From: Bacteroidales bacterium | GTDB taxonomy: Bacteria > Bacteroidota > Bacteroidia > Bacteroidales > UBA3663 | Direction of reading: 5' to 3' | DNA: 64,000 nt | Assembly (NCBI GenBank): GCA_017618715.1 | Contig: JAFZTS010000079.1 | Span: 1 to 64,000, forward strand | Shown here: piece by piece, positions 1 to 64,000 of the stretch | Layout: every line of letters begins with the position of its first letter | Position numbering within the stretch: the stretch's first letter is position 1 | Program-made: the position numbers and the translations under genes | Notes under the pieces: model-generated | What the model saw: only the letters and a program-made list of their open reading frames with translations | The model's database searches: none | Told to the model about the DNA's origin: nothing

Positions 1-20
1 ACTTCTACCAATCCATTAAA

Positions 21-58
21 AATGAGTGACATCCATTTCGGATGCCACTCATTTTATT
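21..58 (-). terminator. Intrinsic terminator after the histidine phosphatase gene
   Basis: Inverted repeat ATGAGTGACATCC / GGATGCCACTCAT with one mismatch and a 5-base loop. On the minus strand it is followed by a run of T. It lies about 30 bases beyond the stop codon of the leftward phosphatase gene. A-rich and T-rich tails on both sides mean it may work in both directions. Confidence 0.75.
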
Positions 59-85
59 TAAAATATTTATTTTTTATTTTTTAAT

Positions 86-1348
86 TCATTTAGCAGCTTC
101 GCAACGCTTCTGATAGAAGTCGCGGAAGTCGCTCCAGCGGTAGTAGGGATAGTTGGTGGTGGGCACAGGCAGACTGGCCTCGCAACCGTTCAGGAGACAC
201 TTGACGAGCACGTCGTCAGGACCACCCTTGCCGCGATAGAAGATGAGCTGGATGTTCGAAGCCTTGCAAGTGTTCCAGTTCTGGTAGCAGTTCGTCACCT
301 CGTACGGATCCTCGGGGTCGCGGTCGGCTCCATTGATGCCCATCAGAACAGTGAGGGGGCCGATGCAGGTGTCGTGACCGAAGCGCAGGTCGGCAAGACG
401 TTTCACACGGCCAGAGATCACGGCTTCGGCCTTGTTGAGGATGTCCTGCAGGATGGGCACCATCATATACTGCGGGCCGAACACCCACGCGTAGGAACCG
501 AGGTTCGAGGCCTCCCATTCGTTAACCATTTCAGCATCGCTGACTATGCCGTCCATCATGCCCTCGCGTCCGATGCTGGGCAACGAGGTATAGAGGTTGA
601 TGAGGTCGCTGCCGATGCGTGTGGCATCGCTCTTCAGTCCTTCGGTGCTGGAGAAGACACGGGCAGCAACATCCTGGCGCAGTGTACTCTCGTGCTTGAA
701 CTGGTCGCGGTTCTTTTCAAAGCGCGGACGGGAGAACTTGAACTGATGCTTCACGGGGTTCTGCCGGTCGGTGGGTACCACGCCGTCGAGCGTGAAACGC
801 GACGACTGTTCGCGAATCTCAATCTTCGGATTGCATTGCACCAGTTCCTGGCAGAATGCCGACATGCTGATCACACAACGTCCCGACAGGGAGGAGATGG
901 CATAGACATCACCTCCTTTTTTGAACACTTCGGGGAAACGGTTGTACATGGTGCGGGCGATGCCCTGATGCTGCTGCCAGCCCAAGTCGGTGAGTTCGCT
1001 CACACCGGTCATCAGCTCATCCTTGATGTTCATAAAACTGCCATAGAACGTCTCGCCGCGTGGGGTGAGCATCTGCTTCTCGTGGGCGGTGGTGAGCAGG
1101 GTGTCGAGGTCCTTGTAAAGCTGGTCGGTCCAATAGTAACGAGAACCATGACGCGCATAGTGGCTGATGTAGAATGCCTTGTAGCCCCTAGGCGCCTTGG
1201 TGAGACGCACATCTTCCTGCTTGTAGGGATAGTCGTTGCCGTAGGATTTGCGGGGGTTGGCCTTGATCTGGTCAAGGGCGGATATGCCTTGTCCCCATGA
1301 CGTTACAGTCATGAGGCAAAGCATCATTGCGATTAGAAATCTTTTCAT
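86..1348 (-). CDS. Histidine-type phosphatase, MINPP/phytase-like, secreted
   Basis: A 420-residue protein with a signal peptide (first ~20 residues). It carries the histidine acid phosphatase catalytic motif ARHGSR (R66, H67, G68, R70) and the distal HD pair (H325, D326) in FGHDTCIG. The nucleophilic His and proton-donor region match clade-2 histidine phosphatases; Bacteroides MINPP enzymes of about this length hydrolyse inositol polyphosphates such as phytate. The substrate here is inferred from family resemblance only. The gene is last in a leftward run after the flavo-diiron gene, from which it is separated by a 9-bp-period repeat, and it ends at a clear terminator. The start is taken at MKRFLIAMM because it begins the signal peptide. 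Confidence 0.85.
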   Translation of the reverse strand: MKRFLIAMMLCLMTVTSWGQGISALDQIKANPRKSYGNDYPYKQEDVRLTKAPRGYKAFYISHYARHGSRYYWTDQLYKDLDTLLTTAHEKQMLTPRGETFYGSFMNIKDELMTGVSELTDLGWQQHQGIARTMYNRFPEVFKKGGDVYAISSLSGRCVISMSAFCQELVQCNPKIEIREQSSRFTLDGVVPTDRQNPVKHQFKFSRPRFEKNRDQFKHESTLRQDVAARVFSSTEGLKSDATRIGSDLINLYTSLPSIGREGMMDGIVSDAEMVNEWEASNLGSYAWVFGPQYMMVPILQDILNKAEAVISGRVKRLADLRFGHDTCIGPLTVLMGINGADRDPEDPYEVTNCYQNWNTCKASNIQLIFYRGKGGPDDVLVKCLLNGCEASLPVPTTNYPYYRWSDFRDFYQKRCEAAK

Positions 1349-1380
1349 CGTATTAGTTTTTTTTGATTTTTGTCCAGTTT

Positions 1381-1413
1381 TTCTAGATAATCTAGAGATT
1401 CTAGAGATTCTGG
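1381..1413. repeat. Degenerate 9-bp tandem repeat before the phosphatase gene
   Basis: About 3.5 units of TCTAGAGAT with the palindrome TCTAGA at the core. It lies between two leftward genes, upstream of the phosphatase start codon, with an A-rich stretch between repeat and start. Confidence 0.75.
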
Positions 1414-1419
1414 ATGGGC

Positions 1420-2577
1420 TTATTCAGCGAGGAGAGCGTCAGCGAGGGCTTCGAGCTGCGGGATGTCGGCTTCCTTCATCGAAGACTTGATGGTGACCAT
1501 CGGCTCGACGATCTTGACGTTCTTAAGGGGTTCGAGCAGCGCCTTCATGGCCTTGCCGGCACTGGGAGCCCAGCTGCCGTTCTCGACGATGGCGACGGTG
1601 CGGTTCTGGTAAGCCTTCATCTGCAGTTTCCAGAGGAAGAGATGCATGGGCGGGAAGACATCGGCATCGTACGACGAAGCGCACACCACGAGCCTGTTCA
1701 TGCGGAAAGCATCCTCGATGGCCTCGGCCATGTCGTCGCGGCAGAGGTCGGTGACAGCCACCTTGCCGGCACCCTTTGCCTGAAGGATCTCGGCGAGCTT
1801 CTCGGCCACCTTGGCTGTGTTGCCGTGGATGCTGGCGTGAGCCACCAGCACACCCTGAGTCTCAACATCGTACTTGCTCCAAATATTATAGAGGCGCAAA
1901 GCTTCGGTCATCCGCTCACCTGTCAGGATTGGGCCATGCAGTGGGCAGATGGTATCGAACTCGAACTTGGCAGCCTTCTTCAGCGCGGTGCTGACGGGAG
2001 CGCCATACTTGCCGCAAATGTTGAAATAGTAGCGGCGACCCTCACAGGTCCAATCGTCGGGATCGGCATCCTTCACGCCGAACTTGCCGAACGCATCGGC
2101 AGAGAAGAAGACCTTCTCCTCGGGGCAGCAGGTCATCATGACCTCAGGCCAATGCACCATCGGAGCCATGAAGAAATGCAATGAGGTCTGTCCCAGCGAA
2201 AGCACCTCCCCCTCCTTCACCGCCTTGGTGTGGGTGGTATCGAACTTCTCGTCAAACTGGGCACCGAACTGCAGGGCCTTGGCCGAACCTACGAGGATAG
2301 CCTCGGGATAGCGGGCACGGAAGGCGCCCACCGAACCGCTATGGTCGGGCTCGTAATGCTGCACGATGAGGTAGTCGGGCTTGCGACCATCAAGGGCCTT
2401 CTCAAGCTTATCCAGCCATTCGTCGGTCTTGCGCTTATCGACGCTGTCCATCACGGCAACCTTCTCGTCGAGAATCACGTAACTGTTATAACACATGCCT
2501 TCGGGCAATTCATACTGGCTCTCAAAGAGCTCCAATTCGGGATCGTCACACCCGATGTACTTGATCTTTTCTGTCAT
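1420..2577 (-). CDS. fprA: FprA-type flavo-diiron protein (A-type flavoprotein)
   Basis: A 385-residue cytoplasmic protein. Residues 1-235 form a metallo-beta-lactamase-like domain with the diiron ligands HxExDH (H74, E76, D78, H79) plus H142, D161 and H214. Residues ~242-385 form a flavodoxin domain with the FMN phosphate-binding loop ASIHGNTAK. Flavo-diiron proteins reduce O2 to water or NO to N2O and protect anaerobes; which substrate applies here cannot be told. No rubredoxin domain is fused, so electrons must come from a separate partner. The open frame extends about 100 codons upstream into the SGNH gene, but MTEKIKYIG is the family-typical start and leaves a 19-base gap. Confidence 0.92.
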   Translation of the reverse strand: MTEKIKYIGCDDPELELFESQYELPEGMCYNSYVILDEKVAVMDSVDKRKTDEWLDKLEKALDGRKPDYLIVQHYEPDHSGSVGAFRARYPEAILVGSAKALQFGAQFDEKFDTTHTKAVKEGEVLSLGQTSLHFFMAPMVHWPEVMMTCCPEEKVFFSADAFGKFGVKDADPDDWTCEGRRYYFNICGKYGAPVSTALKKAAKFEFDTICPLHGPILTGERMTEALRLYNIWSKYDVETQGVLVAHASIHGNTAKVAEKLAEILQAKGAGKVAVTDLCRDDMAEAIEDAFRMNRLVVCASSYDADVFPPMHLFLWKLQMKAYQNRTVAIVENGSWAPSAGKAMKALLEPLKNVKIVEPMVTIKSSMKEADIPQLEALADALLAE

Positions 2578-2596
2578 ATTATTATAGGGTTTTTGT

Positions 2597-3412
2597 TTAC
2601 AAGCAGGGGAGGGCGCGGAGGTGCGCCTCGATGGTCTTGCCGAGGCGGATATGTCCGGCATTGTTGGGATGCAGGCGGTCGTAGCGCACAGTCTCGGGCT
2701 TCGCCTCGGGTTGCGCGAAATACACGCCATGCTCAGGTTCCATCGGGAAGAGGCCGGAGTCCTGATACAGGTCGATGCAAGGCACGGCCCAATATTGGCA
2801 AGCCTGGCGCAGCACGTCCATGTATTCCTCGATATAGTGGCCCAGAACGTTGGTGAAGTCCTCGTCGGGCTGCACATTGAACCGGTTGTTGGCAGGGTCG
2901 CTGAAGTTGGCGTAAGCGCGGTGGATGGGCGTCATGACGATGATCTGCTTGGTCGGATAGTTGTGCTTCAGCCAAGAGAGGCACATGTTGATACGACCAC
3001 AGAAGGTAGTGTCGTTCATGCACCATTCGCGATGACGGGCGGCTACCATCTTGCCATTGCGGTTGCAGATGGTGTCGCGTTCGGTGAAGAACTTTCCGAT
3101 GGGTACGCCATGATTGTAGTCGTTGGTGCCTGCCCAGATGAAGATGGCGTCGATGGTGGTGCTGTCGGTCTGCTGCATCAGTTTGGCTTTCTCGAGTATC
3201 TGGTGCCATTGGTGACCGCTGCGGGCATAGACACGCGGCTCGATGCCGAGCGAATCGCGCAGATAATCGTAGTAATGGTAATCGGCAGCCGTGTTGTTGG
3301 GGTCGGTCATCGAATCACCCAGGAAGGCGCAACGCTTGCCTTGCCACTGTGCCATGCACGTCATCGGCAGAAGGCATGCAATCAGGGCCATGGTATAAAG
3401 AAATTTTCTCAT
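2597..3412 (-). CDS. SGNH/GDSL-family hydrolase, secreted
   Basis: A 271-residue protein with a signal peptide (MRKFLYTMALIACLLPMTCMA). It has block I GDSM with nucleophile S34, block III GTND, and block V DRLHPN carrying the catalytic Asp and His. Such enzymes are esterases or acetylhydrolases acting on glycans or lipids; the substrate is unknown. A start ten codons further upstream is possible, but MRKFLYT begins the signal peptide directly. A consensus promoter lies ~370 bases upstream at 3780-3811, so the mRNA would have an unusually long leader holding the hairpin element at 3482-3726. Confidence 0.8.
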   Translation of the reverse strand: MRKFLYTMALIACLLPMTCMAQWQGKRCAFLGDSMTDPNNTAADYHYYDYLRDSLGIEPRVYARSGHQWHQILEKAKLMQQTDSTTIDAIFIWAGTNDYNHGVPIGKFFTERDTICNRNGKMVAARHREWCMNDTTFCGRINMCLSWLKHNYPTKQIIVMTPIHRAYANFSDPANNRFNVQPDEDFTNVLGHYIEEYMDVLRQACQYWAVPCIDLYQDSGLFPMEPEHGVYFAQPEAKPETVRYDRLHPNNAGHIRLGKTIEAHLRALPCL

Positions 3413-3481
3413 TTCAAGTGCCGTCTTTTTGTTGTTATTCAATGTGCGCTTCTATATAAGAAATGTTTTCATTGATATTTT

Positions 3482-3726
3482 GGTGAAAATGGCCTCGTCT
3501 CTCGCTTCAATAGCGGAGACTTGGCCGGAAAATTTGCTGCCCCAATGGCAGCAGAAAATTGCACTTCGTGCAAAAAATCCTTCGGGTCGAGCGGCTCGAG
3601 ATGAATCTTTATTGTTTGCGGGCCGGATGGATTTTTTGCGATAGCAATTTTGTGCAGGTATTGGACCTGCTCATTTTCCGGCAGCCCGGCTCGGCTATTG
3701 ATGCCAGAGCCGCTGCCATTTTCACC
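3482..3726. repeat. Inverted pair of hairpin-rich elements, 98-99 bp arms
   Basis: This fills most of a 500-base stretch with no credible gene. The ends are perfect inverted repeats (GGTGAAAATGGC at 3482-3493, its complement at 3715-3726). Each arm (3482-3580; 3629-3726) reads, from outside in, a stepped hairpin with loop TCAATA, a hairpin with loop CCAAT, and a small TTGC/GCAA hairpin ending in GCAAAAAATCC. The stems differ between arms by paired changes that keep pairing (GTCTC/GAGAC against GGCTC/GAGCC; CGC/GCG against GGC/GCC; TGCTGCC/GGCAGCA against GCAGGT/ACCTGC). The 48-bp centre has its own palindrome TCGAG-CGG-CTCGA. It resembles a BIME or MITE in layout, but I do not recognise the family. 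Short open frames in both directions do not translate consistently between arms. Confidence 0.85.
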
Positions 3727-3779
3727 TCCTTTTCTAGTTATTATCGCTTTCAGTTTTCGATAAGTTGAAATGGTCGCTG

Positions 3780-3811
3780 CAAAGATAGTGATTTAGTTTG
3801 CACGTTCCAAA
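3780..3811 (-). promoter_or_regulatory. Promoter reading leftward toward the SGNH gene
   Basis: On the minus strand: TTTG (3808-3811), a 20-base spacer, then TATCTTTG (3780-3787), an exact Bacteroidota primary-sigma promoter. An A-rich block ending in AAAAATTTGG lies just upstream, as at the tRNA-Leu promoter. Expected start of transcription is near 3773. Confidence 0.75.
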
Positions 3812-3839
3812 TTTTTCGGCAAAAAACTGAAATAAGATG

Positions 3840-3873
3840 TAAAAAAAGCACCCTGTCGCGCGACAGAGTGCTT
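3840..3873 (-). terminator. Intrinsic terminator after the GH2 gene
   Basis: Hairpin GCAC-c-CTGTCGCGCGACAG-a-GTGC followed by a run of T on the minus strand. It lies ~40 bases beyond the stop of the leftward GH2 gene and closes the first utilisation locus. Confidence 0.85.
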
Positions 3874-3913
3874 CCTACTTACACACACATACATTTCATG
3901 GATTAGAATTTAC

Positions 3914-6166
3914 CTATTTATCAATCATTCTTAACAATGTGCTATTCAGTTTTTCTGTATTGGCCGCAACGACGCATGGGCCGGTATGACTACGCAAGCG
4001 GATGGTGGCACGTCCGTTGGCTGCCTGAATGCGTCGGGAACCTGTGGCAGTGCCTTGATTCTGCAGCAATTCGCCGTCACCGGCAATGGAGAATTCTATC
4101 CAGTCGCTGCTGTCGAGACAGCGGTTGCCGTGGGCGTCGTAGATTTGGGCCTCTATCAGGTCGGGTGCAACCTGTGTCAGCCGTAGCTCGGCTGGCGGAC
4201 CCCATTGATCGATCTGATATTCGAAGGTGATTTCATCAATAAGGTCTTTGGACACGGCACGGATGGTATTCGAACCTTTCTGGAGGGGGACATTCCAATG
4301 GAAGCCCTGGGCAGGATAGTCGGTGATGTCACGCTTGAGCTTGCCGACCGACTGTCCATTGACGAAGAGCTCCACTTCAGGCTGATTCGAATAGACGAGT
4401 ATTTCCTTCGGCTCGCCTGTTTCGCCCCAACGCACGGGCCAAGAATGTCCATAGATATGCAGTATGGGTTGTTTAGCCCAATAGCTTTGGAACACATAAT
4501 AGCTCTCCTTGGGGGTGCCGTCACGCTGCACGACACCTTTCTGGTTGACGTAAGGAATGGGGTTGTCGGGACGCAGAGGGGTACAGAAGTCCTTGAAGGT
4601 CCAGAAAGCCGAACCCGTGAGGTCGGGCATCGAGGCCTGCTCCTTGAGGTGCCAATCGATGAGACGGACGATATAGCTTTCGGACCAATCGCCATTGCGG
4701 TCGCCCGCTTCGATGTCGAAACCTGACTCGGCATGTCGCCCGGCATGGCTATCGCCTCCCCATTCGGCGTGCAGGAAGTGGGGATAGCGAGCAATGGCCT
4801 CGGCAGTCATCTCACGATAGTCGGTGAAACGACGGCTGTACCAACCTGCCCAAATCGACGGCGAATAAACATCGGGGATGTCGGCACAGAAGTCGCAACG
4901 ACGGATAGCCGTCTTGCGAAGCGGATCGAGTTGGTGTGCAAAATCGTGGAGCGAGGTCATCAGCGAACGAACGGCAACCGTATCGATGACCGTAGAGAAA
5001 TCGCCTGGCCAGTCGTTCTCGTTGCCGAGGCCCCAAAGGATGATGCTGGGATGATGACGATGGCGCGAAATCATGTTTTCGAGCATACGGTGCGCCTGTT
5101 CCTTGTATGCCTCACCGCCCACGCCGCCTCGGCACCAGGGGATCTCTTCCCAAACAAGGATACCGAGCGAATCGCAGAGGTCGAGCACCAAGTCGCGCTG
5201 CTGATAATGTCCCAGACGGATGAAGTTGGCGCCCATCTCCTTGATTTGCTGCATCTCTTCACGGATCTGATCGTCGGTCATGGCTGCACCCACTCCTGCA
5301 TGGTCTTCGTGGCGATGGGTGCCCTGCAGGAGCAGGCGGCGACCATTGAGGAAGAATGGCCCGTGCTCACGGAACTCATAGCTTCGGAAACCGAAACGTC
5401 GCTCGATGATTTGCTCGCCACAAGTGATACGGGCCGTGTAGAGTTGAGGGGACTCGACGTCCCACAACTGCGGTTTGCGGATACGAATGGGTTGACCGAT
5501 GCCGCCATCATAGACCTTGCGTCCATCGGGGGCCAGGATGGTGCAGTTGATGTCCGGGATATCCGAAGGGAAGGCAAGCACAGTCACCCTATCGCCTTCC
5601 ACATCGATGCGAACATCCTGAATGTAATATTTGGGCTGATAGACCAAATGGACGGGACGATACAGACCGCCATAGAGACAGAAGTCACTCATATCGGAGG
5701 GGATCATCTCAACGTCGCGGCTATTGTCGCAACGCACGGCGATGGAGTGTTTCCCATTTCCGACTTCGGTAATATCTACCATCCAAGCATCGTAGCCTCC
5801 GATATGCGAACCCATCAACCGACCATCGACATAGACCTGCGTCTTCTGCCCCGCTCCCTCGAACTCCAACAGGGTATGACCTTCCGGATAGGGGTTGCCG
5901 ACTTCGACGGTCGTGCGATACCAGGCGGCTCCCTGATAGTAGTTCACATCAGGATCGACGCCATCGTCAGCATTGTAGCAATGGGGAAGAGTGACGTCCT
6001 GCCACAGAGGAACGCTCTCAGGCTTACCCGCCTTGACCGGTCGCTCCACCTCCCACACATTGGCCATATCAGTGCGGACGAACTGCCAATGGGACAAGTT
6101 GACCTGTGCGCTGGCTTGGACTGCCAGCACACAAATCGGGAGATATAGAGCGAGTTTCGATATCAT
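3914..6166 (-). CDS. Glycoside hydrolase family 2 enzyme, secreted (beta-galactosidase/glucuronidase type)
   Basis: A 750-residue protein with a signal peptide (~21 residues), an N-terminal jelly-roll sugar-binding domain (to ~190), an immunoglobulin-like domain, a TIM barrel (~265-560) and a C-terminal beta domain. The general acid/base is E383 in LGNEND and the likely nucleophile E468 in HAEWGG, both standard for GH2. GH2 removes terminal beta-linked galactose, glucuronic acid or mannose; the exact sugar cannot be read from the sequence. It is last in the leftward operon of the first SusC/SusD locus, after the lyase-GH88 fusion, so it probably trims the same polysaccharide in the periplasm. 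A 9-bp repeat abuts its start codon. Confidence 0.9.
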   Translation of the reverse strand: MISKLALYLPICVLAVQASAQVNLSHWQFVRTDMANVWEVERPVKAGKPESVPLWQDVTLPHCYNADDGVDPDVNYYQGAAWYRTTVEVGNPYPEGHTLLEFEGAGQKTQVYVDGRLMGSHIGGYDAWMVDITEVGNGKHSIAVRCDNSRDVEMIPSDMSDFCLYGGLYRPVHLVYQPKYYIQDVRIDVEGDRVTVLAFPSDIPDINCTILAPDGRKVYDGGIGQPIRIRKPQLWDVESPQLYTARITCGEQIIERRFGFRSYEFREHGPFFLNGRRLLLQGTHRHEDHAGVGAAMTDDQIREEMQQIKEMGANFIRLGHYQQRDLVLDLCDSLGILVWEEIPWCRGGVGGEAYKEQAHRMLENMISRHRHHPSIILWGLGNENDWPGDFSTVIDTVAVRSLMTSLHDFAHQLDPLRKTAIRRCDFCADIPDVYSPSIWAGWYSRRFTDYREMTAEAIARYPHFLHAEWGGDSHAGRHAESGFDIEAGDRNGDWSESYIVRLIDWHLKEQASMPDLTGSAFWTFKDFCTPLRPDNPIPYVNQKGVVQRDGTPKESYYVFQSYWAKQPILHIYGHSWPVRWGETGEPKEILVYSNQPEVELFVNGQSVGKLKRDITDYPAQGFHWNVPLQKGSNTIRAVSKDLIDEITFEYQIDQWGPPAELRLTQVAPDLIEAQIYDAHGNRCLDSSDWIEFSIAGDGELLQNQGTATGSRRIQAANGRATIRLRSHTGPCVVAANTEKLNSTLLRMIDK

Positions 6167-6167
6167 T

Positions 6168-6221
6168 GGAGTATTCGGAGTGATCGGAGTGGTCGGAGTA
6201 CTCAGAGTTTTCCGAGTTATC
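6168..6221. repeat. Degenerate 9-bp tandem repeat abutting the GH2 start codon
   Basis: About six units of consensus TCGGAGTGA. It fills the gap between the lyase-GH88 gene and the GH2 gene, runs into the stop codon of the former and ends one or two bases before the ATG of the latter. Confidence 0.8.
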
Positions 6222-8553
6222 TAAGGTGGTCCCTTCGGTGAAGGGCCTCAAGATAATAGTAGTCGGCGTAGTTGATGGGAGTGTCGATCTCGTCGTGGGC
6301 AGGATAGTTGCCCGTAGCGTGGAGGAGCAGGAAGCCCTGGGCGGTGCGTGACTCGGGCTGATAGCTGCTCTCAAGCGAGTGGAGCATACGGTCGGCATAG
6401 CTGCGATAGCGGGCAGCAACGTCGGCCTCGCAATAGGTGGCCAGCTCATAGAGCGCCGAGGCGATGATGGCGGCAGCCGAAGCGTCGCGCGGACAACCTC
6501 CATCGTCAGCGGGGCCTACGCCGGTCTTGATGGCCGGGTCGCGCATGTCCCAATAGGGCACGAGGTCGTCGGGCATATCGGGCTGCGAAAGCCAGAACTC
6601 GGCAATCTTCTGCGCCTGCTCCAGATAGGCCTTGTCGTGCGTGTAGCGATAGCAGAGAGTGAATCCATAAAGGCCCCAGCCCTGTCCACGGCTCCACACC
6701 GATTCGTCGAACAGCCCCTGGTGAGTGATGCGCTTGATGACACTGCCATCCTCGGGATTGTAATCAACCACATGGTAGGAAGAATTATCCTCGCGGAAAT
6801 GATTCTTCATCGTGGTGTTGGCATGCGAGACTGCAATGTTGTAGTAGCGCTTGTCGCCCGTGATACGGGAGGCTTCGAAGAGCAGTTCGAGGTTGAGCAT
6901 ATTGTCGATGATGACAGCATACTGCCAACGGTCGGGTGTGCCCCAACTCCAGCTTCGGATGCAGCCCACAGTGTCGTCGTAGCGGGTGATGAGCGTCTTG
7001 GCGGCCTGCACGACCACATCGCGATAAGACTGCTCGCCCGTCAGTTCCCACGCTTTGCCAAACGAGTTATAGACCATGAAGCCCAGATCGTGGCTGCCAC
7101 CATGGAGCTTCACCTGTTCGATGGGCCAGGTGTTGCTGACGGCCTGCTGACGCCAGAACGAATCGTGCGAATACTGATACATCTGCCACAGCTCGCCGCT
7201 GAAGAATCCGCAGCACCAGTCGGGCTGATGCACCATGCGCAACTGTCCGTCCTTTTCCACACTGCGCGGCATCAGCGTCCAGTCCTTCCGATCCTTGCGT
7301 ATCCGGTTGACCTGCTCGAGCTGGTAGCGCAGCTGCACATCGGCACGTGCAAAGGCATTGTCGGTGTCGTCGGGCGTATAGTAAAGCAGGAAGAATCGGT
7401 CGGCGAAGCGACGCACCACGTTGTCCTTGGAGAGTTGCAGGTAGTCGGTGCGATCGGGGTGGAGCAAATAGAGGCGATAGAGGTCCTTGGCCAGTTCGTT
7501 TTGCTTGTAGTCCCACTCACTGATCTGCTGATAGGGCCATTCATCGACATTCTTGCCGAGATACGGGGCAAGAAAATCGGCAGCTTTTTCCAGCAGGTCC
7601 ATGCCTTCGGGCTCGTAGCCGGCATGGCGTGCCAACTGCATCACATCAATGATGTGCGTCATGTTGTACTGCGAATAGCCAAAGGCCAGCGTGCGACGCA
7701 GCTCGTTGGGCTGACGACCATCGGGTTCGATCTGCGTCTTCATGCGCTTCTCGTAGAACTGTGACAGGTATTCGTCCATCACCTGCTTGTCGCCCACAAA
7801 CTTGGCGTAGGCTATCACCTGCACATCGTGGGCCGTGGCGTGGTTGTTGCGCTGGTTGCCTTCCTCGATACCCTGCTCACTGGTCAGGATCCAATGGAGG
7901 AACTGCGCAAACCACTGACGGAGCGCCTTGGCATCCTTGGCCGTGAAGGCCTTCGAACCTTCGAGCAGTTGCACGGCATCGAGCATCTCGACGAACGAGT
8001 AAGAGTCGATGACGCCATAGCAACGCCCCTTGCCGTCGTACTTGCCTGGTACTATCTGCGCATGGTTCAGGTTGGGATTCATCCGCGTATCCTTGTTCAG
8101 GAACCACACCCTCAAGAGCTCGGTTGCCTTTTGGGCATAACGTTCGTCACCGCTGAAATACCATGCCAACGAGAGGGTGGTGACACCCGTTGCCATCTGT
8201 GCCAGCTTCGGACGGTCGAGCCGCTCAAGTTCGGGATTCGACACGCCGTCGCGGCTAATATACGGCAGTCCGTCGGGCTTCGTCGGGTCGGGCCAGAAGT
8301 AGCGGCTCAGACTCAGATAGTCGTGCTTGTCGCCACTGGCCGGCACCTTCTCCTTCATCATCACCGAAAGGGGCTGGCGCTGCAATACGCGATCAGCCTC
8401 ATCGAGCAGATGACGGTAGGCTGTGGCGTAGGCCGGCTCTTCCAACGATGCCTTGACCTGGGCGAGGTGCGCGCCGTCCCAGATGGACTGCGCCCTCGCC
8501 GTCATCACAAGCCAAGGAAGGAGGAATAAACCAACTAACTTATGAATCCTCAT
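6217..8553 (-). CDS. Fusion of an alginate-lyase-type polysaccharide lyase and a GH88 unsaturated glucuronyl hydrolase
   Basis: A 778-residue protein with a signal peptide (cleaved near LVMTARA). Residues ~22-370 resemble the alpha-toroid alginate_lyase family (PF05426; includes PL5- and PL38-like enzymes), with the active-site segment N236-N237-H238. Residues ~400-778 are a GH88 unsaturated uronyl hydrolase: HDLGF gives D489 and DNMLNLELL gives D550. They are 61 residues apart, like D88 and D149 of the Bacillus GL1 enzyme; WSRGQGWG is also present. A lyase cuts uronic-acid chains and leaves a 4,5-unsaturated uronic acid, which GH88 removes by hydration, so both steps sit on one chain. The reading frame is continuous across the join. 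It follows the locus lipoprotein by 11 bases. The substrate is inferred as a glucuronic- or mannuronic-rich glycan. Confidence 0.85.
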   Translation of the reverse strand: MRIHKLVGLFLLPWLVMTARAQSIWDGAHLAQVKASLEEPAYATAYRHLLDEADRVLQRQPLSVMMKEKVPASGDKHDYLSLSRYFWPDPTKPDGLPYISRDGVSNPELERLDRPKLAQMATGVTTLSLAWYFSGDERYAQKATELLRVWFLNKDTRMNPNLNHAQIVPGKYDGKGRCYGVIDSYSFVEMLDAVQLLEGSKAFTAKDAKALRQWFAQFLHWILTSEQGIEEGNQRNNHATAHDVQVIAYAKFVGDKQVMDEYLSQFYEKRMKTQIEPDGRQPNELRRTLAFGYSQYNMTHIIDVMQLARHAGYEPEGMDLLEKAADFLAPYLGKNVDEWPYQQISEWDYKQNELAKDLYRLYLLHPDRTDYLQLSKDNVVRRFADRFFLLYYTPDDTDNAFARADVQLRYQLEQVNRIRKDRKDWTLMPRSVEKDGQLRMVHQPDWCCGFFSGELWQMYQYSHDSFWRQQAVSNTWPIEQVKLHGGSHDLGFMVYNSFGKAWELTGEQSYRDVVVQAAKTLITRYDDTVGCIRSWSWGTPDRWQYAVIIDNMLNLELLFEASRITGDKRYYNIAVSHANTTMKNHFREDNSSYHVVDYNPEDGSVIKRITHQGLFDESVWSRGQGWGLYGFTLCYRYTHDKAYLEQAQKIAEFWLSQPDMPDDLVPYWDMRDPAIKTGVGPADDGGCPRDASAAAIIASALYELATYCEADVAARYRSYADRMLHSLESSYQPESRTAQGFLLLHATGNYPAHDEIDTPINYADYYYLEALHRRDHLR

Positions 8554-8564
8554 ACGTCATGTTG

Positions 8565-9176
8565 TTATTGAATGGTAACATTCACCTTATAGTTCACGGT
8601 GAGACAACGCACCTCGTAGTCAGCTGTCTTGTTGTTGGGCACATAGTACTCGGTATCGTCGTCCTTCGTTCCACCGTTCGAAATGCGCAGTTTGCCATCG
8701 GCATCGACATCCTTCGGGTCGAAGGTCATCAGGGTGACGGTTCCTGTTGCGCCACCAAGGGCCTTCACAGCGATGTTCTGCACACGATGATTGTTGGTGG
8801 TATCGGGTTGACGCAGGTCCCATGTCAATACCCATGCACCGTTGCTGTTCTGCTGAAGGACATTGCCGTCGGCATCGACCACCTGATAGTCGGTGCCGAG
8901 GGTCAACTGGCTTTCGGCATAAACGAATGCCTGTGCCTCGAAATTGCGTGTGCCTTCGCACCAAAGCTGTACGGGCACCTCGGTTTGGCTGCCTTGAGCG
9001 ACCGTATAGGTCTTGTCGTTGTTGCTCTTGGGGCCCCATTCGGCAAAGGCTACGATGAACACATTCTTGTAGTCGGGGTTATCGTTGCCCCATGCGTCAT
9101 CTTCGCAAGAGGTCAGGGAGGAAAGACCCATCACCATGGCCATGGCCCACATTATCTTATTCATATAACGTTTCAT
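8565..9176 (-). CDS. Outer-membrane lipoprotein, probable surface glycan-binding protein
   Basis: A 203-residue protein with a lipoprotein signal ending in SLTSC. The mature part is acidic and beta-rich with no recognised catalytic motif. Its place directly after SusD and before the enzymes is that of SusE/SusF-type surface glycan-binding proteins, and this is the basis of the call; sequence similarity alone does not prove it. Alternative starts at the next Met residues would still leave a usable signal peptide. Confidence 0.6.
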   Translation of the reverse strand: MKRYMNKIMWAMAMVMGLSSLTSCEDDAWGNDNPDYKNVFIVAFAEWGPKSNNDKTYTVAQGSQTEVPVQLWCEGTRNFEAQAFVYAESQLTLGTDYQVVDADGNVLQQNSNGAWVLTWDLRQPDTTNNHRVQNIAVKALGGATGTVTLMTFDPKDVDADGKLRISNGGTKDDDTEYYVPNNKTADYEVRCLTVNYKVNVTIQ

Positions 9177-9214
9177 ATCTCAAAATATTATGTTCACTAT
9201 ACACATTTATTTAT

Positions 9215-10891
9215 TTAATTCCATCCCGGATTCTGTACCACGTTGCCTTCGGATGTGGCAATCTCGTAAGTAGGAATGGGATAATAGTAGTCCTTTGCGG
9301 GATTGAAGGTGCGATTGGCTGCATCCTCGATGACGTAGATGTCTCCCTGATCGGCGACCTTTCGGCCGTTGAACATACCGTTGGCATCGGTCAGACGACT
9401 CTGGATGTTCTCACGCTGTGTGCTCAGGTTGTCGGCATCGTTGTACTTCAGGCCGAGCATGGTCTGTGGCAACACGTTTTCGGCAATCTTCCAACGGATG
9501 ATATCGTTGTAACGCAGGTTCTCGTCGATGAACTCCACAAGGCGTTCACGGCGAATCTCTTCGAGCATGCTCAAACCGTTGGCTGTGCAGAAGGCATTGG
9601 TCAGCAAAGCCTCAAAACCTGAACGATGGCGCACCTTGTTGACGGTGGCGTTGAGCTGTGCATCGGTGATCTGTCCGTTGTACTCATAGAGAGCTTCGGC
9701 ATAGGAGATCAGAATCTCGGCATAGCGGATGATCATCTTATCGACGGTCTCCTTGTTGGTGGTGTTCCACTCTTCGAGCATAAAGCCTTTCTTCAGGCCA
9801 TAGCCGTTGCCATGCTGGTTACCGAAGGGGTTATAGCCGGCCTTGTAGGCTTCCTCGTCCTTCTGATAGAAGGTCATGGCCATGCGCGGGTCGCGGTTGA
9901 TGAACACATCGTTGTGGTGGGTCTCCTCGACCTTCAGCGTGGTTTTCTCGCGAGGAAGGCCGTCGGTGTAGAGAATCTGGTCAATGGTCTGACGAGTCAC
10001 GCTGACTGCGTTCTCCATACCACGGGAGTTGTTGTGGACGATGACAGCGCCATCGCCATTGGGACCATAGATCTTGACAAAGACGTTCTCCTTGTTCTGG
10101 CGACCTTCACCATCGAAGTAGAAGAGTTTCTGGAAGTCGGGATAGAGGTCGTGCTTGCCGCTCTGGATGAGTCGCTCGGCAGCGTCGATGCTCTCCTTCA
10201 GATGGATTTTGTAGTCACCACCCAGGTTGTGGTACTTCATGAAGGTGCCCTCGTAGAGTCCGACGCGCACCAACATACCCATGGCGGCACTCTTCGACAC
10301 ACGTCCCCAGTCGGCGGCATTGCTCACCTGGTCGATATCGGGCAGATACTGTTCGGCAAACTTCAGGTCACTATAGCACTGCTGAATCACCTGTTCGCGG
10401 GGAGTACGTGCCATTGTGATGTCGGGATCGCTCGTCGAGTCGAAGGCCTTCATGATGAGGGGCACGTCGCCGTATTTCTTCACAAGGTCGAAGAAATGGT
10501 AGGCACGGAAGAAGTAGGCTTCGGCAATCCATCGGTTCTTCTGGGCATCGGTGAGCGGGGCATTGCCGCCCTTCTCGATGATGTTGTTGCACACGAAGAT
10601 CTTCTGGTAGGCGTTGGTCCAGTCGTTGGAAGTAGCGGGCACGCTCCAGCTGCCGCTCGATGTGGCATTGGCTGCTGTACCGATGATGTCGTCGGCGCGG
10701 GTATCGTGCGAGAAGCCCGGCAGATCGACATACAGCTTGTTGCAGGCACCACGCAGGTCGGTCTCACTCTGCCAGAAGGTGTTGTCGGCAAGTGTGGTTT
10801 CGGGCAGACGGTCCAGTTCGCAACTGTTGAGCGACATCATGCCGCATACTATGCCGGCTGCATATATTGATTTGAATATATATCGTTTCAT
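9215..10891 (-). CDS. SusD/RagB-family lipoprotein (first locus)
   Basis: A 558-residue lipoprotein (lipobox MSLNSC) with the SusD layout: N-terminal TPR-like helices (AEAYFFRAYHFFDLVKKYGDVPL is characteristic) and a C-terminal region with NKVRHRSG and EIRRERLVEF motifs. SusD proteins cap the SusC channel at the cell surface and bind the oligosaccharide. The gene follows SusC with a 34-base gap that holds a short 14-bp direct repeat. Confidence 0.95.
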   Translation of the reverse strand: MKRYIFKSIYAAGIVCGMMSLNSCELDRLPETTLADNTFWQSETDLRGACNKLYVDLPGFSHDTRADDIIGTAANATSSGSWSVPATSNDWTNAYQKIFVCNNIIEKGGNAPLTDAQKNRWIAEAYFFRAYHFFDLVKKYGDVPLIMKAFDSTSDPDITMARTPREQVIQQCYSDLKFAEQYLPDIDQVSNAADWGRVSKSAAMGMLVRVGLYEGTFMKYHNLGGDYKIHLKESIDAAERLIQSGKHDLYPDFQKLFYFDGEGRQNKENVFVKIYGPNGDGAVIVHNNSRGMENAVSVTRQTIDQILYTDGLPREKTTLKVEETHHNDVFINRDPRMAMTFYQKDEEAYKAGYNPFGNQHGNGYGLKKGFMLEEWNTTNKETVDKMIIRYAEILISYAEALYEYNGQITDAQLNATVNKVRHRSGFEALLTNAFCTANGLSMLEEIRRERLVEFIDENLRYNDIIRWKIAENVLPQTMLGLKYNDADNLSTQRENIQSRLTDANGMFNGRKVADQGDIYVIEDAANRTFNPAKDYYYPIPTYEIATSEGNVVQNPGWN

Positions 10892-10904
10892 AATGTTTCT
10901 AAAG

Positions 10905-10927
10905 CTCTTGATTCATTACTCTTGATT
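10905..10927. repeat. Two direct copies of CTCTTGATT before the SusD gene
   Basis: CTCTTGATT occurs at 10905-10913 and 10919-10927 (period 14). The second copy overlaps the SusC stop codon. The pair is small and could be chance, but its position before a start codon matches the other operon-internal repeats here. Confidence 0.45.
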
Positions 10928-13900
10928 ACAACGTCACATTCACACCGAACGACCATGTGCGGAAGAAGGGATAGTAGTTGCGGCCAACATTGTTGCCTGC
11001 CTCGGGGTCAAACACCTTCAGGATATCGGACTTCTCCCAAACGTCGTTGCCGGTCACGTAGAAGCGCAGTTTCTCGATGTAGCGCTTGGGAATGGGGATG
11101 GTATAGCCGAGGGTGATGTTCTTCAGACGAAGATAGGCTGCATTCTGTACCCACTTGTCGGAAGGCTGGAAGTTATACATGTCACCATTATAGTTGTAGA
11201 GGCGGGGCCAGTAGGCATCCTGGTTGTCCTCGGTCCAGTAATCACGATGGATGGTCCAAGGCATCTGATGGGTACGTCCGAAGGGTGCGATGGCCTCGGT
11301 GTCGATGAGCAGCTTGCGCTTGGCTACGCCCTGGAACATAACGGCAATGTCGAAGCCCTTCCACTTGGCCGAGAGATTCAGGCCATAGAGATAGCGTCCG
11401 TTGGTGTCGCCCAGATAGACGAGGTCGCCGTGGTTCTCCTTCGTGCCGTCGCCGGCACCCACCTGGTGGTTGATCGAACCGTCCTTGTCGGGCAACGTCA
11501 GGAACTTGACGTCACCAGCACCCACCTTGCCGTCCGAGAACGACTTGTAGCCGGGATGTGCTTCCTTATACTGCTCATACTCCTCCTTGCTCGACCAATA
11601 GCCATCGGTGGTATAACCCCAGATGGTGTTGAGGGGATAACCCTCGATGAGCTGGCGTGTACCGGCGGTAATCACGTCGGCACCGTCATATTCGACGAGT
11701 TCGTTCTTCGAGTCAGAGAGGTTGTATGCCACCAGATAGCTGAAGTCACCGATTCGGTCGTTCCATTTGATCTCGAACTCCCATCCCCAGGTCTTCAGCT
11801 TGCCGATGTTGACGGCAGGCACACCGATACCGATGGTGTGTGGCAACTGCAGGTTCGAAAGCATGTCGTTGTTGTACTTCCAATAGTAATCGAACGAGGC
11901 GTTCAAACGGCTAGCAAACATTCCGAGGTCGATGCCAAGGTTGGTGGTCTCGATGGTCTCCCAGGTCTTGTCCTTCGAAGCGAGCTGGCTCTGGTAGTAG
12001 CTCTTCTCGGTGATGTAGGTGGTCGATTGCGAGATGGTGGGAATGTAGTCATACAGGCCGAGCACGGCACCATTACCGAGCTGTCCCCACGAAGCACGCA
12101 GCTTCAGGTTGCTCACGAAGTCGAGCTTGAACCAAGGCTCCTGATTCACACGCCAAGCTGCCGATACCGAGGGGAAGGCCTTCCAGCGCTTCTCGGGGGC
12201 CAGACGTGAGGATCCGTCATAACGGATGTTAGCCTCAAGGAGATAACGCTCGGCGAAGTTGTAGTTGATACGACCGAAGTACGACATCATCGACCAAGGC
12301 TGGATCAGGTCACCCAGTGTGGTGTTCGAGGCCTCGGAGGCATCGTAGTAGTTGAACGAATAGAAATCGTTGGAGTTCATGTTGCGTGCCGTGGCGTCGA
12401 ACTGGTCCTTACGGTAGTTCTCATAGCTCGTACCGGCGAGCACCTGGACATTGTGCTGTCCGAAATCTGCCACGTAGTTGACGGTGGCCTCGAACTGGTC
12501 GTGGTAGTCATTGTTCTTCTGGCGATAGAGCGAGTTGGGATTGTTGGTCTGCTGACGGATGGTGGTACCATTCATCGCATACCATGCCAGCCAGTGACGC
12601 TCGGAACGCTGGGTGTAGTAGCCGGCACGGCGACTAGCACTGAGATTCACGCTGAGACCCTTCACAAAGTTCTTGATAGTGAGCTCGCCCTTGCCGAGGA
12701 AGGCCTCGTAGAGCGACTCGTTGGTACCGCCGTTCTTCAGGATGTCGATGGGGTTGACCTGAAGGTCGCCGCTGTAGGGCTGTGCATCGTAGTTTGGAGT
12801 CTCTTCGGGTTGCCACAACAACTGACGTGCACGTGCACCATACATTGTATTCAGAATGCTGCCTGCACCATTGGAGGGAGCGTTGTTCTTCTTCGACTGG
12901 TACTGCACGTTGATGCCCAGGCTGAGATACTTGTTCAGCTCGGCATGCATCTTGGCATGGAGGTTCACACGGGTATTGTTATTCTTGGCATACTTCAACA
13001 TACCATCCTTGAAGTAGTAGTTGCCGCTGATGAGGTAGTTGATGTTCTTCGAACCGCCGCTCACCGAAATCGAGTGGTTGGTCTGTCCTGCCCAATCCTT
13101 CGTACCTTCATCCACCCAGTTGGTAGCCGTAAATTGCTCCCAGCGACCGTTGTTGTTGTTGGGATAGTAGTTGAAGTTGGGATTGGCCACCCAGGTGGTC
13201 TTCTCCTTATTCCACTCGTACGAACCGCCTGCATTGTATCGTCCAATGTTGATCCATTGCTGCTCTTCCCATGCTGGCAAACGCTCGGGCATATTGCCTG
13301 GCATATTCACGGCATAATAGCCATTGTAGGTAATCTTCGGACGGCCTTCGCTGCCACTCTTGGTAGTGACGAGAACTACGCCCGAGGCTGCACGTGCACC
13401 GTAGATGGCACAGGCCGAGGCATCCTTCAGCACCGAGATGCTCTCGATGTCGTCAGCATTGAGCAAAGAGATGTCTCCCTCGATGCCATCGATCAGCACC
13501 AGGGCCGAAGTGGCATTCACCGATGAGAAACCACGGATACGCATGCCGCTGGTCTCACTGCCCGGCTCACCGCTCGAACGGAGCACAGCCACACCGGGCA
13601 TTTCGCCCTGCATGGCGCTGAGCACGTCGCTCGACGGTTTGGCTGCCAGCTTGTCACCATCGACAGCGCTCACTGCACCCGACAGGTTCACTTTCTTCTG
13701 CACACCGTAGCCAACGACCACGACCTCGTTCAAGGTCTTGTCATCTTCCTCGAGGAGTATTGTAGCTCCAATATTTGCAGCTGGTATCTCCTGTGTGGCA
13801 TAACCGACATACGAGAAGACGATCGTCGCATTCGTCCGTACGTTCTGGATTGCGAAGTTACCGTCGAGATCGGTCACTACTCCGTTCGTAGTACCCTTCT

Positions 13901-14063
13901 CAAGTACACTAACCCCTATCAAAGGTTCGCGTGTAGAAGCATCAAGCACCTTGCCTCTGAGGAGCCGGGAATTTTGGGCATAAAGGCCCACGTCCAAGAG
14001 GAACATGATACAACCGATAATCATCAGTCGCAGGAATTCCAATGATAATGTTTTTTGTTTCAT
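10926..14063 (-). CDS. SusC/RagA-family TonB-linked outer-membrane transporter (first locus)
   Basis: A 1045-residue outer-membrane protein with a signal peptide (~30 residues), a carboxypeptidase-regulatory-like domain (~35-110), the VVVGYG region, a plug domain (~115-235, with RIRGFSS and the DASACAIYGARAASGV segment) and a C-terminal 22-strand barrel ending in an aromatic-rich strand (SFGVNVTL). It imports oligosaccharides with TonB energy, in complex with the SusD protein next to it. No extra N-terminal signalling (FecR-interacting) domain is seen, so control by an ECF sigma/anti-sigma pair is unlikely; the divergent LuxR-type regulator is the obvious candidate. Confidence 0.96.
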   Translation of the reverse strand: MKQKTLSLEFLRLMIIGCIMFLLDVGLYAQNSRLLRGKVLDASTREPLIGVSVLEKGTTNGVVTDLDGNFAIQNVRTNATIVFSYVGYATQEIPAANIGATILLEEDDKTLNEVVVVGYGVQKKVNLSGAVSAVDGDKLAAKPSSDVLSAMQGEMPGVAVLRSSGEPGSETSGMRIRGFSSVNATSALVLIDGIEGDISLLNADDIESISVLKDASACAIYGARAASGVVLVTTKSGSEGRPKITYNGYYAVNMPGNMPERLPAWEEQQWINIGRYNAGGSYEWNKEKTTWVANPNFNYYPNNNNGRWEQFTATNWVDEGTKDWAGQTNHSISVSGGSKNINYLISGNYYFKDGMLKYAKNNNTRVNLHAKMHAELNKYLSLGINVQYQSKKNNAPSNGAGSILNTMYGARARQLLWQPEETPNYDAQPYSGDLQVNPIDILKNGGTNESLYEAFLGKGELTIKNFVKGLSVNLSASRRAGYYTQRSERHWLAWYAMNGTTIRQQTNNPNSLYRQKNNDYHDQFEATVNYVADFGQHNVQVLAGTSYENYRKDQFDATARNMNSNDFYSFNYYDASEASNTTLGDLIQPWSMMSYFGRINYNFAERYLLEANIRYDGSSRLAPEKRWKAFPSVSAAWRVNQEPWFKLDFVSNLKLRASWGQLGNGAVLGLYDYIPTISQSTTYITEKSYYQSQLASKDKTWETIETTNLGIDLGMFASRLNASFDYYWKYNNDMLSNLQLPHTIGIGVPAVNIGKLKTWGWEFEIKWNDRIGDFSYLVAYNLSDSKNELVEYDGADVITAGTRQLIEGYPLNTIWGYTTDGYWSSKEEYEQYKEAHPGYKSFSDGKVGAGDVKFLTLPDKDGSINHQVGAGDGTKENHGDLVYLGDTNGRYLYGLNLSAKWKGFDIAVMFQGVAKRKLLIDTEAIAPFGRTHQMPWTIHRDYWTEDNQDAYWPRLYNYNGDMYNFQPSDKWVQNAAYLRLKNITLGYTIPIPKRYIEKLRFYVTGNDVWEKSDILKVFDPEAGNNVGRNYYPFFRTWSFGVNVTL

Positions 14064-14103
14064 AAATAAATATAATTAGTTGAAAAAGTTGAATTTGATG
14101 GTG

Positions 14104-14135
14104 CAAAAGTAGGGGTTTCCATTACACAAAACAAG
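14104..14135 (-). promoter_or_regulatory. Putative promoter of the first SusC operon
   Basis: TACTTTTG (14104-14111 on the minus strand) fits TAnnTTTG. The upstream box at a 20-base spacing is CTTG, one mismatch from TTTG. Transcription would start ~40 bases before the SusC start codon, which suits activation by a regulator. Confidence 0.55.
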
Positions 14136-14261
14136 TAATTCACTACATCACGATTACTATAAACCTACACATTGACTACATCATGACTTTCTCAACAAAT
14201 TCGAAACGTTCTGATTTTCAATAAATATTTTATCTCCAGTGAAAAAAATATTTACACAAAA

Positions 14262-14293
14262 TTTGCATACATAAAAAATAAGTAGTATCTTTG
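14262..14293 (+). promoter_or_regulatory. Promoter of the LuxR-type regulator gene, placed for leaderless mRNA
   Basis: TTTG (14262-14265), 20 bases, TATCTTTG (14286-14293). The start codon begins at 14298, only four bases after the -7 box, so transcription should begin at or next to the A of ATG. Confidence 0.7.
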
Positions 14294-14297
14294 CGGC

Positions 14298-17168
14298 ATG
14301 AAACCGAATAAAAAGATCCTATTCCTACTGGTGAGCCTGACATGGGCAACCTTTTCCGCCCTATCGGAGAACTATTGGCAACGTGTAGTGGTGAACTACA
14401 CGCGTCAGCAGTATCATTCAGGCAACCAAAACTGGCAGGCCGCTCAGAGTAAGGAGGGCTGGATGTACTTTGCAAACAATAAGGGGTTGCTGGAGTTCGA
14501 CGGCAACAATTGGCAGACCTATCCTCTGCCGGGCAATGTAAAAGTGCGATCAGTCCTCGTCTGTGGCGACACCATTTATGTGGGTGCATTGGGACAATTC
14601 GGGCTATTTACGCGCAATCCCAAAGGTGAACTCATCTACCATAGGTTGTCGGAAAGTGCCGATAGGGCCGGGCAACTCAACATCTGGAACATCCACCAGA
14701 TTGGAAATGACATTTACTACCAATGCGACAACGCACTTTACATCAACAATAGCGAGACGAAAATTGACAGTCCGCGGGGTATCAGCTACTCGACCGTAGT
14801 CTATAACAGGCTCTATGCCGTCGGCTCGCAGGGAGTCTTCGTGCTCGTGGGCAATGAGTTCCAACAGCTGCAGGGCATCGACATCAGCCAAACCTCGCGT
14901 ATCGTCAGCATCCTGCCTTACGCACAAGGTCAGCTGCTGCTTGTAAGCAGTGACCGTGGGCTCTTCCTCTACGCCGACAATCACGTCGAACCGCTTCACA
15001 CCGCAGCCGACGGGTTGATAGCCCATCGTGGACTCTCATCGGCGGCTTGTTCGGGTGACATGCTTGCCCTCGGTACGATGCAAGACGGCCTTATCATGTT
15101 GGACCTCAAAGCCAATACTGCAGAGCACATGTCGATCACACAAGGACTGCAGAACAAGACAGTGCTCTCGACAATCTTCGACCGCGACCAAAACCTCTGG
15201 CTCGGACTCGACAATGGCATCGATTGCATTCCCCTGCGCTCACCCTTGCGATTCCTTAACAGTAGGCACTCGCCCATCGGCAGCGGCAATTGCAGCGTTG
15301 AGTACAACGGGAAACTATATTTCGGCACCAATCAGGGACTCTACGTAATGTCGGGCAACGACATCAGGTATATTGAGGGAACCGATGGCCAGGTGCTCTG
15401 TCTCGACACCATCGGTGGACGACTCTTCTGCGGCGGACGTCAATTTTTCCTCTCCATCGACCGTGATCGAATCACCCGCTACAAAAACCGTGGCGTGTGG
15501 GGAGTGCGCTCCATCGGCCATCGAAACGACGTACTGCTGACAGCTTCCTATTGGGGCCTGCGACTGATGCGCCGACAGGGACGCGACTGGGTAATGGCCG
15601 AAGAAGTGAAGGGCACCGACATCTCGGCCAAAACCTTTTACGTGGAAGAAGGTCTCGATGCCGTATGGGCGGCCAACAAGGAGAAAGGCCTCTTTCGCCT
15701 CACCCTCTCCGACGACCTGACGGAAGTGAAGAGTCAGAAGTGCTACAACTCCGAGTTGTTGCCCAAGGGAGATAACGTCTGTATTGCACGCATCGATGGA
15801 GAAATAGTCGTAGCTTCGCGTCAAGGATTGCTGCGCTACGATGCTACCCACGATAGTCTGATGCAGTTCTCGGCCCTCGAGGAACGGCTCGAAGGACATG
15901 TGGCTTACACCTACCTCTTGCAGCATGCCAATGGCGATATCTGGTATGCAGCCGACGGCACGCTCCATCTGGTCAGGGGAAAACGCAACGACGGTTATCT
16001 GAACGACTGGCTCATGGAGGATTTTGAAAGTGTCAGCCTATGGAATGGCCAAGCTATCATCGGAACAGAGGAGGGTTTTGCCTTGCTTAACCACCAGAAC
16101 CCCTTTGAACCTCTCAAACCCCTCGAACCATTCGAACCTATCGAACCCCTCACCCCCTACATCCGAAAAGTCTATATCGGCAATAATGCCGACACACTCT
16201 ATTACGGCAACAAGCGCCCCGTCATCCTCAGATGGCGCGACAACTCGGTGCGTATAGAATACAGTGTATGCAATTATGATCCTGCCCAATCGGTACTCTT
16301 CAGCTATTGGTTGGAAAAGAAGCGGACAGGCTTGTCGTACGCTGGCATGGGAGCGGCCGACAGCGATTGGAGCCCCTATTCCCGTCGAAGCATCAAGGAA
16401 TACACCAACCTGTCGGAAGGCTCCTATACGTTCCATCTGCGTGTCATCTCATCCTATAGTGAGAATCCCGTCGAAACCTCGTTCGACTTCACAATCCTGC
16501 CACCCTGGTACCGCTCATGGTGGGCTTACTTGCTTTATGTGCTCCTGTTTGCAGCCATCTGCTATGAATTCTATCATCGCATGAAGAAAAAACGCCAGCG
16601 GCTTTTGGCGCAGAAGGACGAGCAGATCCATGAACGCGAAGAGCAAATCCACGAACAGGAAGAGCAGATTTTGGAGCAAGAGGAAAAGATTGCTATTCTC
16701 CGCGAAGAGAAACTGGAGATCGAACTGCGCTCCAAGCAGGACGAACTGGTGCGTTCACGAATGAACATCGTGCGCAAGAACGAGATGCTGCAGGAGATCA
16801 AGAAGACGGCCGTCAGCCTGAACAAGTCGCTCAGCGAAGAGAACCTGCCAGCCTCCAAACGGCGTATTGTCCGCCTGATTGGGCAGATTGATACCAACAT
16901 CAGCCACGACGACGACCTCGATGCCTTCCACGACTCGTTCGATGCCGTACATCACAAATTCCTGCAGACTTTAAGCAAACGCTATCCCGACCTTTCGCAC
17001 AAGGAGATGATGCTGTGTGCCTATATCCGCATGGGCCTGCAGTCAAAAGAAATAGCCCCGCTGCAGAACATCTCTACGCGAGGCATTGAAATCAGTCGTT
17101 ACCGCATCAGGCAGAAACTGGGATTGGACAAGAATGCCAGTCTCACCGAATTCCTTCAGCATCTATAG
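14298..17168 (+). CDS. Membrane-spanning one-component regulator: beta-propeller, Y_Y_Y domain, coiled coil, LuxR-type HTH
   Basis: A 956-residue protein. It has a signal peptide or N-terminal anchor, two-bladed-type periplasmic propeller repeats (~45-590), a Pro-rich tripeptide repeat at 601-621, a triple-tyrosine (Y_Y_Y) domain (~640-730), one membrane span (~741-760), a charged coiled coil (~760-850) with three exact heptad repeats (EQIHERE-like), and a C-terminal LuxR/GerE-like helix-turn-helix (~895-956). No histidine kinase or receiver domain is present, unlike hybrid two-component regulators of many utilisation loci. It likely senses an oligosaccharide in the periplasm and acts directly on DNA from the membrane. 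It is divergent from the SusC operon, its probable target. Confidence 0.85.
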   Translation: MKPNKKILFLLVSLTWATFSALSENYWQRVVVNYTRQQYHSGNQNWQAAQSKEGWMYFANNKGLLEFDGNNWQTYPLPGNVKVRSVLVCGDTIYVGALGQFGLFTRNPKGELIYHRLSESADRAGQLNIWNIHQIGNDIYYQCDNALYINNSETKIDSPRGISYSTVVYNRLYAVGSQGVFVLVGNEFQQLQGIDISQTSRIVSILPYAQGQLLLVSSDRGLFLYADNHVEPLHTAADGLIAHRGLSSAACSGDMLALGTMQDGLIMLDLKANTAEHMSITQGLQNKTVLSTIFDRDQNLWLGLDNGIDCIPLRSPLRFLNSRHSPIGSGNCSVEYNGKLYFGTNQGLYVMSGNDIRYIEGTDGQVLCLDTIGGRLFCGGRQFFLSIDRDRITRYKNRGVWGVRSIGHRNDVLLTASYWGLRLMRRQGRDWVMAEEVKGTDISAKTFYVEEGLDAVWAANKEKGLFRLTLSDDLTEVKSQKCYNSELLPKGDNVCIARIDGEIVVASRQGLLRYDATHDSLMQFSALEERLEGHVAYTYLLQHANGDIWYAADGTLHLVRGKRNDGYLNDWLMEDFESVSLWNGQAIIGTEEGFALLNHQNPFEPLKPLEPFEPIEPLTPYIRKVYIGNNADTLYYGNKRPVILRWRDNSVRIEYSVCNYDPAQSVLFSYWLEKKRTGLSYAGMGAADSDWSPYSRRSIKEYTNLSEGSYTFHLRVISSYSENPVETSFDFTILPPWYRSWWAYLLYVLLFAAICYEFYHRMKKKRQRLLAQKDEQIHEREEQIHEQEEQILEQEEKIAILREEKLEIELRSKQDELVRSRMNIVRKNEMLQEIKKTAVSLNKSLSEENLPASKRRIVRLIGQIDTNISHDDDLDAFHDSFDAVHHKFLQTLSKRYPDLSHKEMMLCAYIRMGLQSKEIAPLQNISTRGIEISRYRIRQKLGLDKNASLTEFLQHL
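16098..16160 (+). repeat. In-frame 9-bp repeat inside the regulator gene
   Basis: Seven units of consensus CTCGAACCC, read as the tripeptides NPF, EPL, KPL, EPF, EPI, EPL, TPY (residues 601-621). It links the propeller to the Y_Y_Y domain. The same unit occurs in frame in manC. Confidence 0.85.
16620..16682 (+). repeat. Three 21-bp tandem units encoding coiled-coil heptads
   Basis: Each unit encodes a heptad of the form EQI-HE-x-E, in the linker between membrane span and HTH. Being multiples of a heptad, copy changes would keep the coil in register. Confidence 0.7.
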
Positions 17169-17202
17169 CGTTGAAGGCGCATGGAATACAATCTTTAACC
17201 CA

Positions 17203-17240
17203 TGTCTAATGCCATTTTCGACAAGTTATGGCATGGATTT
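17203..17240 (+). terminator. Weak hairpin after the regulator gene
   Basis: TGCCAT (17210-17215) pairs with ATGGCA (17228-17233) around a 12-base loop, followed by a short T-rich stretch. It is a poor terminator at best. Confidence 0.3.
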
Positions 17241-17315
17241 ATGAAGAAATGATAAAAAACGAGGAGAAAAATGCAGTTTTTCAATTCGGAAAGGCGATTG
17301 TTCCATTTTTTTATG

Positions 17316-17323
17316 TATATTTG
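17316..17323 (+). promoter_or_regulatory. Putative -7 box for the lipoprotein-thioesterase operon
   Basis: TATATTTG fits TAnnTTTG exactly and lies 31 bases before the lipoprotein start codon. No good TTTG is found at the expected distance upstream. Confidence 0.45.
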
Positions 17324-17354
17324 CACGCGTATAACGTTCATAAATACACCACAA

Positions 17355-17708
17355 ATGAAGAAATCATTCATTCTCATCATCGTTGCGATGCTTACATTGG
17401 CATCGTGCAGCACCGAGCGCAGGGGTCTTAACCAGATGCGCAAGCTCACCTACGAGGTAGAGTCGAAGGGCCAGTATTACGACGTACAGGACTGGAAGGA
17501 TGCCTACGACGACTTCCGCGCCATCGACGACCGCATGGACGTACGCAAGCTTACGAACGAGCAGGCTGCGGAATACGGCGAACTGAAGGGCCGCCTTGTG
17601 TCGAAGTTTGCCAAGTGTTCGGTGCAGAGCGTGGTCAACTCGGTGAAGAACTACATCAACCAGGGCGCGGGTATCATCAAGGGCATCGTGGACGGCCTGC
17701 TGAAATGA
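17355..17708 (+). CDS. Small lipoprotein of unknown function
   Basis: A 117-residue protein starting at MKKSFIL. A short signal peptide ends in the lipobox LTLASC, followed by STERR. The mature part is charged and probably helical (RKLTYEVESKGQYYDVQDWKDAYDDF), and ends in a Gly/Ile-rich amphipathic segment. An in-frame start 28 codons upstream exists, but it would place the signal peptide internally and start before the promoter box. The stop overlaps the thioesterase start (ATGA), so the two are probably translated together. Confidence 0.75.
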   Translation: MKKSFILIIVAMLTLASCSTERRGLNQMRKLTYEVESKGQYYDVQDWKDAYDDFRAIDDRMDVRKLTNEQAAEYGELKGRLVSKFAKCSVQSVVNSVKNYINQGAGIIKGIVDGLLK

Positions 17709-18454
17709 TGGAGAAGGTTGCCACCACCCGATACGTCTGCGAACCATTCCATTCCGACTTCTCGGGCCACCTCACCCTGGGCGTGCTGGGCAATCACCTG
17801 CTGAACTGTGCGGGGCAACATGCCACGGCACGCGGGTTCGGCATGGCTCGCTTGAACCAGGAGGAACACACCTGGGTGCTCTCGCGCATGGCCATCGAAC
17901 TGGAAGAGCTGCCCCGCCAATACGAATGGTTCGAGATTGACACCTGGGTCGAGAACGTCTATCGCCTGTTCACCGACCGTAACTTTGCCCTGCGCAACTG
18001 CGAGGGCCGCACCATCGGCTACGCACGCACGGTGTGGGCGATGATTGGCATGAGGAGCCGCAAACCGATGGACCTGGAGCACCTCTACGAGGGGCTCATC
18101 TCTTCATACACCTACCCCGAACGCGAATGCCCCATCGAGAAACCCGGACGCATCAAGGTAGCTGCCCGGGAACCCTCTGATGCATTCGTGGCTCATTACA
18201 GCGACATCGACATCAACGGCCACGTCAACAGTGTTCGCTATATCGAACACGTGATGGACCTCTTCACGATCGATTATCTGCGCAGCCATCGTTTGCACCG
18301 CTTCGAGATTGCCTACGTGAGCGAAAGCTATTGCGGCGACAAGCTGCATCTGTTTGTTTCGAAAGAAGACGCTACAGAAACCTATTCGGTGGAGGTGCGC
18401 CAGGCCGTAACGGAGATTCCCGTCTGTCGCTGCAAGCTGATCTTCAAGTCATGA
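17705..18454 (+). CDS. Acyl-ACP thioesterase (FatA/FatB-like double hotdog)
   Basis: A 249-residue protein made of two hotdog folds. The second carries the segment DIDINGHVNSVRYIE, which matches the Asn-His region of plant-type and bacterial acyl-ACP thioesterases. These release fatty acids from acyl carrier protein in the cytoplasm. The start at 17705 overlaps the previous stop by four bases (ATGA); a second ATG follows at once. The stop likewise overlaps the next start by four bases. Confidence 0.85.
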   Translation: MMEKVATTRYVCEPFHSDFSGHLTLGVLGNHLLNCAGQHATARGFGMARLNQEEHTWVLSRMAIELEELPRQYEWFEIDTWVENVYRLFTDRNFALRNCEGRTIGYARTVWAMIGMRSRKPMDLEHLYEGLISSYTYPERECPIEKPGRIKVAAREPSDAFVAHYSDIDINGHVNSVRYIEHVMDLFTIDYLRSHRLHRFEIAYVSESYCGDKLHLFVSKEDATETYSVEVRQAVTEIPVCRCKLIFKS

Positions 18455-18687
18455 CCCACGTCTGGAACATCTACGAGCCTTGCGATGCGCAGGACATGGG
18501 CGACGATCCTTTCGACATCTTCGTCTATTCGCTGCGCCAGGAGGAGGCTCCTCACGTCGGCGCTCCCATCTATGTGGAGGGTCGGCGTTGCCGTGTTATT
18601 GCCGTTGCCAAGGATCACGGCAAGACCGAGGTCTATGGTTTTGGCGACGTGGAGTATCACAAGGTCTGTGTCGTTCCTGCCCTTTAA
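18451..18687 (+). CDS. Small conserved-looking protein, 78 aa, function unknown
   Basis: Starts at 18451 with an ATGA overlap on the thioesterase stop and ends at 18687. No signal peptide or membrane segment. The sequence begins MTHVWNIYEPCDAQDM and has alternating beta-like stretches (IYVEGRRCRVIAVAKD). I do not recognise a family. Tight translational coupling to the thioesterase is the main support that it is real. Confidence 0.65.
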   Translation: MTHVWNIYEPCDAQDMGDDPFDIFVYSLRQEEAPHVGAPIYVEGRRCRVIAVAKDHGKTEVYGFGDVEYHKVCVVPAL

Positions 18688-18780
18688 CCCGATTTCTCAA
18701 CACAAATTATCATTGAATTATCATAAATTTTGGATACAGATTTCTTTATTTACAGATACATTGCCTAAACATCCAAGAAT

Positions 18781-18822
18781 AATTCATGTAAATTAACGGT
18801 AATTCGTGTAAAATAAATAAAG
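18781..18822. repeat. 10-bp-period repeat of AATTCRTGTA type
   Basis: Units ATTCATGTAA, ATTAACGGTA, ATTCGTGTAA in the gap before the Cys-rich small gene. A closely similar block stands before rmlB at 26009-26046. Confidence 0.7.
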
Positions 18823-18830
18823 AATAGACT

Positions 18831-19001
18831 ATGGACGACGAACTATATCGGGAAATGGATCCCGAAGATCCTTTCTACATGGGCAAACGCTATTGTACCG
18901 ATTGCCACTTCTGCCGCTATCAACAGAATGGCAGTATGAGTTGTTCGGTCACGGGACGCAGGATTACGGACGACTCGCAGGCTTGCGCCAACTTCATGTA
19001 G
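18831..19001 (+). CDS. Cysteine-rich small protein, 56 aa
   Basis: Reads MDDELYREMDPEDPFYMGKR at the start, then CTDCHFC, a later SCSVTGRRI and a final ACANFM. The five cysteines (C22, C25, C28, C38, C52) are spaced as in small zinc- or iron-binding knuckles, though no known family is assigned. The acidic N-terminus and lack of a signal peptide suggest a cytoplasmic protein. It follows the 78-aa gene after a 143-base gap with a 10-bp repeat and ends four bases from the stop of the convergent LOG gene, with no terminator between. Confidence 0.7.
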   Translation: MDDELYREMDPEDPFYMGKRYCTDCHFCRYQQNGSMSCSVTGRRITDDSQACANFM

Positions 19002-19005
19002 GTTC

Positions 19006-19542
19006 TCATTGCCCCAGGATACCGATGATATCCTCGAAGGTGTCGGCTTTCTGCATCACTTCCGACCAAGGCTTGTTGACGACATTCCGTCGGGTCATAC
19101 CTTCGAACATTGCAAAAAGGTCATCCCAGAACCCGTTAATGTTCCAAAAAACGACTTTCTTGCTGTGGATGCCGATGGTGTTGGCAGCCATCACCGTGAA
19201 GACTTCGTCGAGCGTTCCGACGCTGCCCGGAAGTGCCACGATGATATCCGACTGATTGATGAGAACGTCTTTGCGTTCGTTGAGGTCGCGGGTAAGAATC
19301 TGTTCGCTGAGATTTGTGCTCACACGATTCCTGTCGAGCAATATCTGCGGAATCACGCCCAACACATGGCCTCCAGTTTCTCGCACGGCCTTGGCCAGGG
19401 TTTCCATCAATCCGCAATTGGCGCCACCGCATACCAACGTCTTGCCATGTTCACCTATCCACCGGCCCAAGCGGTCGGCTTCTTCGTAATATACCTTGTC
19501 CAAGCGATTGGACGACGAACAGAATATGCCTATCTTTTCCAT
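19006..19542 (-). CDS. LOG-family protein (possible nucleotide phosphoribohydrolase)
   Basis: A 178-residue Rossmann-fold protein. It has the LOG family signatures CGGANCGLM and a variant of PGGxGTxxE, here PGSVGTLDE (second Gly replaced by Ser). Characterised members cleave cytokinin riboside monophosphates or other nucleoside 5'-monophosphates; older annotations as lysine decarboxylase are wrong. The Arg/Glu catalytic pair region looks intact. It is 11 bases downstream of the NAD(P)-binding protein gene. Confidence 0.85.
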   Translation of the reverse strand: MEKIGIFCSSSNRLDKVYYEEADRLGRWIGEHGKTLVCGGANCGLMETLAKAVRETGGHVLGVIPQILLDRNRVSTNLSEQILTRDLNERKDVLINQSDIIVALPGSVGTLDEVFTVMAANTIGIHSKKVVFWNINGFWDDLFAMFEGMTRRNVVNKPWSEVMQKADTFEDIIGILGQ

Positions 19543-19553
19543 GATTCGAACCC

Positions 19554-20198
19554 TTATCCTCCAGCCATCAATCTAAGTTCCCGACTCTCGAACACCTGTT
19601 GCCCTTGCGCATGAAGCCCACACACGAGCATTGCCTTCGCGACAGTTTCGGTGGACATGGGTGCCATGGAACGCATGATGCCAACCTTATTGAGCAGGTT
19701 CAAGGCAAAAACACCAATCTTCTCGCCAAACCTATCGGTGTCCTTTCGGATGAGCGAAGGGGGACGCACGATGATGACGTTCTTGAATCCCAGCAGCTTA
19801 ACAGCCTCCTCAAGCTGCCCCTTCATCTTCATATAGAAAATCGAGGACCTGGAGTTGGCTCCCATCGAGGACATCAGCACAAGGGTCGGCACACCATTCT
19901 CGTGGGCTGATTTGGCGAAATTGAATTGGTAATCGTAGTCCACCTTCCACTGTGCCTCTTGCGAGCCAGCTGCCTTGAGAGTGGTGCCAAGGCAAGAAAA
20001 GAGCACATCGCCCTGAATCTCGGATTTCCACGAATCAATCTTTTCGAAATCGACGATATGCGTCTCGATCATGGGATCGGAGATGCTGAGCGGTCGGCGC
20101 ACAAAAACGCTGATTGCATCAAAGGCCGTATCCTGAAGAAGCAGATCCACCAGATCCTTGCCGGTAGCGCCCGTTGCACCGATGATGATAGCTTTCAT
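19554..20198 (-). CDS. NAD(P)-binding atypical short-chain dehydrogenase (HTATIP2-like)
   Basis: A 214-residue protein starting MKAIIIGATGATGKDLV, a nucleotide-binding loop GATGATG. Middle segments (LFSCLGTTLKAAGS, LVLMSSMGAN, YMKMKGQLE) match the NAD(P)H-binding family that includes HTATIP2/TIP30-like proteins. The Tyr-x-x-x-Lys pair appears as Y-MKM-K. The reaction is unknown. A start nine codons upstream is in frame but overlaps the pgm terminator region. Confidence 0.8.
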   Translation of the reverse strand: MKAIIIGATGATGKDLVDLLLQDTAFDAISVFVRRPLSISDPMIETHIVDFEKIDSWKSEIQGDVLFSCLGTTLKAAGSQEAQWKVDYDYQFNFAKSAHENGVPTLVLMSSMGANSRSSIFYMKMKGQLEEAVKLLGFKNVIIVRPPSLIRKDTDRFGEKIGVFALNLLNKVGIMRSMAPMSTETVAKAMLVCGLHAQGQQVFESRELRLMAGG

Positions 20199-20210
20199 AG
20201 TTTTGAGGTG

Positions 20211-20243
20211 AAAAGGGCGCCCCACCGGAATGGGACGCCCAAG
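20211..20243 (-). terminator. Intrinsic terminator after the phosphohexomutase gene
   Basis: Hairpin GGGCG-c-CCCA / TGGG-a-CGCCC (20215-20240) followed by TTTTC on the minus strand. It lies just beyond the mutase stop codon and just before the next leftward start. Confidence 0.75.
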
Positions 20244-20261
20244 GGATAGATAAACGTCAGA

Positions 20262-21995
20262 TTAGATGCCGAGAGAAGTGCAAATCTTCTTGAGTGTCTC
20301 GTCGGCAGCAGCGCTGGCCTTTACATAATCGCCGTCGAACTCGGCAGGAACCTCGCAGTAGAACTTGATCTTTGGCTCGGTGCCCGAAGGACGAACGCTC
20401 ACCTTGGCGCCATTCTCGGTATAATACTGAAGAACGTTGCTGGTGTCTGGCATTTCGATATCACTTACGGTACCGGTCTTGCAATCAACCTGCTTGAGGG
20501 ACTTGAAGTCCTTTGTCAGGACAACCGGCGATCCGCCCAACTCCTTTGGAGGATTGTTACGGAAGTTCTCCATCATGGCCTTGATCTCGTCAGCGCCCGA
20601 CTTGCCTGGCTTAACTACCGACACGGCCTTCTCCTTCTGGAATCCGTAATCCTTATAGATGTTGAGGAGCAGATCGAACAGAGTCATGCCGTTATCCTTT
20701 GCCCAAGCGGCGATTTCGCAGATGAGGCAGATAGATGCCGGGGAGTCCTTATCACGAACCTTGTCGAATGGCAGGAAGCCGAAGCTCTCTTCGCCGCCAC
20801 CGATATATTTCTTCTTGCCCTCATTGATGCGGATACGATAAGCAATCCACTTGAAGCCTGTGAAGTCGTCGAAGATCTCTACTCCATTCCTGTTGGCAAT
20901 CTTCTTGATGAGCTCTGAAGTCACGATGGTCTTCACCATGAACTCGTTGCCCTTGAGCTGGCCGAGTTTCTTCTTGTTGGTGATGATATACCAATAGAAC
21001 ATCATGGCTGTCTGGTTGCCATTCAGGATCATCCACTGGCCCTTGTTGTCGCGGCAAACGATAGCGAGACGGTCGGCATCAGGATCGGAAGCGATAACGA
21101 GGTCGGCATTGAGCTTGTCGCCCAGCTTCATACCAAGTGTCATAGCCTCTGAGTTCTCGGGATTTGGAGAAACAACGGTTGGGAAGTTGCCATCAATCAC
21201 CATCTGCTCACGCACCACGTTGATGTTCTGGAAGCCCCATGTACGAAGGGCTGCAGGAATGATGACGCGGCCTGTGCCGTGCAGTGGTGAATAAACAATG
21301 TTGAGATCCTTCTGACGCAGGATGACATCCTGATCAACCATAGCCTCCTTTACAGCGCGGAGATAGTCGATATCCATCTCGCCGCCGATAATCTTGATAA
21401 GATCATAATTCGGCTCGAACTTCACCTGCTCGATGGTCATCTTGTTGACCTCGTCGATGATGCCCTTGTCGTGAGGGAAGAGCACCTGAGCACCGTCATC
21501 CCAATATGCCTTATAGCCATTGTACTCCTTCGGATTGTGCGAAGCGGTTACATTGACACCTGCCTGTGCATGGAGCTGGCGAATGGCGAACGAGATTTCC
21601 GGGGTAGGACGGAGAGACTCAAAGAGATAAACCTTGATGCCATTGGCTGAGAAGATGGCAGCCACGGTCTCGGCGAACATACGGCCATTGTTGCGGCAGT
21701 CGTGACCTACTACTACTGATGGCTGAATGTCAGGGAATGCACGATTAATGTAGTTGGCGAAGCCTTGAGTAGCCATACCCACCACATACTTGTTCATACG
21801 GTTGGTACCTGGACCCATGATACCACGGAGTCCGCCGGTTCCAAACTCAAGATTCTGATAGAAGGCCTCGATAAGGTCTGTCTTATCTTCGTTGTCAAGC
21901 ATTGCCTTTACGGCAGCCTTGGTTTCTTCGTCGAAACCATCACCCAGCCAAACTTTCGCTTTGGCTGTACAGTCTTTAATAAGCTGTTCGTCCAT
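20262..21995 (-). CDS. Phosphoglucomutase/phosphomannomutase family (alpha-D-phosphohexomutase)
   Basis: A 577-residue cytoplasmic enzyme with all four mutase landmarks: the phosphoserine loop TASHNP (S152), the metal-binding loop DPDADRLAI, the sugar-binding loop GGGEESFG and the phosphate-binding loop RPSGTEPKIKFY. The length fits the PgcA-like group that interconverts glucose 1- and 6-phosphate, which feeds nucleotide-sugar synthesis such as rmlA. It is a single gene with its own promoter and terminator. Confidence 0.95.
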   Translation of the reverse strand: MDEQLIKDCTAKAKVWLGDGFDEETKAAVKAMLDNEDKTDLIEAFYQNLEFGTGGLRGIMGPGTNRMNKYVVGMATQGFANYINRAFPDIQPSVVVGHDCRNNGRMFAETVAAIFSANGIKVYLFESLRPTPEISFAIRQLHAQAGVNVTASHNPKEYNGYKAYWDDGAQVLFPHDKGIIDEVNKMTIEQVKFEPNYDLIKIIGGEMDIDYLRAVKEAMVDQDVILRQKDLNIVYSPLHGTGRVIIPAALRTWGFQNINVVREQMVIDGNFPTVVSPNPENSEAMTLGMKLGDKLNADLVIASDPDADRLAIVCRDNKGQWMILNGNQTAMMFYWYIITNKKKLGQLKGNEFMVKTIVTSELIKKIANRNGVEIFDDFTGFKWIAYRIRINEGKKKYIGGGEESFGFLPFDKVRDKDSPASICLICEIAAWAKDNGMTLFDLLLNIYKDYGFQKEKAVSVVKPGKSGADEIKAMMENFRNNPPKELGGSPVVLTKDFKSLKQVDCKTGTVSDIEMPDTSNVLQYYTENGAKVSVRPSGTEPKIKFYCEVPAEFDGDYVKASAAADETLKKICTSLGI

Positions 21996-22114
21996 GATAT
22001 GAATCGTTTAAATTAGGTTTGGTGTTTGAATCTGAAAATATCGGTTAGCGGAAGAAGAAAAAGCCTTGGGGAGGATTGTTGCGTTTGGCTTTTGTTATGT
22101 CCCCTTTCAGTGTG

Positions 22115-22146
22115 CAAAGATATTGAAAAAAAACGATGCATACAAA
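22115..22146 (-). promoter_or_regulatory. Promoter of the phosphohexomutase gene
   Basis: Minus strand TTTG (22143-22146), 20-base spacer, TATCTTTG (22115-22122). The leader would be ~110 bases. Confidence 0.75.
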
Positions 22147-22154
22147 TTAAACAA

Positions 22155-22204
22155 CAAAAAAATGCTCAAAAGATGTTCTAAAACATATTTTTGAGCATTT
22201 TTTT
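22155..22204 (-). terminator. Intrinsic terminator after obgE
   Basis: Stem AATGCTCAAAA / TTTTTGAGCATT with A and T runs on both sides, so possibly bidirectional. It lies ~45 bases after the obgE stop and overlaps the upstream edge of the phosphohexomutase promoter region. Confidence 0.8.
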
Positions 22205-22246
22205 ATGAGGAATAGTTTGCCAATCAGTATTTGGCCTTTGTCGGCT

Positions 22247-23389
22247 CTATTCGTCCCAGTCCAATTCGAGGTCAGCTGGCGCAACACCTTCGATGGTGTA
22301 GTCGTCATGTCCGTAGGGATCGACCTCTTCGTATTGGTCTTCGAGACCCTTTGAAATATCGAGATTGCGATGTGTGAATGTTTGTACGCGATTGGCCTCA
22401 TCGTTGAGCATTGTCCACAGCATGTCCTTCAGTTCGTCAAGTCCCGTGCCTGCCACCGCAGAGAAGAACACCGTCGGCACACCGTCGGGCAACTCCTGGC
22501 GCATCTGGTCGATAAGCTCTTCATCAAGCATGTCGCACTTGGTGATGGCCAGCAGGCGCTGCTTGTCGAGAAGTTCGGGATTATACTTGCCGAGCTCACC
22601 CAAAAGGATCTCATAGTCCTTCTTGACGTCGGTGGTGTCGGCAGGTATCATGAAGAGCAGCGTTGAGTTGCGTTCGATGTGGCGCAGGAAACGCAAGCCG
22701 AGACCCTTGCCCTCCGAGGCGCCCTCGATGATGCCGGGGATATCCGCCATGACGAACGAACGGTTGTCGCGATAAGGCACAAGGCCCAGATTGGGCTCCA
22801 TCGTCGTGAACGGATAGTCGGCAATCTTGGGTTTGGCGGCGCTGATGCTCGAAAGGAGCGTCGATTTGCCGGCATTGGGGAACCCGACTAGGCCCACATC
22901 GGCCAACAACTTCAGCTCAAGAATGACACTGCGCTCCTGAGCGGGTTCTCCGGGCTGTGCATAGCGGGGCGCCTGATTGGTAGCCGAGCGGAAATGCCAA
23001 TTGCCAAGACCGCCACGTCCGCCCTTCAGAAGCACCACCTTCTGATCATGATCGGTCACCTCGCAGATGTATGCTCCTGTTTCGGCATCATACACCACCG
23101 TGCCCATCGGCACCTCGATGGTGACATCCTCGCCGTCCTTGCCGAACGATTTATTGGGCTGTCCTCCTTCTCCATCGGTAGCAAAGACATGGCGTTGGTA
23201 ACGCAGATGGAGCAGCGTCCAGTAGTTGCGATTACCGTGCAGGATGACCGAACCGCCCTTGCCTCCATCGCCGCCATCAGGACCTCCCTTGGGGATATAC
23301 TTGGCACGATGCAGGTGCGAGCATCCACGGCCGCCCTTGCCTGAGCGACAATAGATGCGAACGTAATCGACAAAATTGGATTCAGCCAT
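22247..23389 (-). CDS. obgE: GTPase Obg/CgtA
   Basis: A 380-residue protein. Residues 1-160 form the glycine-rich Obg fold ([25 protein letters not shown]). The G domain (~160-330) has GFPNAGKST (P-loop), DIPGIIEGA (G3), TKCD (G4) and FFSAVAG (G5). The C-terminus is an acidic tail without the OCT or TGS domain. Obg is an essential GTPase for large-subunit ribosome assembly and stress signalling. It follows two outer-membrane barrel genes by 25 bases and probably shares their promoter at 24888-24919, an unusual context. Confidence 0.97.
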
Positions 23390-23414
23390 TGCTTATCCCT
23401 TCGAAACCTTTCAA

Positions 23415-24065
23415 TTAATACTCAAAATACAGGGTCAGGCCGACGCTGAGACCATTATTCTGAAGGAAATGGTCGTTCATGTTCTTGAAGCCCCAATCGT
23501 ATGCCACATGAACCTGCCACTGCTGGTCGTAAAGCAAACTGCATTGCAGCCCCCAACCGACATCCCAACGGGAAACATCGTGCGAGTGGAAGAACGAGTG
23601 ACTGCCCAGTATGGTTTCGTCATCGGGACGGGCTGTACCTGCCAAACCGACGGCAAAGTAGGGTCCTGTCTCACCCATGATGGTCCAGTCGGAATCAAGA
23701 TACCAGGCATAGCCATAATGGATAGGAACTTCGATATAATGGGAGGTGAAATGCGTCTTGGGCTCATGATTCGGTCCATCAGGATGCATGGGGTCGGGAC
23801 CCGTTGCTCCCTTCATCGAATAACGCACAACGGCACGGCCGAAAGTGTTATCGAAGATATCGCTGGCATCCAGCATCAAATCGACACCAGCATTGAGACC
23901 AATAGTGTAATCATACCCTGAACCAGAGAAGGTAGGTATGTTCAGTCCTGCTGTGAGACCAAGCTTGTAGGGTGGCATGCCTTCAAAATCAAGCAACTGG
24001 GCATCGGCCCGCTGAACCATTGCCGAAGCAAGAACAGCTACAAGCGCAACAAAAAACTTTTTCAT
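23415..24065 (-). CDS. Outer-membrane beta-barrel protein (PorT-like), copy 1
   Basis: A 216-residue protein with a signal peptide (MKKFFVALVAVLASAMVQRADA). The rest has alternating beta strands ending in the aromatic strand SVGLTLYFEY, typical of small outer-membrane barrels (outer membrane protein beta-barrel, PorT family). Function unknown. It resembles the next gene upstream, with shared segments such as ETGPYFA and FDVGWG-like DVGWGLQ, so the two arose by duplication. Confidence 0.8.
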   Translation of the reverse strand: MKKFFVALVAVLASAMVQRADAQLLDFEGMPPYKLGLTAGLNIPTFSGSGYDYTIGLNAGVDLMLDASDIFDNTFGRAVVRYSMKGATGPDPMHPDGPNHEPKTHFTSHYIEVPIHYGYAWYLDSDWTIMGETGPYFAVGLAGTARPDDETILGSHSFFHSHDVSRWDVGWGLQCSLLYDQQWQVHVAYDWGFKNMNDHFLQNNGLSVGLTLYFEY

Positions 24066-24084
24066 GACAAATTGCAGTTTATAC

Positions 24085-24112
24085 GAAACGGACTCCCTCA
24101 AGAATCCGTTTC
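24085..24112 (-). other. Hairpin between the two barrel genes
   Basis: Perfect 8-bp stem GAAACGGA / TCCGTTTC with a 12-base loop and no T run after it on the minus strand. It may protect or process the mRNA between the paralogues; it does not look like a full terminator. Confidence 0.5.
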
Positions 24113-24123
24113 AAAATTATAAA

Positions 24124-24810
24124 TTAGTCGAAATAAACAGCGAGGTTGATGCTGAGGTTGAGATTCTTGCCAGTGCCGGTGAAGCCCTTGCTATCAGTCA
24201 CTGCATCGCAGAGGCCCCAGTCATAGCCCACTGTGAGTTGATACTTCTCCATATAGATGGCACCTACATGGACACCCCAACCTACATCGAAGCGACGAAG
24301 GTCATCATAATACTTGTGCATACGTCCACTGATACGATGCTCTGTAAAACCTGAAACATCCTCGCTGCGGAAAGAACCGCCACGACGGAATGCGAAATAT
24401 GGACCGGTCTCGACCATGAGACATATATCATCGTTCATCTCATAAGCATAGCCGAAACGGACAGGCACCTCAAGGTAATGCAGATGATAGATGGCATCGT
24501 GAGCATGAATCTGATTGCCATTGTAGGTAAATATATCCTCGCTGGCGCTTCCTCCTTTGCGACTGTAGAGGACTGAGCCACGGAGATAGGAGTTGGGGAT
24601 GAAATCCTCGGAGTTGTAAAGAGCGGTGGCACCAAAATTCCATCCAGCCAACCAGCCATACTGCTCATGTCCGAAAGATGAAACGTTCATACCTAACTGA
24701 ATACCAAAACGCATGTGCTCGTTATTGCCATTAAAGATAGCTTGTGCACTGGCGGTAGTCATGGTGGCAGCTAAAACAAGGGCTGCAATTGACGCAATAA
24801 GTTTCTTCAT
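24124..24810 (-). CDS. Outer-membrane beta-barrel protein (PorT-like), copy 2
   Basis: A 228-residue protein with a signal peptide ending TTASAQA and a final beta strand LSINLAVYFD. It shares VETGPYFAFR and RRFDVGWGVH with copy 1. It is the first gene of a leftward operon that continues to copy 1 and obgE. Function unknown. Confidence 0.8.
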   Translation of the reverse strand: MKKLIASIAALVLAATMTTASAQAIFNGNNEHMRFGIQLGMNVSSFGHEQYGWLAGWNFGATALYNSEDFIPNSYLRGSVLYSRKGGSASEDIFTYNGNQIHAHDAIYHLHYLEVPVRFGYAYEMNDDICLMVETGPYFAFRRGGSFRSEDVSGFTEHRISGRMHKYYDDLRRFDVGWGVHVGAIYMEKYQLTVGYDWGLCDAVTDSKGFTGTGKNLNLSINLAVYFD

Positions 24811-24887
24811 ATCAATTTCAGTTTTTATTAATTATTGTTCATTTACATATTATTATTGAATTGTCATGCAAACAACAAATTCAGGTG

Positions 24888-24919
24888 CAAATGTAAGCAT
24901 CTTTTGACAAAAAAACAAA
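24888..24919 (-). promoter_or_regulatory. Promoter of the barrel-barrel-obgE operon
   Basis: Minus strand TTTG (24916-24919), 20-base spacer, TACATTTG (24888-24895). It gives a ~70-base leader. Confidence 0.7.
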
Positions 24920-24989
24920 TTATCGGACAAAATAATCACCAAAATAGCTTTTTTTGGCCCGAAAAATTCTATTTTCGTGATTTTTTCAG

Positions 24990-24997
24990 TACCTTTG
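24990..24997 (+). promoter_or_regulatory. -7 box of the rmlA promoter
   Basis: TACCTTTG fits TAnnTTTG and lies 46 bases before the rmlA start. A TTTG at the standard distance is not obvious. Confidence 0.5.
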
Positions 24998-25043
24998 GAC
25001 CGAAAATAAAACAATTTGTATCAAAAATCACACAATAAGAAAT

Positions 25044-25946
25044 ATGAAAGGAATCGTTCTGGCCGGTGGTAGCGGCACACGCCTCTACCCCATTACCAAG
25101 GGAATAAGCAAGCAGCTCATCCCCATCTACGATAAGCCGATGGTATATTATCCCATCTCAGTCCTCATGCTGGCAGGTATCCGCGAGATCCTGATCATAT
25201 CGACTCCATACGATCTCCCTGGCTTCAAACGACTGTTGGGCGATGGCTCAGACTACGGCGTTCATTTCGAATATGCCGAGCAGCCCTCTCCCGATGGACT
25301 GGCCCAGGCCTTTATCATCGGCGAGAAATTCATTGGCGACGACTGTGCCTGTCTCGTTCTTGGCGATAACATCTTCCATGGCGCCAACTTCACCGGCTTG
25401 CTCAAACGTGCGGTGAAGAATGCTGAAGAGGAACACAAGGCCACCGTCTTCGGCTACTGGGTCAACGATCCCGAGCGTTACGGTGTCGCTGAATTCGATA
25501 AGCAGGGCAACTGCCTCAGCATCGAAGAGAAACCCGCTCATCCCAAGTCGAACTATGCCGTCGTGGGACTCTATTTCTATCCGAACAAAGTCGTTGACGT
25601 GGCAAAGAAAATCAAACCATCGGCACGCGGCGAACTCGAGATTACTACCGTCAACCAATGGTTCCTCAACGACAAGGAGCTGAGAGTAGAGACCCTCGGT
25701 CGCGGCTTTGCATGGCTCGACACCGGCACGCACGACTCTCTTTCCGAGGCATCGACTTTCATCGAGGTTATCGAAAAACGCCAGGGTCTGAAGGTTGCCT
25801 GTCTCGAAGGTATTGCCTATCGTCAAGGCTGGATCGACGAAGAGAAGATGCGACAACTGGCCCAACCGATGCTCAAGAACCAGTATGGCCAGTATCTGAT
25901 CAAGGTCATCGACGAAATCAAGCGCGATGGTCGTCGTGAACTATAA
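25044..25946 (+). CDS. rmlA: Glucose-1-phosphate thymidylyltransferase
   Basis: A 300-residue cytoplasmic enzyme with the nucleotidyltransferase signature [13 protein letters not shown] at the N-terminus, [15 protein letters not shown] and a later VGLYFYPN. It joins dTTP and glucose 1-phosphate to dTDP-glucose, the first step of dTDP-rhamnose synthesis. Length and motifs fit RmlA/RfbA closely. The next gene is rmlB, in the same direction; rmlC and rmlD are not in the window. Confidence 0.97.
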
Positions 25947-25949
25947 GAA

Positions 25950-26046
25950 AAAACACGAATTGCCACGAATTTCCAATAATAGTGATCAAGAAGCCTTCTA
26001 ACAAAAAAATTCATGTCAATTCACGATAATTCATGTTAAATAAAAT
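25950..26046. repeat. 10-bp-period AATTCGTG-type repeats between rmlA and rmlB
   Basis: One block has two copies of CACGAATT (25953-25972); a second (26009-26046) has units ATTCATGTCA, ATTCACGATA, ATTCATGTTA. The second closely resembles 18781-18822, so it is a dispersed element. Confidence 0.7.
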
Positions 26047-26051
26047 ATAGT

Positions 26052-27191
26052 ATGTCAACTCGCACAATAGTTATCACAGGTGGCGCCGGCTTCATCGGCT
26101 CGCACGTCGTACGCCTCTTTGTAAACAAATATCCCGACTACCACATCATCAACCTCGACAAGCTGACCTATGCCGGCAATCTGGCAAACCTCAAGGATGT
26201 GGAGGGCAAGCCGAATTACGAATTCGTCAAGATGGACATCTGCGACTTCGAGGCTTTCTACCAGCTGATGCAGGACAAGAAGGTCGATGGCATCATCCAT
26301 CTCGCTGCCGAGAGTCATGTCGATCGCTCCATCAAGGATCCGTTCACCTTTGCACGCACCAACGTAATGGGCACTCTGAGCCTCCTTCAGGCTGCCAAGC
26401 TCTACTGGGAATCCCTTCCCGAGAAGTACGAGGGCAAGCGCTTCTACCACATCTCGACCGATGAGGTTTATGGCGCCTTGACCATGAGCCATCCCGAGGG
26501 TGTGAAACCTCCCTTCTCGACTACGGCTTCCAGCACCGAGCATCATATGGCTTACGGTACGGACTTCTTCTACGAGACCACCAAGTACAATCCGCATTCG
26601 CCCTACAGCGCTGCCAAGGCCAGTTCCGATCACTTCGTTCGTGCCTACCACGACACCTACGGCATGCCGACCATTGTTACCAATTGCTCGAACAACTATG
26701 GCCCCTATCAGTTCCCCGAGAAGTTGATTCCACTCTTCATCAACAATATTCGTCATCGCAAGCCGCTGCCCGTCTATGGCAAGGGCGAGAATGTGCGCGA
26801 CTGGCTCTTCGTCGAAGACCATGCACGTGCCATCGACCTGATTTTCCACAAGGGCACCATCGCCGAGACCTACAACATCGGCGGCTTCAACGAATGGAAG
26901 AACATCGACCTCATCAAGGTGGTTATCAAGACTGTTGATAGGCTGCTCGGACGCGAGGAAGGCGAGGACCTCAACCTCATCACCTACGTCACCGACCGTC
27001 TGGGTCACGATGCACGCTATGCCATCGACTCGACGAAACTCCAGAAGGAACTTGGTTGGGAACCGAGCCTGCAGTTCGAGGAAGGCATCGAAAAGACCGT
27101 GAAGTGGTATCTCGAGAACCAGGAGTGGATGGATAATGTGACGAGCGGCGACTACATGAAATATTACGAGGACATGTACGCCAACCGATAA
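26052..27191 (+). CDS. rmlB: dTDP-glucose 4,6-dehydratase
   Basis: A 379-residue extended short-chain dehydrogenase with NAD-binding loop GGAGFIGSHV, HLAAESHVDRS, STDEVYG and catalytic Y185-x-x-x-K189 in PYSAAKAS. It makes dTDP-4-keto-6-deoxyglucose from the RmlA product. It is ~20 residues longer than typical RmlB because of small loops around residues 115-180. A strong terminator follows. Confidence 0.97.
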   Translation: MSTRTIVITGGAGFIGSHVVRLFVNKYPDYHIINLDKLTYAGNLANLKDVEGKPNYEFVKMDICDFEAFYQLMQDKKVDGIIHLAAESHVDRSIKDPFTFARTNVMGTLSLLQAAKLYWESLPEKYEGKRFYHISTDEVYGALTMSHPEGVKPPFSTTASSTEHHMAYGTDFFYETTKYNPHSPYSAAKASSDHFVRAYHDTYGMPTIVTNCSNNYGPYQFPEKLIPLFINNIRHRKPLPVYGKGENVRDWLFVEDHARAIDLIFHKGTIAETYNIGGFNEWKNIDLIKVVIKTVDRLLGREEGEDLNLITYVTDRLGHDARYAIDSTKLQKELGWEPSLQFEEGIEKTVKWYLENQEWMDNVTSGDYMKYYEDMYANR

Positions 27192-27198
27192 GAAAAAA

Positions 27199-27246
27199 TG
27201 AAAAGAAACGGTGATGACAGCTTCCTGCCATTACTGTTTCTTTTTA
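27199..27246 (+). terminator. Intrinsic terminator after rmlB
   Basis: Long hairpin: AAAAGAAAC at one foot and GTTTCTTTT at the other, inner ATG..CAG / CTG..CAT pairs, loop CTTC, then TTTTT. Confidence 0.75.
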
Positions 27247-27309
27247 TGAATCATCTGCCACGAGAAACACCCACAAGAAAACAGCAAACACACATCATAC
27301 CATTTTTTC

Positions 27310-29361
27310 ATGCAACGTATTTTCACCATCCTAAGCACATTCCTCCTTTCGACCATCTGCGTGATGGCCCTGGACTTGGGAGGACAGAATCGTCAGGACA
27401 TCAGCCTCAACGAGGACTGGGGATATCATTCCATCTTCGAAGTTGCCAAGAAGGCGCCCTTCGAACCCGTCACCCTGCCCCATACCTGGAACGTCAGATT
27501 CATCCCGGGCACCGTACGTTATGACCGCGCCATGAACGTCTATAATCGTACGCTCACCATTACTCCCGAGATGCAGGGCAAACGCCTTTTCCTTTATTTC
27601 GAAGGCGTCAATTCCGTGGCTTCGGTGTTCATCAATCGTCACATCGTGGGCGAACACAAGGGTGGATACCTCGCTTTCTGCTACGAGATTACCGACTTTG
27701 TCAAGCCAGGCGACAACCTGCTTGAAGTGTGGGCCAGCAATGCATTTCGTACAGACGTATTGCCCATTTCGGGCGACTTCAATGTCTATGGCGGCATCCA
27801 TCGCCCCTGCCACCTCATCGTTACCGAACAGGATTGTATCCGCCCCGACTTTTACGCTTCTCCTGGCGTGCTGATTCGCCAGAAAAACGTTTCCGCCGCA
27901 CAAGCCGATCTGGACATCGAGACCTTCCTCTCGCTCAAGAGCGGGAAGAATCTCCAGCTCAAAGCTGAGGTCAAGGATAGGGATGGAAACATCATCGGAA
28001 GCAATACTGTTGCCGCCCAGGGAGATGTCGCTCACATTCCTTTGACATTGCTGAATCCGCATCTGTGGCAAGCCAAGCAGGATCCCTATCTCTACACCGT
28101 GGAGGTTTCACTAATGGATGGTGACAAGGTCATCGACCAAGTGCGCCAACCGACAGGACTTCGTTCATTCTATGTTGATCCCGACCAAGGCTTCTTCCTC
28201 AATGGCAAGCATCTCGACCTCGTGGGCTTCAATCGTCATGACGACTTCGACGGACGTGGTTCGGCCCTTCTACCCGAACATTACCAGCAGGACATGGCAC
28301 TGATCCTTGAATCGGGAGCCACCTTCATGCGTCTGGCGCACTATCCCCACAACGAGGAGATGTATCGCCTCAGTGATGAGAACGGCATTGTGCTTTGGAC
28401 CGAGATTCCGTTCTGTGGTCCCGGCGGCATGGCCTACACGGGCTTCCTCGACACGCCAGGTTTTAAGGAGAATGCGCGGCAATGCGCCCACGAACTTGTC
28501 TATCAGAAGTTCAACCATCCGTCCATCTGCTTCTGGGCCATTTTCAACGAGGTGCTCGTCGATAAGGACAACTTCATCGGCTACGACGATCCTACCGAAT
28601 TCTTCAAGGAAATCAACGCCATCTACAAGGGGCTCGACCCTTCGCGTCTAACCACCTTCGCCACCTGCGTCGATACGAAACTTTATCTCGGCATCGCCGA
28701 CCTTCTTGCTTGGAACAAGTACTTCGGCTGGTATAGTGATGCCGTGGGGCAAGCTGACAAGTTCTTCGACAATGCGAAGGAGGAGGCTGCCGGCACGCCT
28801 GTCGGTGTCTCTGAATATGGTGCCGGTGCTTCGCCCAACCAACACAGTTGGCCTTTGGACAACGCCAACAAGGCCGACGGACATTTCCATCCCGAAGAGG
28901 CACAGGCCGTTTGTCACGAAGGCAATTGGGCCTGCTTCAGCACGCGTCCTTATCTTTGGTGCAAGACCATCTGGCACTTTGCCGACATCCAGTCTTACCA
29001 GCGCAAGGAAGGCGAAAAAGATGGCTTCAACGATAAGGGCCTCATCACCTACGACCGCTCCATCAAGAAGGATGCCTTCTGGTTCTACAAGGCCAACTGG
29101 AATCCCGAGCCGATGGTTTACATCGCCTCACGTCGTTTCACCGACCGCACCGAAGCCCAGACCGACGTTCGTGTCTATACCAACCTCAAGCAGGTGACAC
29201 TCTACATCAACGGCAAGAAAATCGGCACGATGAAGCCCGACGACATCCGCCGAGCCCTATTCAATGGCATTACCCTCCAACCCGGCCAGAACGTGATTCG
29301 CGTCGAAGGCAAGAACGGTAAACAACTCCTCAGCGACCAGTGCACTTGGGATTTAAAATAA
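27310..29361 (+). CDS. Glycoside hydrolase family 2 enzyme, secreted (second locus)
   Basis: A 683-residue protein with a signal peptide (cleaved near TICVMA). It has an N-terminal jelly roll (~25-190, with GGIHRPCHL), an immunoglobulin-like domain, and a TIM barrel (~285-580). Acid/base E414 in FNE and nucleophile E502 in VSEYGAG. The activity is probably beta-galactosidase or beta-glucuronidase, not resolved. It is only ~34% the same in layout as the GH2 at 3914-6166 and lacks its C-terminal domain. It is first of two rightward genes that meet the second SusC/SusD operon head-on. No promoter box is obvious between the rmlB terminator and its start. Confidence 0.9.
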   Translation: MQRIFTILSTFLLSTICVMALDLGGQNRQDISLNEDWGYHSIFEVAKKAPFEPVTLPHTWNVRFIPGTVRYDRAMNVYNRTLTITPEMQGKRLFLYFEGVNSVASVFINRHIVGEHKGGYLAFCYEITDFVKPGDNLLEVWASNAFRTDVLPISGDFNVYGGIHRPCHLIVTEQDCIRPDFYASPGVLIRQKNVSAAQADLDIETFLSLKSGKNLQLKAEVKDRDGNIIGSNTVAAQGDVAHIPLTLLNPHLWQAKQDPYLYTVEVSLMDGDKVIDQVRQPTGLRSFYVDPDQGFFLNGKHLDLVGFNRHDDFDGRGSALLPEHYQQDMALILESGATFMRLAHYPHNEEMYRLSDENGIVLWTEIPFCGPGGMAYTGFLDTPGFKENARQCAHELVYQKFNHPSICFWAIFNEVLVDKDNFIGYDDPTEFFKEINAIYKGLDPSRLTTFATCVDTKLYLGIADLLAWNKYFGWYSDAVGQADKFFDNAKEEAAGTPVGVSEYGAGASPNQHSWPLDNANKADGHFHPEEAQAVCHEGNWACFSTRPYLWCKTIWHFADIQSYQRKEGEKDGFNDKGLITYDRSIKKDAFWFYKANWNPEPMVYIASRRFTDRTEAQTDVRVYTNLKQVTLYINGKKIGTMKPDDIRRALFNGITLQPGQNVIRVEGKNGKQLLSDQCTWDLK

Positions 29362-29368
29362 AAAATAA

Positions 29369-29414
29369 TTCTCTAGATACTCTAGAGCATCTAGAAAGTC
29401 TAGAAAATCTAGAG
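29369..29414. repeat. Degenerate 9-bp tandem repeat before the beta-helix gene
   Basis: Five units of consensus TCTAGAAAG with palindromic core TCTAGA, in the gap between the GH2 and beta-helix genes, ~20 bases before the start codon of the latter. Confidence 0.8.
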
Positions 29415-29434
29415 TGCCAAGAAATTCCACACAC

Positions 29435-31357
29435 ATGAAACACCAACTCCTCCTCACCCTCACCCTTGCATCTATCGGATGCGAATCACTCATCGCCCAA
29501 CAGGTTTTCGAGGCTAATCCTTCGAACCTCACCACCGTGCTGAAGCAAGTGCAGAAACAACTGCGCAAACCCCAGAAGGAAGACATCGTCATCCAGCTTG
29601 CCGGCGGCACCTATCAATTCACCGAACCACTCAACATCGACCAGAGCTTCAGTGGGCGTGACGGACACACCGTCACCCTCCGTGCTGCCGAAGGACAGAC
29701 ACCCGTCTTCAGTGGAGGACGCACCGTGACAGGATGGCAGCGTGTCAATGGGAACCTTTGGAAAGCGCATCTCGACTGTCCCGTCAAGTTGCGCAGTCTC
29801 CTCGTCAATGGCCGACGCGCAGTGATGGCTGCTGCTCATAAGCGTTCGCAGGGTGCAGGCGTTTTGGATTATTTCGAGATAACCGGTGACGAACCTTGGG
29901 CATTCGGTGCCGGACAAGGTGTCGATGGCATCAAGCTCGTGGCCGATCCCGAACTGCATCTCTTCCGCAATCCCGAGGACGTGGAAATCGTGCAGGAGAA
30001 GACTTGGACCGAGAAGATTCTCTGTCCACGCGAGTTTGACAAATGGGGCGACACCATCATCGTACGTTTCCAGCAGCCGCTCGGTGCCATCCTCAACTCG
30101 ATGGCATGGGCTGGCAAAATCGATTACAACAAGCTCTTCTACGTGCGCAATGCCTACGAACTGCTCGACGAACCCGGCGAGTTCTATTTCGACCGTTCGG
30201 CGCAGACGCTTTACTACTACAGTCGCGGTGAAGACATGACAACTGCCGAAGTTATTGCCCCAAGCAGCGAGGGCCTGCTCCGTTTGCATGGTCAGTCGAA
30301 TGCGCGTCAGCTCGAAAACTTCCGCATCGAAGGCGTGACCTTTGCCTACGACACTTGGAACCTCATGTCGCTCGAAGGCTCGCGTGGCTTCGGTGGCATC
30401 CAAAGCCTCGGCTTGGCTTTCAAATACATTCCCGATGGCAACTGGCACCCTACGAAGTACAATTCCTGCGACACTCCCGAAGGTTGTGTCGATGTCAAGA
30501 ATGCACGTGGCATACAGATTACAGGGTGCCGCTTCGAACACCTCGGCTGTGCCTCTGCCATCACACTGATGAACGATGTGAGCGAGTCATGTGTCACCGG
30601 TTGTTTCTTCAACGACATCTTCGGCAACGCAATTACCATCGGTCATCCCCAGCATTACGAGATCGGGGATGGAGAAGGACGTTTTGCTCCAGGTGTCGAG
30701 GGTCTCTGCCACGACATCAACATCACCAACAATTACATCCGCAACGTCAGCATCGACTTCCGTCAGATCGAGGCCATCATGGGCTTCTTCTGCAATACCG
30801 TTCACATCGACCACAACGACATCCTCGGTTGTCCCTACGGTGCCATCGCTCTCGGTTGGTGGTGGGCGAATGCGAAGATTCCCGAACCAAAACTTTCGGG
30901 CAACAACACCATCAGCTTCAATCGTGTGGGCCAAAGCCATCAGCTTCTTTCCGATGGCGGCATCGTCTATATGCTCGGTCCTCAACCCGGCTCCGTGGTC
31001 GAGGGCAACTATCTATTCAAGGGTCCCCGTTGCATCTATCCCGACGACGGTTCATCGGGTTGGAAGATTCATGACAATGTCATCAACTCCGTCGGACAAC
31101 TCTGGTTCCACATCGACTCCGATCGTGACTACGACATCGAGACCTACCACAACTTCGTGAAGGCCAACAACACCGCCAACAGTGGACGCGGCACCACCAT
31201 CACCGACACACAAGTCTTCCGCAATGTGGATTTCAACGACGAAGCCAAAGCCATCATGGATGCGTCAGGCATCGAAGATACTTGGAAACATATTATCCCG
31301 GCCGAAGAGCCTGCCCTCGTTCGCATCTATCCCGATTTCGATATCAAGCGCTGGTGA
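29435..31357 (+). CDS. Right-handed parallel beta-helix protein, GH141-like
   Basis: A 640-residue secreted protein (start MKHQLLLTL; signal peptide ending near SLIAQQ). The N-terminal pattern (GGTYQFTEPLNI, TLRAAEGQTPVFSGG, VTGW, LLVNGRRA) and later parallel beta-helix turns (GCRFEHLGCASAI, CFFNDIFGNAI, NNYIRNVS, NDILGCPYGAI) match right-handed beta-helix glycosidases such as those grouped in GH141, some of which act on fucose in pectin or on xylan. The exact family and activity are inferences. The C-terminus ends five bases from the stop of the convergent 918-residue gene. Confidence 0.7.
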   Translation: MKHQLLLTLTLASIGCESLIAQQVFEANPSNLTTVLKQVQKQLRKPQKEDIVIQLAGGTYQFTEPLNIDQSFSGRDGHTVTLRAAEGQTPVFSGGRTVTGWQRVNGNLWKAHLDCPVKLRSLLVNGRRAVMAAAHKRSQGAGVLDYFEITGDEPWAFGAGQGVDGIKLVADPELHLFRNPEDVEIVQEKTWTEKILCPREFDKWGDTIIVRFQQPLGAILNSMAWAGKIDYNKLFYVRNAYELLDEPGEFYFDRSAQTLYYYSRGEDMTTAEVIAPSSEGLLRLHGQSNARQLENFRIEGVTFAYDTWNLMSLEGSRGFGGIQSLGLAFKYIPDGNWHPTKYNSCDTPEGCVDVKNARGIQITGCRFEHLGCASAITLMNDVSESCVTGCFFNDIFGNAITIGHPQHYEIGDGEGRFAPGVEGLCHDINITNNYIRNVSIDFRQIEAIMGFFCNTVHIDHNDILGCPYGAIALGWWWANAKIPEPKLSGNNTISFNRVGQSHQLLSDGGIVYMLGPQPGSVVEGNYLFKGPRCIYPDDGSSGWKIHDNVINSVGQLWFHIDSDRDYDIETYHNFVKANNTANSGRGTTITDTQVFRNVDFNDEAKAIMDASGIEDTWKHIIPAEEPALVRIYPDFDIKRW

Positions 31358-31361
31358 TTAC

Positions 31362-34118
31362 TCAATAAAACAACCAATCCACAGCATCCTCACTACCGCC
31401 AAGGCCGACATTGCGCGCCTTGACCTGCGACTTGGTCAGACCAAGGACGAGGATATATCCTTCAGGCAGGATGAGCTTGTGGTGTCCTCCTTCGAAACAA
31501 TAGGTATGCACATTGGCCAAAGGCTGTCCTGCCAGCTTGATGGCATTCTGCAGCTGAGGTTCTGCTTGTCCATATTCATTGGCCGAAGCATCTGTCTCGA
31601 GCTTGGGAGCCTTGGCATAACGGCTCTGGTCATCGCGGAAATAACCCACCAGCACCTTCAAGGGTTCTTTGGCCTCAAACTCCAGCACGAAACCTTGATC
31701 CTCGACATTCTCTCCTTGCAAAACCTGCTGCACGCGATTGCGTGGCTTCTGTGCTTCGAACGACAAGGCTGTAAGCCCTTTCAGTTCATCGGCCAATGCC
31801 TCCACCTTGTTATCCGGCAAGTTGGTGAATAGCTGCGTGCCGACATCGAGGCGCACTGGTTTCTGCGGACTCATCAATACATAATCAGCATCCAGAAGCG
31901 GCTCCACCTTGGCCGCTTCGTCTGCAATCTTGCCTGCGGCCTTGTCCTTGAGCACTTGGATATTCGTCTTGAAGGCTTCCAACTCTTTTTCGTAATGTGG
32001 CAGCATTTCTGCCCACGTCTTGTTCTTCCCATCGTCGCCTCCGATGGGGATACGACGTTGTGCCGTCTGCATCGAATTGGCATAGAGATAATGGCCTTCG
32101 GTCAGTTTCACCAGCTGACGCCAATGCTCCAAACTCTTTTCGAGCAAGGGAACGGCCTGATCGAGGTAAGCGATGCATTCCATCTCGGGTCCCGCCTTCA
32201 ACTTGTGGCTCCACTGATAGTCAAGCACAAGTTTGGCAGCCTGTACCTTATAATACATGAATTGCGAGAACTCGCGATAGCAGGCCATGTCGTTGCGCAG
32301 ACGCAGGAACTCTTCACGGTTCTTCGTCATCCTTCCCTTGTCGGCACGCAAGATGGCCGAAAGCGCGGCATCACCGTGGTCCAGACATTGTTCGACGATG
32401 TCGAGCGGGAATTCTCCATTGGGCACATGCGGTGCGCCCGTCCATTCGCGTTCCACCCATTCGATGAGTTTCTCGCCTTCCGGTCCGCAACTCTCGTAGA
32501 AACCCGGATAGATGGTATATTTGTACGGATTGACCAACTGACTCATGAAGAGTCCCAGGAGCAACGTCTCGCGATTGCCCTCGGTGATACCGAAGCGTCG
32601 CAATAGCTTCGGTGCAATCTCGCCCGCAGCCTCGTAGGCCTGACGAATGTCATCAGCCACCTCCAACGTCGTGCCATAGAAATCGGCGATACGTTCGTCC
32701 CAGTAGGCAATCTCCTCAGTGCGGTCACGTCCCTGCTTCCAGGCATAGCGTCCCCATTCGGCAAACCACAACCAGTCACGATCGATCTGCATCTCACGCT
32801 TGCCGCCGCCGAGATCATCGGCCGTAAAAGGATGATCCCAATAGGATGCTTGCGGGAAAAGGTGCAGCGCATTGGCTCCATGCACACGATGCATGGCACC
32901 CACGGTCTTCTGGACGAAGTCGGGCGATGCCCAGCGCCAAGGCTCCAGATTGGCAAGGATATGAACGTTCTCGACATGCACCGAACCCAGTTCCGAAAGG
33001 TCCTTATGGATCTTGGCCCATGGACCGCGCGGCTGATAGGTGGTCAGCGACTCTCCGTTATACTTGTGCATGGTGTAGATGTTCTTGTAGATGGGCAAAG
33101 CCTGATCCATCACCGCACGGCAATCCACATCATGAGCGCGTAGGATAATCGGCGGCTCATCCGTTCGTCCCAACTGAGCCAATCCATCCTTCACACCCGA
33201 AATGACGGTGTTGATCATCCAGTCGAGTTTGCGATCATTACCACTAATCGCTTCTCCCAATGTGATGAGCAAGCCCACGTTCGGATAGTCGTGCACAAAA
33301 GCAGCAATCGACTTGCGCGTATAGTCGGAGAGCAACGGGTCGATGGGGCGGTTGCGATCCTGTGTCTTGATGCCATAGTGTTCGGCGAAAGGCTTCGAGA
33401 CAATGATATTGTAGAACATCTGAATCACATAGATGCCACGTCGTTCGGCCTCGGTGGTAAGGAATGAAAAGATGTCACGGTTCTTCTCGAATGTCGCATC
33501 ATCCACCTCCACGGCAAACGGATAATCCTCCAGCTTGACCAACGAGGCAAAGGGATGACCGTTCCATAGATAAAGCGAGTTCATGCGGTTCTCGACCATC
33601 ATGTCGAGATAGCGCAACCACATCTCCTTGTCATAAAACCACGGGAAGTTTTCGGGTGTGTAGGGATATTCATACACCGCACGTCCAGGCAGGAACTGCG
33701 TCTTCTGCACTCCGATGCAAGGACCGCGCAATACCATCTCGGGAGCATCGGCGAAATCCGTCGGGAACTGGAAATTACCCTTCGAGATATAGTTGTCGAT
33801 AAGCTCGCGGCAACCATAGAGCGAACCCGTAGCATCGTTGCCGATTACCTGTATCTCATTGCCAGAGGTCACGATATGGAATCCCTCCTTGGTCAAGGAA
33901 TCGGCAGGATTTGCTTGACTCAGACGAATCACCAGCTGCGCATCGTGCTCCACGAGCTTGCAACCCTGTTTCCTGAGTTCACTACGCAACTGCTCTGCGC
34001 CGAACATCATCCTTGTGTTGGCATCTTCCGGCAAATCGATAGCCACACTCGGCCCCTTGGGCCCGCAACTCACAAGCACCGTCAAAAGTGCGATGAATGG
34101 TAATAAAAGTTTTCTCAT
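31362..34118 (-). CDS. Large alpha-glycuronidase-like glycosidase lipoprotein
   Basis: A 918-residue lipoprotein (lipobox VLVSC). Residues ~25-120 look like the small alpha/beta domain that precedes the barrel in GH67, GH84 and related enzymes (VIRLSQA, GNEIQVIGNDATGSLYGCREL). A TIM-barrel region follows (~125-480; WLRYLDMMVENRMNSLYLW, NVGLLITLGEAISGND), then a helical bundle (~480-740) and a C-terminal beta domain. Related Bacteroidota proteins carry names such as alpha-glucuronidase or alpha-D-galacturonidase, but I cannot place it in a CAZy family. It is last in the SusC-SusD-GH31-GH29 series, 16 bases after GH29. A uronic acid in the target glycan is therefore likely. Confidence 0.65.
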   Translation of the reverse strand: MRKLLLPFIALLTVLVSCGPKGPSVAIDLPEDANTRMMFGAEQLRSELRKQGCKLVEHDAQLVIRLSQANPADSLTKEGFHIVTSGNEIQVIGNDATGSLYGCRELIDNYISKGNFQFPTDFADAPEMVLRGPCIGVQKTQFLPGRAVYEYPYTPENFPWFYDKEMWLRYLDMMVENRMNSLYLWNGHPFASLVKLEDYPFAVEVDDATFEKNRDIFSFLTTEAERRGIYVIQMFYNIIVSKPFAEHYGIKTQDRNRPIDPLLSDYTRKSIAAFVHDYPNVGLLITLGEAISGNDRKLDWMINTVISGVKDGLAQLGRTDEPPIILRAHDVDCRAVMDQALPIYKNIYTMHKYNGESLTTYQPRGPWAKIHKDLSELGSVHVENVHILANLEPWRWASPDFVQKTVGAMHRVHGANALHLFPQASYWDHPFTADDLGGGKREMQIDRDWLWFAEWGRYAWKQGRDRTEEIAYWDERIADFYGTTLEVADDIRQAYEAAGEIAPKLLRRFGITEGNRETLLLGLFMSQLVNPYKYTIYPGFYESCGPEGEKLIEWVEREWTGAPHVPNGEFPLDIVEQCLDHGDAALSAILRADKGRMTKNREEFLRLRNDMACYREFSQFMYYKVQAAKLVLDYQWSHKLKAGPEMECIAYLDQAVPLLEKSLEHWRQLVKLTEGHYLYANSMQTAQRRIPIGGDDGKNKTWAEMLPHYEKELEAFKTNIQVLKDKAAGKIADEAAKVEPLLDADYVLMSPQKPVRLDVGTQLFTNLPDNKVEALADELKGLTALSFEAQKPRNRVQQVLQGENVEDQGFVLEFEAKEPLKVLVGYFRDDQSRYAKAPKLETDASANEYGQAEPQLQNAIKLAGQPLANVHTYCFEGGHHKLILPEGYILVLGLTKSQVKARNVGLGGSEDAVDWLFY

Positions 34119-34134
34119 AGTATATTTAATAGGA

Positions 34135-35634
34135 TTACTCCAAAACGAGCCTTACGACCTGTGCAACATCCGATGGCAGACGCGAACCCTTCGGGATGGT
34201 GAGGCGTAGGCCTTCGGATGTTTGTTCAATCCGACATTCAAAGTTCTTCTTCACCGAAAGGAGGATGGCCTGCTTCACCGGCTGCTTCACCTCTCGCAAA
34301 AGGATGGTGTTCTCCGTGCCTGGCCAGTCGAGGAAGATGGCATAGAGCGTCTTCCCGTCCTTCTTCTGGGTGTAATGCACACGATAACCCTCCCCATTGT
34401 CCCCAGAGGACACGATAGGCAACGCCGTCTCATGCGAAACACGATAAGGACGCGTTTCATAGATTGATTCGCCATACGACCAAAGCCACACGCCCACATT
34501 CGCCATGATGTCCTGCTGTGCCTGTGGGATGGTGCCATCGGCCATTGGCGCCAGGTTCAAGAGCAACTGTCCGTTGTTGCTGACCACCTGTATCAGGCGT
34601 TGCACGATGTCCTTGTGCGAAATATACTGCATTCCCTTCACGTATCCCCACGACTTATGGTAGCCGTCGGCAATGGTGAAGTCGCATAGCCAGGGGATGG
34701 GATCAATCTCGTTGAGCGACGACATCTCATGGTCGAGCATACCCACTTCACGCGGGAATTCCTTATACTTATAGGTAAAGGCAACCTCCTGTCCCGTCTG
34801 AGCTGCATGGTTGAAGTAGTGCTGCACCATCTTCAGTTTCCGTTCTTCGGGAATCTGGTCCATCCACGCATCGAAATAGAGCAGGTCGGGCGAATACTGC
34901 TCGATGACCTCGTCGCACTTGTCCAACCACATCTGCAACCACTCGTCATGATCCATCAGACACCCATAGAGCTTGGCGTATTTCGGATTATTCGCCGCCC
35001 AATCCTCCTGCACCTGCACATAGGTGTAGTTGATCTCGTGATGCAGCGAGGTGAAGAACTTCAAGCCGCGCTTCCTCACAGCAGCAGCTATCTCACCCAG
35101 ACAGTCGCGTTCGGGTCCCATCTTGGCTGCACAGAACGGTGTTACCTTCGAGTCCCACATCGCAAAGCCATCGTGATGTTCTCCCACGATGCCGCCAAAC
35201 CTCGCACCTGCCTCCTTGAAGAGCAGAGCCCATGCGTCAGCATCGAAATGCTCGGCCTTGAACATCGGAATGAAGTCATGATAGCCGAACTCCGACAACG
35301 GACCATAGATGGCTTCATGACGCTCTCGCTCGCCCATCAGGAACTGTTCGCCCTTGGCGTATTCTCCACTCGAAGCATCGCAATGCATGTAGTGGAAATA
35401 TTGCTCGTTACCATATGCCGGCACGCTATAGACGCCCCAATGGCAATAGATGCCGAACTTGGCATCACGCAGCCATTCGGGCACGGCCTGATGTCTTGCC
35501 AGCGATGTCCAGTTCGCCTCGTAGGGACCCTGCTCCAAAGTCGTCTTGGACACTCTGTCCTGGGCAAACGAGGAAACGCCAATGCCAAGAATCAGAGCGA
35601 GCGACGTGCTCAAAACCCTTTTCGTACCAACCAT
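34135..35634 (-). CDS. Alpha-L-fucosidase, GH29, secreted
   Basis: A 499-residue protein with a signal peptide (ending SSFAQ). The GH29 pattern is clear: KFGIYCHWGVYSVP near the N-terminus, GEHHDGFAMWDS, and the nucleophile D255 in LLYFDAW. A C-terminal beta domain follows from ~residue 390. It removes terminal alpha-L-fucose. It sits 14 bases after GH31, so fucose is expected in the glycan this locus uses, for example in xyloglucan or pectin side chains. Confidence 0.92.
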   Translation of the reverse strand: MVGTKRVLSTSLALILGIGVSSFAQDRVSKTTLEQGPYEANWTSLARHQAVPEWLRDAKFGIYCHWGVYSVPAYGNEQYFHYMHCDASSGEYAKGEQFLMGERERHEAIYGPLSEFGYHDFIPMFKAEHFDADAWALLFKEAGARFGGIVGEHHDGFAMWDSKVTPFCAAKMGPERDCLGEIAAAVRKRGLKFFTSLHHEINYTYVQVQEDWAANNPKYAKLYGCLMDHDEWLQMWLDKCDEVIEQYSPDLLYFDAWMDQIPEERKLKMVQHYFNHAAQTGQEVAFTYKYKEFPREVGMLDHEMSSLNEIDPIPWLCDFTIADGYHKSWGYVKGMQYISHKDIVQRLIQVVSNNGQLLLNLAPMADGTIPQAQQDIMANVGVWLWSYGESIYETRPYRVSHETALPIVSSGDNGEGYRVHYTQKKDGKTLYAIFLDWPGTENTILLREVKQPVKQAILLSVKKNFECRIEQTSEGLRLTIPKGSRLPSDVAQVVRLVLE

Positions 35635-35648
35635 GAGCCAACTGATGA

Positions 35649-38069
35649 TTAAAACCGAACAGTGACAGCCCCGCCATTATATTTCACCTCTTTCGAGGTT
35701 TCCGTCTTTCCATCCACAACCTTTACGATGAAACGACGTTTCTCCTTCATGCCCGTGAAGGCACCTTCCCGTTCGCCGATGGTGAGGCTCCGCGACTGTT
35801 CGTTCCACGTGAGGGGAATGACCGCATACTGGCCCTTCTCGCAATCGTAGGTGATGCCATCATCCTCGTACAGTTCAAACGAATCGTCCTCTCCTGGAAC
35901 GACCTCGATGGTCAAGGTCTGTTCGTTCAATTCATCGGCATACTGGATGACGGGACTCTTCGGCAATATGCTTCCCCTGCGCACGAAGACGGGAATCTCG
36001 TTCAAGGAAACGTCACAGGTCAAATGCTGTCCGCCCTCATACACATTGCCCATAGCATCCTGCCACTGGGCTCCTGCGGGCAGATAGACATCCAGCTTCG
36101 AAGTCTTGGACAAAGGATGTGTCACCGGGCAGACGAGCAACGCTGGGCCGAACATGTACTCGGTCTTGCATTCGCGAGCCTCCTTATCCTGCGGGAAGTC
36201 GAAGGCAAGCATACGCGCCATGGTATAGTTCACCAAGGTCACCTTGGCCGCCAACGAATAGATATAGGGAAGTAACTCATAACGACGCTCGATATTGCGG
36301 ACAAGGGCATCGTAATAAGGTTCGCCGACATCGCCATAATACCACACCTCACGCGGCGTATCAGAGCCATGGCTTCGGAAGACGGGCAAGTAAGCCGCCC
36401 ACTGGCACATGCGCAGGTAGAACTCCCTGAACGCCGGATCCTTGCAACCTTCGGGATACTGACCCTTCCAGAACCATTGCGGTCTTGATGCAGCGAAGAA
36501 CGTGCCCGCATCGACCGTCCAATAGGGACATCCTGTGGCCATGAAATTCAAACCCATGGGTATCTGGCGACGGAACGATTCCCACGAAGCGTAGGTGTCG
36601 CCGTTCCAGGTGATGGTGGCATAACGCTGCTGTCCCGCATAGCTCGAACGGGTGAGGTTGACGACACGCTTCCTATCGGTGGTCTTGCGCTGGTTCTCGT
36701 AGATTCCCTGCGCATGGAAAAGCGCATAGAGTGAAGTGCGCTCGGCTCCCGACACGGCGTTCTGCGCCTCCAGATTCAGCATCCATCGGTCCTGATGGCT
36801 GTCCCATCCATATCCTTCTGGCATGAATTTCCAGTCTCCGTCGGTGGGTTCCGAACAATCGCACCACCAGGCATCGAAGCCCTGTCCTTCGTGGAAGAAC
36901 TCGCGATTGGCCCATTGCCAATAGTAGGCACGTGCCTCTTCATCGAACACATTGACAAACGAACGGTTGAGCATATAGCCATGCTCCTTGAAATCCTTTT
37001 CCTGGGCATTGCCTTGCGGATTGGGCCAGATGCTGACCATCAGGCGGGCATGCAGCTGATGCACGGTGTCGGCCAAAGCCTGCGGATCGGGATAATAGCG
37101 GCGATCCATCTGCATCATGCCCCAGCCTTCGGGCCAGTAGTTCCAATCCTGCACCACCATATCGACGGGTATCCGGCGACGACGGAACTCGCGCATGGCT
37201 CCGATGATCTCTGCGCTGCTGTGGAAACGTTCCTTCGACTGGATGTAGCCGAACAGGTAGCGAGGCATCATCGGCGATTGGCCGGTCAGCTTGCGCATAC
37301 GGTTCACGACACGATCCATCGTCACGCCCTTCATGAAATAATAGTCCAGTCCTTGGGCAGCCTCCAGCTCGACGAGACCTTGGTCATCGGTATCGTCGAA
37401 ACGCATCCCGCAACCCGCATCAAAGAGCAGTCCGTAGCCCGATGCCGTATTGATCACGGGCACCATGGCCTTCAGGTTGTGCTGGCAAAGCCACAGCTTC
37501 TGTCCCTTGAGGTCGAGCAGGTCCTCCATGTGCGAACCCCATCCGTAGATCGGCTCGCCCTGTGGAAACGCGAAGCGCACCTGCCATCGCCACGAAGTGC
37601 CCACCGTGTCACGTTCGAGCACGTCCATCACCACCTTCTCGCCATCGGCGGTCTTCTCGATGCGGCTTGTCGCCTCATCGTAGGAAATATGTTCGAGCGC
37701 AATCTTTTCGCATCGCTTGGGCTGGCTGTCGCGCTCCGAAAGGAGCAACGTGCCACGGCAGTCGTAATAGCTGATGGCACCTGTCTTGCTGTCGATACGT
37801 ACCTGCAGGCTGTCGGAAGTGAGTACAAATTGCCCCTCAGCCTCCTCAAGCCGCACCCTGACGGGATGGCTCAAGGCCTCAGGAAGAACGACCGTGGTCT
37901 TGTTATCCACGAAATCACTGTTCTCCGACAATCGCACACGCACAATGTCCGCTTCGGGGAACTCCACACGAAGCAAACCCTGCTCGGTTTGATACTCAAA
38001 GCAAGTGATCGACTCGGTGCAAGCGGCAAGCAGCAATGCTGCACCACAAAGGATTGGAAACAATTTCAT
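35649..38069 (-). CDS. Glycoside hydrolase family 31 lipoprotein (alpha-xylosidase/alpha-glucosidase type)
   Basis: An 806-residue lipoprotein (lipobox LLAAC). It has an N-terminal galactose-mutarotase-like beta domain (~25-250), a TIM barrel with nucleophile D404 in WWCDCSEP and acid/base region around DTY-to-TRSSYAGQQRY/WNGDTYASW, and C-terminal beta domains (~620-806). Metal-site-like WNYWPEGWG fits alpha-xylosidases more than starch enzymes, but that choice is an inference. It starts ~120 bases after the SusD gene, beyond a terminator hairpin and a 9-bp repeat. Confidence 0.9.
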   Translation of the reverse strand: MKLFPILCGAALLLAACTESITCFEYQTEQGLLRVEFPEADIVRVRLSENSDFVDNKTTVVLPEALSHPVRVRLEEAEGQFVLTSDSLQVRIDSKTGAISYYDCRGTLLLSERDSQPKRCEKIALEHISYDEATSRIEKTADGEKVVMDVLERDTVGTSWRWQVRFAFPQGEPIYGWGSHMEDLLDLKGQKLWLCQHNLKAMVPVINTASGYGLLFDAGCGMRFDDTDDQGLVELEAAQGLDYYFMKGVTMDRVVNRMRKLTGQSPMMPRYLFGYIQSKERFHSSAEIIGAMREFRRRRIPVDMVVQDWNYWPEGWGMMQMDRRYYPDPQALADTVHQLHARLMVSIWPNPQGNAQEKDFKEHGYMLNRSFVNVFDEEARAYYWQWANREFFHEGQGFDAWWCDCSEPTDGDWKFMPEGYGWDSHQDRWMLNLEAQNAVSGAERTSLYALFHAQGIYENQRKTTDRKRVVNLTRSSYAGQQRYATITWNGDTYASWESFRRQIPMGLNFMATGCPYWTVDAGTFFAASRPQWFWKGQYPEGCKDPAFREFYLRMCQWAAYLPVFRSHGSDTPREVWYYGDVGEPYYDALVRNIERRYELLPYIYSLAAKVTLVNYTMARMLAFDFPQDKEARECKTEYMFGPALLVCPVTHPLSKTSKLDVYLPAGAQWQDAMGNVYEGGQHLTCDVSLNEIPVFVRRGSILPKSPVIQYADELNEQTLTIEVVPGEDDSFELYEDDGITYDCEKGQYAVIPLTWNEQSRSLTIGEREGAFTGMKEKRRFIVKVVDGKTETSKEVKYNGGAVTVRF

Positions 38070-38089
38070 GACTGAGCGTTTATTTAGGA

Positions 38090-38149
38090 ATCGGAATCAT
38101 CAGAGTACTCCGAGTAATCAGATTACTCCGATCATTCCGAGCACTCCGA
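38090..38149. repeat. Degenerate 9-bp tandem repeat before the GH31 gene
   Basis: About seven units of consensus TCCGAGTAC/TCAGATTAC, each a near-palindrome of the ACTCCGAGT kind. The consensus is close to that at 6168-6221. Confidence 0.8.
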
Positions 38150-38185
38150 AAAACACAGGCTCCCCCGTCCGCAGACAGGGGAGCC
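38150..38185 (-). terminator. Terminator-like hairpin between SusD and GH31
   Basis: Stem GGCTCCCC / GGGGAGCC around a ~12-base loop, followed on the minus strand by TGTGTTTTT. It could cut expression of the enzymes relative to SusC/SusD. Confidence 0.7.
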
Positions 38186-38196
38186 CAGCAATAGGA

Positions 38197-39807
38197 TTAC
38201 TTGGACTGTGGGATAGGATTCTGCACAAGGGCAGGATTGCTGTCGAGGTCGCCCTGTGGAATCAGGAAGAGGAAGCTCTTCTGGGGCTTGAAGAGAGGCT
38301 CGGCAGAATCGAAGTAGCTGAGCTTGTCGGCAAAGCCACGGGCGAGCTTCGCAGCCGAACGGTCGGCAAGCACATCGCGACGCAGTTCGTCGAAGAAGAT
38401 CTTACCCTCACCCACGAACTCGAAACGACGCTGGTTGAAGATCTCCTCGTCAATCTCGGCCTGGCTGCCGCTGAATGGCGCGAGACCTGCACGCTGACGC
38501 ACCTGGTTGAGGCATTCGATGCCCGAGCCTGCATTCAGGATGTTGGCTGCCTCGGCATAGTTGAGCAGCACCTCAGCATAGCGGATGATGGGGAAGTTGG
38601 CATTGGGACGCTGCAGCGAAGCATCGGTGTGCTGGTCGAAATACTTGCAGTTGAAGACGCAGGTGTGCTCCACGTTGCGGTCGTTGGTGATGTAGGGCTC
38701 CCAATGCAGGGTATTCGGATTGAAAGTGTGCGCAGTGCCGTCGTTCTCCTCGAAGTAGGTCAGGAACACATCGGCACGCTTGTCACCATTGGCCAGCATC
38801 TCGGTGTAGATATAGGGCGAAACGCCCATACGCGAATACTGGTAGCAGCCCATGTAGTTCGAATAGGTGCGACCCAGTCCGAAACGGATATGCATACCGT
38901 TGTTCTGGCTCTGTGCTGCCGAATACTGAAGCTCGAAGACCGACTCCTTGCAGTTCTTGGCACCGCTCTCGTTGAACCAGTAGAACTGATCCACGTAGTT
39001 GTCCATCAGTCCATAGACGCCGCTATCAATCACCTTCTTGCTGTAGTCGCGAGCTTGGGTGTAATAATCGGACTGGCTGGCTGTTTCGCCATTCACATCG
39101 GCCATCGAGGCACGAAGCAGATAAACCTCGCCGAGGGCAGCCTGTGCAGCTCCCTTCGAAGCACGCCAAACGTCGTAGCCGCTGGTGCCGCGTACGGGCA
39201 GCAAGGCCTCAGCCTCCTTGAAGTCGGAGATGATCTGGTCGTAAGTCTCGCTGTAGGTCGAACGTGCAAGCTCCAGGTTCTCCACACCATTGGTATAGGT
39301 GAGTGGCAAAGCGAGGGCACCGAAGCAACGTGCCATCGAGAAGAACGCATAACCACGCAGGAAGTAGGCCTGTCCCTTGATGTGGTTGCGTGCCTCTTCG
39401 CTCATCTCCACGTTATCAACGCGGCCAAGCACGATGTTGGCACGGTTCACGGCCTCGTAGCAAGCGGCCCAGATGCGGTGAACGCCGTTCGAAGCCGAGG
39501 CATTCTGCACACCGTCCCACTTGTTGATGAGCTCCATGTTGTTCTTGTTATAGGTAGGCACGGCCTGGTCGGTGAGCAGCTCGATCTGAGCCAGATAGAG
39601 CTGGCTGTTGGCATTGTACATGTTACGATAGCGGTTATAGACGCCCGCCAGCGTAGCATCAATCTCTTCCTCTGTATTGTAGAACGAGGCCGGGTCGATA
39701 AAGGTATAGGGATGTTCATCGAGGTCGCTGCAACTGGTCAACGACATGCCGCCCAGCATCGTGGTTGCAAGTATTGCACCTGCGATAATATATTTGATAG
39801 TCTTCAT
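38197..39807 (-). CDS. SusD/RagB-family lipoprotein (second locus)
   Basis: A 536-residue lipoprotein (lipobox MSLTSC) with SusD features: HIKGQAYFLRGYAFFSMARCFGAL in the TPR-like half and ECLNQVRQRAGL and NQRRFEFVGEGKIFFDELRR in the C-terminal half. It pairs with the SusC gene just upstream. Confidence 0.95.
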   Translation of the reverse strand: MKTIKYIIAGAILATTMLGGMSLTSCSDLDEHPYTFIDPASFYNTEEEIDATLAGVYNRYRNMYNANSQLYLAQIELLTDQAVPTYNKNNMELINKWDGVQNASASNGVHRIWAACYEAVNRANIVLGRVDNVEMSEEARNHIKGQAYFLRGYAFFSMARCFGALALPLTYTNGVENLELARSTYSETYDQIISDFKEAEALLPVRGTSGYDVWRASKGAAQAALGEVYLLRASMADVNGETASQSDYYTQARDYSKKVIDSGVYGLMDNYVDQFYWFNESGAKNCKESVFELQYSAAQSQNNGMHIRFGLGRTYSNYMGCYQYSRMGVSPYIYTEMLANGDKRADVFLTYFEENDGTAHTFNPNTLHWEPYITNDRNVEHTCVFNCKYFDQHTDASLQRPNANFPIIRYAEVLLNYAEAANILNAGSGIECLNQVRQRAGLAPFSGSQAEIDEEIFNQRRFEFVGEGKIFFDELRRDVLADRSAAKLARGFADKLSYFDSAEPLFKPQKSFLFLIPQGDLDSNPALVQNPIPQSK

Positions 39808-39822
39808 AATTCTTTTTATTTT

Positions 39823-39870
39823 AAAGGGCCTTTAAGGGGAGTAAAAGGGCTTTTAAGGGGAGTAAAAGGG
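39823..39870. repeat. 21-bp tandem repeat between SusC and SusD (second locus)
   Basis: Two and a half units of about 21 bp, AAAGGG-CCTTTAAGGGGAGTA, in the 66-base gap before the SusD start codon. AAAGGGCCTTT is itself palindromic. Confidence 0.75.
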
Positions 39871-39873
39871 ACA

Positions 39874-42800
39874 TTAGAATTTCGCATTGATGCCAAACAT
39901 GATGGTCCTTGCGAATGGGTTCGAAACGTCGCCGTTCTCAGGATTGTAGCCTGTATGGTTGGCCCAAGCTGCCACGTTCTGGAAGTTCACGTTGACGGTG
40001 AGTTCCTTCACTGCCTGTACCTTCATCAGCTTGCCGAAGTTGTAGCTGAGCTGTACGTTCTTCAGGAGGAAGTAAGCCCAGTCGCCGTTGGTGCGGTCGC
40101 TCAGGAAGATGCCCTTGGCACCTGCCGACGGATGGTCGCCACCGGGGTTGCTTGTTGGGTCGAACATATCCTCGTATGCATCGCGGGTAGGAATACCGAG
40201 GGTGTTGCGCACGCCGTTATCTACCCAAAGGCTGTAGCTGCCCGTATCCTGCATACCGATGCGCCATGCGCTCGATGTGCCCGTGCCGCGATAGCCGCTA
40301 TGCTCTGCACCGATGATCGAAGCATACTTGAATGCACCCTGTCCATAAACGCTGAGGGTGAGGTCCTTGTAGCTCACGTTGAGGTTGAAGCCATAGAAGT
40401 GCTTGGGCTCGATCGAACCGATGCTCTGGCAGTCGTTCACGCTGATCTGGCCATCGCCGTTCACGTCCTCATACATTTCCGAGCCGATGTGCGCCGTTCC
40501 CTTCACGCCAGGCACGGCAGCCACGTAGGCATCGAGCTGTTCCTGCGTCTTGATGATACCGAGCGAATGACGGGCATATACGGCATTGACGGGCTCACCC
40601 ACCTGGAGGAGGGAGACGATACCCGTGGTTGTCGAACCGTCGTTGACCACGACACGCTCCACATCGTTGTAAAGCTCCTTGATCTCGTTGGTGTTGAAGG
40701 TGTAGTTCACGCCGAAGTTCACCAGCCAATCCTTGTTCTTGAAGATATCGGCATTGGCAGCCACCTCGATACCATGGTTGCCCACCTTGCCGATATTGCT
40801 CAGCACGGACGAGAATCCCGAAGTCGATGGGATAGGTACGTTGTAAAGCAGGTCGGTGGTCGTACGGGTATAGTAATCAAATGTGAAGTTGATGCGATTG
40901 TAGAGCTGCAGTTCCAAGCCGGCATCCAGCTGTTTGGTGCGCTCCCACTTCAGCTTCGAATTGCCTACCGACTCGTAGTAGCCGAGTATCGGACCCGTGC
41001 CATCGGTATAGTTGGCATCGCCGGTGCTTGTGCTGAGTTTCGAAAGGGAATTGTAGTTACCGATCTCCTGGTTACCGGTCACGCCATACGAAAAGCGCAG
41101 CTTCAGGTTGGTGATGGCATCGTTGTCCTTGAGGAAATCCTCGTTGCTTACGCGCCAACCCAGGCCGACCGATGGGAAGGTACCGAACTTGTTGTCGTCG
41201 CCGAAACGGGAAGAACCGTCGAAACGCACGGTGGCTGTGAGCAGATACTTGTCGGCGTAATTGTAGGCCGCACGTGCTGTCCACGATATCAGGCGGTTGC
41301 TGTAGTAGTTGCTGCTGGCCGAAAGGGTGGCTTGATCCACGCCCGAGAAGTTGAATGCCTGCAGATTCATGTCGGCAAACGAGCCGCTCATCGACGAGGT
41401 GTTGTACTTGTAGTCCTGCCAGGAATATACGCCCGTCACGGTGAGATGATGCTCACCCCACTTGTTGGTGTAGGTGATGATGTTATCCATCAGCTTCGAA
41501 CGGTTGCGAGCCCAAGTGTGTGAGCCAGTACCGGTCTCGATGGCATTGCCGATCGATTTGGCATCCTGGTTGCCTGCCCAGTAGTAGCGGTTGATGTTCT
41601 TCACATCGTAGCCGATATTGAGGCGATAGTTGAGGTGCTTGGTGAAATCGACCTGCAGGAAGAAGTCGCCGAGGAAGCGTACGCTCTTCTGGTTGTTGGT
41701 CTGGTTGGCCATCGTGGCAAGCGGGTTGAACCAGTCGCCATGGTTCACGATGTTGTACGAACCGTCGGCGTTATAGACGGGATCGGTGGGCCAGCCCCAG
41801 CGGAAGATGTCGTTGGTCACGCTCATGTCGTAGGTCAGGTCCGAGCCTATCCTGTCGGTGGTCGAAGTGGTGAGCTGCATGCTCGAACCGATGGTGATCC
41901 ACTTGTTGAACTTGTGCTGCAGGTTGTTGTGGATCGTGAACTTCTCGTACTCGGTGCCCTTGATCAGACCTTCCTGGTCATAGTAGCCAGCCGAGAACAT
42001 GTAGTTGGTGCCTCCAGCCGAGCCGTCGAAGGTCACGCCATAGTCCTGCGTGAGCGACGATTTGCTGATCACCTCCTCCTGCCAGTTCACGTTCGTTACC
42101 GAATAGCCGTTGGGGAAGGGATTGGCCGAACCCTGTGCGGCAGCGGCCTTGGTCATATAGTCGATGAAGTCGTCACCCGTCACGGTGTCGAGCAGGCGGT
42201 AGCGCATGTTCACGGCCGTGCTGGCATGTACGCTTAGGTTCTTGCGGCCCTCCGAGCCCTTCTTCGTCGTGATCATCACCACGCCATTGGCGCCACGCGA
42301 ACCGTAGATGGCCGTGGCCGAAGCGTCCTTCAGGATCTCGATGGCCTCGATGTCGGCGGCATTGATGTCGTTCAGGTCGCCATCGACGAGGGCAAAGCCA
42401 TCCACCACATAAAGCGGGTCATTGCCCGAATTGATCGAAGCCGTACCACGGATACGCAGCGTTGGCGTCTCGCCGGGACGCAGGTTGTTGAAGACGGCCA
42501 GACCCGACGACTTGCCCTGCAGGGCTTCGAGCGGGTTGGCGGCAAGGGTCGAGGTGATGGCTTCCGAACGAAGCGAGGTGGTCGAGCCTGTCAGGTCGCT
42601 CTTGCGCATCGTACCGTAACCGACCACTACCACGTCGTCGAGCAGCTCGGCATCCTCCACGAGGACAACCCTCACGGTCGGAGCCGCCTTGACGGTCTGC
42701 GAAGCATAACCGACGAAGGAGATTTCGAGTGTTGAACCCGAGGCAACCTTCAGCACGAAGTTTCCGTCAATGTCGGTGTTGATACCATTGGTCGAACCAC

Positions 42801-42984
42801 GTTCCAGGACACTGGCGCCTGCTACGGGTTCTCCATTCTCATCGACCACCGTACCCGTGACGGTAATCTGATCGGCCGGAGCCACGGCTGCGGCAACGGC
42901 TGGTTCTGCGGCATTGGCAGCAAAGGGCATAGCAAGCCCCGCTGTGAACAAAGCCGCAGCTGTAAACAAAGTGAATTTCTTCAT
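39874..42984 (-). CDS. SusC/RagA-family TonB-linked outer-membrane transporter (second locus)
   Basis: A 1036-residue protein starting at MKKFTLFTAA (signal peptide to ~25). It has a carboxypeptidase-regulatory-like domain (~45-125), VVVGYGTMRKSDLTG, a plug with LRIRGTASINSGNDPLYVVDG and DASATAIYGSRGANGV, and a long barrel ending MFGINAKF. An upstream in-frame ATG at 43071 would overlap the DUF1810 gene and lacks a signal peptide, so the later start is preferred. It imports the oligosaccharide handled by GH31, GH29 and the glycuronidase-like protein. Confidence 0.95.
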   Translation of the reverse strand: MKKFTLFTAAALFTAGLAMPFAANAAEPAVAAAVAPADQITVTGTVVDENGEPVAGASVLERGSTNGINTDIDGNFVLKVASGSTLEISFVGYASQTVKAAPTVRVVLVEDAELLDDVVVVGYGTMRKSDLTGSTTSLRSEAITSTLAANPLEALQGKSSGLAVFNNLRPGETPTLRIRGTASINSGNDPLYVVDGFALVDGDLNDINAADIEAIEILKDASATAIYGSRGANGVVMITTKKGSEGRKNLSVHASTAVNMRYRLLDTVTGDDFIDYMTKAAAAQGSANPFPNGYSVTNVNWQEEVISKSSLTQDYGVTFDGSAGGTNYMFSAGYYDQEGLIKGTEYEKFTIHNNLQHKFNKWITIGSSMQLTTSTTDRIGSDLTYDMSVTNDIFRWGWPTDPVYNADGSYNIVNHGDWFNPLATMANQTNNQKSVRFLGDFFLQVDFTKHLNYRLNIGYDVKNINRYYWAGNQDAKSIGNAIETGTGSHTWARNRSKLMDNIITYTNKWGEHHLTVTGVYSWQDYKYNTSSMSGSFADMNLQAFNFSGVDQATLSASSNYYSNRLISWTARAAYNYADKYLLTATVRFDGSSRFGDDNKFGTFPSVGLGWRVSNEDFLKDNDAITNLKLRFSYGVTGNQEIGNYNSLSKLSTSTGDANYTDGTGPILGYYESVGNSKLKWERTKQLDAGLELQLYNRINFTFDYYTRTTTDLLYNVPIPSTSGFSSVLSNIGKVGNHGIEVAANADIFKNKDWLVNFGVNYTFNTNEIKELYNDVERVVVNDGSTTTGIVSLLQVGEPVNAVYARHSLGIIKTQEQLDAYVAAVPGVKGTAHIGSEMYEDVNGDGQISVNDCQSIGSIEPKHFYGFNLNVSYKDLTLSVYGQGAFKYASIIGAEHSGYRGTGTSSAWRIGMQDTGSYSLWVDNGVRNTLGIPTRDAYEDMFDPTSNPGGDHPSAGAKGIFLSDRTNGDWAYFLLKNVQLSYNFGKLMKVQAVKELTVNVNFQNVAAWANHTGYNPENGDVSNPFARTIMFGINAKF

Positions 42985-43043
42985 AGTGTTAAAAATGTTA
43001 TATAGTGTGTTAAGTGTAGGTTCAAATCCTCTACTGTGTGTGC

Positions 43044-43475
43044 TTAGATCATCGATAGTGTGAGTCGGCAACGATGTCCGTCGAAGAACGTGTCGAGCAC
43101 CTCGCCGAAGATGTCGTCGGGCGAAGCTGCATCAAACAGCGTCATCGACGACTGAAGCTTCATGGCATCAATCTCCCATCCCATCAGCACTTCGACGGGC
43201 TCACCTGCGTTCTCAAGCACGGCTTCGGTAATCTCGCGAAGGCGTGGGCACAGCACCTCATGTGCCAGATAAGCCTTCGCTTCTTCGAGTCCACTGATAC
43301 CAAAGAAATCGGAATTGGGGCTACGTCCCAGGCCCCTCATTTGCGGGAAGATGTACCAGATCCAATGGCCACGTTTCTCCCCCGCACGCATCTCGGCAAG
43401 CGCCTGCCGATAGTCGCCAAGAGGTTCGGTGTCCTGTGCTTCAACGAATCGCTCCAAGTTGAACTTGTCTTCCAT
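43044..43475 (-). CDS. DUF1810-family protein
   Basis: A 143-residue cytoplasmic protein. The pattern LERFVEAQDTEPLGDYRQALAEMRAG, GHWIWYIFPQMRGLG and DAMKLQSSMTLFDAA is characteristic of DUF1810, a widespread family of unknown activity. It lies 59 bases upstream of the second SusC gene in the same direction, so read-through from its promoter could reach the locus, but a functional link is not implied. Confidence 0.85.
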   Translation of the reverse strand: MEDKFNLERFVEAQDTEPLGDYRQALAEMRAGEKRGHWIWYIFPQMRGLGRSPNSDFFGISGLEEAKAYLAHEVLCPRLREITEAVLENAGEPVEVLMGWEIDAMKLQSSMTLFDAASPDDIFGEVLDTFFDGHRCRLTLSMI

Positions 43476-43509
43476 GTCTTTCAGTGTATAAAATATGTGT
43501 TAAGCGGTG

Positions 43510-43517
43510 CAAATATA
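43510..43517 (-). promoter_or_regulatory. Putative -7 box of the DUF1810 gene
   Basis: TATATTTG on the minus strand, ~35 bases before the start codon. The -33 box is not convincing. This may also be the promoter for the second SusC operon, since none is clear in the 59-base gap after DUF1810. Confidence 0.5.
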
Positions 43518-43653
43518 CGAATAAAATATGAAATGAGCATCACATTGGGCTAAAAAAATACAATATTTCCCACTATTTACGGCATTTATGCTCAAAAACT
43601 TGCTCAAAACCACCCATATTTCCACTATCATCGCTCCATTTCTACAAAACGAA

Positions 43654-43677
43654 GTGCGACAACCCGAGTTATCGCAC
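43654..43677 (-). terminator. Terminator-like hairpin after the 41-bp array
   Basis: Stem GTGCGA-c-AAC / GTT-a-TCGCAC with loop CCGA. On the minus strand it is followed by TTCGTTTTG, the same tail as the tRNA-Leu terminator. It would end the transcript that comes through the methyltransferase gene and the array. Confidence 0.6.
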
Positions 43678-43781
43678 CTTCTCATTCTCCATAGCCAAAA
43701 ACACTATGTCTGAAATCAAATACAAAGCAGAGAACACGCTCCGAATGAATGATAACCAATCTCAATCTCAAATAGATCAAT

Positions 43782-44087
43782 CTCGGCCAACATTGTGCTA
43801 TTACGAAAATTATTGGAACAATCTCGGCCAACATTGTGCTATTACGAAATTTATCGGCACAATCTCGGCCAACATTGTGCTATTGCGAAAATTATTGGAA
43901 CAATCTCGGCCAACATTGTGCTATTGCGAAAATTATTGGCACAATCTCGGCCAACATTGTGCTATTGCGAAAATTATTGGCACAATCTTGGCCAACATTG
44001 TGCTATTGCGAAAGTTATTGGAACAATCTTGGCCAACATTGTGCTATTGCGGAAATTATCGGCACAATCTCGGCCAACATTGTGCCA
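43782..44087. repeat. Tandem array: 41-bp unit, ~7.5 copies
   Basis: This holds most of a 678-base stretch without a secure gene. Copies begin at 43782, 43823, 43864, 43905, 43946, 43987, 44028 and 44069 (last partial), each starting CTYGGCCAACATTGTGCTAT. Copies differ at a few positions (TTACG/TTGCG; GGAACAAT/GGCACAAT). GCACAAT at the end of one unit pairs with ATTGTGC in the next across a 10-base loop; TTGGC and GCCAA also pair. No unit contains a plus-strand stop in any frame, so overlapping open frames appear (one of 132 codons at 43706-44104); I do not call them genes. Confidence 0.95.
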
Positions 44088-44153
44088 AATACAAAATAGA
44101 ATGACCAACCCATATGCGGATTGGCCATTTTTCAATAGTAGCACTGGAAAAAC

Positions 44154-44954
44154 TCACCTCTTAAGCAAATAGAAGCAGGAAGTGGTGAAGAAATTGCGCA
44201 CCCAGGGGATATGGGCGATGAAAGACCACAATCGACGAGGACGGAGACCGAACTTCGTCTCGTAATGCGGATTGATGAAATACAGGCGACGGTCAAGGAC
44301 CTTGAAATCCACCTTCCTGCTCACTCGCTCGAAGAGCTCGATGGGTGTGCGCGTCTCCTTGATCTCGAGCATCTCCTTTACCGTGCCCTCCGACTCGCCC
44401 GCGCGTTGGAGTATCCAGCGATATAGGCCACGGGGCAACAAATGAAGGAAAGGACAATGTGACACAAGGCGGCTGCGGCAGTTCTGATGGTGACCGCCGA
44501 AAGGCATCTGCCATGCGGGGAACGACATGAATACCATCCCATCCCGTTTGACCAGACGACTTACCTTGCGCAGGAAACTCTCCTTGTCAAAAATGTGCTC
44601 AATCACGTCGTGGCACACCACCACGTCGAAAAATCCCTCCCCTACCGAATGGCCTGGGGATGGGCTTTCCGCCATCTCGAAGAAGTCCTGGCAGACGAAA
44701 AGACCCTCCAATCCCTTGGCGGCAAAACATTCCCTGGCTGCGACAATATTGTCCGATGCCAGGTCGATACCCGTCACCTCGCATCCGCGTGCAGCAACGG
44801 GGGCAAGGTTGCCGCCTACGCCACAACCCACCTCCAGCACACGCACCCCCGGCACAAGCTGCCGATGCTGCTCGATATAGGGGACAAAGAACTTCTCACT
44901 CGTTCGCGCCAGCTCGTCGAAATACTGCTGTCGCGTGATACTTCTTACAGGCAT
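44154..44954 (-). CDS. Class I SAM-dependent methyltransferase
   Basis: A 266-residue protein with motif I VLEVGCGVGGNLAP, motif II VTGIDLA, and a later VVCHDVIEHIFDKESFL, typical of the Methyltransf_11/23 (UbiE/Coq3-like) group. The C-terminal third holds hydrophobic and basic stretches (LHLLPRGLYRWIL, RRLWSFIAHIPWVRNFFTTSCFYLLKR), which suggests contact with the membrane or a lipid- or glycan-linked substrate. Substrate unknown. It is 50 bases downstream of the response regulator gene and is followed by the 41-bp array. Confidence 0.82.
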   Translation of the reverse strand: MPVRSITRQQYFDELARTSEKFFVPYIEQHRQLVPGVRVLEVGCGVGGNLAPVAARGCEVTGIDLASDNIVAARECFAAKGLEGLFVCQDFFEMAESPSPGHSVGEGFFDVVVCHDVIEHIFDKESFLRKVSRLVKRDGMVFMSFPAWQMPFGGHHQNCRSRLVSHCPFLHLLPRGLYRWILQRAGESEGTVKEMLEIKETRTPIELFERVSRKVDFKVLDRRLYFINPHYETKFGLRPRRLWSFIAHIPWVRNFFTTSCFYLLKR

Positions 44955-45004
44955 TGTCTAATTTTTGAATATGGATAAAAAATAGGCTCGCACACCGACA
45001 TGGG

Positions 45005-45736
45005 CTACAACGAGCGGGCATTGATGTAGTCGAGAAATGCCTGCTTGTAGCTGTCGCCGATGGGGATGCTGACTTCACCGAAGATTATGCGTTGGCGGCT
45101 GATGTCGGTGACGCGGCTGAGGTTGACGATGAATGAGCGATGAACGCGCATGAAACGGTCGGAGGGCAGAACGTCCTCGACGCGCTTCATCGAGAGGAGC
45201 GGCATCAGGGGACGCTCGCTACCTTCGACGAAGAAGCGTACGTATTCGCCCATGCTTTCGATGTACTTGATGTCGTCGAAACGGAGACGGACGATGCGAT
45301 AGTCGTTCTTCACGAAGAAGCAGCCGTCTTGCTCGATGGCACTGGTGGGCTGGGGCACGAAGCCGTAGGCAGCGGTCTCGCTCTCGATGCGCAAGCGGGC
45401 ACGATCGGCAGCGGCCTCAAGTTCCTTCAGTCCAAAAGGTTTGAGCAGGTAATCGACGGCTTGTACCTTATAGCCATCGATGGCATAGTCGCTATATGCG
45501 GTGGTAAAGATGACTTTAGGTGGAAATTCAAGCGAACGCACGAAGTCAAGGCCGTTGAGGTCGGGCATGTTGATATCGACAAACATCAGATCGACCTGGG
45601 TCTGTTGCAGGATTTCGAGTGCTTGTTGTGCATCGCGACAGCGTCCCACAAGTTCGAGGTAGGGTACTTTGTTGATATATGATGCGATTTGCGCGAGCGC
45701 CAAGGGCTCGTCGTCAATGGCTATACAGCGGAGCAT
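45005..45736 (-). CDS. LytTR-family response regulator
   Basis: A 243-residue protein. The receiver domain (1-120) has the acidic pair D8-D9, phospho-acceptor D54 in MFVDINMP and K in LLKPF. The LytTR DNA-binding domain (~140-243) has the RFMRVHRSFIVNL pattern. It is the partner of the histidine kinase encoded just upstream. Target genes cannot be told. Its start codon directly abuts a 7-bp repeat. Confidence 0.93.
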   Translation of the reverse strand: MLRCIAIDDEPLALAQIASYINKVPYLELVGRCRDAQQALEILQQTQVDLMFVDINMPDLNGLDFVRSLEFPPKVIFTTAYSDYAIDGYKVQAVDYLLKPFGLKELEAAADRARLRIESETAAYGFVPQPTSAIEQDGCFFVKNDYRIVRLRFDDIKYIESMGEYVRFFVEGSERPLMPLLSMKRVEDVLPSDRFMRVHRSFIVNLSRVTDISRQRIIFGEVSIPIGDSYKQAFLDYINARSL

Positions 45737-45772
45737 GGGTTAGGGGTTAGGGGTTATGGGTTAGGGATTAGA
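45737..45772. repeat. 7-bp tandem repeat (TTAGGGG type) at the kinase-regulator junction
   Basis: Five units of GGGTTAG/GGGTTAT. It begins at the base next to the response-regulator start codon and contains the stop codon of the histidine kinase gene. Confidence 0.8.
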
Positions 45773-46942
45773 GGGGGTCTGGGAGTTCTGGGGGGTTGAA
45801 GTGAGGGGGAGGACCAGGTCAACGGTGAAGTCTTTTTCGGTGGGGACGATGTCGAGGGTATAGCTGCCGGGATAGATGAACTCAAGGCGCTTACGGACAT
45901 TGTCGAGGCCTATGCCGCCCTGCTGTTTGGGCATTGTGTTGGAGCTATGGTTGCTGTTGGCGCAGTGAAAGTGAAGCTTCCGTCCCTCGATGGCGATATT
46001 GACATCGATGTACGATGGTTCGCGGTACGAGATGCCGTGTTTGAAGGCATTTCCGATGAATGGAACGAGAAGCAGGGGTGGTATGTAGGCATCGAGGCCT
46101 GGAGTATTGGCTTCAGGTTCGGTGAAGGTGAGGGAGACTGACTTATCGCACCGTAACCTAATGATACTGATACATTGACGAATGAAATCAAGCTCGCGCC
46201 GCATGGGCACAAAGGGATGGTCGCTATCATAAAGAATGTAGCGCATGAGGTGCGACAACTCTATGATGGCCTGCTTTGCCAGTTCGCTATCGATATCCAC
46301 AAGGGCATGAATATTATTGAGTGTATTCATGAAGAAATGCGGATTGATCTGATACTTCAGATGAGTGAGTTCAGACTGAAGCTGTGCAGCCTGCTGTTCC
46401 TTGAGCATGAGCTTATCCTTGCTCGACCGGAAGAGGGCGGCACAGGCAAGACTGGAACCATTCATGAGCAACGCCATGAGCAACCTCGGGAAAAAAGGTC
46501 CTCGCAGATATGATTTGAAGTTGAGACTCCGTACATTCTTGCGATTGTCCACAGGCCCTTCATCGATGAGCTGAATGTCGGTGGACTGATTGGGGAAATA
46601 CGTGTTACTATTCTGCTCGACGAATATCCGAGATCGATTGTTTCTTGGGGGTATAAAATACCCCGAAATGAGAAGCATTACTACCGCTGCTAAGAAAGAG
46701 ATGATGAAGAATGCCGGCTGCTTTTGCTTGAAGAACAACTTGGGTTCCAAGACGAGCTTGCAAAGCAGAAAGAGGAACAGGAAAGGCAGGAAGCGAATGT
46801 AAACGAGGAACAAACCGCGCCAATCAAAATGGTCGGTGATATTGACCAGATAGTCATAAAGTTCTGCAAAAGCAGGGATAAGCAATAAGATGACCCAAAT
46901 GACAATATAGAAGTTCGTCTCGGGCGAAAAACGATTCCTCAT
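45761..46942 (-). CDS. LytS/YehU-type sensor histidine kinase
   Basis: A 393-residue inner-membrane protein. Four hydrophobic spans occupy roughly residues 10-35, 45-65, 75-95 and 155-172. A His_kinase domain follows with H202 in QINPHFFMNTLNNI, and an HATPase region with VPFIGNAFKHGI (N box) and GGIGLDNVRKRLEFIY (G boxes). It phosphorylates the LytTR regulator. Its start overlaps the argB stop by four bases, so it is cotranscribed with argB. The last residues (SSTPQNSQTPSNP) are encoded by low-complexity repeat DNA. Confidence 0.9.
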   Translation of the reverse strand: MRNRFSPETNFYIVIWVILLLIPAFAELYDYLVNITDHFDWRGLFLVYIRFLPFLFLFLLCKLVLEPKLFFKQKQPAFFIISFLAAVVMLLISGYFIPPRNNRSRIFVEQNSNTYFPNQSTDIQLIDEGPVDNRKNVRSLNFKSYLRGPFFPRLLMALLMNGSSLACAALFRSSKDKLMLKEQQAAQLQSELTHLKYQINPHFFMNTLNNIHALVDIDSELAKQAIIELSHLMRYILYDSDHPFVPMRRELDFIRQCISIIRLRCDKSVSLTFTEPEANTPGLDAYIPPLLLVPFIGNAFKHGISYREPSYIDVNIAIEGRKLHFHCANSNHSSNTMPKQQGGIGLDNVRKRLEFIYPGSYTLDIVPTEKDFTVDLVLPLTSTPQNSQTPSNP

Positions 46943-47739
46943 AACCTTAACCTTGTGCCAGCATTAGGATTATCGATGGCTTCAGCACGGGTGATGACGA
47001 CTTCATGCACTCCAGCTCGGATGGCATCGAAGGCATTCTCGAGCTTGGGCAACATACCTCCCGACACTACGCCCTGCTCGACGAGGACGGGGAATTCCTC
47101 CTGGGTGATGCAGGGGATCACCGAATCATCGTCGTCGGCATCGCGTAGCACACCTCGTTTTTCGAAGCAATAGACGAGCGTGACCTCGAAATTGCTGGCC
47201 AAGGCCTTGGCGACCTCGGCAGCGATGGTGTCGGCATTGGTGTTGAGCAAGGTGCCTTGGGTGTCGTGCCCAATGGGACACATCACAGGCACCACGCCCT
47301 TGGCAATCAGGTCGGCCAGCAAATCGGCATTCACCTGGTCGATGTCACCCACGAAACCGTAATCGACCGTCTGTGTGCTGCCATCGTCCATGCGCACCCG
47401 TTTGGGTGGACGCCGATGACTCAAGATCACATTCATGTCAGCACCAGTCAGACCCAGTGCATTGATGCCGCGAGCCTGCAGTTGCGCCACGATATTCTTG
47501 TTGACGAGACCGGCATAGACCATGGTGACAACACGAAGCGTCTCGGCATCGGTCACACGACGCCCCGCCACCATCTGCTGCGGCAGACCCAGCTGCTCGG
47601 CGATGCGGGTAGCACTTCGACCGCCGCCATGCACAAGCACCTTATGGCCCCCGATGCGTGCGAATTTGTCGAGAAGAGAACTGAGGGAATCGGCGTCCTC
47701 GACGATAGCGCCTCCCACCTTAACAAGAGTAAGTTTCAT
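46939..47739 (-). CDS. argB: Acetylglutamate kinase
   Basis: A 266-residue cytoplasmic enzyme of the amino-acid kinase family: KVGGAIVED near the N-terminus, VHGGGRSATRIAEQLG, GLTGADMN, LLNTNADTIAAEVAKAL and a final GMLPKLENAFDAIRAGV. It phosphorylates N-acetyl- or N-succinylglutamate in arginine synthesis; Bacteroides use succinylated intermediates, which may hold here. No other arg gene is in the window. A short 9-bp repeat abuts the start codon. Confidence 0.94.
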   Translation of the reverse strand: MKLTLVKVGGAIVEDADSLSSLLDKFARIGGHKVLVHGGGRSATRIAEQLGLPQQMVAGRRVTDAETLRVVTMVYAGLVNKNIVAQLQARGINALGLTGADMNVILSHRRPPKRVRMDDGSTQTVDYGFVGDIDQVNADLLADLIAKGVVPVMCPIGHDTQGTLLNTNADTIAAEVAKALASNFEVTLVYCFEKRGVLRDADDDDSVIPCITQEEFPVLVEQGVVSGGMLPKLENAFDAIRAGVHEVVITRAEAIDNPNAGTRLRL

Positions 47740-47740
47740 A

Positions 47741-47763
47741 ACCTTTCAAACCTTTCAAACCCA
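47741..47763. repeat. 9-bp repeat abutting the argB start codon
   Basis: Two and a half copies of ACCTTTCAA. The unit is close to the in-frame repeat of the neighbouring manC gene. Confidence 0.7.
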
Positions 47764-47765
47764 GT

Positions 47766-47797
47766 CCTCCCCCTAAGCAGGGGGACCGAGGGGGTCT
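47766..47797. other. GC-rich palindrome between manC and argB
   Basis: CCCCC-taagca-GGGGG followed by accgaGGGGG, lying between the manC stop and the repeat before argB. It could act as a weak terminator or mRNA hairpin, though no T run follows on the minus strand. Confidence 0.45.
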
Positions 47798-47798
47798 C

Positions 47799-48890
47799 CT
47801 AATGCCAATCCTTGATATGCTGTTCGGAATCGAGACGGCAGATGAGGAGAGTGCCATTGTGCTCGGCAACGATACAATCCTTCAGTCCTTGGATGACGAC
47901 CTGCTTCCCTTGCGGCATACGCACCATGCAGCCCTCGCAATCGATGAGCTTGACACCATCGCCAATGATGGCATTGCGGTCGTCGTCCTGCGGGGTGAGG
48001 GTGTGGAGACTGCCCCACGTGCCGAGGTCACTCCATCCGAATTCGGCGGGCATGACGTAAGCTATCTGTGTCTTCTCCATCACAGCGTAGTCGATTGAAA
48101 TCTTCGGGCATGTGGCATAGAGCTGATCGACCATCGACTGTTCGCGCACCGTGAAGAAATGGGGAGCAAGGCGATCCATGATGCCGCTGATCTCCGGCTG
48201 GTACTTGCGAAGCTCATCGACGATGGTACGGGCCTGCCAGAGGAACATGCCGGAATTCCAGGTGAAATTGCCTGAAGTGAGGTATTTTTCTGCCGTGGCC
48301 AAGTCGGGTTTCTCGCGAAATCCAGCAACCTTGTAAATGGGGGCAAGGGGGTTGAAGGGTTCATGGGGTTTAAGGGGTTCAAGGGATTCAAGGGGTTTGA
48401 GGGGTGCCGGTTCCCCTTGCTCAATGTATCCATAGCCGGTCTCGGGGCGTGTGGGCTGCATACCGAGGGTGAGGATGCGGTCGCCGGCCTCCACGAAGTC
48501 GATGCCCTGGGCAATCACGCGACGAAACTCATCGACACCCGTGACGATGTGGTCGGATGCGGCTACAACGATAGTGGCCTCGGGGTCTTCGGCCAATATC
48601 TTCCAACTGACGTATGCCACACAGGGCGCGGTGTTGCGCATACATGGCTCCAGCAGGATATGATGCGGATTGATGCCCCCTAGCTGGTCGCTGGTGAGCT
48701 TTGCGAAGTTCTTCGAGGTGACAACCCATACGCGCTGCAAGTCGATAAGACCACGGAAGCGGTCGTAGGTCTGCTGAATCATGGTGCGTCCCGTTCCCAT
48801 GATGTCGAGGAACTGCTTGGGACACTGTGGCGTTGACATGGGCCAGAAGCGGCTGCCAATGCCGCCGGCCATGATGACGAGATGAATCAT
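47799..48890 (-). CDS. manC: Mannose-1-phosphate guanylyltransferase
   Basis: A 363-residue enzyme with the nucleotidyltransferase signature MAGGIGSRFWPMS and PKQFLD, a later FREKPDL and WNSGMFLW. It makes GDP-mannose for fucose and mannose glycans. No C-terminal isomerase domain. Residues ~162-185, between GYIEQGEP and YKVAGFREKP, are a Pro-rich tripeptide repeat encoded by 9-bp units, in a loop that is usually short in this family. It leads a leftward series manC-argB-kinase-regulator-methyltransferase. Confidence 0.94.
   Translation of the reverse strand: MIHLVIMAGGIGSRFWPMSTPQCPKQFLDIMGTGRTMIQQTYDRFRGLIDLQRVWVVTSKNFAKLTSDQLGGINPHHILLEPCMRNTAPCVAYVSWKILAEDPEATIVVAASDHIVTGVDEFRRVIAQGIDFVEAGDRILTLGMQPTRPETGYGYIEQGEPAPLKPLESLEPLKPHEPFNPLAPIYKVAGFREKPDLATAEKYLTSGNFTWNSGMFLWQARTIVDELRKYQPEISGIMDRLAPHFFTVREQSMVDQLYATCPKISIDYAVMEKTQIAYVMPAEFGWSDLGTWGSLHTLTPQDDDRNAIIGDGVKLIDCEGCMVRMPQGKQVVIQGLKDCIVAEHNGTLLICRLDSEQHIKDWH
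48338..48405 (-). repeat. In-frame 9-bp repeat inside manC
   Basis: Seven units on the coding strand of the type CTTGAACCC/CTCAAACCC, read as PLK-PLE-SLE-PLK-PHE-PFN-PLA-P. The consensus matches the in-frame repeat in the regulator at 16098-16160. Confidence 0.85.
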
Positions 48891-48920
48891 ATATCAATTA
48901 ACAATTATGAATGGACGCGG

Positions 48921-48952
48921 CAAAGATAGGTAGTTTTTGGGAGAATGGCAAA
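48921..48952 (-). promoter_or_regulatory. Promoter of manC
   Basis: Minus strand TTTG (48949-48952), 20-base spacer, TATCTTTG (48921-48928), with CGAAAATTTG at the upstream box. Leader of ~25 bases. Confidence 0.78.
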
Positions 48953-49011
48953 TTTTCGAGCGAATATTTCGCGGGACGGGATGTTTTTATTGGCTACAGG
49001 CTTAAAGCCGG

Positions 49012-50640
49012 TTACTTCAAAAGTCTATCATACCCCAGGAAACGCATACCCTGGGCCATGCTCTTGGCGTTGCGTTGGGCACCGAGCAGGCTGGTGTGGG
49101 TGTGGTCGTGATTGTAATATGCCTTGGCGGCCTCCTGTCCGATGCCGTCGAGGAAGTCGGCGGTGATATTGTGTACGTCGATGAAGGGCACGCCCGTGGC
49201 CTCGATGACTTCGCGATACCAGCGGCCATACGTGTCGTTGCGACGCTCGACCTTGCCGCCGGGCCATTCGTTGCGCGGCGTGAGACTGAGCAGGATGGGC
49301 GTAGCGCCTTTCTCGCGCGCATCCTGGATCATCTTCTTCAGATACCAGCCGAAACTATAGACGGCCTCGTATTCGCCCGTGGCTTCGAGCTTGAAAACCT
49401 TGGTCGAATCGGTGCCCAAGGCTATTTCGCCACGTGCCTTGCCCTTCTCGATGTCGCCCACGTCGTTGTGTCCGAACTGGAGGAAAACGATGTCACCGGG
49501 CTGGAGGGAGTTATAGACCTTCTCCCAGCGTCGCTCGTTCAGATAGGTGCGGCAGGAACGTCCGGCCATAGCCTGGTTGCAGAAGATGACGGTTGCCGTA
49601 TCGAAGACGGTGTAGGCCTGGCTGCCCCAACCCCACATGCCGTCGGGGTCGTTGTCGGAGTTCTTGCAGGTGGAATCGCCACAGAGCCAAACAACCGTTT
49701 TGCCCGGTGTGCGGTTCACATCGACATGAACGGGCGTCAGGTCCTTGAGATAATCCTTGAGCGGACAATCGGCGCATTGCCGGATGGCGAGGGCTGCGCT
49801 GTAGGCATTGTTCTCGGCTCCGAAGCGCGAGGTGTGGATCTTATCGACATAATAGAACATGTACTCGGTCTTCCAATGGCCGAACTTCTCGAGACGCGAT
49901 GCGCTGACGCCTTCGAGGTCGATCCACGGCACATTCATCTCTTCGGCCACCGCCTTGCCCCACGGGGTGAATGTGTTCCACTTGCGGGTGATGGTGGTCT
50001 CGTTGTCCCACGAGTTGCGCGGGGTGAGCGATGCGATGAGAGGATAAGCGCCCTTGGCTCGCACATCGTTGATGAACATGCGCAGGTACTGTCCGTAGCT
50101 ATATACGGTCTCGACGCGTCCGTTCCAGTCCTTCGATCGGCAATCGTGCAGCGTGACCGTGACACAAGTGTCGGGATCGATGCCGGCGATGCTGTTGCGA
50201 GCCGTCCAAGTGTCAAGCGGGCCATTGTCGTTGTGACCAAGTTCGATGAGGACATAATCGCCCGCCTGCACCCCTTTGAGCACATCGGGCCAAAGCTGGT
50301 TGTAAAACGTGCGGCTTGACGTTCCGCCGAGAGCGTGGTTTTCGACCGTGATGCGCTCTTCGTCGAAATATTGTGCAGCAAAGGCACCCCAACCCCACTG
50401 GCCGTTGTTGCCATTGCCCTTGGTACCTGTACGCATCGTACTGTTGCCGACGAGGAAGAGCACGGGGTTATTGCCCTTGCGGCTGGAACCCGGTACGGGG
50501 CGGGCATATTTCGAATCGACATCCTCGGCCTGCTTGTAGTTATCGACCGTGGTGTCGTTGATGCCGTTGACATCCTTGACCTGGGCTCCACCTGCAAAGG
50601 CGAGGCTCAGGAGAGCGAGAGTAAAGAGAGGATTTTTCAT
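49012..50640 (-). CDS. Tandem-domain SGNH acetylesterase, CE12-like (rhamnogalacturonan acetylesterase)
   Basis: A 542-residue secreted protein (signal peptide ending AFAGGAQ) with two complete SGNH domains. Domain 1 (~55-295): LVGNSTMRTG, ELGHND, DKIHTS. Domain 2 (~310-540): LCGDSTCKN, QFGHND, DHTHTS. Both keep the Ser, the Gly/Asn oxyanion region and the Asp-x-x-His pair, so both should be active. In block I domain 1 has GNS in place of GDS. CE12 enzymes remove acetyl groups from rhamnogalacturonan. It follows a second CE12-like gene in the same direction across a 9-bp repeat. Confidence 0.88.
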   Translation of the reverse strand: MKNPLFTLALLSLAFAGGAQVKDVNGINDTTVDNYKQAEDVDSKYARPVPGSSRKGNNPVLFLVGNSTMRTGTKGNGNNGQWGWGAFAAQYFDEERITVENHALGGTSSRTFYNQLWPDVLKGVQAGDYVLIELGHNDNGPLDTWTARNSIAGIDPDTCVTVTLHDCRSKDWNGRVETVYSYGQYLRMFINDVRAKGAYPLIASLTPRNSWDNETTITRKWNTFTPWGKAVAEEMNVPWIDLEGVSASRLEKFGHWKTEYMFYYVDKIHTSRFGAENNAYSAALAIRQCADCPLKDYLKDLTPVHVDVNRTPGKTVVWLCGDSTCKNSDNDPDGMWGWGSQAYTVFDTATVIFCNQAMAGRSCRTYLNERRWEKVYNSLQPGDIVFLQFGHNDVGDIEKGKARGEIALGTDSTKVFKLEATGEYEAVYSFGWYLKKMIQDAREKGATPILLSLTPRNEWPGGKVERRNDTYGRWYREVIEATGVPFIDVHNITADFLDGIGQEAAKAYYNHDHTHTSLLGAQRNAKSMAQGMRFLGYDRLLK

Positions 50641-50658
50641 TGTTTTTGGGGGCGGTTA

Positions 50659-50715
50659 TTCTAGATTTTCTAGAAGTATTAGATTTTCTAGAGATTCTAG
50701 ATATTGGGATTCTTG
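50659..50715. repeat. Degenerate 9-bp tandem repeat between the two acetylesterase genes
   Basis: Six to seven units of consensus TCTAGATTT, core TCTAGA, as at 1381-1413 and 29369-29414. It fills the gap before the start of the tandem-domain esterase. Confidence 0.8.
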
Positions 50716-50719
50716 GGTA

Positions 50720-51976
50720 TCAATTTCCATCTGGTTTGGAGAGATCGACGAAGGGACAGTTGTTCCAATGGAAGGTGTCGATGTCATCGGGATGCGAAGG
50801 GTCGAATTCGGCGAATTCGGGGAGGACAAAATAGCCGATGGGCATTTCGGATTGAGCAAGAGCAGCGGCCACCATACGGGCAATCTCGTAGGCTCCGTAG
50901 GGATTGAAGTGCGTATTGTCGGCCAGGGCCTTCTCCTGGTCGGGCCACGTACCGGCCGGATAATGCACAAAGGCACGTTTCGAACCCTCCTCTCCCATCG
51001 CTTCGTAGAACTTGCCTGTCATTTCCTGCAGGTCGATAAGGAGCAGATCTTCGCGCTCGGCAATGGCACGGATAGCTTCGGGATAGTCCTTGTGGGTATT
51101 CTGGTTCACACCATCCTTGAAACTGCGGCGCATCGTTGGCGTACAGAGGATAAGGGTGGCTCCCCTGTCACGACACAGGTCCGAAATCAATTTCACCTGA
51201 TGGCTGAAGGCGTAGTATGCACCGTTGCCGGGACGGTCGTCGGTCTTCTGGTCGTTGTGACCGAATTCGAGAATCACGTAGTCCCCTTCCTGAAGGAGGC
51301 TATAAACCTTGGCCCAGCGGTTCTGGCCGATAAGCGTGGCTAACGACAATCCGCTTTCGGCATAATTGGCCACCGCGAGACCCTCGTTGAGGAAACGCGG
51401 GATCATCTGCCCCCAGCTGGCCCATGGCTCGTTGCTCTGATCGACGACCGTGCTGTTTCCCAAGAGATACAAAGTAGAGAGTTGTTCATCACGCTCAATC
51501 TCGATGCGCTGAATGGCAGGCGCGTCACCATTCACCTCGATGGTGAGCTTTTTGTCCCAATGCAACTTGCCTTCCTCGCCCGGCTTCAGCTTTACCTTGG
51601 CTACCTGGCCTTTGTCATCGGTGAAAAGGGAGTCTCGCTTGTTGACCGCGAACGTGCACGTCACCAGTTCGCCCTTTTTTGTGGAGAGGTTCTCGACAAA
51701 AAGACGACGGCTCTCGCAACGGATAGTGGTGACAGCCGCACGTTGCTTGCTGCCGATGGTGACGGTGACACGATAGTTGCCATCGGGCACATTGACGCTG
51801 AAGAAGAAAGGAGTAGTGGAACGTCCGTCCCAGGAAGTGTTCAGGTCGTAGCCATAGCCCGTGGCATCGCTATAGGTTGCCACCTTGGGAAAGTCAACGG
51901 TCAGTTCGGAATATTCTTCGGCATACAGAAAGGAACAGCCGAATAAAATGGTGATAAGAATCAAGTAATATTTCAT
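50720..51976 (-). CDS. CE12-like SGNH acetylesterase with N-terminal beta domain
   Basis: A 418-residue secreted protein (signal peptide ending SFLYA). Residues ~20-165 form a beta-sandwich-like domain (DFPKVATYSDATGYGYDL, VNVPDGNYRVTVTIGS) resembling those found before esterase domains in Bacteroidota. The SGNH domain (~165-390) has LLGNSTVVDQ, EFGHND and DNTHFNPYG. It is probably a pectin acetylesterase. It has its own promoter and heads a two-gene operon. Confidence 0.88.
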   Translation of the reverse strand: MKYYLILITILFGCSFLYAEEYSELTVDFPKVATYSDATGYGYDLNTSWDGRSTTPFFFSVNVPDGNYRVTVTIGSKQRAAVTTIRCESRRLFVENLSTKKGELVTCTFAVNKRDSLFTDDKGQVAKVKLKPGEEGKLHWDKKLTIEVNGDAPAIQRIEIERDEQLSTLYLLGNSTVVDQSNEPWASWGQMIPRFLNEGLAVANYAESGLSLATLIGQNRWAKVYSLLQEGDYVILEFGHNDQKTDDRPGNGAYYAFSHQVKLISDLCRDRGATLILCTPTMRRSFKDGVNQNTHKDYPEAIRAIAEREDLLLIDLQEMTGKFYEAMGEEGSKRAFVHYPAGTWPDQEKALADNTHFNPYGAYEIARMVAAALAQSEMPIGYFVLPEFAEFDPSHPDDIDTFHWNNCPFVDLSKPDGN

Positions 51977-51996
51977 TGGTTTTTTGATTAACGGTG

Positions 51997-52028
51997 CAAA
52001 GATAATGATTTATGGAGAAACAAGCAAA
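51997..52028 (-). promoter_or_regulatory. Promoter of the acetylesterase operon
   Basis: Minus strand TTTG (52025-52028), 20-base spacer, TATCTTTG (51997-52004). Leader of ~15 bases. Confidence 0.78.
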
Positions 52029-52105
52029 AAATAGGCGATAAACCTCCTCATTTTTGCGCTATTTATCTATTTATTGTCGTTTCGTCCCCTATTTTGCATA
52101 AAATA

Positions 52106-52137
52106 TTTGGAGTTTTTGGTAAAAAGCCTTACCTTTG
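52106..52137 (+). promoter_or_regulatory. Promoter of the secreted protein gene
   Basis: TTTG (52106-52109), 20-base spacer, TACCTTTG (52130-52137). Leader of ~70 bases. Confidence 0.72.
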
Positions 52138-52213
52138 CGCCATCATAAATCGAGGCATCTATCGACACTTTTTGTTATAAAACTCAAATCAATACTCAAA
52201 CAAACCAAAGCTT

Positions 52214-53125
52214 ATGAAACAGGTTCTACTTACTTCCGTTTTGGCTCTTGGCGCTGCCATCGCATTTGCCGAGACCGAAACCAATCTCACCCTCGTAGAA
52301 GGTCACACCCTCCTCGTTTCCGAAATCGACGGCCTTGGAGCTGCCGACACCGACATCGTGCGCTTCTACATCAACAACAACTCAGGTGCAAGCCGTGAAG
52401 GCTGGGGCATTGGCGGCTTTGCCAATTCCGACAACTGGGCACCCATTGTTGAGTGGGTAGGCCAGGCTGGCGACAGCTGGACCTACGAGTACACCGTGGC
52501 TAAAATCAAGGAAGTGGCCGGCACCACCCCCGGTGAATGGCATGACGTGGGCATCACCATCAACATTTACAACGACTGCGCTGTCGATCATGTGACGCTT
52601 GTGGGCGATATCGCACCCGTCACCGAACAAACCCTGTGGGAAGGCGAATATACTTTCGACGAGAGTTGGAGCGGTTCGGTAAGCATCGGCAAACTCAATG
52701 TGAAAGCCGGTGACAAACTCATCATCACTGCCGAGCCCGTGGAGGCCGTAAGTTGGGAATGGGGCGGACAGTTATTCGTCAAGTCTCTCGCCGACGGCTG
52801 GGGTGCCATTGCTCCCACCATCAATGTCAGCACTGCTGACTCTTATACGGTGGCCATCACTGACACCGATATCACTGTCGAGCCTTACAACCTTGACCCC
52901 TACACCTCGAACATGGTCTATGAGCTCAACAACTACGGCCTCGTCCTCCAGGGCATCGATGCCAAGGTCACGAAGGTAGTGCTTGTAAAGAGTGACGAAA
53001 CTGCCATCAATGAGGTTGAGATTGCACCAGCCACCAATCACGCTATCTACAACATCGCCGGCCAGAAGCTCAACGCCGCCAAGGGTCTCTGCGTAGTGAA
53101 TGGCAAACTTATCATGGTGAAGTAA
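52214..53125 (+). CDS. Secreted beta-rich protein with a C-terminal sorting-like tail
   Basis: A 303-residue protein with a signal peptide (ending AIAFAE). It contains a beta-rich region with SREGWGIGGFANSDNW and a second with LWEGEYTFDESWSGSVSI, both like carbohydrate-binding or adhesin modules; neither has a catalytic motif. The end (IYNIAGQKLNAAKG, NGKLIMVK) resembles the C-terminal domains that type IX secretion uses in Prevotella and relatives, though this short form is not proof. It is a single gene with its own promoter and terminator. Function unknown. Confidence 0.65.
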   Translation: MKQVLLTSVLALGAAIAFAETETNLTLVEGHTLLVSEIDGLGAADTDIVRFYINNNSGASREGWGIGGFANSDNWAPIVEWVGQAGDSWTYEYTVAKIKEVAGTTPGEWHDVGITINIYNDCAVDHVTLVGDIAPVTEQTLWEGEYTFDESWSGSVSIGKLNVKAGDKLIITAEPVEAVSWEWGGQLFVKSLADGWGAIAPTINVSTADSYTVAITDTDITVEPYNLDPYTSNMVYELNNYGLVLQGIDAKVTKVVLVKSDETAINEVEIAPATNHAIYNIAGQKLNAAKGLCVVNGKLIMVK

Positions 53126-53159
53126 CTAGCTTACGAAAGGAATCTCCTTCCTTCTTCCA

Positions 53160-53199
53160 ATCCCTCAGTACTCCAAAACAGTATTGAGGGATATTTTTT
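53160..53199 (+). terminator. Intrinsic terminator after the secreted protein gene
   Basis: Stem ATCCCTCA-g-TACT / AGTA-t-TGAGGGAT, loop ~7, then ATTTTTT. Confidence 0.88.
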
Positions 53200-53212
53200 G
53201 TGGCAAAACGAA

Positions 53213-53250
53213 CGTTGGGCCCCACCTACATCTGTAAATGGAGCCCAACG
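53213..53250 (-). terminator. Terminator of tRNA-Leu
   Basis: Stem CGTTGGGC / GCCCAACG with further inner pairing (CCA/TGG, TAC/GTA), starting ten bases after the tRNA 3' end and followed by TTCGTTTTG on the minus strand. Confidence 0.7.
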
Positions 53251-53259
53251 GAGGGGAAG

Positions 53260-53341
53260 TACGGGTAGTGGGACTCGAACCCACACGCCTCGCGACACCA
53301 GATCCTAAGTCTGGCCTGTCTACCAATTTCAGCATACCCGC
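53260..53341 (-). tRNA. tRNA-Leu (anticodon UAG)
   Basis: An 82-base cloverleaf on the minus strand. The acceptor GCGGGTA pairs with TACCCGT (one G-T pair). The anticodon stem CCAGA/TCTGG holds loop CTTAGGA with anticodon TAG. A long variable arm and TpsiC loop GGGTTCGAGTCCC are present. CCA is not encoded. A perfect promoter lies just upstream at 53360-53391. Confidence 0.95.
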
Positions 53342-53359
53342 ATGCCACTTTTGCGGGCG

Positions 53360-53391
53360 CAAAGATACAACAAAAAATACGAACTTCCAAA
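53360..53391 (-). promoter_or_regulatory. Promoter of tRNA-Leu
   Basis: Minus strand TTTG (53388-53391), 20-base spacer, TATCTTTG (53360-53367), ~18 bases before the mature 5' end. The block just upstream, CCGAAAAAATTTGGAA, closely matches that of the promoter at 3780-3811. Confidence 0.82.
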
Positions 53392-53404
53392 TTTTTTCGG
53401 AAAA

Positions 53405-54559
53405 TTATTCACTTTCCGGCTCTTTGCGTGGCGCCAACGTGTGCTGCATGATATACTGACGTGCTGCTTCGATGATGTCATCACTATGTTTTTGGAAAGC
53501 CGACAAGCTATCCATATCGATTTTGAGGCCTGGCGACGGGTCAATGCCCGATTCGGTACTTTGTCCATTCTCATCGGTCATCGGACATGCCGAAAAACGC
53601 ATGGACCAGCCATTGGGCAACACGCTCTCGAACGGCAAACCCGATCCGCCGCCTGTGCGGTCGCCACAAATCTTAATCATCTTGGGCAGAAGAATCCCAG
53701 TAGAGTCGGGGGTCATCGTTCCGTCGAGGGCACGCATGATCTGCACGAAATTGTTGGCTGCACTGAAGCAATGACGATTGGTGAGAATCACGACAGGACG
53801 CTTCGAGGCATTCCACGACATGCGATCGTCAACAGGCTCGACATAGAGCGGTTCGGGCTTGGAGAAATCATCATGCCCACGTCCGACCTTGTGACGGATA
53901 TATCCGTAGAGCGTCTTTTCGGTAGCGAAACGTTCGGCCAGCGTGACAGCATTGGCCAATGAGCCTCCTCCATTGTTGCGAATGTCGAGAATCAGGCCAT
54001 TGGCGTTGCGAATGAGGGCAAGAACATAATCGAGGTTGGTGGCTCCGATAGCGCTATTGAACGAACTGTACCGAACGTAAGCCACCGAGTCGCGACGATA
54101 CATCACATACTGCATACCGGCCGTGTACCAGTAATTGGTGCCAAGATAGTACTCGCGCACGAGATTGTCGTCGTAGTTGTTGGGGTAATCCTCGTACCAT
54201 GACCAATATCGCGCTATATTGAATGGTGCATATACGTCGATATGACCGTCGCGCAACGTATCGATCATCTCGTCGAGCACATTGAAAAGCTCGAATTGCG
54301 TCTTGATGGAATCGTCGAAAAGAGGGGCATACTTGCGATGTACACCATCCCAATCGACACCTTTCTCATCGAAGAAGCAATAATGCTGGTCGAGCGTCTG
54401 CCAAAACGCCTCAAAATTGCCACGCAGGCTATCGTCCTGCTCCATCAGGTCATCATCGAGACAACTCGAGAGAGAGAAGATGAACGACAACAGGCAGCAA
54501 AGAGAAGCAAGACGTGAACCGCGAGTTATGGATGAACTTTTGGAATTATCAATATGCAT
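53405..54559 (-). CDS. S41-family peptidase lipoprotein
   Basis: A 384-residue lipoprotein (lipobox SLSSC). The N-terminal helical region has NFEAFWQTLDQHYCFFDEKGVDWD; the S41 domain has GLILDIRNNGGGS and the nucleophile S266 in RHCFSAANN. No clear PDZ domain is seen, unlike the CtpA-type gene at 59113. It likely cleaves periplasmic or surface peptides; target unknown. It overlaps the upstream outer-membrane protein gene by 11 bases, so the true start could be slightly later. Confidence 0.85.
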   Translation of the reverse strand: MHIDNSKSSSITRGSRLASLCCLLSFIFSLSSCLDDDLMEQDDSLRGNFEAFWQTLDQHYCFFDEKGVDWDGVHRKYAPLFDDSIKTQFELFNVLDEMIDTLRDGHIDVYAPFNIARYWSWYEDYPNNYDDNLVREYYLGTNYWYTAGMQYVMYRRDSVAYVRYSSFNSAIGATNLDYVLALIRNANGLILDIRNNGGGSLANAVTLAERFATEKTLYGYIRHKVGRGHDDFSKPEPLYVEPVDDRMSWNASKRPVVILTNRHCFSAANNFVQIMRALDGTMTPDSTGILLPKMIKICGDRTGGGSGLPFESVLPNGWSMRFSACPMTDENGQSTESGIDPSPGLKIDMDSLSAFQKHSDDIIEAARQYIMQHTLAPRKEPESE

Positions 54560-55454
54560 CGTAGGGCGAACGTTTTAGGAGACTTGCCTTGCGGCGACTG
54601 AATGGCAGGTACTGATAAACCCAGCCGATAACGAACTCGAAGCTGCTATAGCGTGTCGTGATATCGTTGATATCCATCGTCTCGATGTGATACGAGCCAC
54701 CCAGACGCAGCACGGAATCAAAACGGCGGAACCAAGGGATGACAGCCAACGGGAAATCGACCGCGAGCTGCACATCAAGATCCTGCTGGTTGTGAAGCGA
54801 TGTGAAATGGAAGGTTTCGGAGGACGAGTCGAGATAGAACGTCTCATAATAGCTGGCTCCGTACTCCGGACAGAAGCCCATACCGAGCAAAGGCGCATGA
54901 GCCTGAAGCATCACCCTCATGCCTTGTGCTGACGGAGACTGGAAACGATAGCACACTGCTCCTGCAGCTCCAAGGTTGGTGGTGACACGTGCTGTAGCCG
55001 GATTATTGGACGATGCAATCTTCAAATTGTAGTCGAAGCCGAGATCAATGCCGGCATAAGGGCCCAGATAGAACGACCACGGGGAACTTGCGGGGCGAAT
55101 GTCCAAAGTCGAAGGGTCAAGACTGTCAGACCAACGTCGCAGGATGCCATAGCGATAACGCAGACGACCGGCCCAAGCTTCACTGTCGTGTCCGTGGTCT
55201 TCGCCCGTCGAGAATGCGATGTCGGCGAACTGCCAACTGGTCCAATCGAGATTGCGATGCATGCGCCAACGCTGTCCTTCGAGGCTGATGCAGGAACCCG
55301 TATAGAGGAGCGGAGTCAGATAAGTGTCGCGCATCCTGCCCTGACCTATACGCAACGAGAGGATATTGGTGACGGGACGCGGAAGTTCATCCTGTGCCAA
55401 TAAATGCACGGGGATGAACAGTAAAGCCCATGCCAGATATATGAATCTTTTCAT
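54549..55454 (-). CDS. Predicted outer-membrane protein, possibly DUF3316
   Basis: A 301-residue protein with a signal peptide (ending VHLLAQ). The segment RPVTNILSLRIGQGRMRDTYLTPLLYTG and the beta-strand pattern that follows resemble DUF3316 proteins, which are predicted barrels of unknown function. I am not certain of the family. It starts six bases after the parC stop. Confidence 0.65.
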   Translation of the reverse strand: MKRFIYLAWALLFIPVHLLAQDELPRPVTNILSLRIGQGRMRDTYLTPLLYTGSCISLEGQRWRMHRNLDWTSWQFADIAFSTGEDHGHDSEAWAGRLRYRYGILRRWSDSLDPSTLDIRPASSPWSFYLGPYAGIDLGFDYNLKIASSNNPATARVTTNLGAAGAVCYRFQSPSAQGMRVMLQAHAPLLGMGFCPEYGASYYETFYLDSSSETFHFTSLHNQQDLDVQLAVDFPLAVIPWFRRFDSVLRLGGSYHIETMDINDITTRYSSFEFVIGWVYQYLPFSRRKASLLKRSPYDAY

Positions 55455-55460
55455 CGGTTC

Positions 55461-58256
55461 TCAAAACAGTGTTTCAGTAGGGACTTCCTCTTCAGGCTCC
55501 TCCCCTTCTACATCATCCTCGGCAACATCGTTGGTTTCAGGGACGCGAAGCGGCTGGATTTCCTCGATGCTTGCCACCTTATAAGGAGTAATCTTCTTGC
55601 CCTTGGTATTGATACTTCGGATGGGAATGAACTCGTCGGCATCGACCTCGAGAGCAGGACGGAACTGGTCGGGCTTGCCGAAAGTGAGACGGAAACGCGG
55701 ATATGGCGTGTCGATGACCAAGGGCTGAGGTTTCTGAGGCTCGACTGGCGCTGTTTCCGTCGCCGGCATATCGACCTCTTCCTCCTCACTGGAAACGGGA
55801 GCCACAACCTCGGGCAAATAATGCAATCCCACGGCAATCTTGAAGCGTTTCGGGTCGCCCAACATATTCTGTTTGCTCGAACGCGCATCAAGCAAGGAGC
55901 GCTTCAGATTGTAGCACTTCATTTCCTTGTCCCAAAGAATAAAGGTCCACACCTTGCGCGGGTCATATTTCTCGACGCGAAGAACATTCGGCTCGAAATG
56001 AACGGTCTCCTCGAATTTCGTGATATAGTATTCCCAGTTGTCGAGAATGACAAGCACGCGATCCTCGCTAAGAAACTCGCCAAGATACTGTCCCTGCTTG
56101 TTGTAATTGATTCGCTGGACATCGGGATCCCACCATACGGGACGTCCGCCAAGCGTCGAGCCACCCTTCGAGACGAGCTGAATCTTCTGGACATCGGCCT
56201 TGGTGAGCAGGTTGCCCTTCACGCCACGCCCCTTGATGGGTGTCTCGGCAAAGTCGCGCTCGAAGTTGACGACCTTCGAATTGCGCAGCTTCGACTTGAT
56301 GAACACCCTGATAACCTCGGCCTCACCGTTCTGGTTGGCGCTGAAATATACGATGCGTGAACCATCCTTGCCCTGGGTGATGTCGTAAGTCTTGTCGCGC
56401 ATCACCGATGTGATGGCAAAGCGCTTGATCATGTGAGGGCCTCCCTTGCCGTCACGATAGACAACGTTGTAGATGGTACGGTTGTCGTTCTTGCGATAGA
56501 CGTTCAGATAGAGCACATCCTTGCCGATAAAGATCTTCTGATCGACCTTCACCACCTTATACTGTCCATTCTTGTAGATAACCAATATCTCGTCAATCTC
56601 AGAGCAGTTGCAGATGAACTCTGATTCGGACTGCTTGAGACCCGTACCCATGAATCCCTCGGCTTTGTTGAACCAAAGCTTCATGTTCGACTCGATGACC
56701 TTGGTGGCATCGACCGAATCGAAGTTGCGAATCTCGGTCATACGCGGATGATCGGCGCCATACTTCTCTTTGAGGTGCTCAAACCACTTGATGGTATAAT
56801 TGGTGAGATGCTTGAGGTTCCTTTCGACTTCGCGAATCTTCTTCTTGGTTTGAAGAATGTCCTCCTCGGCCTTCTGGCTGTTGAACTTATGGATACGAGC
56901 CATCTTGATATCCTCAAGGCGCAGCAGGTCGTCGCGTGTCACTTCTCGAACAAAGTCCTTCTTGAACGGTTCGAGCCGCATGTCGATATAGGCGAGTGCC
57001 GTGTCAAGGTCCTTGGCCTGTTCGTACTCCTGACCCTTGTAGATGCGTTCCTCGATAAAGATTTTTTCGAGCGAACACGTCATGAGGTGTTCCAACAACT
57101 CGCCCTTGCTGACCTCCAGCTCCTGACGAAGCAGTTCCTTGGTATTCTCAGCCGAACGGCGAAGCACCTCGCTCACGGTCAAGAAGTGGGGCTTCTTGTC
57201 GTAAATGACACAGCAGTTGGGCGAAATGGAAATCTCGCAGTCGGTGAAGGCATAAAGTGCGTCGATGGTCCTGTCGCTCGATACGCCCGGCATCAGGTGA
57301 ACGACAATCTCGGCATGGTCGCTGGTGAAATCATCGAAGCTCTTGATCTTGATCTTGCCCTTCTCAATGGCCTTGCGTATCGACTCGATGAGCGAATCGG
57401 TGGTCTTGCCAAACGGCACATCGGTGATGCGGAGCGACTTCTGGTCGATCTTATCGATGCGACTGCGCACCTTGACTACACCGCCACGAGCTCCATCGTG
57501 GTATTTCGAGACATCGATGAGACCACCCGTCGGGAAATCGGGGTACAGTTCGAAGGGTTCGCCCTTGAGGCAAGCTATCGATGCATCGAGCAGTTCGTTG
57601 AAGTTATGAGGCAGGATCTTTGACGATAGACCTACGGCAATACCCTCCACGCCCTGAGCGAGGAGCAGCGGGAACTTGATGGGCAGATTGATGGGTTCCT
57701 TCTTGCGTCCATCGTACGACAGCTGCCATGGGGTAATCTTGTTGTTGAACACCACTTCGAGAGCGAACTTCGAAAGACGTGCCTCGATATATCGGGGCGC
57801 AGCAGCCGAGTCACCTGTGAGGATGTTGCCCCAGTTACCCTGACAGTCGATGAGCAGCTCCTTCTGTCCAAGTTGTACCAAGGCATCGCCAATACTGGCA
57901 TCGCCATGCGGATGGTATTGCATGGTCTGTCCCACAATGTTAGCCACCTTGTTGAAGCGTCCATCGTCGATCACCTTCATGGCATGGAGGATGCGGCGCT
58001 GTACGGGTTTAAGGCCATCGGCAAGATGCGGGACGGCACGCTCCAGAATAACGTAGCTCGCATAGTCGAGGAACCAGTTCTGGTACATGCCACCCAAATG
58101 ATGTATCTTGTCGTCGGTGACATCGTCGTCATTGTGCGGCTTGTAGCCATTGCCCCCTATCAAGGTTTCTTCGACGGTCTCTTCATCTCCATCGGCAGCA
58201 TAAGCAGCCTCATCGGGATTGAGTTCCAGGTCATCGTTCTTCTCGTCGTCGATCAT
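55461..58256 (-). CDS. parC: DNA topoisomerase IV subunit A
   Basis: A 931-residue protein. The N-terminal winged-helix and tower region carry the catalytic tyrosine Y156 in APRYIEARL and the segment YHPHGDASIGDAL; a coiled-coil gate follows (~430-480), and the C-terminal beta-pinwheel (~530-830) precedes an acidic tail of low complexity. The ~50-residue acidic N-terminal extension and the tail are as in Bacteroidota ParC. The enzyme unlinks daughter chromosomes with ParE, which is not in the window. At the position equivalent to GyrA Ser83 there is A120; this is probably normal for the group. Confidence 0.93.
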   Translation of the reverse strand: MIDDEKNDDLELNPDEAAYAADGDEETVEETLIGGNGYKPHNDDDVTDDKIHHLGGMYQNWFLDYASYVILERAVPHLADGLKPVQRRILHAMKVIDDGRFNKVANIVGQTMQYHPHGDASIGDALVQLGQKELLIDCQGNWGNILTGDSAAAPRYIEARLSKFALEVVFNNKITPWQLSYDGRKKEPINLPIKFPLLLAQGVEGIAVGLSSKILPHNFNELLDASIACLKGEPFELYPDFPTGGLIDVSKYHDGARGGVVKVRSRIDKIDQKSLRITDVPFGKTTDSLIESIRKAIEKGKIKIKSFDDFTSDHAEIVVHLMPGVSSDRTIDALYAFTDCEISISPNCCVIYDKKPHFLTVSEVLRRSAENTKELLRQELEVSKGELLEHLMTCSLEKIFIEERIYKGQEYEQAKDLDTALAYIDMRLEPFKKDFVREVTRDDLLRLEDIKMARIHKFNSQKAEEDILQTKKKIREVERNLKHLTNYTIKWFEHLKEKYGADHPRMTEIRNFDSVDATKVIESNMKLWFNKAEGFMGTGLKQSESEFICNCSEIDEILVIYKNGQYKVVKVDQKIFIGKDVLYLNVYRKNDNRTIYNVVYRDGKGGPHMIKRFAITSVMRDKTYDITQGKDGSRIVYFSANQNGEAEVIRVFIKSKLRNSKVVNFERDFAETPIKGRGVKGNLLTKADVQKIQLVSKGGSTLGGRPVWWDPDVQRINYNKQGQYLGEFLSEDRVLVILDNWEYYITKFEETVHFEPNVLRVEKYDPRKVWTFILWDKEMKCYNLKRSLLDARSSKQNMLGDPKRFKIAVGLHYLPEVVAPVSSEEEEVDMPATETAPVEPQKPQPLVIDTPYPRFRLTFGKPDQFRPALEVDADEFIPIRSINTKGKKITPYKVASIEEIQPLRVPETNDVAEDDVEGEEPEEEVPTETLF

Positions 58257-58280
58257 AGGAATATTTAGGATGTAAGGATG

Positions 58281-58961
58281 TTAGAAATAAAAAGTCAAGC
58301 CAATGCGGTGCGTACCCATCTTGAAGTGGCTTTTCGATTCATCATAGATGGTTTGGAAGCGAAAGCTGCTTTCGAACGGAATAGCGTAGAAATAAGACAC
58401 CTGGAAATGATTGCCAAGGATGACTCCTACACCGAGGTCAAGTTTCCAAACGCGTGTGCTGGTGCGATATTCCGAATCGACTTCATTGAGGCGCTTTGCC
58501 GATTCGGGATCCTGCCTGAACAATTCATACAAGTCAAAATCGTTAAGCGCGAAATTACATTGGGGACCTCCAAAGACATAGGGAATGATGAGGTCGGAGA
58601 AGAACGGCAGCTCAAGGTCGTAACGCACATGGAGAGGAACGCAGAAATAGCGCAGCTTATCCATGACGCCGGCTCCATTCGATTCGATATCGGCCATTTC
58701 CTGCGAATAGACGAACGAAGCATCGAGACCGAAATTCAGGATCGGCAATGACACCCGTGCAATGAAGCCAGCATAATATCCACCTGAACTGTCGTAATGC
58801 CATCCTGTATTCATGAAGCCCGTTCCAGTGCCGTCAACCTTGGTAATATTTCCACCCGCAGTGATGCCCCAACGGAAGATGTCACTCTCGGCATATACAC
58901 TCTCCAGCGAGAGCAAAGCACATACCAAAAGGATACCAATTCTCTTCAAAAATGTACGCAT
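58281..58961 (-). CDS. Outer-membrane beta-barrel protein (PorT-like)
   Basis: A 226-residue protein starting MRTFLKRIG with a signal peptide ending ESVYA. It has beta-barrel features (GITAGGNITKVDG, GYYAGFIARVSLP, final strand RIGLTFYF). It belongs to the same broad class as the two barrels at 23415-24810 but shares little sequence with them. An in-frame upstream start at 59051 lacks a signal peptide and lies upstream of the promoter. It leads the operon that includes parC. Confidence 0.8.
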   Translation of the reverse strand: MRTFLKRIGILLVCALLSLESVYAESDIFRWGITAGGNITKVDGTGTGFMNTGWHYDSSGGYYAGFIARVSLPILNFGLDASFVYSQEMADIESNGAGVMDKLRYFCVPLHVRYDLELPFFSDLIIPYVFGGPQCNFALNDFDLYELFRQDPESAKRLNEVDSEYRTSTRVWKLDLGVGVILGNHFQVSYFYAIPFESSFRFQTIYDESKSHFKMGTHRIGLTFYF

Positions 58962-58989
58962 TGTGTAATATAAACAGAATAATTTGCTG

Positions 58990-59022
58990 CAAAGATAAGG
59001 CATTTTGCCCACTTTTCCCAAA
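58990..59022 (-). promoter_or_regulatory. Promoter of the barrel-parC operon
   Basis: Minus strand TTTG (59019-59022), 21-base spacer, TATCTTTG (58990-58997). Leader of ~25 bases. Confidence 0.72.
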
Positions 59023-59057
59023 GATTGTCCGAAAAAAAACAAAAAACACAATCATTT

Positions 59058-59089
59058 TTTGGATAATCAAAAAAAAATCGCGATATTTG
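59058..59089 (+). promoter_or_regulatory. Promoter of the S41-PepC operon
   Basis: TTTG (59058-59061), 20-base spacer, GATATTTG (59082-59089), one mismatch to TAnnTTTG. Leader of ~18 bases. Confidence 0.55.
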
Positions 59090-59112
59090 CCCAAATTTTT
59101 AACATTTAGAAC

Positions 59113-60738
59113 ATGAAGAAAAGGATGTTTGGCCTCATTGGCCTCATCGTAAGCCTAACCGTATGCTTGGCCTGCCCCTCACAGGCTTTGGCACAATCAT
59201 CGGACACCCGCAACAAGAAGAAAGTGGAGGACCTACACCTCGATGCACAACAATACATGGAGATATTGGGCTCTGCCATCACAACCTTGCAGGGACAGTA
59301 TGTTGACACCATTGACTGGGGGAAAGCGTTGGCAACGGGTGTGAAAGCAATGTTGACCGAGCTTGATCCTTATTGCGAATTCTACAGTGAGGAAGACCAG
59401 TCGGACTTCAAGACGATGACAACCGGCGAATACGGCGGAATAGGCGCACTGATACAACAGCGTGGCGATACGGTAATCATAGCAAACCCCTACGAGGGCC
59501 GACCTGCCATGGAAGCTGGTGTACGTGTGGGTGATGCCATCCTCAGCATCGATGGCGAGAGCATGCTCAAGAAGAACACTTCCGAAGTGAGCGAAAAGTT
59601 GCGCGGACAAGCGGGGACGACGTTCAACCTTCGTGTGAAACGTCCATACGTCGATGAACCCATTGACTTCGAGATTCATCGTCGCAAGATCTTGCTCGAC
59701 GCGGTGCCCTATTATGGCTGGCTCAACGATAGCGTGGCCTATATCTTCCTGTCGCAGTTCACCGACAAGGCCGGGCAGGAGGTACAGGATGCACTCGTCA
59801 AGTTGCGTGCAGACAAGGAACATCAGCTCAAGGGCCTCGTCTTCGACCTGCGCCAGAACGGTGGCGGTTTGCTCGAAGAGGCTGTGAAGATTGTCGGCAT
59901 GTTTGTGCCCAAAGGCAGTCCCGTGGTCGAAACCAAGGCCAAGCGCCCGGAATGGAACAGCGCCTATCGCACCAACACCGTGCCCATCGAACCCAACCTC
60001 CCCATTGTCAGTCTTATTGACCGAAACACCGCGTCGGCTGCTGAAATCCTAAGCGGGTCACTTCAGGATTTGGACCGTGCTGTGATTATGGGTGAACGTT
60101 CGTTCGGCAAGGGCTTGGTACAGAGCACCCGTCCGCTGCCTTACAACACGCTGATGAAATTCACGACGGCCAAATACTACATTCCTTCAGGACGCTGTAT
60201 CCAGGTCATCAATTACAAACTGGGCGAGGCCGAACAGATACCCGACTCACTTACCCACGTGTTCTACACCACCAATGGGCGTGAAGTTCGTGATGGGCGC
60301 GGCATCAAACCCGATGTCGAGGAAAAGCCGCAGCAGATGTCTGGGCTTGCTTATTACCTCGACCGCGAATATCTCACCTTCGACTATGCTACACGCTATC
60401 GCCAACAGCATGAAACCATCGCACCCCTCCGCGAGTTCAAGCTCTCGGACGAGGAATATGATGCGTTCTGCAAGGAAGCCCTCGCACACAAGAAAGACAG
60501 CATCCTGACCATGCTGAAGGTCTTCGACATGAAGCATGACCTCGATTCGCTGCGTGACGAGATCAAGGATGAGGTGGCCAACGAAATCATCCTTCGCTAC
60601 TATTATCAGCGGGGACAGTCAGAGCACAGCCTGCTCCAGGATACCCTCGTGAAGAAAGCAGCCCAACTTGTCGCAGACCAGAAACGATACAGCGACATCC
60701 TGCAACCGGCAAACAAGAAAAACAAAGATAAAAAATAG
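59113..60738 (+). CDS. Carboxy-terminal processing peptidase (S41, CtpA-like)
   Basis: A 541-residue periplasmic protein with a signal peptide (ending QALAQ). It has an N-terminal helical region, a PDZ domain (~95-180; GGIGALIQQRGDTVIIANPYEG), the S41 core with VFDLRQNGGG, and the Ser-Lys dyad S308 (NTASAAEILSG) and K333 (SFGKGLVQ). A C-terminal helical extension of ~120 residues follows. Such peptidases trim C-termini of periplasmic proteins. First gene of a rightward operon with pepC two bases after its stop. Confidence 0.93.
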   Translation: MKKRMFGLIGLIVSLTVCLACPSQALAQSSDTRNKKKVEDLHLDAQQYMEILGSAITTLQGQYVDTIDWGKALATGVKAMLTELDPYCEFYSEEDQSDFKTMTTGEYGGIGALIQQRGDTVIIANPYEGRPAMEAGVRVGDAILSIDGESMLKKNTSEVSEKLRGQAGTTFNLRVKRPYVDEPIDFEIHRRKILLDAVPYYGWLNDSVAYIFLSQFTDKAGQEVQDALVKLRADKEHQLKGLVFDLRQNGGGLLEEAVKIVGMFVPKGSPVVETKAKRPEWNSAYRTNTVPIEPNLPIVSLIDRNTASAAEILSGSLQDLDRAVIMGERSFGKGLVQSTRPLPYNTLMKFTTAKYYIPSGRCIQVINYKLGEAEQIPDSLTHVFYTTNGREVRDGRGIKPDVEEKPQQMSGLAYYLDREYLTFDYATRYRQQHETIAPLREFKLSDEEYDAFCKEALAHKKDSILTMLKVFDMKHDLDSLRDEIKDEVANEIILRYYYQRGQSEHSLLQDTLVKKAAQLVADQKRYSDILQPANKKNKDKK

Positions 60739-60740
60739 AA

Positions 60741-61967
60741 ATGAAAATGAAGAAAATCATGCTCTGCGGCATTGCCGCCATCCTCTCGTGCGCTGCCATT
60801 GCACAAGATGAAGCAAAGAACGACTCTGTCAAGGGTTTCCAGTTCACCACTATCGATTCGTTGGCCATCACCCCTGTCAAGAACCAGAAGAATGCCGGCA
60901 CCTGCTGGAGTTATTCCGGCCTAAGTTTCCTTGAGAGTGAGGTACTCAAAAAGACTGGTAAGGTCTATGACTTCTCGGAGATGTTTGTCATATCGAAAAC
61001 GTATCTTGACCGTGCCGAAAAGTCGGTGCGCACCCACGGTGACGTCAGCTTTGCCCAGGGCGGATCGTTCGTCGATGTCTTCTACTGCCTTCGCAACTAC
61101 GGCCTCATCCCCGACAGCGAGATGCCAGCCGGTGTGATGTACGGCGATACACTCAGCAACCACAGCGAACTCAGCGCCATGACCGACCCCATCGTCAAGG
61201 CCGCTGCCAGTGCCCGCAAACTCCAGTTCAGCCCCGATGGCGAACCACTTTGGAAGAAGAGCCTGCGTGCCGTTCATGAAGTCTATCTCGGCAAGGTTCC
61301 CGAGACCTTCACCTACGAAGGCAAGACCTACACCCCCATGTCCTTCGCAGCAAGCACAGGTCTCAACCCTGATGACTACGTCTCAATCACTTCGTTCACC
61401 CACCACCCCTATTCTACGGGTGCCAACAAGGGCAAGGGCTTCGTCATTGAGGTGCAGGACAACTGGCGCTGGGGCGAGAGCCTCAACCTCGAGCTCGATG
61501 ACTTCATGCAGGTTATCGACGATGCCATCAAGGCAGGCTACACCGTGCTCTGGGGCGGCGACGTCAGTGAGGATGGTTTCACCCGCGACGGCCTTGCCGT
61601 ATATCCCGACATGGAGGCTCCCGACGCTCCCGGTGCCGATCAGGCACGCTGGCTCCGTCTGGACCGCAGCGCCAAGGGCAAGGAGCTCAGCGAAAAGCCT
61701 CTGCCACAGAAGAAGGTTACCGCCGAGGAGCGTCAGCGCGGCTACGACAACTTCGAGACAGGCGACGACCATGGCATGCATCTCTTCGGCATCGCCAAGG
61801 ACCAGGAGGGCAACCTTTACTATCTGATCAAGAACAGCTGGGGCGTCACCGGAAAGTATGACGGCATCTGGTACATGACACCCGAATTCGCTCGTGCCAA
61901 GACCCTCAACTACGTCGTCAACAAGAATGCCATTTCGAAGGCCATTCGCGCCAAATACGGCATCTGA
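60741..61967 (+). CDS. pepC: C1-family aminopeptidase C (PepC/bleomycin hydrolase-like)
   Basis: A 408-residue protein with a signal peptide (ending AAIAQ), unlike cytoplasmic PepC. Papain-type catalytic residues are C55 in AGTCWSYS, H344 in DDHGMHL and N365 in IKNSWG. It probably acts as an aminopeptidase in the periplasm or outside. The start two bases after the preceding stop implies coexpression with the S41 peptidase. Confidence 0.9.
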   Translation: MKMKKIMLCGIAAILSCAAIAQDEAKNDSVKGFQFTTIDSLAITPVKNQKNAGTCWSYSGLSFLESEVLKKTGKVYDFSEMFVISKTYLDRAEKSVRTHGDVSFAQGGSFVDVFYCLRNYGLIPDSEMPAGVMYGDTLSNHSELSAMTDPIVKAAASARKLQFSPDGEPLWKKSLRAVHEVYLGKVPETFTYEGKTYTPMSFAASTGLNPDDYVSITSFTHHPYSTGANKGKGFVIEVQDNWRWGESLNLELDDFMQVIDDAIKAGYTVLWGGDVSEDGFTRDGLAVYPDMEAPDAPGADQARWLRLDRSAKGKELSEKPLPQKKVTAEERQRGYDNFETGDDHGMHLFGIAKDQEGNLYYLIKNSWGVTGKYDGIWYMTPEFARAKTLNYVVNKNAISKAIRAKYGI

Positions 61968-61970
61968 TCA

Positions 61971-62837
61971 ATGCATAATTTCGACACTACCATATCGACT
62001 TTGAGCGACATTTCTCAAAGCGAGCTTCACCACTACGGCATCGAGGGGATTCCCTTCCCTTCGGTGCCGGAACTGCGTGAATTTGTCGATATTTGTCGCT
62101 CGGTACTCTTTCCAGGCTATTTTGGAAAGAATGTGGTGACAGGTGGTCTGCAATACCACATTGGCGTAGGCGTGGAACGTCTTTACGAAAAGATCTGCAA
62201 GCAGTTCATGGCAGGCATTGCCTTTGCACAAGGCGATGACTTCGTGGAACGCGAGGTGGTGAACGATGCTGCCAAACGCCGCGCCAAAACGTTTGTCGAA
62301 ACACTTCCCCAGCTTCGCGAAATACTGGCCACCGACGTCGTGGCCATGTACCGCAATGACCCGGCTGCCAACAATCTTGGGGAGGTTATCCTATGCTATC
62401 CCGGCATGCATGCCATCACCAACTACCGCATTGCCCATGCCATCTACGAACTTGACGTACCGCTCATTCCCCGTATGATCACCGAGCTTGCCCATAGCGA
62501 GACGGGCATCGACATCCATCCGGGAGCCACCATCGGCCCTTCGTTTGCCATCGATCATGGCACAGGCGTTGTCATAGGTGCAACAGCTATCCTGGGTCAT
62601 CATGTCACACTCTATCAAGGCGTGACACTCGGCGCCAAGAACTTCCCGCAAGAGCCCGACGGATCGCTCGTCAAGGGCATAGCACGTCACCCTATCCTCG
62701 GCAACAATGTGGTGGTCTATGCCAACGCTACCATCCTGGGGCGCGTCCATATCGGCGACAACACTACTATAGGCGGCAACCTCTGGGTCACCCACGACGT
62801 GCCTGCCAACACAAAGTTATTCTACAACGCTCAATGA
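61971..62837 (+). CDS. cysE: Serine O-acetyltransferase
   Basis: A 288-residue enzyme: an N-terminal helical domain (~1-165), then a left-handed beta-helix of hexapeptide repeats (GIDIHPGATIGPSFAIDHGTG, IGATAILGHHVTLYQGVTLG, NVVVYANATILGRVHIGDN). It makes O-acetylserine, the precursor of cysteine, from serine and acetyl-CoA. The N-terminal size fits the EpsC-like group. It starts four bases after pepC. Confidence 0.93.
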   Translation: MHNFDTTISTLSDISQSELHHYGIEGIPFPSVPELREFVDICRSVLFPGYFGKNVVTGGLQYHIGVGVERLYEKICKQFMAGIAFAQGDDFVEREVVNDAAKRRAKTFVETLPQLREILATDVVAMYRNDPAANNLGEVILCYPGMHAITNYRIAHAIYELDVPLIPRMITELAHSETGIDIHPGATIGPSFAIDHGTGVVIGATAILGHHVTLYQGVTLGAKNFPQEPDGSLVKGIARHPILGNNVVVYANATILGRVHIGDNTTIGGNLWVTHDVPANTKLFYNAQ

Positions 62838-62873
62838 CAAGACAGGCCTATACGTGCCTGCCGGTTACCATTC

Positions 62874-64000
62874 ATGGAAAAATTCAAGATTATCGCAAAA
62901 ACCCTCGCCGGTCTCGAAGAGATACTGGCCAAGGAGATTGAACAGCTGGGTGGCGAAAACATCGCCATCGGCAATCGCATGGTAAGCTATATGGGAGACA
63001 AGCAGCTGCTCTACAAGTCAAACCTTTGGCTCCGCACCGCCCTGCGTGTGCTGAAGCCCATCGAGCAATTCACAGCCGCCGACCCCGATGAGCTATATGC
63101 CAAGGTGAAGGCTATCGACTGGAGCCAATATGTAGCAGAGGGACAGACCATCGCCATCGACAACACCATCTTTTCCGAAAACTTCCGCAATTCGCGCTTC
63201 GCCATCTATCGCGCAAAAGATGCCATCTGCGACTACTTTGTCGAACATAAGATGAAGCGTCCCAAGGTAGCTGTAGGTTCGGCCGACGTGCAGTTCAACC
63301 TGCACATCTCCGATACGGCCGACACCAGCATCATGGGTTCGGCCTGCACCCTCAGCCTCGATTCGAGCGGCGACCCACTCTACAAACGCGGCTACAAGGA
63401 GCATCTCACCGATGCGCCCATCAGCGAGGTGCTGGCTGCCGGTATTCTGCTCAAAGCAGGCTATGACGGAACACGTGACCTCTACGACCCGATGTGCGGC
63501 TCGGGGACCTTCCTTATCGAAGCAGCCCTCATCGCCACCAACACGCCTGCCGGTCTCTATCGCAACGGCTTCGGCTTCCAGCGTTGGACTGTGGGCGAGC
63601 TGGCCTACGACGACGATCTCTGGCAGGAACTCTACGATGACGATTCGCAGGAGAAGGAGTTCCTGCACCACATCTACGGTTCCGACATTTCAAAGGTGGC
63701 CATCGACGTCACTACCGAGAACGTGCGCTCAGCAGGTTTGCAGAAATACATCACCCTCATGGTAAAGGATTTTGAGGAGGTCGATACAGCACCCTGGGCA
63801 CAAGCCGATGCCGAAGCATTGGCCGAAGGCGAGCAGCCAAACGGCGGCATAGTGGTGATGAATCCACCCTACGGCAAACGCCTTTTCACCGATGTTCCAA
63901 CCTTCTATAAGATGGTGGGCAACGTGCTCAAAAAGTTCTTCCAAGGTTCTGAGGCATGGATCATCTCCAGCGACGATCCGAACGCCACCTTCGTTTATAC
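62874..64000 (+). CDS. THUMP-domain class I RNA methyltransferase (RlmL N-terminal-like), cut by the window end
   Basis: Starts at ATG 62874 (MEKFKIIAKTLAGLEEILAK) and runs open past 64000; 375 codons are visible. The N-terminal THUMP domain (~1-165) is followed by the methyltransferase motif DPMCGSGTFLIEAA and the N6/N2-methylation motif NPPYGKRL. The protein is of the RlmL/YcbY group that makes N2-methylguanosine in 23S rRNA, though the exact base is unproven. It is the last visible gene of the ctp-pepC-cysE series, 36 bases after cysE. The C-terminus is outside the window. Confidence 0.9.
   Translation, partial: MEKFKIIAKTLAGLEEILAKEIEQLGGENIAIGNRMVSYMGDKQLLYKSNLWLRTALRVLKPIEQFTAADPDELYAKVKAIDWSQYVAEGQTIAIDNTIFSENFRNSRFAIYRAKDAICDYFVEHKMKRPKVAVGSADVQFNLHISDTADTSIMGSACTLSLDSSGDPLYKRGYKEHLTDAPISEVLAAGILLKAGYDGTRDLYDPMCGSGTFLIEAALIATNTPAGLYRNGFGFQRWTVGELAYDDDLWQELYDDDSQEKEFLHHIYGSDISKVAIDVTTENVRSAGLQKYITLMVKDFEEVDTAPWAQADAEALAEGEQPNGGIVVMNPPYGKRLFTDVPTFYKMVGNVLKKFFQGSEAWIISSDDPNATFVY

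Follow-up and report, generated by a model that had tools for sequence, protein, structure and literature searches.

Non-autonomous elements of the IS200/IS605 type leave no target duplication, insert in a fixed orientation beside a short target word and carry hairpins at their ends. The attachment sites of CTnDOT share a TAnnTTTGC-like word. Short palindromic repeats that occur in inverted pairs form a further group, in which a GTAG or CGTC tag at the foot of the hairpin defines the REPs, and REP dimers show an unexplained preference for unlike partners (PMC3733652). Within the Bacteroidales, the BrickBuilt MITE of Porphyromonas gingivalis is present in 19 copies and is built with leader and tail units (PMC4596501).

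The locus described below lies in a 64,000-nt stretch of a contig from an uncultured rumen Bacteroidales genome (the window) and carries a 328-bp unit that we designate X. It belongs to a genuine, genus-level family of mobile palindromes that is, as far as we have searched, previously undescribed. The first-pass annotation of the window had compared its central part to a BIME or MITE; this was right in kind, X being a dispersed inverted hairpin repeat, and missed the larger unit inserted at the start of transcription. Like REPs, BIMEs and REPINs, X has short hairpins in inverted pairs, a high copy number, a mosaic order and differing dimer partners (PMC3733652). It differs from them in that each arm has three hairpins connected by GAAAAT linkers and lacks a GTAG/CGTC tag, in that we found neither a dedicated Y1 gene for it nor a RAYT gene flanked by arms of its core (A), and in that the core often sits at promoter starts within an orientation-locked unit. 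With Correia (NEMIS) and ERIC elements, X shares an intergenic location near genes, MITE-like inverted repeats, a broadly similar size and, by prediction, entry into transcripts, but it is set apart by a single orientation, a single distance to the -7 box, exchangeable interiors and no constant target duplication at the junctions compared. BrickBuilt resembles X as a Bacteroidales intergenic repeat with leader and tail units; it differs in its 23-nt tandem repeats and its own promoter activity, and its abstract mentions no arms with covarying hairpins (PMC4596501).

The features of the locus are collected in Table 1. X is short, non-coding and multicopy with inverted termini, as is typical of a MITE, and no conserved reading frame was found in it among the copies compared. 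Its core consists of two arms of 98-99 bp facing each other around a 48-bp centre, with three hairpins per arm in the same order and with TCAATA loops in HP1 and CCAAT loops in HP2, just as first annotated. A-rich linkers (GTGAAAATGG, CCGGAAAAT, AAAATTGC and AAAATCC) separate the hairpins and are complementary between the arms. The stem exchanges reported earlier, GTCTC/GAGAC versus GGCTC/GAGCC and CGC/GCG versus GGC/GCC, are both present; in the stem with the CCAAT loop, however, the annotation had counted five or so changed pairs, and there are three of six (GCTGCC/GGCAGC versus GCAGGT/ACCTGC). The span originally assigned to the element (3482-3726) holds as the core, but the true unit is larger by comparison with empty sites. 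As AGCG is present at both of its junctions, its end points could each shift by as many as 4 bases. Many copies have a leader of the form TAtMTTTGCAGCGNCCATTTCGACAAATCGAAAACAAA...AAAAGGAG ahead of the core and ...TTGTTATATAGAAG after it.

Table 1. Positions of X, its parts and the neighbouring promoter and gene in the window.
Feature	Position	Strand	Remark
Whole inserted unit X (328 bp)	3450..3777	-	between TATCTTTGCA and GCGCACATTG; empty site in two 95%-identical relatives
X left end / leader, GCGACCATTTCAACTTATCGAAAAC...AAAAGGAG	3727..3777	-	common to many copies and three insert types
Promoter-proximal arm of core A (HP1, HP2, HP3)	3629..3726	-	
HP1, type b, loop region TCAATA	3680..3717	-	
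HP2, GCAGGT-CCAAT-ACCTGC	3654..3670	-	
HP3, GCTATCGC	3638..3645	-	
Centre between arms, 48 bp	3581..3628	.	varies between copies (not conserved)
Gene-proximal arm of core A (HP1', HP2', HP3')	3482..3580	+	inverted versus the other arm
HP1', type a (GTCTC TCGC TTCAATA GCG GAGAC)	3491..3526	+	
HP2', GCTGCC-CCAAT-GGCAGC	3536..3552	+	
HP3', GCACTTCGTGC	3561..3571	+	
X right end, AAAATATCAATGAAAACATTTCTTATATAGAA	3450..3481	-	common right end TTGTTATATAGAAG in many copies; junction by empty-site comparison
Promoter -7 box TATCTTTG of the GDSL gene	3780..3787	-	native, outside X; unchanged in empty sites; TAnnTTTG consensus
-33 box TTTG of the GDSL promoter	3808-3811	-	20-base spacer to -7 box
Reading frame, presumably GDSL/SGNH-esterase-like, downstream of the promoter	2597..3412 (ATG 3412-3410)	-	native leader resumes at 3449

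Downstream of the promoter lies a reading frame for a putative GDSL/SGNH-esterase-like protein. Where the window reads TATCTTTGCA-GCGACCATTTC...[core]...CTTATATAGAA-GCGCACATTGAATAACAAC, the same locus is uninterrupted (TATCTTTGCAGCGCACATTGAATAACAAC) in genomes G005 and G007, which are 95% identical to the window here. X is also absent at the GDSL gene in three further species (G003, G004 and G011). Given the exact empty site in two relatives, comparison of the assembled sequences establishes X as an insertion that immediately follows the -7 box TATCTTTGCA on its 3' side, runs in the direction of transcription and precedes the GDSL-esterase-like gene. The empty sites have no leader, which ruled out an ancient native 5' UTR as its origin at the site in the window. 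Insertion polymorphism with an empty site, another property of MITEs, was found at other loci as well: in the window's own genome (G000), site C18 is filled and the same site is empty in G005, G003 and G004, site C65 is filled and empty in G003 and G011, and two loci carry an insert in G004 and none in G000.

TAnnTTTG is the -7 box of Bacteroidota promoters (PMC7366714), and the empty/filled pairs that could be resolved place the insertion directly after TTTGCA. TAnnTTTGC occurs at most 130 nt upstream in 24 of 58 distinct paired copies (about 1% expected), a fraction that may be somewhat high, the 58 being loci obtained partly from core searches and partly from a query with TTTGCAGCG, which biases site counts towards promoters. 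The -7 box and the core (GTGAAAATGG) are 50-54 nt apart in 14 of 15 copies, and in the main class the right end is found 37 nt beyond the core. In none of the 58 copies did the leader, promoter or right end stand in the opposite orientation, a result unaffected by the query bias. About 17 of the 58 A cores occur in other contexts, without leader or promoter, and therefore A may be mobile alone and X a composite. The bases shared between junctions are AGCG at the window site and AG or A elsewhere; the right junction varies, and the search for a target-site duplication suggested by the first-pass annotation found no constant one.

In G000, 30 matches to the whole core and 27 to one arm were obtained, and DNA searches of G003, G005, G007 and G011 gave 25-40 each; these are matches, not insertions, and several are possible per insertion. 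The repeat is thus dispersed in its own genome, with further copies in related species. An arm-model search returned 22-75 arms per genome in these four other copy-rich species; the first such model (R1) caught no more than 9 base pairs, owing to misalignment of the HP1 types, and served solely to locate arms. The genus has nine other members, which had no match or one marginal match, and G004 has two A arms only, but 51 leader matches. The A-core family was found in some members of a single uncultured rumen Bacteroidales genus and nowhere else: in 393 genomes of the order, a conserved 28-bp stretch of the element did not occur outside this genus, and those records with a name that contain the element are uncultured rumen Prevotellaceae/Bacteroidales assemblies. 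Collections of phage, plasmid and viral sequences yielded no relatives of the element; five viral contigs match an SD-like 18-mer, none with an arm. All genomes are draft assemblies, which palindromes break, and contigs often end in or beside these palindromes (for example C62, C83 and C75 of G000, C31 and C55 of G007), so that the counts given here probably fall short of the real copy number.

One frame holds three different interiors: A, the core in the window; B (GGTCGCTTCGCTC...GAGCGAAGCGACC); and C, in G004. At promoters that are orthologous between species (sites 1-3), one species has A where another has B, and at site 1 of G007 a scrap of A remains behind B. Tandem X units also occur, sharing GCG at the junction, and the tandem junction TATAGAAGCGACC fits a form with joined ends. 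Family B was seen in the leader frame at L184, L187 and L193 of G000 and at L219, L224, L230 and L231 of G004, with a nested hairpin ACGGACT...AGTCCGT in some copies. Family C (AAAGTTTTCGTTGATTTCG...CCGAAAA...) was seen at L218, L225 and L226 of G004, with as many as three units in tandem ahead of a single gene. At L004, L044 and L213, a recurring insert (about TCATTGTCTATATGCGGCTAAGGCCGTCCCCATGAATGGGGCCCCTTCC) lies within the HP1 loop of the core.

The core is strongly folded, with z of -7.6 and -8.7 as RNA for the two strands and -9.7 as DNA, and no shuffle was as good. Across 47 distinct HP2 sequences, 277 of 281 pairs are Watson-Crick, 2 are G-T and 1 is A-C. All six HP2 pairs change on both sides among 24 distinct 17-mers, in which 97.9% of cells are paired versus 55% in shuffles; the covariation score is 1.09 versus 0.24, a value reached by 0 of 500 shuffles. 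Throughout these stem changes, the loops (YCAAT) and linkers (GAAAAT) stay constant. The first-pass annotation had staked its proposal on a second genomic copy and on covariation among homologues; the element proved multicopy and the covariation held over many copies. Its further step, from compensatory change to selection on the fold, gains no support from the pair counts: G-T equals A-C in HP1 (19 versus 17 among 831 pairs), and HP2 and HP3 contain hardly any wobble pairs. Selection on RNA should leave an excess of G-T over A-C on the transcript strand, and its absence makes the DNA level likelier. Judging by these pair counts, the palindromes are more likely to be maintained or renewed as DNA than by RNA selection.

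The two arms of one copy also tend not to match. Among 37 copies with both arms readable, the same type occupies both arms in 0 cases for HP1, 0 for the HP2 stem and 1 for HP3, against 3.5, 4.0 and 5.4 expected with right arms shuffled (P 0.018, 0.004 and 0.005; P 0.002, 0.0002 and 0.005 with arms drawn from a common pool), P values that are too optimistic as the copies are related, and near-perfect palindromes, which short-read assembly would lose, bear on the count. Read structurally, hairpins of the same sequence could pair with each other between the arms, whereas unlike ones would force local hairpins and four-way junctions.

Replication template switching makes multibase compensatory changes and can both create and repair palindromic stems (PMC8794818), and since it can give paired changes, it weakens the view that covariation proves selection on a fold. 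We regard it as possible, though not the favoured reading, that the covariation is a mutational by-product of such switching and requires no selection on the fold, which would be compatible with insertion and mobility of X. The nearly perfect stems, the discrete types, the scarcity of wobble intermediates in HP2 (2 G-T of 281 pairs) and the described multibase changes (PMC8794818) are all consistent with it; template switching alone, however, predicts neither constant YCAAT loops and GAAAAT linkers beside changing stems nor the avoidance of the same stem by opposite arms.

It is unlikely that X is instead a regulatory 5' UTR RNA of riboswitch- or attenuator-like kind, kept by selection on the RNA fold and spread by recombination together with leaders. 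Such an RNA would be in keeping with leader copies in one orientation behind a promoter, with the strong fold and with the SD-like start AAAAGGAGGTGAAAATGG in the stem base of many leader copies. But the pairs show no RNA signature, G-T being as rare a mismatch as A-C, the place of A can be taken by B or C, palindromes unrelated to it (by B in orthologous genes too), and the genes downstream are diverse. The short frame after the SD-like site is unconserved (for example MDLRRGLQ-stop in type c), and a conserved leader peptide was rejected on the same grounds, with differing frames and an early stop in type c. The element has no Rfam match at the gathering threshold, a scan of the window finding only a tRNA.

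We consider X to be, quite probably, a mobile element of REP/MITE-like kind that is non-autonomous and orientation-locked, has the -7 boxes of promoters as its target and is moved in trans. A recombinase or transposase would recognise TTTGCA of the -7 box together with ends of the form GC(G/A)NCC...TATAGAA, and insertion would be strand-specific, without a constant target duplication. The orientation lock, the short target word and the absence of a constant duplication fit two candidate movers, a transposase of the single-strand (HUH) class or a site-specific recombinase acting via a circle. The core itself most likely acts as DNA: the linkers common to both arms would pair with each other, and the hairpins, nearly always unlike between the arms, would each fold on their own, so that a stack of three four-way junctions results. 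More tentatively, a recombinase might use the sigma -7 box as its target, landing at +1 with the promoter kept, and recognise a three-junction DNA ladder whose opposite hairpins must differ so that they cannot pair across. If so, the element would always land at +1 and the promoter would keep working.

The TTTGCA target word and the single orientation of X fit the IS200/IS605 type, with AGCG, AG or A shared at the junctions, whereas most carrier genomes, which are incomplete, are without a detected Y1 transposase. CTnDOT-type tyrosine recombinase elements of Bacteroides are large and conjugative, unlike X. A recombinase of that type might be the mover; no integrase was linked to X, and the open-access literature gave no confirming match for the CTnDOT attachment word.

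The proposal that X is a GTAG- or CGTC-type REP or BIME, mobilised by a RAYT (the Y1 transposase associated with REPs), we judge improbable, a shade more so than the RNA explanation. Inverted hairpin pairs with differing stems, the heterodimer preference known for REPs (PMC3733652) and the existence of Y1 genes in G007 and G011 speak for it. The foot of the hairpin, however, has neither tag, Y1 transposase (PF01797) was undetected in G000, G003, G004 and G005 (genomes 78-90% complete), and in G007 and G011 the repeats beside the Y1 gene are GGGTGTAACCCCCG-like, not A arms; with most carriers lacking a detected gene and the genes found having other flanking repeats, Y1/RAYT was rejected as the mover. 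The Y1/RAYT-like transposase of 151 aa lies at the same locus in both genomes (L302 1402-1857, minus strand, C61 of G007; L300 1486-1941, plus strand, C76 of G011), has its own GGGTGTAACCCCCG and GCCCTGAAAGGGC hairpins and stands behind an X-like leader in G007. No gene-carrying copy that could represent an autonomous relative with matching ends was present among the fetched copies from these incomplete genomes, and the associated transposase that the annotation proposed to seek was not found. That the two arms delimit an invertible promoter switch (phase variation) is very improbable: inverted arms do surround a centre and such promoters are known in Bacteroidales (e.g. PMC8748976), but no TAnnTTTG box occurs in the centre, the promoter being located beyond the arms, each of the three hairpins differs from one arm to the other, and leader copies are orientation-locked.

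Leader-type copies of X lie immediately 3' of the -7 box and without exception run with transcription, which leaves the promoter intact and should make X part of the 5' UTR. The transcript would gain about 330 extra, very stable 5' bases, a placement that rests on motifs. By analogy, a long folded 5' UTR may be open to RNase III cleavage or attenuation, probably as a side effect. Correia elements lie just downstream of the gonococcal mtrCDE promoter and are cut by RNase III (review PMC10969869), the nearest tested parallel to the effect expected of X. Between a GH2-type gene and the GDSL promoter of the window, a near-perfect palindrome (AAGCACCCTGTCGCGCGACAGAGTGCTT, 3846-3873) is followed by a T run on the minus strand and looks terminator-like.

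Even covariation of the textbook sort, seen inside a single locus, can have its origin in the DNA, which calls for caution in reading it. The rule that opposite hairpins differ offers a testable case of the heterodimer preference of REPs (PMC3733652). If the reading of X as a mobile element holds, a family that targets the promoter -7 box would supply new, strongly folded 5' UTRs to many genes while leaving their promoters unbroken, and would be a route to the rewiring of expression in rumen Bacteroidales.
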